Assembly (NCBI RefSeq): GCF_035083965.1
Contig: NC_089736.1
Location: 5,335,501 to 5,399,500 of the forward strand
DNA length: 64,000 bases
DNA from: Branchiostoma lanceolatum
Taxonomy: Eukaryota; Chordata; Leptocardii; Amphioxiformes; Branchiostomatidae
Direction of reading: 5' to 3'
The notes beneath the pieces are model-generated. The model did not search any database. It worked only from the letters and a program-made list of their open reading frames with translations, and had not been told where the DNA came from. A program made the translations under genes and the position numbers. Positions 1 to 64,000 of the stretch are shown here, in pieces. How positions within the stretch are numbered: the stretch's first letter is position 1; each line of letters opens with the position of its first letter.

Positions 1-120
1 ACGTCTTACGTCATGACAGGCTATCCACCAGCGGGCGTACACCAGGACACACTAACAAACAAATACGCCAACTGATAACAATACCTCCGTAAACTTAAAG
101 GAGGTAACAACACATAAAGT

Positions 121-201
121 TTAAGCTGTACCACACTGAAGTAGCCGTTTGGCGCCCCATTCTCTATTGGTTACAGAGTCAGGCAGCAGGGAGAAGGTTA
201 A
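121..201 (+). mobile_element. Short TTAA-flanked MITE, copy 1
   Basis: An 81-bp segment starts and ends with TTAA. Its core, reading GTTTGGC, CTATTGGTTACAGAGT and GGGAGAAGG before the last TTAA, recurs at 30724-30804, 31153-31227 and, inverted, at 24943-25027. TTAA at both ends fits piggyBac- or Kolobok-type insertion, but the element is far too short to encode a transposase. Confidence 0.55.
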
Positions 202-1114
202 TGTTGTTCAACTTGATAATACAACTCTAGTGCACTGCCGCTTGAATAGCTAAGACAATGGATGTGTTATTGTTTAAACAGTAACAGATTTTCATTTATT
301 CAACTTTCCTACTTGCTTCCAATACCACGAATATGACAAGCAAACTCTCTTTACTTGAAGTCTTAATTACATTACGCACTTGTCAACACAACGTATATTT
401 CGACTAAGACCTAGCACTGGCATGGTCCTGGGACCACACAAAAGGCGCAATCCATGTAAATTTTACAGTACATGTCCAATCAAATCTAATCAATTCAGCG
501 TGGCATTTATAACGCACAGTCATTGGCCAGGAAAAAATGTAAGCTTATAAGCGCCGCAGATGTTCAGCAAATGCACAGTGTATAGGTCCTCCTTTGGCCA
601 ATGGAGCCCAAGCGACACAGCCACCAACCCATCCCAGGACATTTCTTTTTGTGGGGGCAGGCGCCCGCTCCATGGCCGCTTGAAACTTTAGGTCGGACGA
701 TGATCTCAGCATCATTTATACCTATAGCTACGCATGATTAAAAGGAAACTATTCATGCACGTATACATTACTGAATTGCGTTCACTTATTGTGTCTAATG
801 ATACTTTCAGTTGAAAACCACAATACCATCACGATTGAATTGACAAAGAGTTAGACTGCTATAATATTTTTCTGAACAAAGAAATATAATGTTCACTAGA
901 CATTATCACATCAACTATTCAAAGTCTGTTAACAGAGTGCGAAATACAGGAAGTCTGTTTGTATTTCATCACTTTGATGTCAGATAGAATTAGAAAATTT
1001 CCTGTCCCTTGCCGACCAAAACGACAGCTAGGGTCGGTAGGTTTTTGCTAGGATAGGTATGGGAACCGGAAACACAACTCGTTTCCCTCCTAGGCCTTCG
1101 CAAGGGTCCAATGT
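202..1114. other. No gene seen; downstream flank of the GPCR gene
   Basis: AT-rich unique-looking sequence with no convincing ORF. A reversed AATAAA lies near 295-300, on the strand needed for the GPCR gene, but about 800 bases beyond its stop. Confidence 0.5.
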
Positions 1115-3057
1115 TTAATTCAGCTGAATTTCAATGTGAAGGGGTGCGACTACCTGATGGCTCTCCCCAAACGTCGACGCCCTTGTTCTCTTCGTCACGG
1201 TTTCTAACGGTTTGACGTTTGCCGCTTTCGACCCGCTCGCAATGTTTGCTCTACCCTTACGACAACAGGCCAGCCGTTCCCGAAACCGCTGACTCATCAA
1301 CGCGTACAGAAAGGGATTAACGGCAGAATTGGCGTGGGCAATCAGGGTAAAACTCCCGTGAAGAATGTACCCCTGGACCTCCCCCTGAAGCGCATACCCC
1401 AAACGTAAGAGCATGCTGATGAAGTACGGAGCCCAACAGATCACGAAAACAAAGATAAACAGGATCAGAACGCGAACGACACGCTTGGTGTTTACGTTAC
1501 GCAAGCGGACGCTGCTATGGTCACCGGCCGGCTGCCAAAACCACAAGTGCACTGCCACCCTACCGTACAACAGCCCCATAATAACAACAGGTAAACAAAA
1601 TAACATGAGAAACAAACACAGAGTGTATGCTGTCTCAGCTTCGAGAGAAGACCACTCTTCCTCGCACCTTAGGAAACTGAATTTTATCGTTAAGTTGAAA
1701 TAGTCACAGTACTCGTGTGTACAGGTTGGGTTCGAAGCTGAGCGTTCTTCGACTGTGGTTCGGACGCCGAGGTATAGAAGCATGGGGATGTAAAGCAGAG
1801 AGGCGACGGCCCAGATCAGGGTCACGGCGACGGTCAGGCGAACCCGGGACAGGTACCGCTGCGCCGCTAGGGGGTGGAGGATGGCCAGGTACCGCTCCAC
1901 CGAGATCGCCGTCAGGGACAGGACGCTTGCAGTCACGGATAGACCCTTGATGTACTGTGGTAACTGCAAGTACAGAATCACATGATTTTCTCCGTGAAAT
2001 ACTGTGGTAACTGGACGTACAGAATCACGTTATTTTCTCCGTGAAATGGAGGTATTATGATGGCTGCTGTTTGTTTTTGAGAGTGATGTTTGACCGCAAG
2101 ATAACTAGAGAGCGCTCGATGGATTGGCTTGACATTTGGAGTGTGGATATTTCAGACTACCAGTAAACCATACGTGTATATACACGAGCCAACAGCACTT
2201 ATCGAAAAGGGATCCATGCAAGCGTGAGTGGATCAAACCTTACAATCTGGACTTACGCAGCTTGTACCTACTGTACAAAACTGGTGTGTTACGCATAGAG
2301 GCTATATCATGTATGAATACCGGCTATGCTACGATCACAATTGAAAAACCGCCGGGAACTTTACGGGCTGTTGTTTTGCACTTTCGGGCATAACCCCTAC
2401 GCGTAGCTCCGTGGGACACCCTAAGGCTAACGGGCTATTTGAAGTCCCGGTCGGGCCCCGGGATTATTTCAACTCGGAGTTAAAATCAACCCGGGACCCG
2501 GTAACAAATAGACGCCGTGAGTTAATTATGAGAACACCGAGAGGTACCCTTCCGGTACCCGGCAGTCCACCGGGACAAATGTGTGTCTTCGGGGCCCGGC
2601 CGGGGCTGCACCCCCTACGGGCACCGGCGCGAATGTGACCGTAGCAAAATGCGGAACAAACAAACAAACAAACAAACATTACCTTGCACAGTAGGTCACC
2701 GTACTCCCACTCAAAACGATTGAGCGCCCAGAGGATGTGATAGGGGATGCTGAGCAGCGTGATGAGCAGGTCACTGACAGACAGGGACACCAGAAACATG
2801 TTCGTCACCGTCCGCATGGTCCTATCGAACACCACGGTGTAGATAACAAGGGTGTTTCCTATCAGAGAAGTCACAAGGATGACCATATACAACACTACTA
2901 CCGTATATCTATAGTACGGGTCCGTAGGTGAGATCAGCGCGTTGAAATGTTTACAAGGAACCGGCGTTTCGACGACGAAGGACGGTGGCCACTCTTCTCT
3001 GGGCACGAGTTCCTTGTAGTACGTCGTCGTATCGTTGACCTCGAAACAGTCAAACAT
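1115..3057 (-). CDS. Class A (rhodopsin family) peptide-type GPCR, two coding exons
   Basis: Predicted seven-pass plasma-membrane receptor of 407 residues. Exon 1 is 3057-2683 and ends AAG before GTAATG. Exon 2 is 1963-1115 and follows TACTTGCAG. Both boundaries are phase 0. Exon 1 encodes an extracellular tail with an NDT glycosylation site, TM1 (about 51-76, Gly-Asn at 67-68), TM2 (about 87-110, LSVSD) and the TM3 cysteine at 124. Exon 2 gives TM3 ending SVERYLAI (a DRY variant), an extracellular loop 2 with cysteines in CTHEYC, TM6 with CWAPYF, TM7 with NPFLY and a basic tail with Cys-Cys. The short N-terminus, ERY and NPxxY fit a beta-group neuropeptide receptor. The ligand class cannot be named from sequence alone. 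The ATG has A at -3. The intron holds nested mobile elements and a duplicated 3' splice site. Confidence 0.85.
1954..2047. repeat. 47-bp tandem duplication across the GPCR intron acceptor
   Basis: Two adjacent 47-bp copies (1954-2000 and 2001-2047) differ at only a few positions. Each contains, on the minus strand, an AG followed by TTACCACAGTA, so the 3' splice site of exon 2 exists twice. The copy next to exon 2 is the one that gives an open frame. Confidence 0.85.
2194..2678 (+). mobile_element. 3' part of a tRNA-derived SINE, split by another element
   Basis: Bases 2194-2326 match the 3' half of the fuller SINE at 21183-21572 (CACTTATCG, GGATCCA, CTTACGCAGCTTGT). The SINE end, AATGCGGAACAAA with a CAAA-rich tail, resumes at 2647-2678. 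The intervening 320 bp are a separate inverted-repeat element. Confidence 0.6.
2327..2646. mobile_element. 320-bp MITE with TGCTACG(G/A)TCACA ends
   Basis: The left end TGCTACGATCACA is matched in inverse by the right end TGTGACCGTAGCA. The interior is GC-rich (TCGGGCCCCGG). A second, truncated copy begins at 51003 with the same end and interior. It lies inside a SINE in the GPCR intron, so it inserted after the SINE did. Confidence 0.7.
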
Positions 3058-3177
3058 TTTTTGAGAGACGGATTCTCGACTACGACATAGACAAGGTACT
3101 GTCCAGTGGTAGCAAGGACTATAAAAATAAACCTTGGTGGTAAAGTTTCAAAACAGTTTTCTGTACACGTTTTTCAG

Positions 3178-3429
3178 TCAGTTAGCCGTGGCGTCTTTCT
3201 TGTATTCCCGTTGTTCAAATTCTTTCACGGCATATAAAAACATAGAATCTGCAGCTAGAAGTGCAAACGTCAGGTGTGACAGGTCGTTCGATGTTATATG
3301 ATCAGCTTCTACCGCGCTGCGTGCCTGCGAAGCTGGTGTGTTAAGAACGGTTATACCGGCTATACAGATACAGACACAGATACAGAAATCTAACGCCCAG
3401 ACTTGGCCTCTTACTCTAAATGAAAACAC
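3178..3429 (-). CDS. Unrecognised short ORF, possibly a terminal exon
   Basis: An 83-codon open frame that opens with GTG and has no ATG until its last quarter. A pyrimidine-rich tract ending TGTATAG (about 3355-3370) could be a splice acceptor, making the rest a last exon of about 60 residues ending ...KKDATAN. The N-terminal part read as protein is Cys/Val/Ile-rich (CICVCICIAG), as a membrane or signal segment would be, but that stretch also overlaps the pyrimidine tract. I do not recognise the family. An inverted, frame-broken relative lies at 4800-4915. Confidence 0.25.
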   Translation of the reverse strand: MFSFRVRGQVWALDFCICVCICIAGITVLNTPASQARSAVEADHITSNDLSHLTFALLAADSMFLYAVKEFEQREYKKDATAN

Positions 3430-3440
3430 AGACGACCGCC

Positions 3441-3448
3441 TTTATATA
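3441..3448 (-). promoter_or_regulatory. TATA-like box (TATATAAA)
   Basis: Reads TATATAAAGGCGG on the minus strand, just upstream of the short ORF ending at 3178. A start site 25-30 bases on would fall inside the ORF, so the pairing is uncertain. Confidence 0.3.
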
Positions 3449-4304
3449 GAAATATACGAATAATACAATAATCACCATATTACGTTCAAAGACGTTTTTC
3501 TAATATTCAGTTCCGGTACACTACACGAGTTTTAGTTCCGTTGTTGACATGGCTCATTTCGCGTGGACTCCTGTGTAAATACACTAATTCATATCAATGT
3601 ACAGATCAAATATTATGATGAAAATTGCTAATTGGCCAAAAGGGCCTAATGCACTTGTGATGTCACGAATCATGGAGTAAATTGACTTTTGGTTGTTACG
3701 CCATTCGAACGATACATCAAAATATTACAGCAATAATCAAGTTATATGACAGAGTACTTATAGAAATATAATAGAATGGCTGATATAACGCTCCATTATT
3801 AATGACACTTTGTACATTTGACCTTTGTTACTTCAATAAGATGTCGTGAATGTCAAGGCCTAATTCTTCAAATGAAAATAAAGCCATTTCAAAATTGCTC
3901 CAGTTGTTGCAATAGTAGATACATAGCCTTTTTGAAAGAAAAACTCTATAGTCAATATTTCGTGGAGGTATCAGATCTTCGAACTCTTGTTTCATAGGCT
4001 TCAAAACATTGTGACCCTTCGCGGTAGCATTTAACAACTTACTTTTCAAAAAGGCCTGCTAACCTTTGTCTACAAAAACAACATACCTTGGTTACTTATC
4101 GACACATGGATGGCAATCAGCCTGGATAAGTGCTTCGTCGTCGTGTTTTCCTCATGGCCACAGCAAGTCAATTTTGTGCCTGACATCCACACAAGCATTG
4201 ATTTTCGCCTGATTTCGGAGAGAAAAAGAAAGCAATTTCGTTCTTCTCCAGCGATGGTCAACATGACAAGCAAATATCAAAAATGGGAAACTATATCGTG
4301 TGGT
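3449..4304. other. No gene seen
   Basis: AT-rich sequence. The open frames present are short, lack splice context and resemble no family I recognise. Confidence 0.4.
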
Positions 4305-4445
4305 AGTCTTGAGTGTAGTTGTAGAAGCGACACTAGTACTATAGTGTCGTTGTCTTGAGTGCTTAAGTTGTAGAAGGGACTCTAATGAGGTAGCCTTGAG
4401 TGTAGTTGTAGAAGTGACACTATTGAGGTAGCCTTGAGTGTTGTC
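4305..4445. repeat. Degenerate minisatellite
   Basis: About three imperfect units share CTTGAGTGTAGTTGTAGAAG, CGACACTA and GAGGTAGC. Confidence 0.6.
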
Positions 4446-4799
4446 TCAACGTTTATATTCAGCCATCTTCTTTTTCTTTGCCCGTCTTGTTTTCCGAGCT
4501 CACGAATTAGATTGAGTTTGCAGAAGATGTCATCGATAAAATTTACTTGCTTCGGCCTAAAGAGACATTAATAGAGTCATGCATGACATGCAGTCCATTA
4601 GGAAAAAATGACACAGTTAAATAAACGGAAGGTCGGATATCAGAGCATAATTCATTTTAATGAAAACTAATAGCAGCGCAAATATTATTACTACCAACTG
4701 CACATATGTGACTTTTGTATGATTTCTTATTTCATTCTCAATAATTTGATATGAGTTAACTATGTCAGAATAGCAAGGATAGTGTTACCCATGCCCACG

Positions 4800-4915
4800 G
4801 CATAGCAGTCCTTCTGCGTAACACACCAGCTTTGCAGGCACGCAGCGCGTAGGAAGCTGGTTATATTACACTGAACAACCTGCCACACCTAACCTTTGCA
4901 CACCTAACTGTACGA
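4800..4915 (+). pseudogene. Inverted, frame-broken copy of the ORF at 3178-3429
   Basis: From AACACACCAGCTTTGCAGGC onward the plus strand tracks the minus-strand ORF, through GCACGCAGCGCG and CCACACCTAACCTTTGCA. A base lost after GCG brings TAG into frame and later indels break it further. There is no matching C-terminal part. Confidence 0.55.
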
Positions 4916-5664
4916 GTTGTTTAAATCTACAGTACTTTGGTGACAACGAGTTCCACTTTACGATAGCTCTAGAAAAAAAACGAATGTAACATTTTCCTAA
5001 CAATATTAATTCTTACAAATAACTTGTTTCACAAAGCTAGTCGCACGTAAGCTGGCGTCACTTTGGTTTAGATTTCTGCCACACAGAAATAAATGGCTTG
5101 TATCAAATCATTAGTAGTAAACAACTACATGTACGTATACGTATAGTCAGCTTGAATTAGCATGAATTAGCAATACACATGATTTCATTTTTCACAAGAG
5201 TCGTCAAAAAGCAGTTCATCAACTCAAAAGAAGGGTTAAAATCTCATAGCAGCAAATCTCTATGCATGCGTTTGTAGCCTTTGTAATGTTATACCAAAGC
5301 GATATCAAAGATTCAAAGCCGATTATGGTAAAAGGCTGGACAATGTATGGAATTGAATGATAACATAAACTGCTAACTAAATGTTTTATAAACATTATCC
5401 AGGGAATAAAAACAAAAGAAACGAAATCAAGGTCAAAACATAGACGTATACAATATGAGATCTACTCTGTGATTGGTCAAATGTGGGTAGTTATGATTCG
5501 AAGTTCCGTTTTTACCAGATACGTCATCATGACGTCACCGATCTGGATTTGTACATGTGTTTCCTTCGAGCTCCAACAAAGTGTGAATGTGAAATATTAA
5601 TATGAGAAACACAATCATTTTATGCAAAGCAAACATGAAAATTAGTGAAGCTTCAATAAACCAG
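4916..5664. other. No gene seen
   Basis: AT-rich, with no supported ORF or recognised repeat. Confidence 0.4.
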
Positions 5665-5842
5665 TTAGCGGTTTGAACTGCGTATACGCAATATGATGCA
5701 TTGTGGGTAATATGTCAAAGTTGAAGGCCTGAGACAAAAGCAAAATACGCCTGGACATGGGTCTAGACTTTAAACTTTGACCTTGGGCGTCTTCTCCTTT
5801 GACCTCGTGCATGCGTAACTGCGAACCGGCTTATTCGAGTTT
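5665..5842. mobile_element. MITE with GCATTGTGGGTAATATG motif, copy 1
   Basis: Shares ATGCATTGTGGGTAATATGT, the 'ccTGAGACAAA' core and the 'CTTTGACCT...GCATGCG' end with copies at 12147-12352 and 44559-44782. Its ends are partly inverted repeats containing CGCATGCG-like sequence. Confidence 0.5.
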
Positions 5843-6001
5843 GCTACCGCTAGTAACGATTAAAAGATTTAAAACTTATCTTCCGTTTCCTTAGTCTAAC
5901 GTATCAATATTTCTAATATCTTTATCATTCCTTCTGCCTATTTCAACTGCTGTCATAAGCATTTTCCTTACTGGTTTTGAGAAGAAGAAAAAAACGGATG
6001 T

Positions 6002-7619
6002 CTACATTTCTTTATCCTGCTCTGGTTCGTCAGTGAGGTTACTGAGGACCGCGCCGTCCTCGGCTGTCACTTCGGCTGTCTTCGGCTCTTCGGGAGTGAT
6101 CGTCTGCTCTTCGGGCACGTCGACTTCTATTCGGGAGAGGGGTTGGTACTCGTTGTCTCCATTGGCCATATCGATGGAGACCTTCCTGTTGTAGTCGTGC
6201 AGGTCCCAGGAGTCGCCGAGAAGACTGAACGACCGGTTCCCGATCCAACAGCGCTGGAAGAAGAATCGAGCTAGCACGAACCTAGAAAAAACAAGAAATC
6301 GAAGATCCTTCAAAATTATTCTGACAAGATCCTACTTCAGCTGTTTGCACCAAAATATGACCGTAGGTTGTCCGATAGATACGAATACACGGCCTTAAAT
6401 TCGTGCAAAGGTTCATGAAACCTACTTCCTTGTACAAAGAAAATTAACGACGCATGTGCGGAATGTGGACAAATATGAACCATTTTTCTTAAATCATTTT
6501 AAACTGAACATATACTATACTATCAGGCTCTCCCCTGGGACGTTGTCAAAAAGAGACTAACTAGGCTACACGGACATCCGTGATCTCCTCTGAGATAACC
6601 TGTAATTGACTTCTCTGTTTACTTTTAACTTAAAACCTTTATGCAAAATGCAAAGCTCCTATGTGTTAATCGCAACAATCTAAAGAACTGATTTTAAAAA
6701 TGCCATCAAAATATCACCGTGAAATGACCTTACGAAATTAAGTTTTCCATTCATCTAACTTGCCAACGATTTCTGGTCAGATTTTTTATAAGTCTTTGAA
6801 TGTGTTTCTCTGGGATGGACTGTGTGTGCATATGAAGGGGCTATCGTAGACCCAATCCTGTATAATGGTCATACAAGGCAAGTTCTAACCTGGAATCCAG
6901 ACCTATTATAGCTCCGGAGTCTCTCTCCGCAAATAGCTATTTGCGGAGAGAGACTCGGGAGCTATAATAGGTCTGGATTCCAGGCTAGGCAAGTTCTGTA
7001 CGTTCCAGTAAACCAAGGAAATTACTTGGGTAAACACTCGTCTCTGGCACCTTGTTTCAACCGCATTTACAGTTACGACAGTTTTCGGTAGGTGGCGTCT
7101 TTGACCTACAAATACAAGTTGCTGCTCCAATATGTATTTACCACGACTGGTTCTGCAACAGCGGCTCAACTTTACGCTTGGTTGTTGATCGCGACCCCTT
7201 GAAAGGTTTTGTGTGGATAAATTTAATCTTTAACAACTGTTCAAAGGTAAATGACTTATTCAAAACATGGCTACGTTAAAAATTAGAGATCGACGACCCC
7301 TCTTCGCCAGAAGATGTTTACTTTTACGACTGACGTACTACAAAGGTTACAAAATCGTCCCTGCAGTTCCAAAAAGTCTATAGGGGAGCCTTTTCCACTT
7401 CTTTACGAGTCCAGGAGCTCTCTACCGCGAAAAAAATTATGATCACAGCATGTCCAGAATGTTAGATGTAAAAAACGGAAGTTGTGCTGTAGTAATATAG
7501 AGAACCGCTAGGATGCCAATATTCAAAGTTGCCCCTCGTTTAGCCTACACCTACTTACAGAGAAGATATCATACGGATTTATTCACTACTTCTCGAGTTA
7601 TTCTGTCCACAAACAAACT

Positions 7620-7658
<39 letters not shown>

Positions 7659-8680
7659 GCACGCACACACACAAACAAACACAAACACACACACACACAC
7701 ACAAACGACACTGAAAACATAACTTTCTTGGCGACGATAAAGAAAAGAACTGTAGGGGGTCAACTGAAATAAAATGGAATACTTATTGGTACCTCACATT
7801 ACAAAAATCGTGTCAATCAAAACTTCAACATGATGTGGAAACAAAACAAGACAAAATCCTATTTACACATCCGTTTGCAGTCTGTTAACCAGGATGTGTT
7901 GCCCTTGTCTCATGTACATGGTATTCAGAACACGTCTTAAACATTTCAGTCTATAGTTCGCAAGTTTTTGTTCAGACATATAGATGTAATGCAATATGAA
8001 ACCTAAATCTGACATGGAAAATGGTATTTTTACCTGAAAGCCACACTGTTGATGGTCAGGAGTAGCAGAAAGGCGTTCCACAGTCCGGGCGTTCCCTCCA
8101 CGACGCTTGCCTGTAGGCCCACCTCCCCACTCACTACGCTCTTCAGAAACGGCACCGCCATGACGAAGTGGAGAAGACTATCGATGCCGAACGTTCCCGA
8201 AACTGTCCGATCGACCCGAGCTTGCCACGGCTTCCCGAAGCACTCCCGATCGTTCTCGATCAACATGAGAAAAGCCAAGGTGACTTTCGTCAGGCCCAGA
8301 AAGCTCGCGGTATACGGGTTACCCTGCGTGGATAGCCCCTCTAGAAAGTGGTAGAACACGCTAAAGAACATCATTGTAACGTACTTCCACACGAAAAGGC
8401 GCTTCCAAACTTTCTTACTGCTGTAGCGACGACGGAGCCCGCAAATGAGGACGATATTTGCCACCCAGGATACAGACAATAGCAGGGTAGCCGCTCCATA
8501 CGTGGCCTCGATGGCCACCGTACCGGGTATGAGGGTGGTGTCGGTACAAACCACGTCGGGAAGCGGCGTATTCTTGTTGAGACAGTCCGCCATCGTTACC
8601 GTGTGGAGCACGAGCGTCACCATTTGTAAAGGCAAGGAGATGCCGGTTAGGATGAGAACGAAGATGCCTAGTTTACCCAT
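6002..8680 (-). CDS. Unrecognised six-pass membrane protein, two coding exons
   Basis: Predicted 308-residue integral membrane protein. Exon 1 is 8680-8034 (TTTCAG before GTAAAA); exon 2 is 6281-6002 (after TTTTTTCTAG). A split AG|G arginine codon joins them in frame. The ATG at 8680 sits in AAGATGG. Hydrophobic segments begin near residues 4, 50, 85, 115, 155 and 190. The first loop has two cysteines (ADC, VVC), and IENDRECFGKPW lies after TM4. The last segment runs into FVLARFFFQRCW across the splice junction and is followed by an acidic tail rich in Glu, Pro and Thr, ending DKEM. The loop layout does not match a 7TM receptor. I do not recognise the family; the gene structure is better supported than any function. 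Confidence 0.75.
6886..6987. mobile_element. 102-bp fold-back element with 9-bp target duplication
   Basis: Two 48-bp arms meet at AAATAG/CTATTT with one mismatch. The ends are TAACCTGG and CCAGGCTA. GGCAAGTTC flanks it on both sides (6877-6885 and 6988-6996). It lies in the intron of the six-pass protein gene. Related elements are at 38563-38663 and 47518-47672. Confidence 0.85.
7623..7704. repeat. (CA)n microsatellite
   Basis: Two CA runs separated by a short interruption, in the same intron. The open frames here are only Thr/His or Cys/Val readings of the repeat. Confidence 0.95.
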
Positions 8681-8716
8681 CTTAAGGCACGGACAGACAC
8701 ACGCGTACAGGAACAA

Positions 8717-10205
8717 TTGAATGTGTTCTCCGAATGGGCCGTTTGCTTTCTATTGTACGGTTTGAGGCACGGACACTTCAAAGCAAAAAATCGATATTCA
8801 AAATATTGATTATTTTCTTTCCAAATGCTTTTTTGTGCTTTTAAAACTAGACATGTACGCGTTCACTTTTGTTGAATTCTTTAAAAGATATTCTCATTTT
8901 GTGTTTTTGTTGTGCTTTTTTACAAAATGTTAACTTTTCGCAATTTTTTGTGCTGAAAAGCAGATAGTCTGTTGGCTACATCCTGCTGTTGCAGGTCACG
9001 TGATTTTAACTGACATCTGTGCAGACGACAGTTTGTGCAGGTGTTGTCTCAGCCTGAGGAAAGTATTGATTTTGGGCGCGAAGCCACGTAGCAGTCAGGC
9101 CTTAGGCCTAGGAAAAATGTTGTGTTTCCGGTTACCTGACCGACTCTTGCAAAAACATGACAACCCCATGCTTTTTTGTCGACCGCTGGCATGGGACATA
9201 AAATCATTGATCTGACATCTGAGAGATGAAAATTCAAAATAGAATCCTACAAGTCTTCCATATTTTCTTGCAGATTTCCTGTTACCAGATTAAGGCTTTG
9301 AACAGTTGATATAAGAATGTGTGGTAAACATTGTACTTCTTTGTTTAGTTTATTCGTATACTTGAATGTGTTTGTACCATATGTATCTGTATGATTACAA
9401 TGTGATGTTGAAATACGAGTTCCCCTGCTGCATCCCAGTATTTGTTTGATCCCTTCGGCCGAAATCTTAAAAAAATCAGTAGCGTTACCAGAAACATAAC
9501 ATTTTTTCTTAGGCCTTACAGCAACAGGATGTGCACATATCTATACAAAACAGGCCAACCACCACGAAACACAGGGCTTACGTGCTACAATATAGTCAAT
9601 AGTCCACAGCAAGAACATTTTATGAATGACATTTCCTAGAGACTTTAAATCTGAGGCCTCGGTTGCAAATTTTCAAAACAGATAGCAAAAATGTTGTAAC
9701 GAGAATGAAAGTGACGCAACATGGTATCACAGCCAGCAAGTATGTTATTCCTGTATTCAAGAAGTGCACAAAGTGACGACAATGTTGTGGTAGCCTCGGT
9801 ATTTTCTTGTCATGTGTAAACGAAATCAGTCAAAGTCAATGCTCGCGTCGATGTCATCCATAAAATTTACATGCTTTGGCCTTCATAATGGACTCAAGAG
9901 GGTTAACAACTCCCCCTCAATACACTATTTATTGTTTTAGTCACAACGTAATGCGCTAGGATACTGTCTAAGCACAGCTGGCACCTTTCATAAAGGCTTG
10001 TGAAGTTGTTTAGGATTAGTCAAGTTGTGGACTGCAAAATGGAGGGATTTTGTATAAAATCTAGATAAAAGCTAGTTGCATCGTTATAAGGACTAAGACA
10101 TACTGTGAACGAATCGCAGCGTTTAGTATACACAAAACTGCTTTCGACAATGTATGATACAACTCTGACCAACTTGAAGTACACGTTGTGACGCCTCCAT
10201 GCGGC
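8717..10205. other. No gene seen; upstream flank of the membrane-protein gene
   Basis: AT-rich, with no convincing TATA box or ORF. Confidence 0.4.
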
Positions 10206-10207
10206 TT

Positions 10208-10246
10208 TTTTATCTCCATGAAAAAAAGGCTTTTTCATGGAGATAC
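10208..10246. repeat. Near-perfect hairpin
   Basis: TATCTCCATGAAAAA is followed a few bases later by its reverse complement TTTTTCATGGAGATA. It sits at the left edge of a tandem repeat array. Confidence 0.7.
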
Positions 10247-10261
10247 TGTTTTGCTTGCGTT

Positions 10262-11185
10262 TGATGTTTGTGTGTATGTATGTGTCACCGGACGCTTAAA
10301 GTCACCATAACTGTAGAACCTATACATGGATTGAAATGATTTTTGGTATGTGGGTGGGTGTTAGGTGGAGGAAGGTCAAAGTCGATTTTGGGTTTCCTGG
10401 CATGTGTGACTGGAACTGCAATGGCGTATTTGTTAAAATCTTAAATGTAGAAGAACTGAAGAGTGGATGGACAGATCGTCATGTTCTTTGGTACACAGGT
10501 AGGTTAGATCAAGTTATACACACTTAAGTGCAAACTATGCAAATTAGACCGAATTTGCATAAGTAAGGAGGTAAATCGTTTGCATGGGTGTCGTCGGATG
10601 CTTAAAGTCAGCATAACTGTAGAACGTGTAGATGGATTGTAATGATATTTGGTATGTGGGTATGCGCTGGGAGGAGAATGGTCAAGGTCGATTTTGGGCC
10701 CCCTGGTTTGTGTCCCTGGAACTGCAATGGCCTATTTGTAAAAATGTTCTAAAGGGGTTTAACTGAAGAGAGGAACAACAGATTTTCATGTTATTTGGTA
10801 CGCAGGTAGGTTGGACGGAGATGTACACACTGAAGTGCAAATCATGCGAAGTTATTGTGTTTGCGTGCGTGTGCGCGTGTGTGTATGTTTGTGTCACCGT
10901 GTATGTATGTATGTGTCACCGGACGCTTAAAATCAGTATAACTGAAGAACGTGTGGATGGATTGAAATGATATTTGGTATGTGGGTAGGTGCTGGGAGGA
11001 GAAAGGTCAAGGTCGATTTTGGGCCCCCTGGTATGTGTCACTGGAACTGCAATGGCGTGTTTGTAAATATTTTCAAAGGAGAATAACTGAAGAAAGGAGC
11101 GACAGATTTTCATGTTATTTACTTGGCAGGTAGCTTAGAGAGGGTTGTATACAATGAAGTGCAAATTATGCAAATTGGACTTAAT
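10262..11185. repeat. Three tandem ~300-bp units of a dispersed repeat
   Basis: Units begin near 10262, 10583 and 10890. Each has GCTTAAA(G/A)TCA..ATAACT, 'GGTATGTGGGT', 'GGTCAA(A/G)GTCGATTTTGGG', 'GGAACTGCAATGGC' and 'TATGCAAATT'. Diverged relatives lie at 47105-47480 and 57005-57430. Confidence 0.75.
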
Positions 11186-12146
11186 TTGCCTTAGTAATGG
11201 GGAAATCTATATTTGCAGTTTTGGCCATTGTAGCACTACTAACAGCTGTTGTAGCGAAAGTGGGTCACTGTGGAACCTGAGCCCCCAACATGTGGCCGGG
11301 GGTCATACCATTGAGCGATATAGAATGGGGGGAACAGGTTTAATAAAAGAAAAAGTTTCATGGAGATTTTGGGTCCTAAGACTCTTGTTGTAAACTGCAG
11401 GTAATCTTAGTAGAATGACTCACTGTATGTAAGAACAGACACAGTCGTCGATTTACAAAGCATGCAAGTCAATGCACAATTCCATAAACTAAATGTTACC
11501 ATCTAAGGATCAGTAACATATCTAAGCGTCTTTGATAAAATCCCAGTCGTAAATACGTCGTACGACAAGATTACGACAGAAACGTGAGGGCGTAACCCCG
11601 TTGGTGTCGTGAATGTGTCGGGAGTCTTGTGACGTATTGTCGTATACAAAACTGCCTAAGAAGACCACTCAGGTCACCAACAAAATCTGTTCTATGTGGA
11701 CAGGTGGTCACTCCAGACAGGATTCTTAATGCTTGTGTCTTAATGCTTGTGTCAAACGGTGGTCACATTGGCCAGGTGGTCGTTGTGTAGAGGTGGCCAC
11801 AAGAGGTTTGACTGTATTTTTGTGGACGGTCACTTCTGTCATAGCTCGCGGAAAAATAGGTGTCTACGCCTTCATGCATAATGTGAAGACTTAAGCCATA
11901 CAATAGCTGGATGGGGAAGGGGGCACTTCAATATGCAACATATTCCCTCGTGTGCTTTCTATTATATCAGGTTGGCAGTTAACCTTTTCATACATTCTGC
12001 AATATCTCAATTTGAAAACGTCAGAAAGCGACAGAAGACAGACAGCATAATAGTTCGTGTAATAAAACAACATGTGGTTATCTTCATAACGTATTCAAAA
12101 GCTATAGAATATTATGATCATAATACACAGAGACATAGGTATAAGC
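11186..12146. other. No gene seen
   Basis: Contains a CGTACGAC-rich stretch near 11550-11660 that recalls the CGTACGA MITE family. Nothing else stands out. Confidence 0.35.
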
Positions 12147-12352
12147 AAGTTCACGGTTCAAAGTGTGCATGCGTAGTGATATGCATTGTGGGTAATATGT
12201 CAAATTTGAATGCCCTTGACATAAACAAAACACTTCTGGACGAATATCAAGCATGGTCTAGTTAAGAATTGTTTATAAGTTAGGGGCCTTCACCTTTGGC
12301 ATATTACCCACCATGCACCTCGCTGCGCATGCGCGGTTTAAAACGTGAATCA
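12147..12352. mobile_element. MITE with GCATTGTGGGTAATATG motif, copy 2
   Basis: Left end GTGTGCATGCG...GCATTGTGGGTAATATG. The right end CATATTACCCACCATGCAC...CGCATGCGCGG is its diverged inverse, so the inverted ends are about 45 bp. Confidence 0.65.
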
Positions 12353-13068
12353 CTTTATTGTCAATCACTGAGAGTTCCTTACCGAAAAGTCGGCGGGGTC
12401 ATGGATCTTCAAAACACAAGTTTACATCAAGATCTGTGCTTGAGACAATCATAATACAAACAGTACAAAGCAATAAATTCATTGCTCGACAATCGTTTAA
12501 GACATACGTGTGGCAACTCCTATTACTCAACAATGACTCTTAGGAAAATAAACTACCTCTTCAGTATGCTATATGCAGTATGCGACTTTATATCTACAGT
12601 TAAAGTTGTTTCTGGAATTTCGTATAGTTAATCAGCTTTGTATGTTAAGCGCTAGAGAACAGAACGTAACGCTATACCTCTCTGAATTAGAAACGTAAGC
12701 AGACATACAGTTATAAAACCAATTTGAATCTTCGAGATCAATATTTCTCCTTGAAATCTGTGTGCTAAAGCTCTTTTGATATTTTTCAGTTCTTGTGTTT
12801 TTTGCAAAAGGAATAAATCATCTACATCAGGACCCTACAACCATCCCCAGCAAGAGACGGGGGCGCCATAGCCGGATCCACTGCTCACCGTGCCACGTGT
12901 TCTACCTGCATAATGTGATATCACAGAAACGGTGGATTGCTCATTCTTTGACAAAGACTGGAGTTTGACAGACAAAAATTTGATTAAGTCCAATTTTTGT
13001 GTTGGCAATTACAGTTCAACTTTGTTTCAGAACGACTTCTACTAACACAGACGAACTTTCACGCTAAC
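12353..13068. other. No gene seen; downstream flank of the coiled-coil gene
   Basis: No supported ORF or repeat family. Confidence 0.4.
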
Positions 13069-13845
13069 CTATGTTCTACTTTTCTGGTTCCCTCGCAGTG
13101 TCCTGTCTGCGTGTGATTCCTGTTCGCCTTGTTTTCTGATCGGCACTTCTTCCACAGTGGTCTTGTCGAGATTCTCAGTTGAGTCGACGGAAACCAACTT
13201 TGGTTTTGTCATGTGAAGAGACAAAGTCGGTAACCTGGTTACTTTACTCAGTGACGCTCTTCTACTCTCCTTAACTTCAACTTGCTGGATTCCTTTCCTC
13301 GTGGACATCGTGTCGGTATCGTCTGCATATGCAAAAGCAGATGTATCCGACAGGGGGCGCTTTGTGGGACGATAGCGTCTGAAAATGGCGGACGTTGTTT
13401 CAGTCCGGTCAAACAACGGGTCGCTGTAACTTCTGCATTTTTGCAGTATGGTTCTCTGTCGCCTCATGCGAACGTTTCGAGGTTCTAAAGCGACATATTG
13501 TTTGGCGTACGCCTCTCGTAGGTTTCTGTGGTACGCATAAGTCCCGTGATGCAACGGGTCGTACTTCGTGTCGTCACGTGACCCGTCCTCAGTTCCCGCG
13601 TCGAATTCTGTCAGCGCGAACTTGGAGGCTAAGATTTCTCTCAACCTGACGTTTGTTTTCTCTCGAGCAGCCCGCCTTCTTTCATCCTGTTCTTTGACAG
13701 AAATGTCCAACTGTTGCATAATTTGTTTGTAGCGCTGCGCGTCTCTTTCGTTGATGAACATGGCGGTTCTTCTGAGTTTATCACTGAGCACTTCCACGGC
13801 GACGTCCCTTTCTGGGAAATTCAGGTTTTTGTAATCGTCCGCCAT
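13069..13845 (-). CDS. Single-exon charged coiled-coil protein, GTEDGSRD family member 1
   Basis: Intact 258-residue ORF with a strong start context (AAGATGGCGG). The first 80 residues are Arg/Lys/Glu/Gln-rich and probably helical. Then come GTEDGSRDDTKYDP (about 84-97), a basic helix with RMRRQRTILQKCR, an IFRRYRP motif and a low-complexity Ser/Thr tail with LPTLSLHMTKPKL. The same order (GTEDGSRD, basic helix with KKCR, a short IYKTYFP-like motif, LPTLP) occurs in the gene at 26038-26784 on the same strand. There is no signal peptide or membrane segment, so a cytoplasmic or nuclear protein is likely. I do not recognise a named family. Lack of introns could mean retroposition of an ancestor, but no poly-A trace was seen. 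Confidence 0.8.
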   Translation of the reverse strand: MADDYKNLNFPERDVAVEVLSDKLRRTAMFINERDAQRYKQIMQQLDISVKEQDERRRAAREKTNVRLREILASKFALTEFDAGTEDGSRDDTKYDPLHHGTYAYHRNLREAYAKQYVALEPRNVRMRRQRTILQKCRSYSDPLFDRTETTSAIFRRYRPTKRPLSDTSAFAYADDTDTMSTRKGIQQVEVKESRRASLSKVTRLPTLSLHMTKPKLVSVDSTENLDKTTVEEVPIRKQGEQESHADRTLRGNQKSRT

Positions 13846-14051
13846 CTTGTATCTCTCCTATCCCGTGTCCTATGACCTGGAAGGATAGAGGTCAAACATA
13901 GGTCATGTGTTTTGAACACAATTTAAAACAACAAATTGAAGATCTCATACCTCTTTAAAATATCTATATATTTCTTTATGAATATATGTGTTTTATTCAC
14001 TATTGTGAATTTCTAACTACTTCTGTCTATGCATTTTCCTGCCAGCTTGCG
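13846..14051. promoter_or_regulatory. Upstream flank of the coiled-coil gene
   Basis: No clear TATA box. The next 1.3 kb is occupied by an inserted DNA element. Confidence 0.25.
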
Positions 14052-14060
14052 GGACAAGCT

Positions 14061-15402
14061 TACTCTCCAAGCAGAGCTAGGGTTTCGGCTGGTTTTTAAC
14101 GTGTTTTTAGGCGTTTTTGTCATGCCTTCTACTTTGTCATCGTTTTTGTTGTGTCGCAAACCCAAGCTCTGCCGGCACTGACCTCGGGGCGGGGCAAACC
14201 TATTTACTTCCATTGAAAAAAAGGTGACAGTACTCCTCCCCGAGAACCATTAGATAATCATTAGTGGTAACAATTTTACTGCCCCGGATTATCACACATC
14301 CGGCAAATGTAGAGCGGCATTCACCAGGCCGCGCCGGTCCCCCGCTGACTGCCCTATTCATGCGTCCACGATCTCACGCCGGCATGATCATTGATAGCAT
14401 CATAACGTACATTTCCATTGGAAACCTCACAAGAAAAATACAATGATGCATGAACAAGACATATAAAATAAATATGTATTACGTATTAACTTGAACTGCA
14501 TTACAAGTTATTATCATTATCATTATCTCAGGCATCGTTAAATGGATTATGAACGGGAACACGTGCCTTGTTTACGTTACATGCGGTTACCAATGCCGCC
14601 GCTCGCTGTGGTCAGATTGGACGGAACTTTTCAACAACACCAGCGAAATTGGCGACGGAGCGCTACCAACAGAGACTAAAAAATCCCCACGACACCAGAG
14701 GATTGTTACAAATTTCTGTGTGCTTTGTTCTTTGATGGTTTTTGGATGGTGTAAATGAAGTGCGGTCACGATAGGCAAGTCATTTGCTGACGGACATGAA
14801 GCGACTTTCCAACATGGCGTCCTGATTCGGTTTTGTATGTAACGTTATTTGTGGGTAGTAGTTTAGAGACTTTTTGAGATTCAACGATATCCTCCCACTA
14901 CAGCATGGCATTTCCGCAGTGGGGATTAAAAATGAGAGAATCTATGGCTATCATAGTCGGGCTGTACATCGTCTTCTGGTACGACGGCCCAAATGGCCTG
15001 GATCGTAGTTGAGTATCGTGGAGACTCCAGATGTCTTTGGTTGCACGCTGAGCTATTATTTTCATACGAAAGTAATTGCAGTTAGCCAAGAGTAGGGGAA
15101 GCGTAAGAAAATGGCATGAAAACATGGCCACGACCGAGGATTATGTCCATGGTGAGACTGGGCCGGAAATTCTGTGGCGCGTGGGGAGGGAATCCCGTGC
15201 CTGGCCGGGCACGCTTCGCACTAACTTGTGAAACGCTTGTTATGTGTTGGAGTGATTAGGTTTATTAGGCATTGAAGCTTCCGTCTGCCGGCAGAGCTTG
15301 GGTTTGCGACACAACAAAAACGATGACAAAGTAGAAGGCATGACAAAAACGCCTAAAAACACGTTAAAAACCAGCCGAAACCCTAGCTCTGCTTGGAGAG
15401 TA
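14061..15402. mobile_element. 1.34-kb non-autonomous DNA transposon with 117-bp inverted ends
   Basis: Bases 14061-14177 recur inverted at 15286-15402 with no difference seen by eye, starting TACTCTCCAAGCAGAGC. GGACAAGCT flanks both sides (14052-14060 and 15403-15411), a 9-bp target duplication. The 1.1-kb interior has no transposase-like ORF. A diverged end fragment lies at 38826-38965. Confidence 0.85.
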
Positions 15403-15411
15403 GGACAAGCT

Positions 15412-15924
15412 TTGTACCCGGGCCAAACGAACCATCCCATCCTGCCAGTCTCCGGTTACACCATCTTCCGCCGCTCACATCTTGTCACTCTACAATGTCT
15501 GAATAACTACGGACACACACCAAAACAAACAAACACACAGACCGAAAACAGTACCTCCATTTTCATGGACGCAAACAGTACCGTAAAGACCGTATGTATC
15601 ACAAATACCCATCATTTCTATAACATCGCTAGAAATAAACGACGTATAGTTAAAAACACGGAATACAAAGTTAATGTCTTCTACTCGACGTATAGTCCTA
15701 ACTTTGCCAAATATCTTGACAATAAATCGTACGATAAACGGCCTCAGATTTATTTATAGAAGCAATTACGTCTAAAGGCCAATTAACCTTTACTAATGGA
15801 GACATATCAAACATGTGATATATAATAGCTTTTATGTACCGACGTTAAGATATGTGATTTATGGTTTAGCTAGCTACTGCGAGAGTCATGCGGTACTTCA
15901 ATGATTTGAGGGCAATCAGGAATT
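15412..15924. other. No supported gene
   Basis: A 153-codon open frame starts inside the transposon end at 15298 and continues to 15759. It shows no domain, and its first third is element sequence. I regard it as chance. Confidence 0.4.
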
Positions 15925-16263
15925 GAGCCTCTGTCACACATTTAGGACCTTCCCACTACTTTGCTCCCGACCACTCTCCAACCAAAGTCGGCGCTGGGTT
16001 GGGAGTAGCCTGGGATCCATCCTACATGTATTTTAGCTCCAGTTTGCTCCTTTCAAACGTATCCAAGCAGAATGTGACCCTAATTTCTGACTTTTTTTTA
16101 AATTTACAGTCGACTGGGATCGACGAATTTTAAAGGCTAGAGCTAGTAGGCAACCAATTACTAGTAACTCCCAACAACAGATGACCTTGCTCGGTACTAA
16201 CTCCCAACTAAGGTATAGAGAATGGCTGGTAGACCATGGTTGGCTATGTTTGACAGCGACTTA
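15925..16263. mobile_element. MITE with CCTGTCACACA ends, reversed copy
   Basis: The left end AGCCTCTGTCACACA and the interior (TTTGCTCCCGACCACTC, CCTGGGATCCATCC) are the reverse of the copies at 24477-24801 and 27133-27450. The right end is degraded. Confidence 0.6.
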
Positions 16264-17220
16264 AGTAGCTTATCAACCCTTACAGCAAACATAGATTAAC
16301 TAGAGTTAACCATAGACTAGAAGTTTTGTAACAAGACATGGGGTATAACGACGTCAAATTTTCTCTAATTCCGGATAACTGGTGCATGTACGATCCCACT
16401 AAAACACCAAAACTTGGTTAGCATGCTTCAGTATGAAACATTGCGACTTTTTGCGAGAAAATAGGATGACAATGCTTTCAAATGGGGAGATGTTTTAAAT
16501 GATTTATAAATCCTTGACGGCGATTGGACATACATGTACTAGAAATGTAAGGACAGGCATCGTTGCAGCAAGCGTATTGTTGTAAATGACGCGTATTCCC
16601 ATAGGGTTTAAACCGTTCAATACCCGGCCATACTGTGAGTTCCCACGTTAAGATGTGTCCCTTTTAGCTATTGAAAAGGTTAAAACCTGTACCTTGGAGT
16701 TACAGGTATAGACTAAATAGATTTTCGTGGAACTTTCACTGGATGCCATTTTCTAAAACTTCACCCTCACATAGAGAGACATATGGGCAAGCAGAGTATG
16801 ATATTATTCAACAGTGGTAGATTGACCCGTGTATGAGGGAGCTTCAGACGTAAGCATCAAGCGTCAAACTCTTGCATGTAAGATAACCGAACATACTTAT
16901 CGAGAAGAGACGGGTGACCCGGTGTGCTTGGCTAAAAACGCGCGAGCCGTAGCGAAGCCGCATTGCATGCACACTACTAGCTAACGAAAAAGCGCCATAC
17001 TTCGTCCTCAGTCTGAGTTTCGACCCCTCTACCATCATAGGTTAGATGTAAAAACACGTAACTACAGCTTTGTTAAAGATCTCTGGAAAGAACGTCGTGT
17101 TAGCCCATGATTTGTTTAAATCCCAACGGGCTAAATGCATAATTTACTAGCTGACAGGATGAGTGATTGACACGCTATACAGACGAGAAATTGTAGGACG
17201 ATTTGACTGAACATTATCTA
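16264..17220. other. No gene; holds a dispersed-repeat fragment
   Basis: Minus-strand 17035-16830 resembles plus-strand 23676-23815 (GTCGAA..CTCAG.CTGAGGACGAA, then CCAAGCACA and TCTCGATAAGT). The rest is unremarkable. Confidence 0.4.
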
Positions 17221-17412
17221 ACCTCCATTAACATTAATCCACCGGGTTACATAAATCCGCCACTTTGAAAAACAGTGGGTTTGAAAGATATCTAGTGCAG
17301 CACCTCCCAGGTATGCACAGTTTAGATATTTAGGAGTGCATTATACTGGGGGATGTTGGGTTGGAGATCGGTTTGGACGTACATTTTCATGGTGGCGGAA
17401 TTATGTACCTTC
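17221..17412. mobile_element. MITE with ACATAATTCCGCCAC ends, copy 1
   Basis: The ends read TAATCCACCGGGTTACATAA and, inverted, TAATTCCACGAAGGTACATA. The interior has AGTGCAGCAC and TTGGAGATC. Reverse copies lie at 19928-20138 and 23968-24172. Confidence 0.7.
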
Positions 17413-17499
17413 GTGGAATTATGCCAGTAGTAACCATAGAGACTGGCAAACTTTGTCTCCAGTAGCGTGAATTTGAAGCACTATTTTTGTGGACTTCAC

Positions 17500-17634
17500 T
17501 TACTCTCCAAGCAGAGGTTGGTGGAGAAGATTGTGACCTGTTTATCATATGCCCCGTTTTCTGCATGGAGAGTGTCGACAGAAAACGGGTCGTATGTGAT
17601 AGAAGGACACGATCTTCTCCACCACTATTCTTGA
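17500..17634. mobile_element. Fold-back element of the TACTCTCCAAGCAGA family
   Basis: It starts TTACTCTCCAAGCAGAGG. GGTGGAGAAGAT is matched in inverse by ATCTTCTCCACC, and CCCGTTTTCTG by CAGAAAACGGG. GGACTTC(A/T)C flanks it (17491-17499 and 17635-17643). The right end has decayed. Confidence 0.65.
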
Positions 17635-18141
17635 GGACTTCTCTTGCTACCCAATGCTTTGTAAACAAAAAAGAAGGCTACATTGTCGTTACACGGTCAC
17701 AGACGATTTTTGTGTCGTGTACACATGGTCTGTGGCGTTGCTAGCGTACTGTGTTACTTGGATCAACAATCCAGCGTGCATTAGTAACAAGTGCTTGCAA
17801 TGATATGGTTATATTTACATAGACTCAAGTGAGGTCTATTGTAGTAACAGGCTAAAAGCCGTGTGTCTAATTTTAGACAAACTTGAAGCTAAATTTTAGG
17901 GTGGTGGAAAGCGGGGAGGTTGAAACCTGAACTGACAAGACTTAACATACAATCTTTATTGACACAAAGAAAGTAAAGGGACTTTTATAAAGTCTTCTAC
18001 ATTTAAACAACCAAGTGGATACAAAGGCATTAATCTACGTTCAAGTATATGGATGAATCAGCATGCTGAGTTTGACGGATTACTTATACTACTAGTGCTA
18101 CTAGTGCTAAGGTCTAACATTCTTTGATATGTTTACTTATA
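17635..18141. other. No gene seen
   Basis: Contains a reversed AATAAA near 17955 that could serve the minisatellite-bearing ORF downstream of its stop at 18281. Confidence 0.3.
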
Positions 18142-18192
18142 CACACACACACACACACACACACACCACACCACACCACACCACACACACCA
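18142..18192. repeat. (CA)n / (CCACA)n microsatellite
   Basis: A CA run passes into CCACA pentamers. Confidence 0.9.
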
Positions 18193-18280
18193 AACAATTG
18201 CTGGAAGAAGGCAACCATATAAGTAGAAACATGCATAAAATGACCTAAGGAAAGACGTTGCACAACTTCAAGACACACCT

Positions 18281-19711
18281 TTACGATTCTTCCTCCTCAC
18301 TATTCCCCAAGAAGAAGTCAACACCAGTTGCCATGTTCAAGAACCTTGACACAATTTTCCTCCTTAAAGGAAGCAGCTGAGCTCTTACACTTGTCGCGAG
18401 GGCACTTGAACCTCGGGCACAGCCTAGCAGCTTGTCAGACCTCAAACACTTGTACAACACTCTCCCGACATGATTGACGTAACGGTAGGACGGTTTCTGT
18501 GAGAAACACAGCCTGTCAGACTTCAAACACTTGTACAACACTCTCCCGACATGATTGAGGTAACGGTAGGACGGATTCTGTGAGAAACACAGCCTGTCAG
18601 ACTTCAAACACTTGTACAACACTCTCCCGACATGATTGACGTAACGATAGGACGACCTCTGTGAGAAACACAGCCTGTCAGACTTCAAACACTTGTACAA
18701 CACTCTCCCGACATGATTGACGTAACGGTAGGACGGTTTCTGTGAGAAACACAGCCCGTCATACTTCAAACACTTGTACAACACTCTCCCGACATGATTG
18801 ACGTAACGGTAGGACGGATTCTGTGAGAAACACAGCCTGTCAGACTTCAAACACTTGTACAACACTCTCCCGACATGATTGACGTAACGATAGGACGACC
18901 TCTGTGAGAAACACAGCCTGTCAGACTTCAAACACTTGTACAACACTCTCCCGACATGATTGACGTAACGGTAGGACGGTTTCTGTGAGAAACACAGCCT
19001 GTCAGACTTCAAACACTTGTACAACACTCTCCCGACATGATTGACGTAACGGTAGGACGGATTCTGTGAGAAACACAGCCTGTCAGACTTCAAACACTTG
19101 TACAACACTCTCCCGACATGATTGACGTAACGGTAGGACGGTTTCTGTGAGAAACACAGCCTGTCAGACTTCAAACACTTGTACAACACTCTCCCGACAT
19201 GATTGACGTAACGGTAGGACGGATTCTGTGAGAAACACAGCCTGTCAGACTTCAAACACTTGTACAACACTCTCCCGACATGATTGACGTAACGGTAGGA
19301 CGGTTTCTGTGAGAAACACAGCCCGTCATACTTCAAACACTTGTACAACACTCTCCCGACATGATTGACGTAACGGTAGGACGGTTTCTGTGAGAAACAC
19401 AGCCTGTCAGACTTCAAACACTTGTACAACACTCTCCCGACATGATTGACGTAACGGTAGGACGGATTCTGTGAGAAACACAGCCTGTCAGACTTCAAAC
19501 ACTTGTACAACACTCTCCCGACATGATTGACGTAACGGTAGGACGGTTTCTGTGAGAAACACAGCCTGTCAGACTTCAAACACTTGTACAACACTCTCCC
19601 GACATGATTGACGTAACGGTAGGACGGTTTCTGTGAGAAACACAGCCCGTCATACTTCAAACACTTGTACAACACTCTCCCGACATGATTGACGTAACGG
19701 TAGGACGGTTC
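18281..19711 (-). CDS. Open frame through an 81-bp minisatellite, unknown protein
   Basis: The frame is open for 477 codons from a candidate acceptor (TTTTCTCACAG ending at 19712) to a stop at 18281. There is no in-frame ATG at its start, and a TGA lies just before the acceptor, so it would have to be an internal-to-last exon. It encodes 15 full 27-residue units (LYKCLK(S/Y)D(R/G)LCFSQ, then SYRYVNHVGRV), a degenerate 16th and a unique C-terminus of about 48 residues ending NSEEEES. The unit length is a multiple of three and no unit carries a stop. Yet most differences between units change the residue (S/Y, R/G, K/N, V/L), which argues against strong purifying selection. A non-coding minisatellite that happens to be open remains possible. 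Confidence 0.35.
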   Translation of the reverse strand, partial: EPSYRYVNHVGRVLYKCLKYDGLCFSQKPSYRYVNHVGRVLYKCLKSDRLCFSQKPSYRYVNHVGRVLYKCLKSDRLCFSQNPSYRYVNHVGRVLYKCLKSDRLCFSQKPSYRYVNHVGRVLYKCLKYDGLCFSQKPSYRYVNHVGRVLYKCLKSDRLCFSQNPSYRYVNHVGRVLYKCLKSDRLCFSQKPSYRYVNHVGRVLYKCLKSDRLCFSQNPSYRYVNHVGRVLYKCLKSDRLCFSQKPSYRYVNHVGRVLYKCLKSDRLCFSQRSSYRYVNHVGRVLYKCLKSDRLCFSQNPSYRYVNHVGRVLYKCLKYDGLCFSQKPSYRYVNHVGRVLYKCLKSDRLCFSQRSSYRYVNHVGRVLYKCLKSDRLCFSQNPSYRYLNHVGRVLYKCLKSDRLCFSQKPSYRYVNHVGRVLYKCLRSDKLLGCARGSSALATSVRAQLLPLRRKIVSRFLNMATGVDFFLGNSEEEES

Positions 19712-19716
19712 CTGTG
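18432..19716. repeat. 81-bp minisatellite, about 16 units
   Basis: The core CTCTCCCGACATGATTGACG repeats every 81 bases with very high identity. Unit subtypes are defined by a few linked positions (TCAGAC or TCATAC; GGTTTC, GGATTC or GACCTC). Subtypes recur out of order, as expected from unequal exchange or gene conversion. Confidence 0.95.
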
Positions 19717-19927
19717 AGAAAACACATCATTGTTGGCTATGCATGCGGGTGGTTGGCAAGCACTTAGGCCGTACTGATTTGATTATATGGGTGACACCAT
19801 ATATAGACACCCTAAAATTGATGCGAGCGTGCGAAAAACAGTTGGACAAAAAGGTGCCTTAAACATGTTAAACTAGTATCATTGGATCACTTCTGCTGCA
19901 ATCTAAAAGATTAAAAAGAAAATGTTT

Positions 19928-20138
19928 AACATCCACTAACACAATTCCACCAGAGTACATAATTCCGCCACCCTGAAAAGATACATCCAAACAGATCTCC
20001 AACCCAACGTCTCCCTGTATAATGCACTCTGTATATCTAAACTGTGCTTACCTTGAGGGTGCTGCACCCGAGATCTCTCAAACCCATAATTAAAGTGGCG
20101 GAATCATCTAACTGACGGATTATGTGAATGGAGGTTAC
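19928..20138. mobile_element. MITE with ACATAATTCCGCCAC ends, copy 2 (reversed)
   Basis: Carries GAGTACATAATTCCGCCACC, GATCTCCAACCCAA, GGGTGCTGCAC and AAAGTGGCGGA in reverse order relative to copy 1. Confidence 0.7.
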
Positions 20139-20713
20139 CTACCAACCTACATTAATGTTCCTAGGCCTCACAATTCAAATGCACTCAGAGATAAACCGGT
20201 AGAAGGGGATATAAAAATACCAACAAGGTTTCATAGTGTTTGCCTTGCAGGCGGGCCTAATTGCTTGACGACAGTACTTCAAACGTCGGTAAGTGGGGGG
20301 GCCAACAATTACACAAATCACTCAAGTAAGATCTCTCGTTTCCCTCTAGAACAAAATCATTCTAAAGTAATGTTTTTATCATTTGCGACCCTATCTACTA
20401 TTGTATATTAGATCAGTACAAGGCGATGGGGTCTGTGCATTAACGTACTGTAATCTTGGTACTGTGCGAAGTTAATTAAAATGTCATGCCCGTTGGTTAA
20501 TTATTACCTTTCAACAGTTCTAATTCATTTACCCTCGTGTAATTATGTTTGAAGAAACATTACCTGTAGTTTGTTTGGGGAGTACCACCATAGATTCAGC
20601 GTACTTCCCCGTACCCACGTAGAAACAATAAAAACTTACAAGATCCATAATGTATCCTAGGAGAAAAGCATGTTTAGAAAAAGTACATCTCACAAATTTC
20701 GAGGGAGAGAGAG

Positions 20714-20755
<42 letters not shown>

Positions 20756-21182
20756 ACAGAGAGAATCCTTACCTACCGACCCTATGTGTTTCAGGGCGTT
20801 GGTTGGAAACACAGCATATATTTTCCTTGACCCTGGAGGAAAAAGACCCATGTTTTATGTAATAACCTTTCTGTCCTCTCTTGAATTATGAGCCCGTTAC
20901 CTCCCTGATTGATTATACACAAACAATACGACCACATTTTCGAAATGTAATCACATTTGCTGGCTGCAATAACATTTCTAATCTAGCTAAAACCTGCTCA
21001 TTACAGATTTCATTTTGTGAGAGTTAGTAGTGGGGTAAGTCATGACGTATTAAGTATCGGTTTAATTTAGGATCTTTTCTTCTCGAATCAGGTAAACAAA
21101 GTTGTCGATATGTCAACAAACCAGACAATTCTGATAAAAGACTTGTTACCACTCTTGACGGTTCATGTCTAAATATACACTA
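20139..21182. other. No gene; includes a (GA)n microsatellite
   Basis: A GA run lies at about 20705-20753. The two open frames over it are Arg/Glu readings of the repeat. Confidence 0.6.
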
Positions 21183-21572
21183 ACGGTGGTCTTGTGGTTA
21201 GGGTTGTTGCCATGGAATCTAACAGTTCTGGATTCGAATCCCTAGCAGGACCCACTGGCATGCCCTTGGGAATGCTTTATACCCCGATTTCCTCACTCGA
21301 CCCAGGTGAAAATGAGTACCTAGCTACGTTTAGGGACGTCCTCTCTAAGGGGACGTAAAGCCGGAGGTCCCGTGTTTTGATGAGAGCCACACATCGACCA
21401 CGTTAAAGAACCCACCACACTTATCGACAAGAGTAGGGATCCATCCCGGTGTTTAATACTGGATCCAACCTTACAGTCTGGTCTTACGCAGCTTGTGCTT
21501 CTGTACATAAACTGTTGCTGTGTTATGCCTGAAGGCGGTTTGCTGGCAATGCGGAACAAAGAAACAAACATA
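21183..21572 (+). mobile_element. tRNA-derived SINE
   Basis: The head has polymerase III-type elements: an A-box-like TGGTTAGGGTTG and a B-box-like GGATTCGAATCC about 35 bases later. A 300-base body follows (GACCACGTTAAAGAACCC, CACTTATCGACAAGAG, CTTACGCAGCTTGTG) and a tail of CAAA/CATA repeats. Pieces of the same element lie at 2194-2678, 23842-23967 and about 48660-48760. Confidence 0.75.
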
Positions 21573-22300
21573 CATACATGCACATACAATAGACTGGGGT
21601 AAAATTAGCTTTTCAATTTTCGTATGAATACAAAGATAGTGATCATAGAATACTGGCAAACCACCTTGTTTGGTACATACAGTGAACGTTAGAGATCTGA
21701 ATTGTTTCTTGTGTGTACGTGTAGAAGTCACAGCCTCAGTTTACATTCTTCGCGCTACAGTGGACAGTGTGGTCACATCATGTGAAACCTAGTGTAGCTA
21801 TGTTTTGCATTCTTACGTGCCGGTGACCTAGAACGTTTGGACAGAATGTTTGCTACGTTTGAATCACTGGGTTCAAACTAAGAGTAGAAAATGCCTGCTT
21901 CTGTATATACGAGTATGGTGAGATCTAGAAAAATACGTGTATATGGCATAGTCAAGATCTGAGAAAAATTTGTTGAGCTGTTGTTTGTTAATTGACTGAA
22001 ATCTACTGATAGAAATGGCGAATAGAACAAGGCGCTACACAACTACATACATACATATCCACAAAACAGGTAAACACCATGCGGTTGTGTAACCCCAGTA
22101 TTTGAACAGCACAGTTACAGCACAGGGTGTCAAATCTGAAACAACCCTATATTAACTAAATGTTTGTTGAACACATAGAACATTTGGTAGCTATATGGCC
22201 TTGGGCTGTATGTAAGACAACAATCATATGTATACGTACATCGTTCGATTTTTTAGTCAAAGGTTTTCAGTAAGACTATGGCACAACCGACTGCCGACCT
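21573..22300. other. No gene seen
   Basis: AT-rich, with no supported ORF. Confidence 0.4.
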
Positions 22301-22671
22301 GCATCCACGACAACCATTTCTGTCACAAGGCAGCGGAATTTCCTGCGTCAAATTCACGACTGTCCCTCGAACGCTCTAAATCTGTCGTAAACCACTCGTA
22401 AGACATAAAATTTAACAGTAGCCTTAGTAGTCTGATTGTACATACTTCAGGCGTGTCATACATTTTACAATGCCTACAGCAACCGTTTCTGTTACAAAGC
22501 AGCTGAATTTCGTGCGACAAATTCACGAGTGTCCCACGAGCACCCCACAATCTGGCTTGAGTGCGCCCCCTTTTGTCACTCTGTATCTCTGTTTAAATGT
22601 TTGAATAAAAAAATAAAAAAAAATAAAAAAAAAAAAACAATCTGGCTGTCGTAAACCTTTCGTACGACATA
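22301..22671. repeat. Direct duplication, second copy interrupted
   Basis: 22301-22404 and 22471-22671 share CAGC(G/T)GAATTT, CAAATTCACGA.TGTCCC and GTCGTAAACC.. TCGTA.GACAT. The second copy is split by a poly-A-tailed insertion. Confidence 0.6.
22558..22636 (+). mobile_element. Short retroposed insertion with poly-A tail and 11-bp target duplication
   Basis: ACAATCTGGCT precedes (22547-22557) and follows (22637-22647) a 79-bp insert that ends in AATAAA-like and poly-A sequence. This is the signature of LINE-type target-primed insertion of a short RNA or a 3' end. Confidence 0.75.
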
Positions 22672-23675
22672 CTTGTGACAGGGGCCTTCGTACTAGTCTT
22701 GTAGCACACTAGTCTTGTAGCACACTAGTATATCAACACTTCAAACATTGAAATACACATGTAGACGTATACTTCACACATACCTACCCTTCCTTACCCC
22801 TCAATAGTCCATCTTGACTACTACAGGAGCACTCAAACCTCCTCAGTAAAATGTCGAGGGTCTCTGTGACTTACCTGTATGGTAAGACGGCCTTCTTCGT
22901 TACTATGGAGTCACAATCGCCAACACGGGGGCGCCTTCACGGGTCCCCGCTTCTCTGTCGCACCTAGGCTCCCCCCAGTAACACCTGTGCAGTCACACCT
23001 GCATCTAACCTTTACCTTCACCAGGTGTGCTTGACTTTTGGCGAACAAGAGTAGAGCTGAAAAACAACGCGTTGAGAAATCTTATCTCCAAATACGGGGG
23101 TTAAATGTCAGCTAGGTCACTTTGCGACCGATGTCTTTTACGCGCCATTGTCGAATCGGACACAGGTATATCTCAGTAGAATAAGCTTTAACGTCACTCG
23201 GTAAACGGACTGAAGGAAGGGACTATGTGCTATTAAGGGCGTTCTGTTTGTAGAACGCTAGACATTGAATATTTCATTATTTATTTAAGGTCTGTGACGA
23301 ACCAACAGCGACAACCTACGCAACGAACCATAATTGCAACCTTGATACACCATACGATGATAACAGGAACCAAGCAGTTTAACACCTCTCGATAAAGCGT
23401 AAACAGCCTTACCTGCTAGGGTATAACTGCTTGTCAGTGTCTGAACGGTTATGTCAGCGAGAAACCCTTTTAGGTAAATATACAAAGGGATAAGGTGTCG
23501 TCTCTAGTGTTGTGACTAGAATAGCAAAAGGTTTCCTATTCAGAGTGACATACGGATCGTATGGCGTGTTGTTTACGGTTTTTAACTCAAGCGTATTAGC
23601 CCAGGGCTCTTTTATACCTTTTGTTTTGGGCACTTGCCAGGTTGCAAATGACTATAGAACTAGCTACGTGTAAAA
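22672..23675. other. No gene seen
   Basis: No supported ORF, and no repeat shared with elsewhere in the window. Confidence 0.35.
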
Positions 23676-23841
23676 CGCGGTCGAACCTCAGGCTGAGGAC
23701 GAAACATTTTATTCATCTCGTTAGCTATTATTAGCTTTTCTTTTTACCAAGCACAACCTACTTTTCTTGATAAGTGTGTCGGGTTCTTTTACGTATACCG
23801 ACTGCAAATGTTGCCTTATAATAGGTGCTATCGCTGTCATG
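23676..23841 (+). repeat. Dispersed-repeat fragment
   Basis: Resembles 16830-17035 in inverse orientation (TCGAACCTCAGGCTGAGGA, CGTTAGCT, CCAAGCACA, TTGATAAGTGTG). Confidence 0.45.
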
Positions 23842-23967
23842 CATTCAGGACCTTCCTGTGGAAATACGTGTACAGTGCGTTTCCCAAGGGTACAACACCT
23901 GGGCCTGCTAGGGGTTCAAACCCAGAACCTTTAGATTCTAAGTCAACAGCACTAACCACAAGACTAG
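23842..23967 (-). mobile_element. 5' head of the tRNA-derived SINE
   Basis: The minus strand reads GTCTTGTGGTTAGTGCTGTT, then GGGTTTGAACCCC (B-box-like), then CTAGCAGGCCC and CCCTTGGGAA. This is collinear with the SINE at 21183. Confidence 0.65.
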
Positions 23968-24172
23968 TAAATAATTCCACCAGGGTACATAATTCCGCCA
24001 CCCTTAAAGATACGTCCAAACAGATCTCCAACCCAAAGTCCCACAGTACTCCTGTATATCTAAACTGTGCATACCTGTTGGGTGCTGCACTAGAGATCTC
24101 TCAAACCCACTGTTTTTCAAAGTGGCGGATTTATGTAACCCATCGGATTAATGTTAAAGTTAATGGAGGTTA
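23968..24172. mobile_element. MITE with ACATAATTCCGCCAC ends, copy 3 (reversed)
   Basis: AGGGTACATAATTCCGCCAC at the left end. AGTGGCGGATTTATGTAACC, then ATTAATG and GGAGGTTA, at the right. It abuts the SINE head. Confidence 0.75.
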
Positions 24173-24476
24173 TATTGTGTAGAATCTGTACTATTTGTAG
24201 TCTTACGAGTCCGACGAATGCCTACAATACCGCCAGATCGTGTATTTACCAAACATATCATATCACCGTGATTAACGTGCTAGGGGCGACCCCTGTCAGG
24301 TCACAGTATATCACATGTCACGCTGTATACTCTAGGGATGACTTCACCTCTATAGTATTTGCTACACTCATTCAAACCCTTCTAAAAGACGACTCTAACT
24401 AATTAGTTCGTGTAACGCTAATTCTATACAGGGCTTCGCTAGCACGCACAACTTCTATTTCACATTCGCCTCTCTC
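24173..24476. other. No gene seen
   Basis: About 300 bases of unremarkable sequence. Confidence 0.35.
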
Positions 24477-24801
24477 AAGCCCGTGTCACACATAGCCGAC
24501 CATGACCTCCCGACCTTCTGCAGATCATAGTTGGGGGTTAGTCGTGAGCAAGGTTATACGTGGTTGAGAGTTGGTCGGCGAGGTTGCCTTCTAGTCTTTA
24601 AAAATGGCGTTCGCCAGCCGACTATGAATTTTGACAAATAAAGTCGAGGAGTCATATTTCTTCTTAGATGCAATCAGAGAAGCGGGCAGTGGAGCTAGAA
24701 TAGGATGGATTCAAGGCTACTCCTAATGCAGCACCTACCTTGGTTGGGGAGTGGTCGGGAGCAAAGTCGTAGAAAGGTCTTTAATGTGTGACAGGGGCCT
24801 T
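24477..24801. mobile_element. MITE with CCTGTCACACA ends
   Basis: Left AAGCCCGTGTCACACATAGC; right ATGTGTGACAGGGGCC. The interior has GAGTTGGTCGGCGAGGTTGC, GCTAGAATAGGATGGAT and GGGGAGTGGTCGGGAG, shared with 27133-27450. Confidence 0.8.
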
Positions 24802-24942
24802 ACTCCAAGAGCTGCTAATACTTAACAACTAAGTGTGTAGTCAAAAGATTCCTGATGAGAATCATATGATAGTGATTTCCAAGGCGACATTGGCTACGAA
24901 TTGTTTTGCGCGTCTTTTTGAAGCGCTCTGACTAGCTGTCTT

Positions 24943-25027
24943 TTAACCTTCTCATTGCTGCCTAACTCTGTAACCAATAGAGAACTGGGAGCCAAACGGC
25001 TACTTCAGTGTGATAAAGCTAAGGTTG
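24943..25027 (-). mobile_element. Short TTAA MITE, inverted copy
   Basis: TTAACCTTCTC, CTCTGTAACCAATAGAGAA and CCAAACGGCTACTTC are the reverse of copy 1. Confidence 0.6.
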
Positions 25028-25450
25028 AGCGAATATCCATAAATTTATCAACTCTGTTAGGGATCTTTACCGACAGAATCGCCGATTACAATCTCTGTTC
25101 CGACATATATAAGCGGGAGTCAGGAATATGCTTGTTTTGCGGCATCTTAATTGAAGTCCATGCACCTAATTAGTTGGTTTCAATGGGTAAACGTTCAAAG
25201 TGTTCTCGGACATATTCAATTCAAGTCATCTGTTAAATCTAAGCAAGCAACGACGCTGTATTCACCGCCACCTAGGCAGTTGATGCGGTTGAGGACGAAA
25301 CACAAAGTGGAGGTGTCTTCTCTGTTTTCCTATCAAACTTTGTTGTTTGTCTTTTTTTGTGTGTGATAATTTACCATCTTGTACAGCGTACGTACAGAAG
25401 AAGCAAATATAATTACCTTCGTCGAGAAGGTTATGTTTTTGGTGTCGTTT
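25028..25450. other. No gene seen
   Basis: No supported ORF before the GT microsatellite. Confidence 0.35.
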
Positions 25451-25479
25451 ATGTGTGTGTGTGTGTGTGTGTGTGCGTT

Positions 25480-25526
<47 letters not shown>
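25451..25526. repeat. (GT)n microsatellite
   Basis: Two GT runs with a GCGTTTAT interruption. The overlapping ORFs are artefacts. Confidence 0.95.
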
Positions 25527-25528
<2 letters not shown>

Positions 25529-26037
25529 ACGCATGTTTGTTTGTGTGTTACTGCTCTTCTAATCGCTTTCAAATTGTGTGGCAAGAATGCATTATTGATA
25601 ACCATTAATTAATAACATAACACACGAAAGGACTGAAATATTGCATAACGTATCTATTCATATAGGATGCCTTCTTAGAGATTTACATTCAGCAATTCAG
25701 CGGCACGAAAGACAGGGTAACGTGGTTGTCCTTGACACTTGCTGTTATTATCAAAATCGCTAGACGGTGTTTTGCACAACATACACACGTGAGTATCAGC
25801 TCTTTGTGCAGACTTCTACTACAACTAAAGTAGTCTGAAGCAAAATCCGCATGGGATTTAAATGGACTTTATAGAACACATGGCAACGTGCGTAAAATTC
25901 CATAAAATAGTTGAAATAGTATGGTGCATTTTTCTGTCATCATACTTAAAATCTGCCCCAATCATTTTGTTACTACTCCTCTAGGCGTTTGTAAGACTTC
26001 ATTTCTTTTCCGCTTTGGTTTCCTTGTAACAATATAT
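25527..26037. other. No gene seen
   Basis: Downstream flank of the second coiled-coil gene. No clear AATAAA within 100 bases. Confidence 0.35.
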
Positions 26038-26784
26038 TCAGAAAAATCCGAACCCGCCACCGTCGGACTCTCTCGTAGGTGGCACACTTTTATCTTCATC
26101 GTCTGTATCAATGTCCTTCTTCTTCTTTTCCTTTTTCTCCTTCTTTTCTTTTTTCTCCTTTTCTTTTCTCTCTTTTCTTCTCCCCTTCTTCTGCGGAGAT
26201 TCGGGGGTCATGATGGGTATGAGTCTACCGCGGGGCAGTGTGGGAAGGGTTAAAATGGTGGGCGCTTGGAACACTTTTGCTCCTTCATCGTCATCTGATT
26301 CTTCTTCTACCTCTGCTTTAGGTGTGTCCTCTCTTGGTATATGAGGAAAATACGTTTTATATATTTGTCTAGTTGTCATCTTTCTGTTTATGAGTTTGTT
26401 GCTTCTGTCACGACATTTCTTTAAGAGCTTCGCTTGCTTCTTTCTTCGAATGTTGACGGAACTGAGGAGTACTTTGACGGTTTCTAGTTCCTTGTCAACA
26501 ATACGAGCGTATCGAATGCTTTCCTTTTCTACAGGGTTGAAGTTGGTCGTGTCCCGTGAACCATCTTCCGTACCAACGTTGTGCATGGACAAAGCGACTT
26601 GAGACGCCTTCATGTCCACTAGTTCTTCATGAAGTTTCTCCTTGAATCGTCTCGTTTTGTGTTTTTGGATCTCGATGTTTTTCTCGATGCTCTTGAGAAG
26701 AACCTCCACCCGGCCGGCCGCCATTTTGTTGAGGGCTTCCATCCGCTTTCTGACGTGGCGACTTGAGACGGCCATGGCGGCCAT
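26038..26784 (-). CDS. Single-exon charged coiled-coil protein, GTEDGSRD family member 2
   Basis: Intact ORF of 248 residues from the ATG at 26784. A second in-frame ATG at 26775 has the better context (GCCGCCATGG), so initiation could be three codons later. Order of parts: an N-terminal Lys/Arg/Glu helix, GTEDGSRDTTNFNP (about 70-83), a helix with RRKKQAKLLKKCR, IYKTYFP, an acidic run (EEESDDDEG), LPTLPRGRLIPIM, then a Lys/Glu-rich tail with repeated KEKK and KKEKKEK motifs followed by DTDDEDKS. The tail is a purine-rich tract at the DNA level (26110-26190). It shares the central half with the gene at 13069-13845. The Lys-rich tail may be a nuclear localisation or nucleic-acid-binding segment; this is inference. 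Confidence 0.8.
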   Translation of the reverse strand: MAAMAVSSRHVRKRMEALNKMAAGRVEVLLKSIEKNIEIQKHKTRRFKEKLHEELVDMKASQVALSMHNVGTEDGSRDTTNFNPVEKESIRYARIVDKELETVKVLLSSVNIRRKKQAKLLKKCRDRSNKLINRKMTTRQIYKTYFPHIPREDTPKAEVEEESDDDEGAKVFQAPTILTLPTLPRGRLIPIMTPESPQKKGRRKERKEKEKKEKKEKKEKKKKDIDTDDEDKSVPPTRESDGGGFGFF

Positions 26785-27132
26785 ATCAGTCACTCACCGC
26801 TGCAGAGGGGGACACAAAACATGAACAAGCGTTTGATTATATAGATATGCCCTTGATTAACATTATAGAACAAGAAGAATAAGAAAAAGAACTTTTTGGA
26901 ACGACAATCGCACACCGTACAAACTAAGTGATAACTTGATCAATAAGGGCTAACATACGTCTTTGATATGGTGTTACAATCGAGTGGAGCTAATCATAAG
27001 TTTCCGTATTTTTCTAATAACAAAGACATTTTCAAATCTCTCTGCAGCATCGAGTCTTTGAAATCTGACCATGAGAACATGTGTCCATTGACACCTTCCG
27101 TCAATCTACGGTGAATGCGAGGCTACAATGTC
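26785..27132. other. Upstream flank of member 2, nothing recognised
   Basis: AT-rich, without a clear TATA box in the expected place. Confidence 0.3.
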
Positions 27133-27450
27133 AAGCCTCTGTCACACATAGCCGACCATGGCATCCCGACCTTCTCCAGACAATGATGAGGCGTTAGTCG
27201 TGGGCAAGGTCACCTGCACATGTGGTTTGGAGTTGGTCGGCGAGGTTGCCCTCTAGTCTCCTGCGCCAGCTGACTATAAATCTCGAAAAATTTAAGTCAG
27301 GAAAGTCATATTCTCCTTGAATGTGACCAGATAAGTGAACTGGAGCTAGAATAGGATGGATGCCAGGCTACTCCCAACCCAGCAAAGACTTGGCTGGGGA
27401 GTGGTCGGGAGTAAAGTCGTGGGAAGGTCTTGTATGTGTGACAGGGGTTT
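27133..27450. mobile_element. MITE with CCTGTCACACA ends
   Basis: Left AAGCCTCTGTCACACATAGC; right ATGTGTGACAGGGG. The interior is collinear with 24477-24801. Confidence 0.8.
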
Positions 27451-27451
27451 T

Positions 27452-27740
27452 CAGATGATACACATGAGCTAGACCGACGAAATGCAAGTCATTCTTGTAT
27501 CCTTTCCCTTTGAGTGTATCCACTTAGGATCAGAGATATAAATCCTTTGAATGGACGTAAAATAGGATGGGTTCCAGGCTAGAATCCCAACCCAGCGCCA
27601 ACCTAAGTCGTGGATAGATCCTAAATATGCGACAGGGGCTTTAACACGAGGTAGACCGACGAAATGTCAGTCTTTCTTATAACCTATCCCTTTGGGTGTA
27701 TCCACTTTGGATCAGAGATATAAATCCTGTGAATGGACGT
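27452..27740. repeat. Tandem duplication that includes a MITE tail
   Basis: 27460-27548 and 27648-27741 share AGACCGACGAAATG, GTGTATCCACTT.GGATCA and GAGATATAAATCCT. Between them lies a partial MITE ending GCGACAGGGGCTTT, so the duplicated unit of about 195 bp carried the element's end. Confidence 0.65.
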
Positions 27741-28243
27741 ACGATCTTAACAACCAGTTTATTTGTTTAGATCTCCACGTTTACTTAAGGTAAGATTCAA
27801 CCTTAATCCAACAATACAGACAATTAGTCCACGATCATTTTCCGTGTGACCAGCCAGAGGAAATCTTCTCTTTGTTTTCGCCGATTCCTTGCAGGTGTTT
27901 TAAGAAGGACAACAATGGAAAGTAGACCTTCCCACAAGCAATGATTCAGTATTGCACTGCACTGTGTAATTATATCAGCTTTCAAACGCAACGTAGCGAA
28001 TTATAATGGTACCACCCACTTGGACACTGTTATACAAAACAAACTATAAGTGGTTTGAAACATCGTAAATTTGTCATTTTCGCCGAAATCAGTGTTAATT
28101 AGTAGCTATATCTAACCAATCAGCTTGTACAATGAGTGTTCTTTGTTTTACGTGAAGATGTGAAAATTAGTTTGATTGTTAGCAATCAAGAAATCAAAGA
28201 AAGAATAGCACCTACGGAAAGATAAAGAATGTCGTATCTTTGT
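27741..28243. other. No gene seen
   Basis: No supported ORF. Confidence 0.35.
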
Positions 28244-28487
28244 TATACCCCCGCCACACAGCAAGGAAACTGTGAGCTCTATTTGAAAATGTTGGCAGTT
28301 ATACGCCGCGTGTTTTCTCGATCATTGTGCGATTTTTAGAGAGATCGGACGGTGTTCGCAGGTCCCTGAGCCTATGTGATGGGGTAGATTTTTATGTAAA
28401 TAAATGCTCGAGTCTCTGGCGATTTTCAAATTCGGAAACCTTCTGGAGATCAAAAAATAGGACCGAAGCTGTGTGACAGGGGCTTAA
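28244..28487. mobile_element. Diverged MITE with CCCC(G/T)(C/G)CACACAGC ends
   Basis: CCCCCGCCACACAGC at the left and GCTGTGTGACAGGGGCTT at the right form imperfect inverted ends like those of the CCTGTCACACA family. The interior differs. Confidence 0.45.
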
Positions 28488-29092
28488 CAGATGATTTAAA
28501 GAAGCGAATACCTTGCCGATGCTGTGAATTCTATGAACTTTCGTGGTATCTAAATGGGAAAGACTTAAAATTGTCCAGGGAGACCTATATCTAGTAATGA
28601 TTGCTTCCCTCTCTACATTTCCGAGAAAGTTTACTAGAATAAGTCTAATATATATTCAGGCAAACGGCGACCAAAAATTACAACCTTCTACTATTCTGTG
28701 ACAATTAGGGACGCCCTTGTTCCTAAAAGATATTCCGTAACTTAATACACTAGTTTCAATATTAAAGTGTTGAATACCTCAGCTTCATATCTTTTTCCCT
28801 TAGGTGTAGGCAAGAAGGTTGATGTAGGTAACTGTACATCTAAGCATTTTTGTTGCTTTTTAAGGCGAAATGTAAGTAATTTCTTGAGTAATTCTATCAA
28901 TTCTTCTGTCTCAATGTGTGTGGGCGATAGGGTCATATTATACACAAAAATTGGGACCAGTAAGGTTATATTATGCCTGTAGTTGTTTGTAGTAGACATG
29001 AAAGAAGTTTGACAAGTTTAGTCAATCGCCAGACCCTAACTTAAACTCAACACTACACTGTTTAAGAAACATGTCTAAGGGTTAGGTTAGGG
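28488..29092. other. No gene seen
   Basis: AT-rich. Two overlapping 70-85 codon frames show no domain. Confidence 0.35.
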
Positions 29093-29287
29093 CCCGGTGT
29101 CACAGTCAACGTACGATTGTCGTACGATCATCAAATTAAGGATCATTCTTGGGATAATCGTGCTGATGTCATACAGAATTTAGCTGTCTTGTTACGGCAA
29201 AGGGCTGTCTTAGATCCTTGATTGCGGTTGGAAATCCTACGACATCAAAATCGTACGATGACCTATGACAACTGTGACCACACCGGT
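29093..29287. mobile_element. MITE of the CGTACGA family, copy 1
   Basis: Ends CGGTGTCACAGT and, inverted, CGGTGTGGTCACAGTTG. It has inner CGTACGATTGTCGTACGATC and ACATCAAAATCGTACGATG. Relatives are at 30172-30352 and 34456-34682. Confidence 0.6.
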
Positions 29288-29659
29288 AGTGATTGTTTGT
29301 TCACCCATGTCCGGACACATGTTAGACCAAAATCTTTGCAACAAAGCGAAGTTATAAAGACACTTCACGGCATGACTCTGAATAGGATGCTTACATGTAA
29401 CTCTTCTAAACGTACCGTAACGTATACCTATTAGCCTACATGTATATGTCCTACTTACTCTACGAGTTAACTATCTTTTGGGGCGCCCTTAGGAAATGTT
29501 GCCCAAACCTTAAATACTGATCAAGAAAACGAATAAAAATCTTACGATCTTGAATTTTAAAGGTTAAGCGGACGTTTTCTTTATAAAACTACAAATCTTA
29601 CCTTTTTTGAAGAAGACAGACGCTGTAGAGATATGTGTACTTCTAGGTGGCTCGTACCA
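29288..29659. other. No gene seen
   Basis: No supported ORF or repeat. Confidence 0.35.
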
Positions 29660-29840
29660 GGTGTGAATGGGGGATAGATTAGGAAGTACCGTTCCTGTAC
29701 CCCCGGGGTGTGTCCTACGCTTACCGCCCCAGGGCTTGAACCATGGATACCCGCCATGTCAACACACCTCGCTAGGGTATCGTCTGAAACACCGGCTGTT
29801 TTGTATACAAGGGTCACCTGGATTCGGTATCCCCCATTCG
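29660..29840 (-). repeat. tRNA-like segment between inverted GAATGGGGGAT ends
   Basis: On the minus strand an A-box-like TAGCGAGGTGTG precedes a B-box-like GGTTCAAGCCC. GAATGGGGGATA occurs near both ends in inverse orientation. It does not fold into a standard tRNA by eye; a SINE head or tRNA remnant is more likely. Confidence 0.35.
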
Positions 29841-30171
29841 CATTGTCTCCGAATCTTCGGTTGCAAATGGCACACTGTTATTTGCTGACTCAAGTCGTTC
29901 GATTCACACCTTTAATTTCTAGTATCTTTTACTTCCAAAACTTAAAAGATTATGATTAATTCCTCATAAGGCACGCTTATTCGTTAAACTCTTGAAAAAT
30001 GCCTGGTAAAATGTATAAAATGCACCTCAGCGTTGTAAGTACACGGTGTCAAACTTTCTTTTATTCCTTGGCAAGGTGGCCGTATTGTATTACAGTTACA
30101 TAAACATTTATTCTGTGCAAGATACGCCTCCGGCCATGAGCTACTTCAGAGTAACAGTGTGAGGGCCCATT
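29841..30171. other. No gene seen
   Basis: Unremarkable AT-rich sequence. Confidence 0.3.
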
Positions 30172-30352
30172 CACATTACGTCGTAAGATCGTCGAACAAT
30201 TGTTGTTCGATTACAAACTGAGGGAAAATTCCATCTGTCTTGCTACGGAAAAGATTGTCTTACATCGTCGGCTGTTGGTTCTGTCGCAATCTGCTTGAAA
30301 AGTCTACGACATAAAAATCGTACGACGGGCTACGGCAAACGTAACCTTGCCG
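30172..30352. mobile_element. MITE of the CGTACGA family, copy 2
   Basis: TTACGTCGTAAGATCGTCG at the left; ACGACATAAAAATCGTACGA at the right. It has the same spacing of TCTTGCTACGG(A/C)A in the middle as copy 1. Confidence 0.55.
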
Positions 30353-30723
30353 CTATAGTAGACAATGACTGTGACGCGTGATGTTAAAGGTCATATTTGT
30401 AGACCGCGAAACTTTCCTTTGCACTAAGGATACGGGAAAGTTTACTAATTATAGACCAGGTGTTGTCAAAATAACAGCGAGAGAGAGGGGCCAAGAAGGT
30501 CACGTGGCGACGTGAACAGAACAGGTGTTTCTTGATACAACCTTTCATGTGGACACACAATACAGCATGCTTACAATATAAAACTTTGAGAACATTACAC
30601 TATTAAAAGAATCTGTTAGAAAGACCCGTGTAGTTTATGCGTCAACTTCGGGAAACAAAAAGGCCGAGAAAATAAATTGAAGACAAAAAGTAGGGTTTGG
30701 CGTGAGTTCAAATTTGGGCTATT
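30353..30723. other. No gene seen
   Basis: No supported ORF. Confidence 0.3.
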
Positions 30724-30804
30724 TTAATCTTTAGCACACCGAAGTAACCGTTTGGCACCGCATTCTCTATTGGTTACAGAGTTGGGCAGTAGAGAGAAGG
30801 TTTA
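30724..30804 (+). mobile_element. Short TTAA MITE, copy 2
   Basis: Starts TTAATCTTTAGC and ends GAGAAGGTTTA. The right TTAA has mutated. Confidence 0.55.
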
Positions 30805-31051
30805 TGTGCATGTGATTATGTATATCTGAAAAATTTTGAACTACCATTTCATACGGGCTGCTGTTATGATTATCAATCTTATGATTTCTTAATTCTTCTT
30901 TCTTTTGATTTTTTTTTAGCTTTGGACCAAGTCATCTCCCCAAAAGAAACGTACTATGTATCCTGACGTACTGTCCATTACAATTAGCAGTTTAACAAAT
31001 GATAACATGGCAATCAACGGCTCGACCAATGAGAGTGACAGTGGGTATGCT

Positions 31052-31057
31052 TTTATT
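31052..31057 (-). terminator. Candidate polyadenylation signal AATAAA
   Basis: Lies about 170 bases downstream of the stop of the cysteine-rich protein gene at 31224, on the same strand. Confidence 0.4.
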
Positions 31058-31152
31058 TTGCATTTCTACGTTTTGACCGAGATGGGCTGGGCTATGAGAT
31101 CGGCCCAATGGACAGCCGCAACTAGGCATTCATGTCGCATTGCTGTCACATT

Positions 31153-31227
31153 TTAACCTTTAGCACTCTGCCGTTTGGCACCCAATTTCCTATTGGTTAC
31201 AGAGTTAGACAGCAGGGAGAAGGTTAA
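31153..31227 (+). mobile_element. Short TTAA MITE, copy 3, at a stop codon
   Basis: TTAA (31153-31156), CCTTTAGC, the conserved core, GGAGAAGG and TTAA (31224-31227). The minus-strand TAA stop of the secreted-protein gene lies within the right TTAA. Confidence 0.75.
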
Positions 31228-32585
31228 CCAACAGGCAGAGGGCCGACGACAGGTGGGTAGGTCTGTGAGCCGGTTAGGCGGCAGGCACCGCTGAACCACC
31301 CGCCCTCTGGGTAGCAGGACAGGCCGCGGTCACACCTGCAGTCGGCACTGGACGCTACAGGGTACCCCAGGCTACAGGACTCGCCCTCCTGAAGGTGCGG
31401 ACCGCACGTGCCGCGGGAGTCACCTGGGGAAGAACCGTTACAGTCACGATCTTAATCTTCTGTTTTTGGTAGAGAAGAAAATTAATAAAGACAGGGAGAA
31501 GGAAGGAAGAGAGAAAAGGAGAGCAGAGAAGAAGAGGGAGGGAGAGAGAGAGAGAAAAACGACAGAGAAAGATAGGGAAAGACAAAGATAGGGAATGGAC
31601 AGAGAACGAAAAGATGGGAAGAAAGAAAGAAAGATGAGGGAAGGAATGAAGAAAGGAAGGAAGGAAGGAAGGAAGTATGTTCACAAGTCGTAATTAAACA
31701 CATAATGCAGTGCTCCTACCATTCATGCCATTTTCCTTCATTATAATCTTTGTTTAAGCACAAGATATTGTGAATTTTCTTCTGTGAAAAGTTGGTGGGA
31801 ATGAAATGATAAAAACAGATACCTGTGTCCGATGGCATGACCCATCCTGAAACGGCTGTTCCGTCCACCCGGCAACACCCTCCGGGGCAGTCAAGGTTGC
31901 TGTTACACTGTTTTCACAGACAATGAAAATTTAAAAAAAAACAAGCAAGCAAGACACAGTACGTCAGACCTCTTCATGATCTTCTTGGATTGACATACAC
32001 AATATTTTCTACATCGTTTGAAACCCTATCAAGCTCTGGGTATCCTGTGAACATACTGTTTCCAACGTATAAAACTGCTCACAGGCATTTTTGTGTATTT
32101 TGAAACTTAAGATGCAAAAATTAGACTTTACTTCAAACCTTGGGTATCGAATACAAAAACAGTACCCACAATATTTAACCACGAGAAAACTTATCCCCAA
32201 GCAGATGTTAGGATGACAAACCGTTACAGCATATGGAGGCGGTTTGCCACGAAAGCGGGCACCTAGGAAAATGTCTCCCACTATCTGCTCGGAGATTAAC
32301 GCTAGTTTACCTAAATCCGGTGCATCTTTCGATAAGAGTAAGCTGACACCAATCTGGTAAAAAAATAACCACCATTTCTTTCTTTTGTATGCCGATATTA
32401 TTGATTACCTTTGTCCCTGATGTTATACCTGTAAATACTAGAATATATTCCTAAATAGTCCGTTTTTAAACAACCCGGATATATATTACCCTGCAGATTA
32501 ATCTGAAGTAGCGTTACAAGAAAGTACTAACCTGTTGACCAGCAACCTGAGAGACCAGCACTACGACACACAGCCAAACCAACAT
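31224..32585 (-). CDS. Secreted cysteine-rich protein, prokineticin/colipase-like spacing
   Basis: Predicted 112-residue secreted protein from three exons: 32585-32532 (signal peptide, start CCATGTTGG), 31907-31823 and 31423-31224. Junction phases are 0 and 1. The signal peptide has the hydrophobic core LVWLCVVVLVS and ends near GQQ. The mature part has ten cysteines: CNSNLDC, then GGCC, GTCG, EGESC, ADCRC, GLSC and GAC. This order (C-x5-C, CC, C, C, CxC, C, C) fits the prokineticin/colipase-type fold by spacing only. A canonical AVIT-type N-terminus is absent, so receptor activation in the prokineticin manner cannot be assumed. A paralogue lies 0.8 kb upstream on the same strand. A TATA box is about 130 bases before the ATG. 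The stop codon sits in the TTAA of a MITE. Confidence 0.8.
31490..31680. repeat. Polypurine GA-rich tract
   Basis: GGGAGGGAGAGAGAGAGA and runs of AAGGAAGG on the plus strand, within the last intron of the secreted-protein gene. The long Ser/Phe/Leu frame on the other strand is an artefact. Confidence 0.85.
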
Positions 32586-32709
32586 GGTAACGATACTCTT
32601 GAGCTCGACAGACTTCTGTGAAATCTTCTGGCGTTGGACTTTAGGACTGATATCACTCTGTTGGCCACATTTACTCCACAAGAATCAATATAGTTAGCAA
32701 ACATCCTTC

Positions 32710-32716
32710 TTTTATA
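32710..32716 (-). promoter_or_regulatory. TATA box (TATAAAA) of the secreted-protein gene
   Basis: TATGTATAAAAGAAGG on the minus strand, about 130 bases upstream of the ATG at 32585. A start near 32685 would give a leader with one five-codon upstream ORF. Confidence 0.6.
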
Positions 32717-33396
32717 CATATTATACGTAATCGGAAGGAGATTGGGTGTTTTTTATCGATTATTTGTCAACTGTATGGGGTCACCAATGTCTTCCACCAG
32801 TTGAACCTACACATATGTGTAAATATTGTTCAGTACCAAGGACAGGGATGGCCTTGAAAGAAATGTTGCCTTTCCGGTTGTACCCGACCAATTATAGCAA
32901 AAACCCAAGTAAAGCTTGATAGGTCCAAATAAGGCTACAAATGTTGGCAGTGTGTACGCCTAAGATACGTCACCCATGAAGATTATTGGTTCGGATGACA
33001 ATGACGATTTTATATCCCCTAATAAGCGCTTTGAAGCCAGTTTGGTTTTTCCGTCAACAAAGTTAACATGGCTGCTGTGGAAATTTTAAGGGAATTTCAC
33101 AGGAAATGCCAAACATTATGTATAAGAGAAATTTAGGAGAGGCGGTCAACAGCAACAGATGAAACTGAACATTGTTGCATTTGCATACGGTAAAGTTGGG
33201 GGGGGGGCGTTAATTTCTTCTATCTATAAAAAGTAACCAAACCGGTTTCAGGTTCTAACAGATCATATAGATTGGTTCCTTTCTTGTCAAGCATCACTAA
33301 AATGAACAACAATTACACAAAATAGGGTCATATGACTTTCTATTGGTTTTCAACACAACCACCCGTCATTCAAGATGGCCGATCATTTTCCAACAT
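32717..33396. other. No gene seen between the two secreted-protein genes
   Basis: Contains a poly-G run near 33197-33207 and no supported ORF. Confidence 0.4.
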
Positions 33397-34071
33397 CTAC
33401 TTGCCGATGGGCATGATGGGAAATCCGCCATGATCGTCCACGTACTTCTGAGTGCGGCAGGTGCCCCGGCTGTAGGAGCCCTGGTCAGGGAAGCACACCA
33501 GGCCGGTCTCACAGCGGCAGTCGCCCATGAACGCAATAGGGTAGCCGGTAGCACACGACTCGCCCTCCTGGATGTACGCACCGCAAACGCCACGGACCGA
33601 GTCAGCTACAGGAAATATAGAAGATCAGTGATATCATTTTTATCAATACGTTTTCTTTTACTTAGATACTTTGGGTTTCATATCATGTAATTCCGATCGA
33701 ACCACTGGTACTGAGTACTAGATTTTTTCCTTCTTTCATTTTGTGTTCGTCTCAAGTCCGGTTGTGCAAGGACGATTCCAAAGACCAAAATTATTAATTC
33801 TACCAACTCTGAAGTCTACTTCCTGTCACTCCCGCAACTGTGACCCTTTGCCCTTCACTTCCTGTCCCACCGAAGCACACCGAAAACAATACAATGTGAT
33901 TAGCTGAGTTGCGATGGAGTACTTTTCTTAGCTTCGAATGGCCATCTTTCCTTATTCCACATTACGTCATTTCTTTTGTGAAGCAACCGGCATCGTATTA
34001 GCACTTCACCCCTTCAAAAAAAAATGCACCTCTAGCACTCACTGGTAGTATATGCTAATGACATTAATACG

Positions 34072-34109
<38 letters not shown>

Positions 34110-34330
34110 GATTATATATCCTTACGCGCGTTGCAGGGTTTTTTCGGATCGTTTGACACGATGGATGGTTATATAACTCTTATCTTGAGTTGATGACACT
34201 GATAGATATGTCGATTGTTCAAAACAACATAACAAATTATACTATCCTTACCATGCCCCGAAACAACTGCACCGTTCACACGGCAACACCCTGCATTCGC
34301 CACCATGCAGTCCATATTGGACGTACATGA
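33397..34330 (-). CDS. Second secreted cysteine-rich protein, 5' exon not found
   Basis: Two exons are clear: 34330-34252 (after TTTTTTCAG, before GTAAGG) and 33605-33397 (after TCCTGTAG). They encode 95 residues parallel to the neighbour: SCTSNMDC, AGCC, GVCG, EGESC, GDCRC, GLVC, GTC, with a distinct tail ending MPIGK. The entry phase (0) equals that of exon 2 in the neighbour, so a signal-peptide exon is expected upstream. I did not find a convincing one between 34331 and 35221. It may be distant, lost, or hidden behind the CGTACGA MITE at 34456-34682. Either a partial view of a live gene or a gene that has lost its first exon. Confidence 0.7.
34076..34108. repeat. (AT)n microsatellite
   Basis: A run of AT/TA in the intron of the second secreted-protein gene. 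Confidence 0.9.
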
Positions 34331-34455
34331 CTGAAAAAAGATAGCTCCGAGTCAACATTGAATACATGACATACTTAACATTATATGATATTTGATAACG
34401 AAAATATCGTGAAGAAGTTTGACACATTACTGGCATATTTGAGTTTTTCTCAACC

Positions 34456-34682
34456 TTACCGCGCGGTCACATACATGCGTCGTACATCGTCGTACGATTT
34501 TCATGTCGTAGGATTTTTAAGCAGTCTGTGACAGAACCAACCGGCGACAAGTCTCAAGAATCTAAGACTTATGCAGTAGTATTGGTATGTATCAGATCAT
34601 ACTGAATTTAGTATACGACACATGCAAGATTATCCCAGTTCGCGACCGCGTACGACGCGTCGACGAATGTTAACAGGGCCTT
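34456..34682. mobile_element. MITE of the CGTACGA family, copy 3
   Basis: ATGCGTCGTACATCGTCGTA and ATTTTCATGTCGTAGGAT at the left; GACCGCGTACGACGCGTCGA at the right. Confidence 0.5.
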
Positions 34683-35146
34683 TAACTATTACGTGGTATG
34701 TTTATACACTTAAAGTAACAATATGTAATGTTACATTCGTTAGGTATCTATCAGGAGGTAGTAAGTTCTTCGAATCCTTACCAATGCATTTGTTGTCGAT
34801 AGGACCGCTACCAAAACGACTAGTATCGTCAGCATGTTGTATCTTCAACGACTTCAACAAAGAGGGTAGAAAATGGCAGAGACTGCTCTTCAGAACTCGT
34901 GTTAAACTGGTAGATTGTGAATGACTCGTGGGAAAATCGGCAGCTGATACTTTCGACATGTTCAAGTTGTACTATGCCGTAGAAGATGTGCTTGATAATA
35001 GTCTTTATTTGCAAACTCATACCCGAAGGCTAATTGCAAAGGATGCGATAACATTAGTGAGGCTTATAGCTTAAAGAATGGAAATGTTTTGATATGATAT
35101 GATATATGATATGATTAACACAATAAGACATTTAGAAACAACAACT
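34683..35146. other. No supported gene
   Basis: Overlapping short frames without a signal-peptide-like stretch. A GATAT-rich simple repeat lies at about 35091-35116. Confidence 0.4.
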
Positions 35147-35152
35147 TTTATT
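35147..35152 (-). terminator. Candidate polyadenylation signal AATAAA
   Basis: 70 bases beyond the stop of Gal3ST-like gene A on the same strand. Confidence 0.55.
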
Positions 35153-35221
35153 TGTAGTCAATATACTTGCGTAGAAGTGTAAACAATTCTAAAGGTGATG
35201 CTGAAATCGCTATTATTAGGG

Positions 35222-37731
35222 TCATTCTTCGAGAGTCTTTTCTACTGGCCCCCTCCCTCCATGAACACTCACGTAAAAACTCGTATCAGAAGGATGTATA
35301 AGTTTCTCATGGAATAGATGTGTCAAATATTCGTTAAGGGTGCAGTCCCTTTTGATATCCTCACATATCCGACAATACCGGTCCGTATAAAACCCCTGGC
35401 CATAGCGCTTGTCGTTGTCTATTCTAGTTAACGGCTCGTAGGCATTATTTGTAGGGAATTTCGCGTAACTGCCGTTCCTAAAGCGTAGATTACGATCTCT
35501 TAGAAGCGTCATATAACAGCGTATTCCGAGTTTGGCGAGCGTACAGAAGGATGGCGTGATTACAAACATATCGTTCCATGCAGTCTTTTCAATGACAAGA
35601 TAGTCGCGTTCGCTGGCGTTTCCAATACAGAACTGGTGCATTTTCGCGTTCACCATTTTAAAATGGTCAACTTCTGAGAGAAAATCGTTGCCTAGTTCGT
35701 TAATTTTGTCGCGTAGAGTGTGGTTGAGTTTCTCGTAGAGAGGGTAGTCTACAACATCCCAGCGTTTGTGACTTTGACGCAGTCTCTCGCTGATAATTTC
35801 TTCCTTTTGGGCATAGATGTAACCATTTGATTTGTAGTATAATATGTCCTTTAGTTGCCAACACATTGTTCGTTTAAAAAGGACCAGCGATTCGTCGAAA
35901 AACTCGGTAACCATCACCAGGTCGAACTCTTCCGAAATCTTTCGAACGAAATCCCGAATGGTCGACGAATACTTTTCCGACTGGTTCCGAAGGCTCAGAG
36001 CCGTTGCACTGATGACTGCGGTGGGAGGGAACCCCAGGTCCATTGCCATAGGACTTTTGGTGAGGGAGGGGAGCCTCAGTCGTGGATTGTACCGGAGAGG
36101 GTGCTGTAGAAAAGTTGCCAATGGAGTCTCGCTGACTATGTTAAACGCCCGAGCAAAGTGGTAGTAGTTAAAAGACGATCTCAACTGACTCAGGGGCTCC
36201 CTTAAAAGCGTTACAAATGTCACGTTTTCCGGCTCGTTGAAAACGTTTACGATCGCTTTTCTGTCGTATATGGTGTGATAGGCCAGGATGTCAAAAGCGC
36301 CCCCTTGCGGAGGGAGATAGTTCGACTTCTGCTTCAACCCTTTCGGGTAGAGAAGGTTCATGGCACCAAGGACCTCCTTGATGGAACCGATATTACGCCT
36401 GCTCGGAATGACGAACGAAAGGTTCCGAAGATAGCCGAACCTGTGGAGGATCTGTACGAAGGATGTCCCGCCGGTTTTGTGGGTCTTGATGAAGACGATC
36501 TTGGTTCTTTCTTGACACGTTTTTCGGCTGTTTGCGTTTGGCTGAGACATTGTTGTTGGTCTGGCGGTCCCGTTGGACAAAGGCAACCTGTACAAAGGGA
36601 AGAACAGGATCAACTACCGTTAACATTTTTCTCTTAAGAAGGGGGTCAATGTACTGATTACATTAACCATAACAAGCATTATGCAAAGCCTAAGACTATT
36701 GACAGGATGATCCTGTCAGCAGTAGAAAAATTGCACTGCTGGCAGAATGATCCTGTCAATAGTCAATTCCTTCTGCAAATAAGAATCAAAGTTAAAGAAT
36801 CAAAATAAATAGTCAAGTAGTCATCGTATCATTGATTGAAACATGATATTTTGAGAGAAAAAATCCATGCTAACAGCTACGTTTTTATCTAACGCAAGGA
36901 TGAGTTACGACCTATCCCATGTGCTTTGTGCGAGTTCAAGATGGCGACCTTAATCTGCTGACATCTTCAAGATTTAGTCGAGAAACCAAGGGGTTTAAGT
37001 CAGTCACTTTCCTCATTTTTCCTTGTGTGCCTTGCAACATTATCAATATTGGAAGTAGCTATTGACAGGATCATCCTGTCAGTAGTAGAAACATTTGCAC
37101 TACTGATAGGATCATCCTGTCAACAGTGAAATTTGTTCTACTGTTGATAGGATCATCAATGTCAGTAGCCACTTCGTCATATGTTTACTTGCTGTGTATC
37201 TGCTGACACTGGCTTCAAGATTTAGAGTCAAGCAACCAAGTGGTTTAGGTCACTCACTTTTTTTCACTTTCTTCACTTTCCCCTGTATTTAACGATCACA
37301 CATGCGCCCAATAAACATTATCAACATGTGTAGTATATAATCGACTCTGACAAGCTTTTGACAAGTCATTAATCAAACGCTACTTGAGAATTTGTCCTTG
37401 AGAGGCATTTTCTTTAAAATCCAAACCAGCTTCTTAGGAAGCCGCCGAAGGCAAAAGAACATGTGAACGGGAAATCCTAGCCAGACTAGTGTTAGCCTGC
37501 TTTTAGCTGAATTAATAAATCACAGGCTTGTGCCTGAAACGTCGCCTACTTGGTAGAGTTTGTTGTTCTTGGCGGTCGCCCGGTCTGTGTGTGGAGTTCG
37601 GCCACATCGTGGATCACGACAGGCCGCAAGTCGGCACGTAGTAACCTGCTGCCGTCGTAATACCACCCCGCCAGGACGACGGCAGACGTGAACAGAATGA
37701 GCAGTGCGATCTTGCCGTGCGATTTTGCCAT
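35222..37731 (-). CDS. Galactose-3-O-sulfotransferase-like enzyme A (Gal3ST family)
   Basis: Predicted 515-residue type II Golgi membrane enzyme transferring sulfate from PAPS to the 3-OH of galactose; the exact acceptor is unknown. Exon 1 (37731-37550) encodes a short cytoplasmic tail and a TM anchor (about 8-23). It ends in a split lysine codon before GTAGGC. Exon 2 (36587-35222, after TTTGTACAG) carries the entire catalytic domain: the PAPS 5'-phosphosulfate loop IVFIKTHKTGGTS (about 91-103), YHTIYD, the 3'-phosphate motif LLREPLSQLRSSFNYY, and the family block EFFDESLVLFKRTMCWQLKD. An acceptor (CCAAACAG ending at 37739) just before the ATG implies a 5' UTR exon. The Cys-rich C-terminus (YCRICEDIKRDC) is absent from genes B and C. 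Palindromic repeats lie in its introns. Confidence 0.88.
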
Positions 37732-37870
37732 CACCAGTCTGTTTGGAAAGAGAAGTTATGATGAGACTTTACAAAAGGCAACTAAAATCAAGAAGCCTGG
37801 GGATGTTAACAGGATCATCCTGTCAACAGTGCAAGTTTTTCTACTGCTGACAGGATCATCCTGTCAATAG
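36694..37870. repeat. Three modules of paired GACAGGATCATCCTGTC palindromes
   Basis: Modules at 36694-36764, about 37058-37165 and 37800-37870. Each has two or more copies of the 17-bp palindrome, about 25 bases apart, joined by AGTAGAAA...TTGCACT-type linkers that are themselves inverted. The first two lie in intron 1 of Gal3ST-like gene A; the third lies upstream of its first coding exon. Confidence 0.8.
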
Positions 37871-38226
37871 CCACTTCTATATAGGAAATTGCAGTTCAAA
37901 GATTATTCTTCATAGTACAAATTATGACTATGCAAATGTGCAATGTTATTCCTGAAAGTTCACTACGTTACAATTTCTCAAAGGTTGTATCGTCATTGAA
38001 CTCATTCTCTGAGATATACTCTGCTACTGAAACAGCAAGGAAATCTGCTGCCCTATGTACCACTAGGCACTGCAATGCCAGTTAACCTGGTCACCCGGCT
38101 CAAAGCGTTGGCTTAGGGGTGTTCTAGTCTGATAAGCAATAGCCTGTTTCCGTCAGCCTGTCTTTTTGGCTGACATATCGAGTTATCGCCGACTGTTGAG
38201 AGCGAACTAAGGAAGCCAAGTAAACC
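37871..38226. other. No gene seen
   Basis: Upstream region of Gal3ST-like gene A. Its UTR exon could not be placed. Confidence 0.3.
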
Positions 38227-38382
38227 ATGGCCACCCTCGTGGGCGCTAATCTGCCTAGGCGGGCGGGTATCACTGCCAGCACCGAAGAGATACCACGAGC
38301 TCCCGACGGTATGCTTACCAGGCTATACAAGGGTCTGAACGAGACTCCAACACTGCAAACATTACGAACACTTGCCTGTTGA
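38227..38382 (+). CDS. Small ORF with strong start context, unrecognised
   Basis: A 51-codon frame starting AACCATGGCC and ending TGTTGA. Predicted residues are Leu/Arg/Thr-rich with no hydrophobic segment. It could be a chance ORF. Confidence 0.2.
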   Translation: MATLVGANLPRRAGITASTEEIPRAPDGMLTRLYKGLNETPTLQTLRTLAC

Positions 38383-38562
38383 CAGATCAAGTTTAAACAG
38401 ATGGCGAGCAACTGACTCATATATTGACTGACACCTCGCTATATCTACATGGCGTAATCGTGTGCACTTGGCTAAATTGCTACAAAATTCTTGCAACTAT
38501 ATAGTGAAATAGTGTCTCAAGAATACGTCTGAATTATATTTTACACTTGGGGCGTCATAATT

Positions 38563-38663
38563 TAGCCTGGAGTCCAGCCTTGATAGCTTTGGTCCGCTCC
38601 CAAAGTCGCTACCCCTACATCGTTGGGAACGGACCAAAGCTAAGAAGGCTGGACTCCAGGCTA
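38563..38663. mobile_element. 101-bp fold-back element, TAGCCTGGAGTCCAGCC ends
   Basis: TAGCCTGGAGTCCAGCCTT at the left pairs with AAGGCTGGACTCCAGGCTA at the right, with further pairing of GCTTTGGTCCG. Flanks GTCATAATT and GTCATGAAT agree at 7 of 9 positions. Confidence 0.75.
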
Positions 38664-38825
38664 GTCATGAATCCGATTATAAAGTACAAAAGTATTCTGA
38701 TCACGGATTTCTCTCCCGGAAGTTCGACAGAAAGGCGATATGTAATGTACTTTGATGAGAGGAAGCCTCAGTTTCTTATCATTCGGCCACAATGGTCGGC
38801 TTTCATTGTTGTGGATCCAGAGGTA

Positions 38826-38965
38826 CGCCAAGCAGAGGAGGGGTTCTGGCTGGTTTTTGACGTGTTTTTAGGGGTTTTTTGTCGGGCTTTCTACTTTGTC
38901 ATTTTTTTATCTCTTCGAGGCCGAGGAGATGACAAACGACAAAGTAGAAAGCCTTACTTAGATTT
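38826..38965. mobile_element. Diverged fragment of the TACTCTCCAAGCAGA element
   Basis: CCAAGCAGAGG, GGCTGGTTTTTGACGTG, TTTTTAGG and CTTTCTACTTTGTCAT match the ends of the element at 14061-15402. It then folds back through GACAAAGTAGAAAG. Confidence 0.65.
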
Positions 38966-39212
38966 CATAATTTCATTTGCACGCTCGCATCAGTTTTGCT
39001 GTTTCCAGGGGATGCCGTCCATATAATTGAATCAACATGGCCTTACCATTGGCAAAATTTTGTGTCAGAAGAGTTCTCTCCAATTCTCCTGAAACTTCGC
39101 TAATAGCGTTCGTGCCATCAGTGCAAGAAAATTAAGCCACCGTTGGCATTTGTCCAGCTGTCTCTATATATCACAATGCTAGCCCAAATCGTGGAGCCAT
39201 GTGTTTGAAAAA
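38966..39212. other. No gene seen
   Basis: Unremarkable sequence between two repeats. Confidence 0.3.
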
Positions 39213-39620
39213 ATGTTCAAACAACAACGTGCTTTCCCTGGAGTGCAAGAGTGTACAGTCAACATCTGTTATATGTCATCCAGAAAATTATACCTTTTAC
39301 CGAAGAGCAATTTGGGTTTGGTGCGTTAGCCTCGTTTGCAGACTCTACGAGTTGGGCTTTGGGGAGGGGCTTATACTGTGTACTTTGCCAGTGTTTTAAA
39401 AATGTCAAACAACAACGTGCTTTCTGTCTATGAATCTACGATCAACATTTGCTGTATGTCAGCCAAAAAATAATACCTTTTGCCGAACAGCAATTTGGGT
39501 ATGGCGCGTTTAATAGTTTCCTTTGCAGGCTTGTTAATCTAATACTGGCTACTACTGGATACTACTACTTGGGTCTTTGGGGGGGGGGGGGGGCTTATAA
39601 TGTGTTGTCGCTATTTTCTG
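39213..39620. repeat. ~195-bp tandem duplication
   Basis: Both halves contain CAAACAACAACGTGCTTTC, GTCAACAT.TG.TATATGTCA-like sequence, TACCTTTT.CCGAA.AGCAAT and GGGGCTTATA. A poly-G run lies at about 39579-39593. Confidence 0.6.
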
Positions 39621-40600
39621 GCGTATCATTTCTGATTGTACTCTATTTATTTCTTGTGAGTCGTCTCCTCCAAACCCCCTCCCACAAAAACGAATACAAT
39701 ATTAGAACCAATGTGCCGTCAAATAAACACATTATATGCCCTAGAAAAAGTCGTAGAGCCTACTAGGGAGGCTACGGGTACGTTACATTAGCTTCCGATG
39801 GAACATGCAGACCAAAAATGGCGAGGCCAAGTTTCTAAGGATCAAACTTCAAAGAAAAACGAGGAGGGTTCAGCGTTAATTTCCGGTACACTTCTTGTCC
39901 AACAAAATAGAAACACTCCTTAGCTGTAAACAACGGATCTTTTTTATGGTAGAGAAACTTTAAAAAAAACTCTCAACTTTCACCCTACATATTCCCCTAC
40001 ATGTTCACAAGAATTCGTAGGGTCATTTCTGGAACATTATACTGTATATACACCTGCATGATATGGTAGTGGATATAGACCGTTATATGTATATGATACG
40101 CTCTATATATTTCAGACTCAATATGACCTACATAGTCATAGATATCTCTGGCGCGAAAATGAGATTGATTAATTGGTAACATTTGCTCCTTGCTGTTTGA
40201 TCGTTCTGCAAGTAAAATCTTGCGAAAAACGTTAAGTTTTCGCGTTTAATGAAAATTACAACTCACAATGTTATCAATTATATATAAGGTCTAGTATGCA
40301 CTTGGATATCCACACTATAGTACTCACCGTTTAAATTGTATGCTGGACTGCTATATTCAGTTGGGCGGCATACGGTCTTTCTCAAAATAGAACAGCTCGC
40401 ATAGTTGGCCTGCTATCCCGCAAGAAGGCCAAGTTTTGGTCCCCAAAATACCGTTAGGAAAATTCCGAGCGTTGGTTCAAAACATACGGTGAAACACTCA
40501 CTTAAACTGATGCATTCAGAACTGCGACTGTAGTCGCTTCGCCTCTGAACCAGGCGTGACCCCACACTGCCCTGGGACCGAGCTCAGACGTTTTGTCGCC
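39621..40600. other. No gene seen
   Basis: AT-rich, with no supported ORF. Confidence 0.35.
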
Positions 40601-41097
40601 ATGGCAACACCGAGCCCAGGGGCCAAAGGGGACACGTCTGGAATTGAAAATCCCGTCGTCTGGAAATATCCTTCTTCCCATGCACGTCTGTCAACTCACT
40701 CTGTAAGTTTACTGGAAACCATGTCCAAAATAAATACGTCAGTAAGTTGGCATGGTGAATTTAATTACAGGTTTGAGACAGGAAAAGTTATTTTTTCACT
40801 GTTTTCAATGTCAGTGTTGAATGTGGAAAAAAAATATTATTCCCTGGCTGTGTGTCCTGAACAGCCAAACCAATAAATTTGACTGTAAATGTCACTTTTT
40901 GTGAGTCGGCAAGGACGTTTACATTTTCTTAGCCTTCCGCCAGTAAGAGGATTTTCGAAACTTTTCACCTCGTTGCTCTGTGTAGCTTGAAGTAGAATTG
41001 ACATGAGATTTATAATATTCATTTCTCTCTCCTGTAGGACTGTCACAAACGGCGCTGTACGGACAACCGTTTTGGTGCGGCCGACATGCTACTATGA
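40601..41097 (+). CDS. Possible short two-exon gene, unrecognised
   Basis: ATG in an excellent context (GTCGCCATGGC) opens 34 codons ending at CTCT before GTAAGTTT (40702). An acceptor CTCTCCTGTAG (41037) continues in phase for 19 codons to TGA. The second half overlaps a repeat (GGTGCGGCCG.CATG) also seen at 42403, which weakens it. A UTR-bearing first exon with later exons elsewhere is another reading. Confidence 0.25.
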
Positions 41098-41460
41098 CGT
41101 CATGCCATGGCTCCTGAGAAAACAATATCGTCAGATGAGACAGAATGATACACCCAGAACATGACATCCTGCCACTGTACCTCACTGCAGACTAAAGGTC
41201 GAATATTGCTTGATAGGAACCCATTGAAAAAACAATTTGTCTTCCTTTAACCAGTGTCGTTTGCCCCTTTCCCCATAAAACTCTTATGGCAGAAGTATTT
41301 CCATCTGTAACTTTACTTTGATTTCTTTTTATCGAAGAATTAGCAATGTATCCCTAAAACTCAGTGGAACATAGCCAAAACATAGAAATGATTTACCGTG
41401 ACAGTGTTGTATAACAGGTATGAAATTTAAATGTCATTGTACTTGTACTCTCTATGTACG
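41098..41460. other. No gene seen
   Basis: No supported ORF. Confidence 0.3.
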
Positions 41461-41660
41461 TGTGAGTGTGTGTGTCACTGTGTGTGTGTGTATGTGTATG
41501 TATGTGTGTGTGTGTGTGTGTTTGTCGCGATGCGTTCGCGATGCGCGTGTGTCGCTGTGTGTGCAAGTGTGCCTGTTTTTTGTGTGCGTCTGTGTTTGTG
41601 TGTGGCTGTGTGTGTATATATTTGTGTTTGCGCATATCTGTCTGTGTGTCTGTGCGAGCA
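41461..41660. repeat. GT-rich degenerate microsatellite
   Basis: Runs of GTGT broken by GCGATGCG and similar. All overlapping ORFs are Cys/Val or His/Thr readings of it. Confidence 0.9.
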
Positions 41661-42019
41661 CTCGCCCTTCCAAGATTCACCTGCACCCCCCTCCCATATG
41701 TTTGGAATGCCCCTATAGGCGATTGAGCTAACTCAAAACTGACACACCAACGCGACACGCTGTATACATTTCTCCTAGCGCTACATACTTGGCACTGACC
41801 TTGGGTCTTAGGCGACCTAGCGCCCCGTGGCGGCGTTTCTTAAGAAGACGCCTTCTTCAGAAGTCTCTTCAAGACTGGAGTTCACAGCAACACAAAGTAA
41901 GACGAGATGTGAGAGTTCCGCCTGGGGTAAGTCGTTCAAAATGAAGACAGCTGAAGCCTTCTCTTGGCATGAGTTCGGTTGAAACAATATACGAGATCAC
42001 AGACGATCTAAAGATGGCC

Positions 42020-42775
42020 AAGTGGGAAAAAAGTTGTTTCACATGTGTCTTTGTGATAATTGATTCTGTCAGTTTGTTTAACAGTCTTTCCGTACCACTG
42101 TACATGTGGAATTCAGTTCAGGCCACACTCACTGACTTCTATTATTTGAACAACATCCGGATCCGCGCGCATCAATTTTCGTCCAAATTTCCAAAACAAA
42201 GTGTCCCATATGTGTCTCTGTGATAATTGACTCTGTCAATTTGTGGCAAAATCATCAGTCTTTCCGGACTACTGTATATTTGGAGTTTCCGGACTACTGT
42301 ACATATTTGGATTTCACTAGTTTAGACCACACTGACTTCATTATTTGAATAACATCCGCGCGCACATTAATTTTTGTCCGTTTCCAAAACAAATTGTCCC
42401 ATTTTGGTGCGGCCGCCATGTTACTATAACGTCATACCATGGCTCCTGTGATAGTTGATTTTGTCATTTTTTTGCGAAATTATCAGTCTTTCAGTACTAC
42501 TGTACATTTGGGGTTTCAGTTTAGTTTCACTGACTTCATTATTTCAATAACATCCGTACGCGCATTAATTTTTGTCCGTTTCCAAAACAAATTGTCTCAC
42601 ATGTGTCCCTGTGATAATTGATCATGTCAGTTTGTGACGAAATCATCCGTCTTTCCGGAACCGTACATTCGGTTTTCAGTTTAGACCACACTGACTTGCG
42701 ATGACATCCGCGCGCGCATCAATTTTCGTCCGTTTCCAAAACAAATTGGCTCACATGTGACCATATCGTAAGTCG
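42020..42775. repeat. Four ~170-190-bp tandem units
   Basis: Units begin near 42040, 42212, 42445 and 42606. Shared blocks are TGTGATAATTGA, CAGTCTTTCCG, ACTGTACAT, CACTGACTTC, AACATCCG.GCGCGCAT and CCAAAACAAATTG. The third unit follows an insertion containing GGTGCGGCCGCCATG. Confidence 0.75.
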
Positions 42776-43910
42776 TACAAAGAAGCTGAAAATGAGCAAA
42801 TACATGCCATGTCAATGATGTCATAAAGTGCCCCCCAAAATGTCGGAAAACGGATACAAATGAGCTAACTAAGAAGAAAGAATGTAAAAGAACAAAAATT
42901 CAGAATTCATTGTTTGGTGTTCCATGTTGTGTTTATTCATTTGTTCCACCCTCCTATGCCCTGACCACGTATATTTCGCAATAAAATTAAAGGCAATTTT
43001 TTGGCACAACTTTTGAAAGACAGAATGGATTGTGCGGACGCGCGCGTGATCGCGTTAATTCGGCTGACCAATCACCGGGCAGTAATATGTTCCAGACAGT
43101 CACTGTGTCGGAAAACACAACAAATTCTACTGTGCACATATTCTACCTTGGAGTTCAAATGCACATGCATTAAATATGTAATGGTTTTCTTGGTTTAGGA
43201 ACCGCCTATTGACACCCATGTATGGAAATGGGGGACGCACTTTGCCCGGGGCCAAATACCTGAAGATATAGTTGTCGGGAAGCGACCCTATTGTGTGGAT
43301 TATTTTCACAATGGTCAACTGGTCAAACTAGTTTGGACTGCACCACTGCCATTTTTGTCGTCATATTTTTGACAGAAAATAGTGTTTTCTTTGTAGAACT
43401 GTGTTCGACGTACTACACCAAATTTATGGATCATATATCCAACAGTATGATAGGCAGCTAATGATAATAGACGTACGAACATCCGTCGCTTGTCTTTGTG
43501 ATAGCTTTGATGTGCTAGGTCGTCCCTCCCCACCCCATTTTCTTTTCGGTTCATTCCACTTATTTGCTATCCCTATACAGACCCGAATTCACAAACTAAG
43601 TCCCGAGTCGACTACAAGGTTTGGCGATTTTTTGCTGTTTTTCATGGATCAAAAAAATCATATCCTTGTCTCTGTTGTTATATACTGTATAAATTCTATA
43701 AAATGCATGTAGATTGTTACATAGCACACAGTATTGTTCCAATTCTATGAATATCAAGACTGTAAACAAAACAGTTTGGTTCGCCTGTGTTGTTTCTGAT
43801 TGTAAGTTTGTACTAAATCATGTTGTGAAACAGCTACGGTATTTTGATTCAGAAATACGACAATACAACTCAAGATCTTATCGAAATATTTTCTTCTTTT
43901 TCCCCTTCAG
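42776..43910. other. No coding gene seen; upstream region of Gal3ST-like gene B
   Basis: A 5' UTR exon and promoter of gene B should lie here or further left, because an acceptor (TCCCCTTCAG) ends at 43910. No clear TATA box was identified. Confidence 0.35.
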
Positions 43911-43929
43911 GTTGCCGCATATAGAAGCC

Positions 43930-46900
43930 ATGTCCAAAAAGCTGTACCCTGCGATACCATTCTTTGTTCTTGTTTTGGGGTCCAGTCTTTATTTTTTACC
44001 GGTAAGTGAGCTGTTGTTGTCGGAAAATAATTTACTTATTGTACGTCTAAGATAATAACAGAATTGACATATTTTGTGCGTTAGCAATATGTGCACCGGG
44101 GCTTAAGTCAAATCTGAATGAACCTTTTATACGTTATTGCCAATGGCAAACCCCGCATTAGTATCGTAGATATAGAAACTTAATCTTCGTCGCTTGTATT
44201 ACATGTATGCCTTGTGCTTTACTTTATGTTTGTGCATCGTCATTAATTAGTCAACTTGCAATCAGTCTACGGGCATGAATTTGCAGTAAACCAATAACAT
44301 GATAATCATCAAAGCTCGTTTACCTACGTATTATAATAGGGCTCTGCAAGCAAAAGTTGTTGGTGTTTTAGGACCATGCATTTGATTTGTCACCCATGCT
44401 ATCTGTATGTCATATATTTCAGATTATTGGTAGAGTACGCACATCCTCACAACAAATACTGTCGTTTGATATCAGGGAATGGTAAGTAATATTAACGGGC
44501 AAATTTAGGTCAAAGGTTTCTCGAAACATCACTATGGGTCGTCCTTTGTATGTTATACAAGCCGATTCACGGATCTAACTGCGCATGCGGGGGTCGAAAT
44601 TGAAGGCCCATGAGACAAACAAAACACGTATGGACATTGTTCTTCAAACTCGCCGACGGAGGTTATATATGTACGTATCTGGACATGTTTAAAGAATGGT
44701 CAAGACCTGTTTACAAGTCAGGGACATTCACCTTTGACCTGCGCATGTGCAGTTGGGTCCGTGAAAGGGCTTATTGTTTCGTCCGTACCACCGACTCATG
44801 ACAGTCTCTGTTCAAAAAGCCTTTTTTCCGTAATAACAACAGGACAAAAATTCGTCATTCCTTTTTCGTGCAACAACGAGCAAAATTGATTTTCTTACCT
44901 GTGTTGGGCTAAGGATAGAACCTCCTTGAGTCCTTGGTTGCACAAAGGAATGAACTTTGAACAATCTGCAGACCTAAACAATACAACAAGAGAAGTAAAG
45001 CAAAATATTGGTATGTTTTTCAGGGGTAAAGATGGGACGATACCAGAAAACAAAGAGGCGACAAAAGCATTACCAACTGTGTGCAGTCCACGAAGAAAGT
45101 GGGTCTTCATCAAAACCCACAAAACCGGGAGTTGCACTGCTGGGGTCATAACTCGAAGATACGCCATCTATCACAACCTGACGGTACTGTACCCAGCCGT
45201 GGCCAGCGGGCCGAACATGCTCGCTTGGCCATTTCAACCCGCAGAAGAAGATTACGTCCACACCCCAGACGAACAGTATGACGTAATTTTGAACCACATG
45301 CGGTTCAATAAAACATGGCTACGGTCCAAGCTCCCAGCCGACACCGCTTACTTCTGTAAGTCTTAGCGCTGATTTTAACTCCGTCTATGGACTCTATGAT
45401 GTTTTGGTGTGTTTTGGTTTGCTTGTTTGTTTGTTTTAGTTGGTGTGTGTTGGTAGTTATTTGAATACACTGTCGGTAGTGACAGGTAGTGAGTGGGATG
45501 ATGACCGCAAAAGTCAGCCTCGCCTAAGTGGTCGGAAATATAGGTCAGAGGTGGAAGAACTAGTCAGACTTGACAATCCAGGTCATGGGGTCAATGGAAG
45601 GGGCTACTATTAGTTACGGGGAGGTATTGTTTTTAATCTGTCTGTTTGTGCTTTCGCAGTTATACATTTTCCATATGCTAGTTCGTATGTTACAAATGCA
45701 TATGTGATTTTATATAATCTATTCATTGAATATTGCCAGAATGGTTTGGAGGCCATCTATAAAAGAAGTCGAACCCCAAAAGATTAGATTGTCTTCCCGG
45801 ATGATAGCTGCTCCTAGAATATTCACTTGTTCCACTTTCCCCCATTTTGAACTTGCACTGTCTGTATCATTTTTTTCTATACATTGTTTCATCTTTTAAT
45901 TAGCCCTCGGGCAGGAACCTACAACTAAAATTCCTTTTTGACGTCCTTCCCTTTTTCCTACCAACAGCCATCATCAGAGAGCCAAGCGGACATTTGAAGA
46001 CCGCCATGAATTACTACAATCTTCCGAAGCTAATGAAAATCAAGTCTAAGAACCCTGTCCAGACGTTTCTACAGGACCCGTGGAAGTACAAGCACCTGTC
46101 TGAGGCTCACTTTGACTTCTGTGACATGACCTGGGACGGCACCAGAAACCACCAAGCGTTTGATCTAGGCTATCCTACAAAAGCGGCCGACGACATGGTA
46201 AGTCTGCAAGTCAACCTCCATATGTGGTATGTTTGTAGTCATGTGACTATCAAGTCACGTCATTTATCGTCCGCCATCTTGGTAGAGACCACCAAGCGTT
46301 TGATCTAGGCTATTCTAATAAAGCAGTCGACGACATGGTAAGTCTGCAAGTCAAACTCCATATATGGTGTGTTTGTAGTCATGTGACTATGACGTCATTT
46401 ATCGTCCGCCATCTTTGTATGTCAAATCGAATGTTTGTATGTTCTTGACATTTCATTTCATTTCACACCACAGTGGCATCGCTACTTGTTGCCTCTGCAG
46501 ATTTTAAAAACAATTATTGCGCGTTCACAATCAAGTTGTGACGTCACATTCAAATCAGCAATAGCATTAAGGATTGAAAAGGCCCCAGTGACTATCAGTC
46601 TCATACTTTTTGTCGACGCCTCAGGGGTGAGCCAAATGGTTTTTACTATTGTTTTGTGCTTGTCAAAGAAACTACACTCCAAAGACTCCATAGAAACTTG
46701 TCATCTGATAATTCAAAATTACTTCTTTTAAAATTCAGGAGCAAGCTCGCAGATACATCAGTGAACTAGAGGCCGACTTCACGACGATGTTACTGCTGGA
46801 ACACCTGGACGAGTCTCTGGTTCTCCTCAGACGGCTGATGTGCTGGGAGGTGCGAGACGTTCTGTACGACACAACACCGAAGAACAGCCGAAGTTATGCC

Positions 46901-48509
46901 TATAAGAAGTACATCCCCACCGCCGAGGAACTCGCTAACCTCCGCCGGTGGAAGGCCGTGGATTACTTACTGTACGACACGTTCAACGCCTCCTTGTGGA
47001 GAAAGATTGCAGAGCAGGTAAGATAGTTTTGCAACGATGGCTTTAGATTTGACGTTGAAGCCTAAATTTGTAGTCAACTCAGATGAATTATGTTGCCAGT
47101 GTTCATTACCTCCTTTAAAATGGAGGTATAGTGTTTTTTACGCTGGTTGTGTGTGTGTGTGTGTCCAGATTGCGATGACATTTGTTGTGTGGGTAGGTGT
47201 TGTTGACCGAATGGTCAAGCTCGATTGTGGGCCTCCTGCTCCTCGACCTTGGTACTGCAGCAGATCCCCTGTTGTATCTTTAGCCATGGACATGTTGTGG
47301 CCTTGTTATCGACATTATAAATGGAGGTATAGTTTTTGGAGCGCGCGCGCGCGCGCGCGCGTGTGTGTGTGTTTGCGCGTGTGTGTGTGTGTGTGTGTGT
47401 GTGTGTTCCCGGATTTTGTAGTTAGCATAACCTCTGGATGGATTAAAATGGTATTTGGTATGTGGGTACGGAGGTCTAGGTCCATTTTTTTAGTAAAGAT
47501 GTGATTTGACATGTATCTAGCCTCTACCAGGCTCCACATGTCGCTGGAAAGATAGCAGAAATTTGCCAAATAGACAGATAACATGCCAGAGGAGTTAGCT
47601 GGCCAGGGAGTACAGTTTGCGACCTAGGTTTCTACTATCTGTCTAACGACCTGTGGAGCCTGGTAGAGGCTAACATGTATCCTCCTCATGATCACAGGGT
47701 CCGGATTTCTACGACGAGCTTCGTTACTTCCAAGAAGTGAATAAACGCGTCAGCACGTACTGTAATGAACGTCAGAAAGACACCCCCGAACTCACAATGG
47801 CATCGTCTAAATGGAACTCAGAATTTCAAGTAGACGCTTATGTTTGCAAGCTCCTCAAAGCAGAAGTGAGTATCAGATTTCTGAAAAGAATTTATTTGGG
47901 TTTGACTTTGTTCTGGGAAAAAAGTACATTGTGAATAGCTTTCACAGGCTGTTGTATTGGAAATAAAAGTTATCTACCATGCACTCAAAAATCACAACCG
48001 TAGTACTTCCAGAACTTAAACTCAAAAACTTTGAAGCCCACTGCTGTACCGTAAATGGCCGCTAGGAGGTCCATCATTAAACTTTACGCAGTCCATAGGA
48101 CAAGCTGTGGTCGGCTGTTCATTGTGCTTGTCGAAAAGAGCAAGGGAAATTTTCCCGGTAAATAGCGCAATGTCTTCTCTGCCAAGACCAGTGGAAGATT
48201 AGCGCTTCAGTGAGCTAAACTGGTTCGATATCACTTCCACTTTTTTTCCCCAGTATACCGCCATAAGATGATATGCCCTACGAATTATATCATTGCTGAT
48301 TTTATTCTTCTTCCATACAGGTATCACCGCTTATGAAGTACATACGGAAAGACACTCCTAACGGAAGAAAAGGGTATGACATCCTACCACCAAGGACAAA
48401 TATGGCCGCCATTATTAGGGGAGAGCCAACCTTCAAGTACAGCATTGAACAGAAAACGTATCATAAGTCCAAAGCCTATCTCAAGCGAAAAAAACGCGCA
48501 GGCATCTAA
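43930..48509 (+). CDS. Galactose-3-O-sulfotransferase-like enzyme B (Gal3ST family)
   Basis: Predicted 442-residue type II Golgi enzyme from seven coding exons: 43930-44001, 44423-44481, 45024-45355, 45968-46197, 46739-47017, 47698-47865 and 48321-48509. All have GT/AG boundaries and consistent phases (0,2,1,0,0,0). Exon 1 encodes the TM anchor (AIPFFVLVLGSSLYFL). Exon 3 holds the PAPS loop WVFIKTHKTGSCT (about 71-83) and NHMRFNKTWL. Exon 4 starts the 3'-phosphate motif SIIREPSGHLKTAMNYY, in which the usual Ser aligned nine residues into the motif is Thr. Exon 5 has LLEHLDESLVLLRRLMCWEV. The C-terminus is basic. An acceptor directly before the ATG indicates a UTR exon. Gene C has the same exon lengths for exons 4 and 5 (230 and 279). 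The catalytic motifs look intact, so activity is likely but unproven. Confidence 0.88.
44559..44782. mobile_element. MITE of the GCATGCG family, copy 3
   Basis: AGCCGATTCACGGATCTAAC at the left and its diverged inverse ending TCCGTGAAAGGGCTTA at the right. Inner CTGCGCATGCG and CTGCGCATGTGCAG. Lies in intron 2 of gene B. Confidence 0.65.
46146..46420 (+). repeat. ~138-bp tandem duplication of an exon end and its donor
   Basis: 46146-46285 and 46286-46420 both run from CACCAAGCGTTTGATCTAGG through GACGACATG|GTAAGT into CATCTTTATCGTCCGCCATC-like intron sequence. The second copy is in the intron and has no acceptor of its own. Confidence 0.9.
47105..47480. repeat. Dispersed repeat related to 10262-11185, with (GC)n(GT)n
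   Basis: Contains GTGGGTAGGTGTTG, GGTCAAGCTCGATT.TGGGCC, TGGTACTGCAGCAGA and TGGATGGATTAAAATGGTAT. A GC run passing into GT lies at 47341-47405. All in intron 5 of gene B. Confidence 0.65.
47518..47672. mobile_element. 155-bp fold-back-type element with exact 9-bp target duplication
   Basis: TAGCCTCTACCAGGCTCCAC at the left and GTGGAGCCTGGTAGAGGCTA at the right are exact inverses. ACATGTATC flanks both sides (47509-47517 and 47673-47681). It ends 25 bases before exon 6 of gene B. Confidence 0.92.
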
Positions 48510-49808
48510 TTCTGATTGTTTGATTTTCGTATCTTACAGACTTTCAACCTAGAACTATGGAAAAGAGACCTTCATGACACACTTGATCGTCGAAAGCGGC
48601 GAAAATCAGTCGAACCATTTCTAGAAAATAGTCCTGACTTGAAAACAAAGTCCATCCTTGGCTTCGTGTTGTGAAAAATGCCGCGAGCGTCAAACCACTG
48701 CACATGATTAAAGAACCCAACACACTTATCGAGGAGAGTAGTGGTCGACTTCTCCGGGGGTCAGGCTCATACCTTCTCGATGACTAAGATTTCTTATAGT
48801 CCACCCAATTCTATTTTCACATAACAGTCCATACAATTAGCAAGAGCAATCATATGTTTTATTCTTAAGCTTCACCACGAAATATAGGGTAAATGAAACA
48901 ATGGAATACATATAATAAACGCAACATTATAAGATGCCCAGCAACGAACTTGAAAGTTTATCTCTCCTAGTTGTTTCAAAAACTAAGTTGTTTCAGTCTC
49001 TTTCCTATTTGTCATGTGCTGTTTTGGTTCAGTTTTGTTTTGTTTTTTTGTTTAATGTATATTGAAATTCTCCACACACATGTGGATGGGGTGAGGGAAC
49101 AGGTGGTATTTTCTAGCTCTTAGACAAGAATCATACATGTATCATTAAAGATAATTGAACATTTTGCACTATAACGTTACATCATGAAGCAACATAAATA
49201 ACCTTAATCAAGAATAATTAAATATATTGCACCATACATTATTACACGACAACATAATCAAACGATTATTGAACATATTGCACTATTTTTTGCAAGCTAC
49301 CGTGGTCTTAATGCAAGAGACGTAGCATATCTACAGCCAGGTGTCCATGTACAGAGATTATCAGTTGCAAAGTGATCACTCAACCTGTTTGATAGTGACT
49401 TGACAAGGCGCCGTTTAAACTAAACAAATGGCCGTAAAATATACTATTAAGCTCGCACATGAAGCTTCACTAAAATTCACAGCCCAATGTGCCAGACTGA
49501 TATGTCGAGTTTGTTCCATATTTGACTACAAGGCGAGGAATGTATAGGACATCACAAATCTTGTAGTTTTACAACGATTGAAAGTACATGTACTGGAGAG
49601 TATATTGAATGTCCAGTATGTACCCCCCCCCCCCTAAATTGAAAACGTTCATGTTACTGATGTCTACATTTTCAGCATATTTGCATCATTAGTTCATATT
49701 TCTGAACTGCAAAAACAATCTGCATAAGGTCCACTGATTTCCTAGATTCTTTACAATTTACACAACATAGACCTTGTTATGTACATGTGTATATGGTATC
49801 TGGTCTAC
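48510..49808. other. Intergenic region between convergent genes B and C
   Basis: Holds a SINE remnant at about 48660-48760 (TTAAAGAACCCAACACACTT, ATCGAGGAGAGTAG), a candidate AATAAA for gene B at 48914-48919 and a poly-C run near 49624. No ORF. Confidence 0.5.
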
Positions 49809-50018
49809 AGTCGTTTCACTACATGGCAGAAGTCGATTCGCTACATGATAGAGGTCGTTTCGCTACATGGTAGAGGTCGTTTCGCTACATGAAAGAGGTC
49901 ATTCGCTACATGGCAGAAGTCGATTCGCTACATGATAGAGGTCGTTTCGCTACATGGTAGAATTCGTTTCGCTACATGATAAAAGTTGTTTCGCTACATA
50001 GCAACGTCGTTTCGCTGC
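49809..50018. repeat. ~24-bp minisatellite, about nine units
   Basis: Unit TTCGCTACATG(G/A).AGA(A/G)GTCG(T/A), with length variation. Lies just beyond the stop of gene C. Confidence 0.85.
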
Positions 50019-50197
50019 AGTTAAATGTTATTTTTCTAACTATTCTGATGGCATAAGCTAGATTTTACTTATGCATTAACACGTAGACAACTAATGTAGA
50101 CAGCATGATATTGTCCACTTTCTATCACCTATGGTGGGCTAAAAGGTTAGGTACACGCAAGGCTAGTTAATTCTAATGGACACTATCATTGTTTACC

Positions 50198-53100
50198 TTA
50201 CTCTGCCTGAGCCTTATACTTGACAGTAGGTAGACCTTGAACAATACGAAGAACGTTATCGGCCACTCTCATGATTGTCCACTCTTTCCTGTCTTCCTTT
50301 GATGCTCGTTCTCTGATATACTTTCCGAGTAGAAGCTCCTGTGTTAGAAACAAAAGCACAGCAACGTATTACGGCTCATTGAACTTTAATAGATCTAGAA
50401 TACCTGAAACTACATTCGCTTTCATTTCAAGAATAACAGTCTGTTCTAGACTGACCAACAGTACTTGTAGTAGTAGCTTTAGTTGCAGAATTAGTATCAG
50501 TAGTAGTGGTAGTAGTCGCAGTAATAGTTAATCTCCAAGCAGATCTATAGGTTGCGAAGACCGTATCAAACTGGCAGAAGAAGTATGTTTTGCAACGATT
50601 GCTATACAAGCTCCTTCTTCCAGTTGGAAGCGTTCTTTGCAATCCATTGGGCCTGCTTGGAGGCTAGTAGTAGTAGTAGTAGTAGTAGTAGTAAAAACAT
50701 TACACAGAAACGCCTGACCGTTAACAAATCTATCCAGTTGCTTGAGTAATCGTTATCTTTTCTAATTCTAATCTATTACATACTTGGGATTGTATACGGC
50801 TGCAGTACTTGGAATCCACCGCAAATTGTCGACTCCATTTGGACGCCTCTATGGTGAGAGAAGGAGGGTCACATCGCCTTCTCTGTTTACACGTCCGGCA
50901 GAACGTGCCGACACGCTTCTTCACTTCGCGAAAGTAGCGCAGCTCCTCGTAGAAATCTGGACCCTGTGTGACAAAAGTGTTCGGACATTGAACATCTTGT
51001 AATGCTACGGTCACAATTGGAAAAAGGGGCCCCGCCGGGTAGCTTACGGGGGGGTCAACCTGCAGCTACCGGGCTATTTTTGGGCACGGTCGGGCCCCGG
51101 AAATGTTTAACTTGGAGTCAAAATCAACGCGGGGCCCAGTACCAAAAAATCGTGAGAACACCAAGAGGGAGCAGATTTGGGCAAAGTCGTACTCTACTTA
51201 GATGTGATTAGAGGAGCAAACTGGAGCTAGAATGGGATACATCTCAGATCCGAAGCAAGAGCCGACCTTGGCTGGGGAGTGGTCGGGAGCAAAGTCGTGG
51301 GAAGCTCCTACATGGATAACAGTGGCTTTACCTGTGCTGTAATCTTTCTCCACAAGGATGCGTTGAACGTGTCGTACAGTAAGTAATCCACGGCCTTCCA
51401 CCGGCGGAGATTGGTGAGTTCCTGGGCGGTGGGGATGTAAGATTTGTACGGGTAACTCCGATTGTTCTTTGACACGATGTCGTACAGAACGTCTCGCACC
51501 TCCCAGCACATCAGCCGTCTGAGGAGAACGATGGACTCGTCCAGGTGTTCCAGTAGCAAGACCAGCCTGAAGTCGGCTTCTAGTTCACTGATGTATCTAT
51601 GAGCTCGTTCCTTGTAGAAATAGAAAACGATGGGATGTAAGTTTATTAGCAGTTGTGGAATCATAAGAACAAATGAGGGATATAAACACTGAATTCTCAA
51701 TTCATTCCGTCAAAAAACTGTGAAAAATGAGTAATGACTTATCTAAAATAAAGTCCAACAGTCCACAACAACATTTTCTACACATGACAGGCACATGTAC
51801 TGCAGTATTTTCCCTTAGAGGTGCGAAAGGTACGTTCCAAAGATGGCATACCTATATATTGCAATACATGATTATAAATAGTAAGCACTTATTGCAGCCT
51901 CGTTTTGGTAAACTACCCCGATCTGACCCGGGAAAATTCAAAATGGCCGCCGTAATTCTACAAATTGATCGGAAATGGTCGGGCAAGCTTTAAAGGGATT
52001 TGGAGCTTTTAAAAAAAAGCTACAATCTTGCGCCAAATAATCTGAATTTAAGCCATGCCCAGAGTCTAGATATTTAGATACCTTGTCCTCTGCTCCCTCT
52101 GTAGGGTACCCCAAATCGAATGACATGAAGTTCCTGGTGCCGTCCCAGGTCACGTTACAGAAGTCAAAGTAAGCCTCAGACAGGTGCTTGTACTTCCATG
52201 GGTCCTGCAGAAACGTCTGGACAGGGTTCTGAGACTCGATCTTCAGTAGCTTTGGAAGACTGTAATAATTGAAGGCCGACCTCAACTGACTGCTTGGCTC
52301 CCGTATGATAGCTGTAAGTATGATAAACTTGATTGGACAATGTATGGCACCTTCTGTTTGATAACAATATTCTATGAAGACTCGTGTAGTGTGGAATGAC
52401 AATCTGCTTTTACAATCATTGATGGAATTTCTCACATTTATGCATTTTTGGCGACGCCTCAGGGGCGAGCCTAATAGTATACTTTACGCCCGATCTGCAA
52501 GAATTCCCAGAATTGTACAGGCATGTCTGGAATGTGTTCGTGCATAGTTGCAACATATGAGTATTCCCTGGGGAATTTGTTTTGAAGTGGCCTGTCCCTC
52601 TGTTGAATTGGAAGTAACAGGGTTGGCAAATAGTTTGATGGAATGTTTTGTCAAGGATTTTCAAAATGTATGTCTTTGATGTAATCGGGTAGTAATTACG
52701 GTTGTTTATTATAGCGTTTATTGTTATGATCTATACATGTTTATATAAAGATGTTTTGTATGTAACAAGGGCGAATAATATGTGGCACATATTTTGGGTT
52801 GATTAGATGCAATTAGAATGAATACGGATAGCTTGATGTTTTAAAAAACCTTTGTTGTTTGAATGAGTGACTCATTTGCAAGTAGTGTATATGTCATCAG
52901 TTTTGAGATAGTTGCAATGATCTACGTTTCGAAGAAAAAGGACAGCTACATTTGTATAGTATGGTTATATTCTTATTTTAAGAACATGATAAAAACATAT
53001 CAATATGTTTTGAAGCAATGTTGAGTATTCCACGACCCGGCACAGATACGGACATGTCAATGTTTTACGAGATAGAATCGATATCTGTAATATGGATGGA

Positions 53101-56100
53101 CTAGGGGACTCTTATATTGATCTGTACATCGTTCCAAAGGCAGATAAAATACAAAATAACAGATAACTGGGTGAAGCTTTACTACATCGTATTTGTTTCG
53201 GATTAACAAGTTAGTTGCCGTACTGGGTCGGCATTGCACTTTAGGGAGACTTTGAGTATTCACATGGAAACACTACAATTATATAGACGACAGATATCAT
53301 TGGGTACAGAGTTAAGAGGTGCTCAATTTTTTTTGCTAGTAACGTACTTACGTCATTCGTAACAAAGTGCATTCATGATCATTTGATCAAACTGTAAGTT
53401 CTAAATATCATAATGTTATACAAGATAGAAACGTACGTGAACAGTAATACGAATACAATTGTGGCTCTTATATTGTCCTGTACATCGTTACAAAGTCAGA
53501 TGGAATACAAAATATATAACACAAAGTTGGGTGAAACTTCACTATTTCTTTTGTATTACCAAGTTTGCTGTCTTAGTGGTTCGGCATTGTATTTCATGGC
53601 GGTTTTGGGTATACACAAGGATACAACATAATGATATATACAAAATATGTAATTTTGTACAGTGACAGTGTTAGAAGGTGCACAGTTTTGAGGCACAACC
53701 AGACACAGAACGTCTTGAGGAGACACTTGCATGGCTTGGTATGGAATGAAGGGGTGGGGGTGTTGATTTGTGGTGTTAGGCATGGTTAGGGGAACTTGCT
53801 ATTTGAGGCACAGAAAATGGCTGTCGCTATTGATGTTTTACATGTAGATATGTTATCCTGTTTCTGACAAGAGAGAACATTATGTTACATTCCCTTTTCG
53901 CTGATAAGACTAAACTTAAGTGTTTGAAAAGCATCCATGTAATTTGTCCTCCTGGTACGTTGCCCGGTCTGGTTGCTCCAGCCTTTCTTCATCCTCCCAG
54001 CCGTATCATCTCATAACTCCTGAAAAAAAAAGCTGATGAATTACTCTCAACTTTGGTTGTAACGTTGGGTAACATAAATTCGTGGGGTACTTAAATTCGG
54101 GATTTTTCGAAAACGGGGTATTTAGGGATATGTGCTAGATGCAACATCAGTAATACCGCTAGAAATGCAAACTTGACAGACTAACGTATTCAGAACACTG
54201 TCTGAAAAGCTTCGATAAGCATGCATTAGAAGGCGACGAGGACAAAAACTCTCCGTCCCTTATTGGAACAGTCTGAGGGCTTCGTGGGAGAATCACACTG
54301 CATCGTTGTCGGCTGGTTTATAAGACAAATGTCACATCCGCTTCCTGCTAAACACAATCATTTACAAGACAACTTATTTTCTTACAATTGCTGACCTGCA
54401 ATTGGACTCTAAGTGTGATCAATCATCAAAACCCCTCTTTGTTGCTACAACCTAAGGCACGTGTATTTTCCCGCCGCCATATCATTACCCAGAATCCTGT
54501 TGTCAAGCAGACGACAAAGGTTTGTGAGGAACACTTTTTTGTCTCAATGTTGCTTGTGATAGTGGACTGAGGACGATATTTTCCTCAAAGTTTGCTCCTA
54601 ACACAACAAGGAATACATGGACATAGTAGTATTATCAATGCTACGGCATCCGGCTAACTTTCCATGAATAATGTACACGTTGCCATGACGGTGGATGTCG
54701 ACTTTGACGTTCTATAGCTACCGACTCAACACACGGGTTGTTCCCGTAGGCCTGATGTATGCTGTACGGCCGTTTTTTCGTGTATTTTTTTACTTGGACA
54801 CGTCTATATCCATAGCACTCTCCTCAAGCCAAGGATGGAACGAATAGCTGCTGTATAAAATGTAATTAGCGGTAAGATATTCAAGACGAATCTTCTCTCC
54901 CGAATTAATGTTCACCCCTGTCCGACAGCACCGTCATTGTGCGTGCGGCGGACGGTAGTTTCAAGTTGAAATATTATGGTGTCAACACGACTAGAGACAA
55001 AATCTACCATATATATGATTAGTGCAAAGATAGTACATGATACTGACAGAATAATAGAAAAAAAGGATGGTTTATTGTTCTGCTAGATTGATTTCAGTCA
55101 ACCATTATCGGAAAAATCCCGAATTTATGTTACCCAACGTTACAGCAGTTTCATACATTACATGCAACTAACTATTGGTTGTCAGAACGTGTAAGGGATT
55201 AATATTCCTATGATATTCGGTGGAAAATAGAAGATGGCACATGTCTGTATGATACTCTCTACGGTTACGTTGTTCAACTCTACATTTGAAATCATTTCCG
55301 ATCGAAAAGCTAGAGACGTCCTTTATACTGGACATGTAGAGAATTCATTTGTCTGCTAGAAGTTTCTCATTATACGTGGTCTTATCGACTAACACAAATA
55401 CATAAACATAATATCTGCAACTTTGATTTAAAGTCAATGCACATTCATTCACTCACTCACTCACTTACTCACTCACTCACTCACTCACTCCCTCACTCAC
55501 ATTAATGGGTAACTTAACTGATGGGAACATCTGTAACTCAGGGATATTTGTGTCAGCTGAACTTAACAGTATATTTATGAATTTGTAACTTTGCAAGAAA
55601 TATTGCAATGTCGAAAAGATTACGGTGCTTATCATCTCTCTCAACACCAACTTAGAAGTTTGTACAAATTAAACGACAGGCCACAAAACCATTTCTGGGT
55701 AAGTTAAATCTAACACGGTAAAATCTGAACGAACTCATGATCAGGCATATGGCTGGCCAGGGGTGCTACATTTCCAAATCAGTTTTCCATCAGGCAGTGT
55801 GCATGACATATAGAGGACATGTCGTTTGTAAACACTGTGTTCGACAATAGAATAAATGAATTACTCCACGAAATATCGGGGTGATCAAACATAGAAACGG
55901 CAGAGTCTATGTGTACAGAAACATATGCGCCGTACAACAGGTTCAGACCTAAAACTTTACTGACCTTCAGACCGCTATCTGAACTCCGTCAGAGGAAAGG
56001 CGTGGTGTCGTTTCAACTTCCTGGCCTTTTCCTCGGCTCCGGATGGGCGGAGGTCCATTGGGCCGGAGGTGCCAGCTTTGTGGTCTATTCTTCGCTTTCT

Positions 56101-59100
56101 TGAGTACCGAAGCTGCTAAGTCTTCCCCTTTCTGTTCTTGGTTGAAGGTAGCCCATGAAATGACGAGGAATTTGGAACAATGGATCAAACTTCTTTACAC
56201 AAATTTGCAACCCTAACTGCGCCTTCGAATGAAACCCTCCATGGCCAAAGTCCCCCGGCAAATGTTCTCCCTATAGCCGGCGCGGTTAGTCTGGTAGAGA
56301 CTATCCTAAAAGCGTGCTTGATTGTTCGACTGTCGTTATCCCTTTGTGTCCTGTCGCATACTGGTTCCGCCTTGCCGTGGTCGGTTAGTTACGCGTTGCT
56401 GTCGGTTACGCCTTGCTGTTGGCGATTGGTTGCGCCCTGTTGTCGTTCACGCCCTGCCGTCGGTGATTGGTTACCCCCATCTCTCGGTTACGCCCAGCTG
56501 TCGGCGGTTGGTTGCGCCCTGCTGTGGGCGGTCTAGAATTAGCATGTCCAGCCCTGAGATCCGCAGGGACAACGTTCCCATCAGCTGGATGCCAGATGTC
56601 AACACAAAGAACGACACCTTTAGCCATGTTAGCCGGGCAGAGAAACACATGTTCCGCCTTTTAACTTAGGGTCTAACTGTCTGTAGTAACTTTTCCTTGG
56701 GGGTATGTTGACATGTCCTGGAGCCGAGAAATTTACTGGTCTGTGCAGGTACAGTACTTGAATCGGTCTGGCATCCAGGCTATGTAGGATCAAGTTGGTA
56801 GGATTGCTTCTTTTTTTTCATATGTACCCCTAACCTGTTTTTGTTGTGTTTGCATGTGTCTGTCTGTGTTTCCACATACTAACTAGTACACATCAGTTTG
56901 GGCAGCATAACTCAAGACATGCAAGACGCTACGCATAAAACACGTTGAAATTATTATCTCCATGCCGAAAATGGGGATATACATTGTAGTCATTGGCCTG
57001 TCTGCCTATGTGTCTGTTTGTGTTTCCGATTTCTTTAATCAGCATAACTGAAGAATCTCTGGATGGATTATAATAATATCTGGCATGTAGGTAGGTGTTG
57101 GGATGACGTATGTCAAGATCAATTTTGGACCGCCTTGTATGTAACCCTGGTACTGCAGCAGAACTTTTTTTGTATCATTTGACTTGGGCGTGCCATGGTC
57201 TTGATATTTTGGTGGCAGTTAACGTGTATAATGTAAGAAGGTAGTGTTGTAGGTTTGGGCCCCTTAGCAGCTTGCACTGCAACTACGTTTTTGTCAAAAT
57301 CTTCCAAGGAGAATACTAGGTAACTGAAGAAAGGAACGACGAATTTCCATGATATTTAGTATGCAGGCAGCTTAGCCAGAGATGTACATAATGAAGTAAA
57401 AATTATGCAATTAGGGACTGAATTTGCAAAATTAATGAGGGAAATCTATATTTGCAGTGTTTTCTATTATAGGATTCAAGTACATGTAGCAATTATAGTT
57501 TATGTCGCCGAAGTTAAAACAACGCCGAGTACTTCCACACTGTCCACAAAACTCCGGGGTACCATGTATACACAAGTATATACTAGCTTTGACTAAACTA
57601 AAGCTATGCATATGGATGTCTCAATTCCAGTTCAGCTTCTTCCAGCAACAACGGATTTTGATATTACCTTTATCATAATGCAGCTTTAAAGAAGCTTTGT
57701 CAAAATAACTTGCGTTGTAAACAGATTAATCATGAAGCCATTAAATCCGCGGTGGCAGGTAGCGTATCCCCGGAATCTAACCGGGACACATGAAATAGGA
57801 AAGCCCTGTGCTCTGGATACAAAACTTGGTTTCAGTACTAATCACAAAATGTAACAAGAGTCCGTAAGTCACAGTTACGTATGCCACATGTCTGAGATTC
57901 CTATCTACACAGTGCTACAAGAACATGAAATGCAATGGGTTATAAACTTTCCTTATTCATTATGCAAATTAGCGTCTGATTCGTATGATCTATATTTTAT
58001 TGTCTAAATCATTGCTCAAGCGACATACACTGTACCAAACATCATGACGAGCAGACAAATATAGATCTATAGTGGGCTTGTGGCTCAGTGGACTTTGAAC
58101 TAGTCATTTTGTGGAGGAAAAGCTCAAAAAGTCGAGTCAAGCCTCAAAAGTCAAGCCCCAGTTCATTAATATATAAATTGAAACATCCAAACCAATACCA
58201 AAAACTGGAAATATTGTCTTCGGTCATCCAGTGACCCGCGAACATCGGCCGAGCTCCGAAAAATCGCCCGAAGCCCGCGGAATCGCCAGGATGTCGGTCG
58301 TACTTCGGCCGAAAATCCACATTTGGACCTGGCCGACAAGTCTAATCTCCAAGCAGATCCACACCGGGCGCGAAAATCGTAGTATGCTAGCCAGAGAAGG
58401 TCCAGTCAGCCAGAGAGGGTCCAATAGCCCGGCAAGCAGATCCACACCGGGCGCGAAAATCGTAGTATGCTAGCCAGAGAAGGTCCAGTCAGCCAGAGAG
58501 GGTCCAATAGCCCGGTAGGGATCTGCCCCTAGACGGACCTGAACAAGGTTATTAACCGGCACGAGGAGGGGCAGCCTATTGAGAAAGGTGCCTCTACTCC
58601 TCCTCGTGCCTGCTTAACTCCAACATGAAAATTGGCTGGGATTATCGTTTTACAACCCCGAATCTGGGACGAACCCGGCCGGCCGCGCCATTTCACAGCG
58701 GGAGTTTCCCCTCAGATACAATAGTGCGGGAACACACCGCATCACAACGCATCAAAGCAAAGGTATCGACATACAGACTTTTCCGTTAGACAAATTTGCA
58801 CCATTAGTTTCTAGCTTGATGTTAAACCATAATTGATTAAAATGTCGTTTTATTTATGTGAATGCTTGGTGTGTCTTTTTTTTAACCACAACTTGGAATC
58901 TGTTTTTGGCCATTCTTTCACGCTTGGATGCGGTGCAAAACCACGCCGAAACACCGCCATCTTTCAGTGTCTTTGTATCTTTTTCTCACGTCTATATTCA
59001 GTTCAGTAAAACCCGAGTCTTGTCGTTTGTCATGTCTTCAGTTATGGCAGAAGCCATGGCGTCGTCCGGTGGATCGAGAAGTCTCTACATAACGTCCTTA

Positions 59101-62100
59101 CTTGGTCGCTGATTAGCGCTCGTAACGGTGAGACGATCGAAACAAGTTTTGTTTCACGGCAGACACAGCGGAATGTAATTTGGTAGCACAGGGATTTCCC
59201 CTTGCCCGTCGCAATCCCAACAAATACATCTTTACTCTCCAGACATGCTAGAATGGCATCTAGTTGAGTCTCCCTAATTTTAAACTCCCAGATAGCACGG
59301 AAATTACGGCGAACTCTTTCCGTCCACCAGCGCTTGCTTGCTTCCATTGTTATCTGGAATTCAAACCTGCCGGGTAACTGTGAGACGGCGCGCAGCTGAC
59401 CCATGACGGGCGCTGGGCTTCGAACGCCGGCACAATTCGCACCTTCTTTCTAAGCGCAGTTTGACTGCGAGGAGATTAGGTAACAATTGCGTGTTAATAA
59501 CCTTGTTCAGGTCCGTCTAGGGGCAGATCCCTACCGGGCTATTGGACCCTCTCTGGCTGACTGGACCTTCTCTGGCTAGCATACTACGATTTTCGCGCCC
59601 GGTGTGGATCTGCTTGCCGGGCTATTGGACCCTCTCTGGCTGACTGGACCTTCTCTGGCTAGCATACTACGATTTTCGCGCCCGGTGTGGATCTGCTTGG
59701 AGATTAGACAAGTCGGCCGAGCTAAATTGATGATTTGTGACGGGGGCTTAAGGAAAACAGCTGTTTCTCATTAAGGAACACACCAGACGTCTGCCTGAAG
59801 TTCTTTCTGCTGCCGCGCGATCCTTAACAATAAGGACAGATCCAAATGCCTAATAATATAGGGGTGCTTTGAAATATTACATTAACCATAAAAACAGCTA
59901 CGGCAAAATGAAAAGACGTGCATCATCACGAGCATATCTGCAGACGACGTGCCAAATTACACGCCGATACAACTAAGGGAACTGTGAATTTTAGCTGCGA
60001 ACATGTAAAACCAAGTAACTACAATACTCCTGCAGGAGGTATACCTCCTTTCACAGAGTAGAAATACATTGTACTTATGCCGTATGCCTATATATCTCCA
60101 TGCGTATGTATATGTATTGTTGGGTGAGTCGGGGGGGGGGGGTAGCACAGTGTATAGTAGTAGATTCAATCATGTTAACTTTCGACAATTGCAGAACATC
60201 TTTATGACAAACAGAACATGGTAGTTTGTACAGTGGAGTCCGACCGTCGTCCTGGTCATTTTACGCGCATCTAGAAATTAGACAAATCAGGCAAGACAAT
60301 TGCAGGACTTATGATGAACTTCGGATATGAGATAGACTCGTGTAAACCAGAATACAACTATTTGTCATCAACAAACATCGATTAAAACTCACCTTTCCAC
60401 CGTCGCCATGGCAATGCTTTTTCATTGCCACTCTTGTTAAACATAATTTCATAGAAATTATTTTATGTGTACAGGACAGGATTGTTTTTCGGGTACCTGA
60501 AGTTTGAATATAAACAAACATTTCTTACAGATGTAGGCTGTGTTAGCTGGGAACTTGGACCGTAGCCATGGTTTGTTGTACACCACGTGGTTTAGCAGGA
60601 CGTCATACTGTTCGTCTGGGGTGTGGACATAATCCTGCTCGGCAGGAGGGAAGGGCCAGCCGAGCAGATTCCCTCCCGTCGGTATCAGCACAGACAGGCT
60701 GTGACGGAGGGCGTATCTTTGGAAGATGTTCACTGCAGTGCAACTCCCGGTTTTGTGGGTTTTGATGAAGACGAACTGTCTTCGTGGATGACAAGTTTTG
60801 GACGACATTTCTGCTTCCTTTGTGTTGTTGTCTTTAAGGTCAGGTTGAGTCCTGAAAATAAAAGAAATCATAAGTTGTTTGTCTTATTATTACATGTGTA
60901 CATCAAATTGATACGCCTTCACGTTTTCTACAGCAAACGTCATTGGTCATATTTCACATATATTAACATTTGTTAGATAACTCCAAGCGGGTATATTTTT
61001 GTGGCTTACACATTATTTAGGAGACACTGATTTGGTTTGTTTTCATTTAACATTGTGGTGTAGTGACCAGTGACCATTAAATAAAATACAAGAATTTTTC
61101 AATAATGATATTACAATATTAGCTTCTATACATACAAGATCAATTCAACAACCCCCTCCCATGCTGATCCACTTATTGTGGTTCCAGGTAAAACCATAGT
61201 CGGTTTGTGGGGACCTCAAGCAGATTCCATGGAAGACCATGGACTAATTCTAGCTTCTCCACTGCCCAGTATCTGTTGCTAAACCATATTCATCCCCAAT
61301 AGCCATGCGGAGTTGTACTGAAAAAGAAACTGAATCCGTATGTACCGTTGCACGATGTTCTGCAAAGATGCTTCTTTAGATAACTGCCTTTCGTCTTGTG
61401 ATGTCCGTGGTCCACTTGTTGGACCTATGCCACTTCGAAGAGTCTTATTATTCTGTAAAAAGGCAAAGAGTATTTAAACAAGAGCCGGTCGTACCCTGAG
61501 TAAGGCTGTAAGTAAGTGCTCCCACTGTGACCTTCCGAGAAGTTTGATGGGTGAATTGGCCCCCATAACTGTATAAACACATACAAAATACAGACTTCTA
61601 CAAGTTGAAAACAAAGGCATGAGCAGATGGAACTAACCAAAAGTTTCAAATATTTGTCTCTACTGATTTTCAAGTAAACATTATTCAACCATGGAGAATG
61701 GCCCAGATAGTTGCAACAAAGGTACGTTATCAAGGCAATACTATCTGAAACTTTCCGTTTTTGGAAAAGCAATTTTGCGATCAAATTTCAACTTTCAAAC
61801 CAGCTCTATCAGACTTGTATCAAAGTGTCTAATTTTATCTATGTTTGCAGCTTTCAAATGTCTTCCTCACAGCTGAATTAGATTTGTTATAGTTGTGTGG
61901 CTAGAAATGGGACTAGTAACGACTGGTATATATTTGTCAGTCTAAGAAACTAGTATAGACAGGGGCTATGTACATGGAGAACTGTACAGTCAAACTGCCA
62001 GCCATGTCTCGCATTACCAATAAGAGCATGGAAAGCCAGGCTTGTCAGTAGCTTAGATTCATGGTTAGGTGAATGATCTTTAGGTACAACAATGCTTCAA

Positions 62101-62540
62101 TTCCTTATCTGTTGTCTCTACATTTCAAAAGTGTCTTGATGAGTAACCTGTGTTGGTCAGTTGTCCAAACCTCCACCGATGTGAACACCATGACAGTTCA
62201 TTGCAGACTGACTCTGGTAGTTTACGCTAGCCGAATTGTTTGGTTGATTTTATAATACAGACATGGTCTTTAAGATAACTCACAGGTTTGAAGGCAGGAT
62301 ACACAGCTACCTGAAGCCAAAACAAGATGAGAAACATTCAATGTTCTGTGAATGTGCTAGTACAGTGGTTGTTGAACATCAGAATATGTTTTTTCATTCC
62401 CTCCTAGGAACTAATATGTAACGAGGGGATGCTTTAATTACTTGCAAGTATGATTTACTAACCTGGGTATGATAATAGACAGCGGTTCCGTAGATGGCGA
62501 TGGCTAGCATCAGAATGAAGAGTGCTTTAGTGCTCATCAT
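50198..62540 (-). CDS. Galactose-3-O-sulfotransferase-like enzyme C (Gal3ST family)
   Basis: Predicted 445-residue type II Golgi enzyme from seven coding exons on the minus strand: 62540-62463, 61452-61346, 60851-60529, 52311-52082, 51610-51332, 50963-50784 and 50338-50198. Phases match gene B throughout. Exon 1 gives the TM anchor (ALFILMLAIAIYGTAVYY). Exon 3 carries FVFIKTHKTGSCTAV (about 89-103) and NHVVYNKPWL. Exon 4 has IIREPSSQLRSAFNYY with the 3'-phosphate Ser present. Exon 5 has LLEHLDESIVLLRRLMCWEV. Exon 2 differs most from gene B (107 against 59 bases), so the stem is longer. Intron 3 is 8.2 kb and packed with repeats, including a 1.36-kb transposon. The exon 2 donor (CG|GTACAT) is the weakest call. 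A possible N-terminal extension is discussed at 63688-63873. Confidence 0.87.
50529..50666. mobile_element. 138-bp member of the TA.TCTCCAAGCAGA family
   Basis: Left TAATCTCCAAGCAGATC; right CCTGCTTGGAGGCTA. The inner arms fold back (TTGCGAAGA.CG and CGTTCTTTGCAA). Flanks GTAATAGT and GTAGTAGT. Lies in the last intron of gene C, followed by a TAG trinucleotide run. Confidence 0.7.
51003..51180. mobile_element. Truncated TGCTACGGTCACA MITE
   Basis: Starts TGCTACGGTCACAATTGG; the interior GGTCGGGCCCCGG.AAT and GTCAAAATCAACGCGGG match 2327-2646. The right end is missing. Confidence 0.6.
51199..51331. mobile_element. Partial CCTGTCACACA-family MITE abutting an exon donor
   Basis: GGAGCTAGAATGGGATACAT and TTGGCTGGGGAGTGGTCGGG match 24477-24801. 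It ends ACAGTGGCTTTA, whose reverse complement forms the intron side of the exon 5 splice donor of gene C (CAG|GTAAAGCC). Confidence 0.65.
52312..53036. other. Start of the 8.2-kb intron 3 of gene C, nothing recognised
   Basis: AT-rich, with no ORF of note. Confidence 0.35.
53037..53695. repeat. Diverged direct duplication of ~300 bp
   Basis: 53037-53335 and 53390-53695 share CTCTTATATTG..CTGTACATCGTT, AATACAAAATA, TGGGTGAA.CTT and GGTTCGGCATTG-like sequence, and GAGGTGC.CA.TTTT, in the same order. Confidence 0.6.
53696..54057. other. Intron sequence, nothing recognised
   Basis: No ORF or repeat seen. Confidence 0.3.
54058..55144. mobile_element. 1.09-kb non-autonomous element with TGTAACGTTGGGTAAC ends
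   Basis: TGTAACGTTGGGTAACATAA at 54058 is matched in inverse by TTATGTTACCCAACGTTACA ending at 55144, followed inward by ATTCGGGATTTTTC. The left end has a short internal tandem. No transposase-like ORF inside; no clear target duplication. Confidence 0.7.
55145..56329. other. Intron sequence with a (CACT)n-type microsatellite
   Basis: TCACTCAC tetranucleotide run at about 55446-55500. The rest has no supported ORF. Confidence 0.6.
56330..56540. repeat. Degenerate ~20-bp tandem repeat
   Basis: Variants of CGGTTGCGCCCTGCTGTCGG repeat around eight times. It creates overlapping ORFs in several frames that I do not consider coding. Confidence 0.65.
56541..57004. other. Intron sequence, nothing recognised
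   Basis: A lone GGCATCCAGGCTATGTAGGA recalls MITE ends but cannot be delimited. Confidence 0.3.
57005..57430. repeat. Dispersed repeat related to 10262-11185
   Basis: AATCAGCATAACTGAAGAA, TGGATGGATTATAATAATAT, GGTAGGTGTTGGGATG and AACTGAAGAAAGGAACGACG are in the same order as in the triplicated array. Confidence 0.65.
57431..58334. other. Intron sequence, nothing coding
   Basis: 58200-58334 is GC-richer (CATCGGCCGAGCTCCGAAAA) and continues after the next element as GGCCGAGC, so it is the target into which that element inserted. Confidence 0.4.
58343..59706. mobile_element. 1.36-kb transposon with perfect 214-bp inverted ends, carrying a helicase fragment
   Basis: 58343-58556 recurs inverted at 59493-59706 with no difference seen by eye. 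Ends are TAATCTCCAAGCAGATCC. GACAAGTC flanks both sides (58335-58342 and 59707-59714), an 8-bp target duplication. Each arm holds two copies of an 83-bp unit (58351-58433 and 58434-58516 on the left). A GGCACGAGGAGG / CCTCCTCGTGCC hairpin lies at 58560-58612. No transposase ORF was seen. Identical arms suggest recent activity. Confidence 0.9.
59042..59404 (-). pseudogene. RecQ-like SF2 helicase N-terminal fragment inside the transposon
   Basis: A 120-codon frame has the RecQ-type order: FKIRETQLDAI (Q-motif region), GIATGKGKSLCYQ (motif I, Walker A, Gly-Lys-Ser intact) and SIVSPLRALISDQ (motif Ia). LISDQ is followed at once by a splice-donor-like GTAAGG, after which the frame soon stops. Motifs II-VI are absent. 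It looks like one exon of a cellular or transposon helicase gene with its donor still attached, captured in the element. It cannot make a working helicase alone. Confidence 0.75.
59715..60528. other. End of intron 3 of gene C
   Basis: The sequence TGATTTGTGACGGGGGCTTA near 59730 resembles a CCTGTCACACA-family MITE end. There is a poly-G run at 60130-60141. No gene. Confidence 0.45.
60852..61345. other. Intron 2 of gene C, nothing recognised
   Basis: AT-rich intron sequence. Confidence 0.5.
61453..62462. other. Intron 1 of gene C, nothing recognised
   Basis: AT-rich intron sequence with only short chance frames. Confidence 0.5.
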
Positions 62541-63380
62541 CGCTCCTTGTGATCTTGTGATTAGGATGAAATCGAAGAAAAAGTTAGACCACTGGAAATG
62601 TCACAGTGAAATATGTCTTTCCTGCTATCTTTAAAAAAATTAAAGGTTAGAGAAGTTGCCCTATTTACTTTTAGTAGTACCGAGATATTTCTTAATTCTA
62701 TAAGAAGTCAGGCAAAATTGAAGTAGCATTCCTTCTGCTCCTTTGTTTGTACATGGATTTCAATGAATATCAGTGTACAACAACTTCATTGCTAATAAAA
62801 TCATGACTACAAGGACACCTAGAAATGCCATTTGCATACTCCTTACACATTAGAACCTATTTTATGTGGAGCAAGTGTCTTCATACGGTACGTCTGTTTA
62901 CAAGGTGTGGTGGGGTGGGCATCATCAATAACAACAAATTTAAACACCTACACTACCCATGGTTATTCATCCATTAATACAAGCTAGGGAAATACAGAAC
63001 GATCTGCTCGTTGAAGGGATCCAAGGATGGCAGTACACGGAAACTACTACGGCATTGATCGTTCAAAGCTGATCACAACAGTCTCGATCAATGCAACAAT
63101 TCCATTGACAGGAAATGCTTTGTTGTTCTGTTACACGGCCATTTCACATGATTAACGAAGATCAAGTTGATCAACTTTAACTTAACGATCTTTCGTAGAA
63201 CAAAAAAAAGCCTATTTTTATGTGTTGGAAAGTGTGGATCTTATGTGTGTGTTTTTGGCCCCAGGTTGTTGCGGCATTTTTGGGTCTTGATTCGCGCACC
63301 CCCAACAGCCGTAAGACAATAAATCACATGGTAATTACAGGGTCAACCTACAACAAGTCAAGGCGCTGTTCCGCTGATTT

Positions 63381-63644
63381 ATGTCGTCTGCCATTACATT
63401 CGACCTTCGGGATTTTTGTCAACACCGAGGACACAAAGCTACTCTTACACGAAAACTTCAAGAAATTGACACTCGAAAACAGACTTACTGCTATCTCTAC
63501 AACTCTTACCTACAACTTAAAGCTGTTCCGTCCAAGAAAAGGCAGACTTATGACGAAGATTTCGATAAGGCGTTGGAAACAACACACTACCTTGATCAGA
63601 TTTATCGTAAGATTCCCCTTGTACAATCTTGGTACTTGTCATAA
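63381..63644 (+). CDS. Hypothetical 87-codon ORF
   Basis: ATG to stop, charged and Tyr-rich (FDLRDFCQHRGHKATLTRKL near the start, KKRQTYDEDFDKALE in the middle). A stop lies two codons before the ATG, so it cannot extend without splicing. An acceptor-like TTTGGCCCCAG ends near 63266. I do not recognise it, and an alternative frame over the same bases is longer. Confidence 0.2.
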   Translation: MSSAITFDLRDFCQHRGHKATLTRKLQEIDTRKQTYCYLYNSYLQLKAVPSKKRQTYDEDFDKALETTHYLDQIYRKIPLVQSWYLS

Positions 63645-63687
63645 GTATACCAGCCCCTTCTACTTGAAGGTAGTGACAGAAACATAC

Positions 63688-63873
63688 CTTAGATAGTAAC
63701 GATACTATCGGCTCTGTATTAAGACCTTCGGAAGACTGTACGAACAGCGATGGCGACGTCAGCTGATCCAACTGGTCCTTCATGACATCAGTCACTCGCA
63801 GCCCTCGGGTTATTGGCTGATCATGATGGATGGGATTTGATACTGCGGCTTTGCTTTGTTGTCGCACCTGCAT
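63688..63873 (-). CDS. Possible first coding exon, unrecognised
   Basis: ATG at 63873 opens 62 codons without a stop and ends AAG before the strong donor GTATGT (63687). The predicted segment is polar (RGLRVTDVMKDQLDQL, then LFVQSSEGLNTEPIVSLLSK). In phase, an acceptor ATTTCCAG at 62592 would lead through 17 open codons straight into the MMSTK start of Gal3ST-like gene C. It could therefore be an alternative 5' exon of that gene, giving a longer cytoplasmic tail than usual for the family. It could equally be an unrelated gene or a UTR exon. Confidence 0.35.
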
Positions 63874-64000
63874 AGCAGAACTCGTCCTGAACTTTTGAAC
63901 TTTTGGCTAGCTGGATACGTCCAGTACTAGTACGTACAGTACATGTAGCTAGTACCTAGCTGGATTACAGCGAAATACAGAAAGAAAACACCACCATGTA

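Follow-up and report, generated by a model that had tools for sequence, protein, structure and literature searches.

At positions 58343-59706 of the window, the whole stretch of 64,000 nucleotides of Branchiostoma lanceolatum DNA analysed here, lies a 1364-bp element that is almost certainly a non-autonomous cut-and-paste DNA transposon. It carries a fragment of a RecQ-type helicase gene. We put at roughly one half the probability that this fragment is the 5' portion of a RecQ-type gene once present in a larger parent element.

The first 214 bases of the element match its last 214 in inverted orientation at 214 of 214 positions. Each arm contains two identical 83-bp units, all four copies being the same across arms, and GACAAGTC stands directly at both borders as an exact 8-bp target duplication. 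Recomputation thus bore out in full what the first-pass annotation had described: a transposon with perfect 214-bp ends, internal 83-bp duplication and exact 8-bp target duplication. The arms (55% G+C) and their 83-bp units are the sole inverted repeats of at least 20 bp within 57800-60200; G+C content of the interior is 48%. The parts of the element are as follows.

58335..58342, plus strand: left target-site duplication GACAAGTC, exact repeat of 59707-59714
58343..58556, plus strand: left terminal inverted repeat, 214 bp, starting with TAATCTCCAAGCAGATC, perfect complement of 59493-59706
58350..58432, plus strand: 83-bp tandem unit 1 of the left arm
58433..58515, plus strand: 83-bp tandem unit 2 of the left arm, identical to unit 1
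58390..58509, plus strand: four 18-bp subterminal iterons GCCAGAGARGGTCCARTM, starting at 58390, 58409, 58473 and 58492
58558..58611, plus strand: strong hairpin adjoining the left arm (z -5.38); 58562-58608 resembles 14185-14244 in the second element described below
59042..59404, minus strand: open reading frame of 120 amino acids, containing motifs I and Ia of a RecQ-type helicase, read from 59404 to 59042
59100..59101, minus strand: GT of a weak donor-like site, CAA/GTAAGG
59493..59706, minus strand: right terminal inverted repeat, 214 bp, with 83-bp units at 59534-59616 and 59617-59699
59707..59714, plus strand: right target-site duplication GACAAGTC

Iterons GCCAGAGARGGTCCARTM occur twice per 83-bp unit and, since the arms are perfect inverted copies, they are mirrored in the right arm; they are candidate transposase-binding repeats. 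Perfect arms and the exact 8-bp duplication make recent insertion likely, and we keep the earlier description "recently active" at that strength, as copying from arm to arm could likewise keep the arms perfect. Counted outward from the centre, 7 of 8 steps of the reconstructed empty target site, GGCCGACAAGTCGGCC, are paired; 31 of 63980 centres in the window do as well. A preference for palindromic targets was nevertheless dropped, because this pairing was spotted post hoc and the site of a second element (see below) lacks it by eye.

Translation of the element in six frames matched no Pfam family other than DEAD at E values up to 1. Because no Pfam transposase was found in any of the six frames, the element is regarded as non-autonomous. 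A transposase supplied in trans by another element would cut the inverted ends and join them to the target, leaving the 8-bp duplication of a staggered cut.

The open reading frame gives significant matches to Pfam DEAD (E=4.8e-10) and to the TIGR00614 RecQ family (1.3e-14, residues 42-105). The score of the latter, 53.9 bits, is below the full-length cut-off of 219.8, as expected for a fragment. Among solved structures it matches RecQ helicases, with Bloom syndrome protein first (4e-9). The matches span ATGKGKS (first base 59212) and SPLRAL (first base 59131), motifs I and Ia. The minus-strand fragment with RecQ-type motifs that had been noticed from the letters is therefore genuine. Later helicase motifs II-VI and the RQC region were absent from the six-frame Pfam search, in which only the DEAD piece matched; since these motifs are missing, the fragment presumably cannot work as a helicase. 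The frame points inward and its likely start methionine, chosen by eye, is at 59347, 145 bp inward of the right arm, a place that could hold the first exon of a parent element.

Such a parent would have encoded a transposase together with a RecQ-type helicase. An internal deletion may then have removed the transposase and the remainder of the helicase gene, so that the two arms, a single subterminal hairpin and the beginning of the coding sequence were left. Gene conversion or template switching between the arms would account for the 83-bp duplication being identical in both. We favour this origin because the fragment diverges from the better conserved RecQ helicases, because its reading frame is intact and directed inward, and because RecQ genes are known as passengers of transposons. 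Two of the arguments for it are weakened by the scores of Bloom protein against RECQ4 and WRN and by a control with 2408 window pieces, both given below. Divergent RecQ-like host genes may also exist outside transposons, which counts against it, as does the poor fit of an 8-bp duplication to Kolobok and Academ, the two groups described as carriers of RecQ. No autonomous or parent copy was seen in the window or in viral contigs, where both protein and end-motif scans were made.

The first-pass annotation had named two origins, capture of host DNA, which it put in its title, and the remnant of a helicase-encoding transposon. Of these, the remnant fits slightly better. Pack-type capture, by which a non-autonomous element acquired part of a diverged RecQ-like gene of the host, perhaps together with an intron edge, is a less probable but serious alternative, and the remnant of a parent is somewhat more likely. 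The evidence bearing on capture concerns the distance of the fragment from known helicases, the donor-like site and the related elements of the window.

Against solved RecQ chains, the best score of the fragment is 39.6 bits, with Bloom protein (30 of 62 aligned Bloom residues identical), followed by RECQ5 (33.3), RECQ1 (29-30), RECQ4 (25.3) and WRN (17.8). The matching stretch of Bloom protein itself scores 68.5, 66.8 and 52.7 bits with three RecQ chains that we take to be bacterial, about 64 with RECQ1, 54-55.5 with RECQ5, 42.2 with RECQ4 and 26-29 with WRN. The 39.6 bits of the fragment thus compare with 54-68.5 bits for Bloom protein with RECQ5, RECQ1 and the two nearer bacterial chains. 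A recent copy of the host's BLM, RECQ1 or RECQ5 gene would be expected to give higher scores than the fragment does, so that such an origin appears unlikely, as judged from solved chains in place of host orthologues. This somewhat weakens capture, the fragment being far from the best conserved RecQ helicases. A fast-evolving host gene of WRN or RECQ4 type is less well excluded. These two are themselves about as distant from Bloom protein as the fragment is, so that low scores alone do not exclude a host gene of this kind; on the other hand, the fragment reaches only 25.3 bits with RECQ4 and 17.8 with WRN.

In bacterial genomes, 203 pattern matches yielded 14 loci with 34-48% identity to the fragment, a likeness that is biased because shared peptides, LRALISDQ among them, served to select the loci. 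A profile of these loci scores the fragment at 42.7 bits, less than the 53.9 bits of TIGR00614. Of 38 pattern matches to the 82-residue helicase piece in viral contigs, none was confirmed as a close relative. Nor did the window contain a donor gene, which speaks against capture from nearby: among 1760 stop-to-stop segments of at least 25 amino acids, the best non-self match had E=0.74.

The donor-like site CAA/GTAAGG follows LISDQ (residue 101), with its GT at 59101-59100, near the end of RecQ similarity, and this location is in favour of capture. Its score on a splice-donor matrix is 4.15 bits of a possible 8.54. Sites scoring at least as high are common, 76 on both strands of the window with this one included, or 0.59 per kb per strand, and this tells against capture. 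RecQ-type similarity extends past the site by 3-4 residues when solved RecQ chains are compared with the fragment and by 4 in TIGR00614. Further similarity covers 3-6 residues (RecQ chains, structure search), 8 (Pfam DEAD) and 9 (profile of bacterial loci). Part of it is trivial, because any GTN codon gives the valine that is expected there. An end of similarity 3-9 residues past CAA/GTAAGG fits an intron edge, a deletion point and plain divergence alike. Hence, of the splice donor reported after LISDQ, the site is present and possibly functional, as a putative donor of weak score with many equals; the statement that the piece "kept its genomic intron edge" was drawn from this single site and is weakly supported.

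A motif at the ends of the element recurs elsewhere in the window. The 17-bp end motif TAATCTCCAAGCAGATC has 8 matches with at most 3 mismatches, its own two ends included, where 0.11 are expected. Two of them belong to the first element, two to a second element, three to two miniature elements, and one is a lone end; a second copy of the full 214-bp arm was not found in the window. Related features are listed below.

14061..15402, no strand assigned: second element, 1342 bp long and sharing the end motif, with 117-bp perfect inverted ends and exact 9-bp duplication GGACAAGCT
17501..17517, plus strand: lone copy of the end motif, opening a hairpin-type miniature element (by eye)
32191..32298, no strand assigned: miniature element of 108 bp whose ends are decayed copies of the motif
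38828..38908, plus strand: one-sided relic resembling the end of the second element (81 aligned columns, 84% identity)
50529..50666, no strand assigned: miniature element of 138 bp bearing the end motif, flanked by GTAATAGT and GTAGTAGT (one mismatch), inside a GTA-rich stretch

Around the miniature element at 32191-32298, a search for duplications of 6-12 bp that allowed one mismatch found none. The second element, 14061-15402, gave no helicase match. This similarity of ends in the absence of the helicase supports capture and counts against a helicase-bearing parent.

Next to the arm, the left interior of the first element aligns to that of the second with a score of 38. This was reached by 1 of 1000 shuffles and by none of 942 random window pieces compared with the second element's side, and the four pairings of wrong side or wrong strand score 18-27. 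In a denser control with 2408 overlapping pieces from both strands, a score of 38 was reached at one site for each element, by 4 pieces compared with the first and by 3 compared with the second. At a rate of some one to two per thousand in each comparison, a shared left interior is suggestive, and the occurrence of an equal likeness elsewhere in the window is a further point against the parent reading. The right interiors show a weak likeness, its score being matched by 8 of 1000 shuffles, by 34 of 942 pieces and, in the denser control, by 50 and 61 of 2408. A conserved hairpin beside the left arms was considered and dropped. It is strong in the first element alone, z being -5.38 there versus -0.80 for its counterpart in the second element, where 45 of 200 shuffles fold as well; the likeness of sequence is kept. 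Rfam at gathering scores gave no match in the window.

Scanning of viral contigs for end motifs returned 1 stretch for TAATCTCCAAGCAGATC and 36 for TACTCTCCAAGCAGAGS. All 37 loci have a single end (at most 2 mismatches, some contigs being covered in part), and 32 of the 37 have one common flank beginning with ATACC. We take these stretches for matches inside viral genes and not for elements. A literature search for the end motif gave unrelated titles only, among the matches listed, and a search for LanceleTn, presumably the name for amphioxus miniature inverted-repeat elements (MITEs), found nothing. As to other contents of the window, pieces of galactose-3-O-sulfotransferase genes are clustered in it (5 of 10 open reading frames scanned), which, along with end motifs like those of amphioxus elements, would fit an amphioxus host.

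There is a minor chance that the helicase piece comes from another transposon, such as a RecQ-carrying Kolobok or Academ element, which inserted into the present one or recombined with it. RecQ helicases are described as accessory genes of KolobokH and Kolobok-1_CCri (PMC9587614) and of Academ (PMC3627910), according to excerpts of these papers, which favours this reading. Against it, Pfam showed no transposase in six frames, and 57800-60200 contains no inverted repeat of 20 bp or more beyond the arms and their units. That no transposon is involved and the structure is an inverted duplication made by replication error is very improbable: template switching also produces long perfect arms with tandem units, but the arms are bounded by an exact 8-bp direct repeat, and the second element, which shares the end motif, has an exact 9-bp direct repeat too. 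These paired duplications contradict a replication error.

The 1364-bp element is well formed and otherwise ordinary. If its parent carries a helicase, as we prefer to think, a RecQ gene would be added to a group of transposons with 8-9 bp duplications, and this would raise the question of the role of an unwinding enzyme in cut-and-paste transposition. If the parent has no helicase, we have here a neat example of a short defective transposon carrying part of a gene.

We agree with the first-pass annotation that the superfamily cannot be read from the ends alone, and we leave the element unassigned. Kolobok elements duplicate TTAA and Academ elements 3-4 bp. The present element differs from the former in having GACAAGTC at its borders and from the latter in its exact 8-bp repeat. 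What it has in common with KolobokH and Academ, as described in the sources named above, is RecQ helicase sequence carried by a transposon; duplications here are of 8-9 bp. In Foldback and Galileo-like P elements, long arms contain internal tandem repeats, duplications are of 7-8 bp and the target is near-palindromic. Their architecture is alike, but the terminal bases differ and no transposase was found here, so that this is a resemblance only. MULEs and Pack-MULEs have long inverted ends and duplications of about 9 bp, and can carry pieces of genes.

The second element's 9-bp duplication fits that of MuDR-like elements (PMC3627910, in excerpt), a likeness drawn from description and not from end sequences, and no MULE transposase was found in the 1364-bp element. 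Zisupton/KDZ elements have 8-bp target duplications (PMC12730594), the inverted ends of KDZ1 are 241 bp long and KDZ2 and KDZ3 duplicate 4-8 bp (PMC12810828), and Branchiostoma floridae is among the best matches of Zisupton-like proteins (PMC9297572). In the excerpts of these papers, no RecQ helicase is reported in KDZ. The first element resembles this group, by description and not by end sequence, in its 8-bp duplication and long inverted ends. It differs in that six-frame Pfam search showed no KDZ transposase, and the 9 bp of the second element contrast with the 4-8 bp given for KDZ2 and KDZ3. By analogy, the 8-bp duplication and long arms recall Zisupton/KDZ or MULEs. A rather doubtful possibility is a lineage of animal DNA transposons outside Kolobok and Academ, with 8-9 bp duplications and CTCCAAGCAGA ends, whose autonomous members would encode a RecQ-type helicase working in transposition and of which the present element would be a deletion derivative.

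Besides the first element, a non-autonomous DNA transposon carrying a RecQ-type helicase fragment, another, recent-looking transposon was detected:

14061-15402, second transposon, perfect 117-bp inverted ends, exact 9-bp duplication GGACAAGCT

Its 1.1 kb interior is without Pfam match (E up to 1). GACAAG is common to both target duplications, GACAAGTC of the first element (58335-58342) and GGACAAGCT of the second (14052-14060), which may be coincidence (n=2). Joining 58331-58342 to 59715-59718 gives the first element's empty site, i.e. the target before insertion: GGCCGACAAGTCGGCC, a near-palindrome with the duplication at its centre.

The long stop-free frame at 18281-19726 (minus strand) contains 16 copies of VGRVLYKCL, all exact, and is probably a tandem DNA repeat that stays in frame by accident.

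Two rhodopsin-type receptor exons (Pfam 7tm_1) are found:

1115-2029, minus strand, receptor exon
2464-3147, minus strand, receptor exon

Galactose-3-O-sulfotransferase gene pieces (Pfam PF06990) account for five of the ten window ORFs scanned, with both strands represented:

35222-36613, gene piece
44890-45366, gene piece
51308-51709, gene piece
51938-52483, gene piece
60458-60883, gene piece
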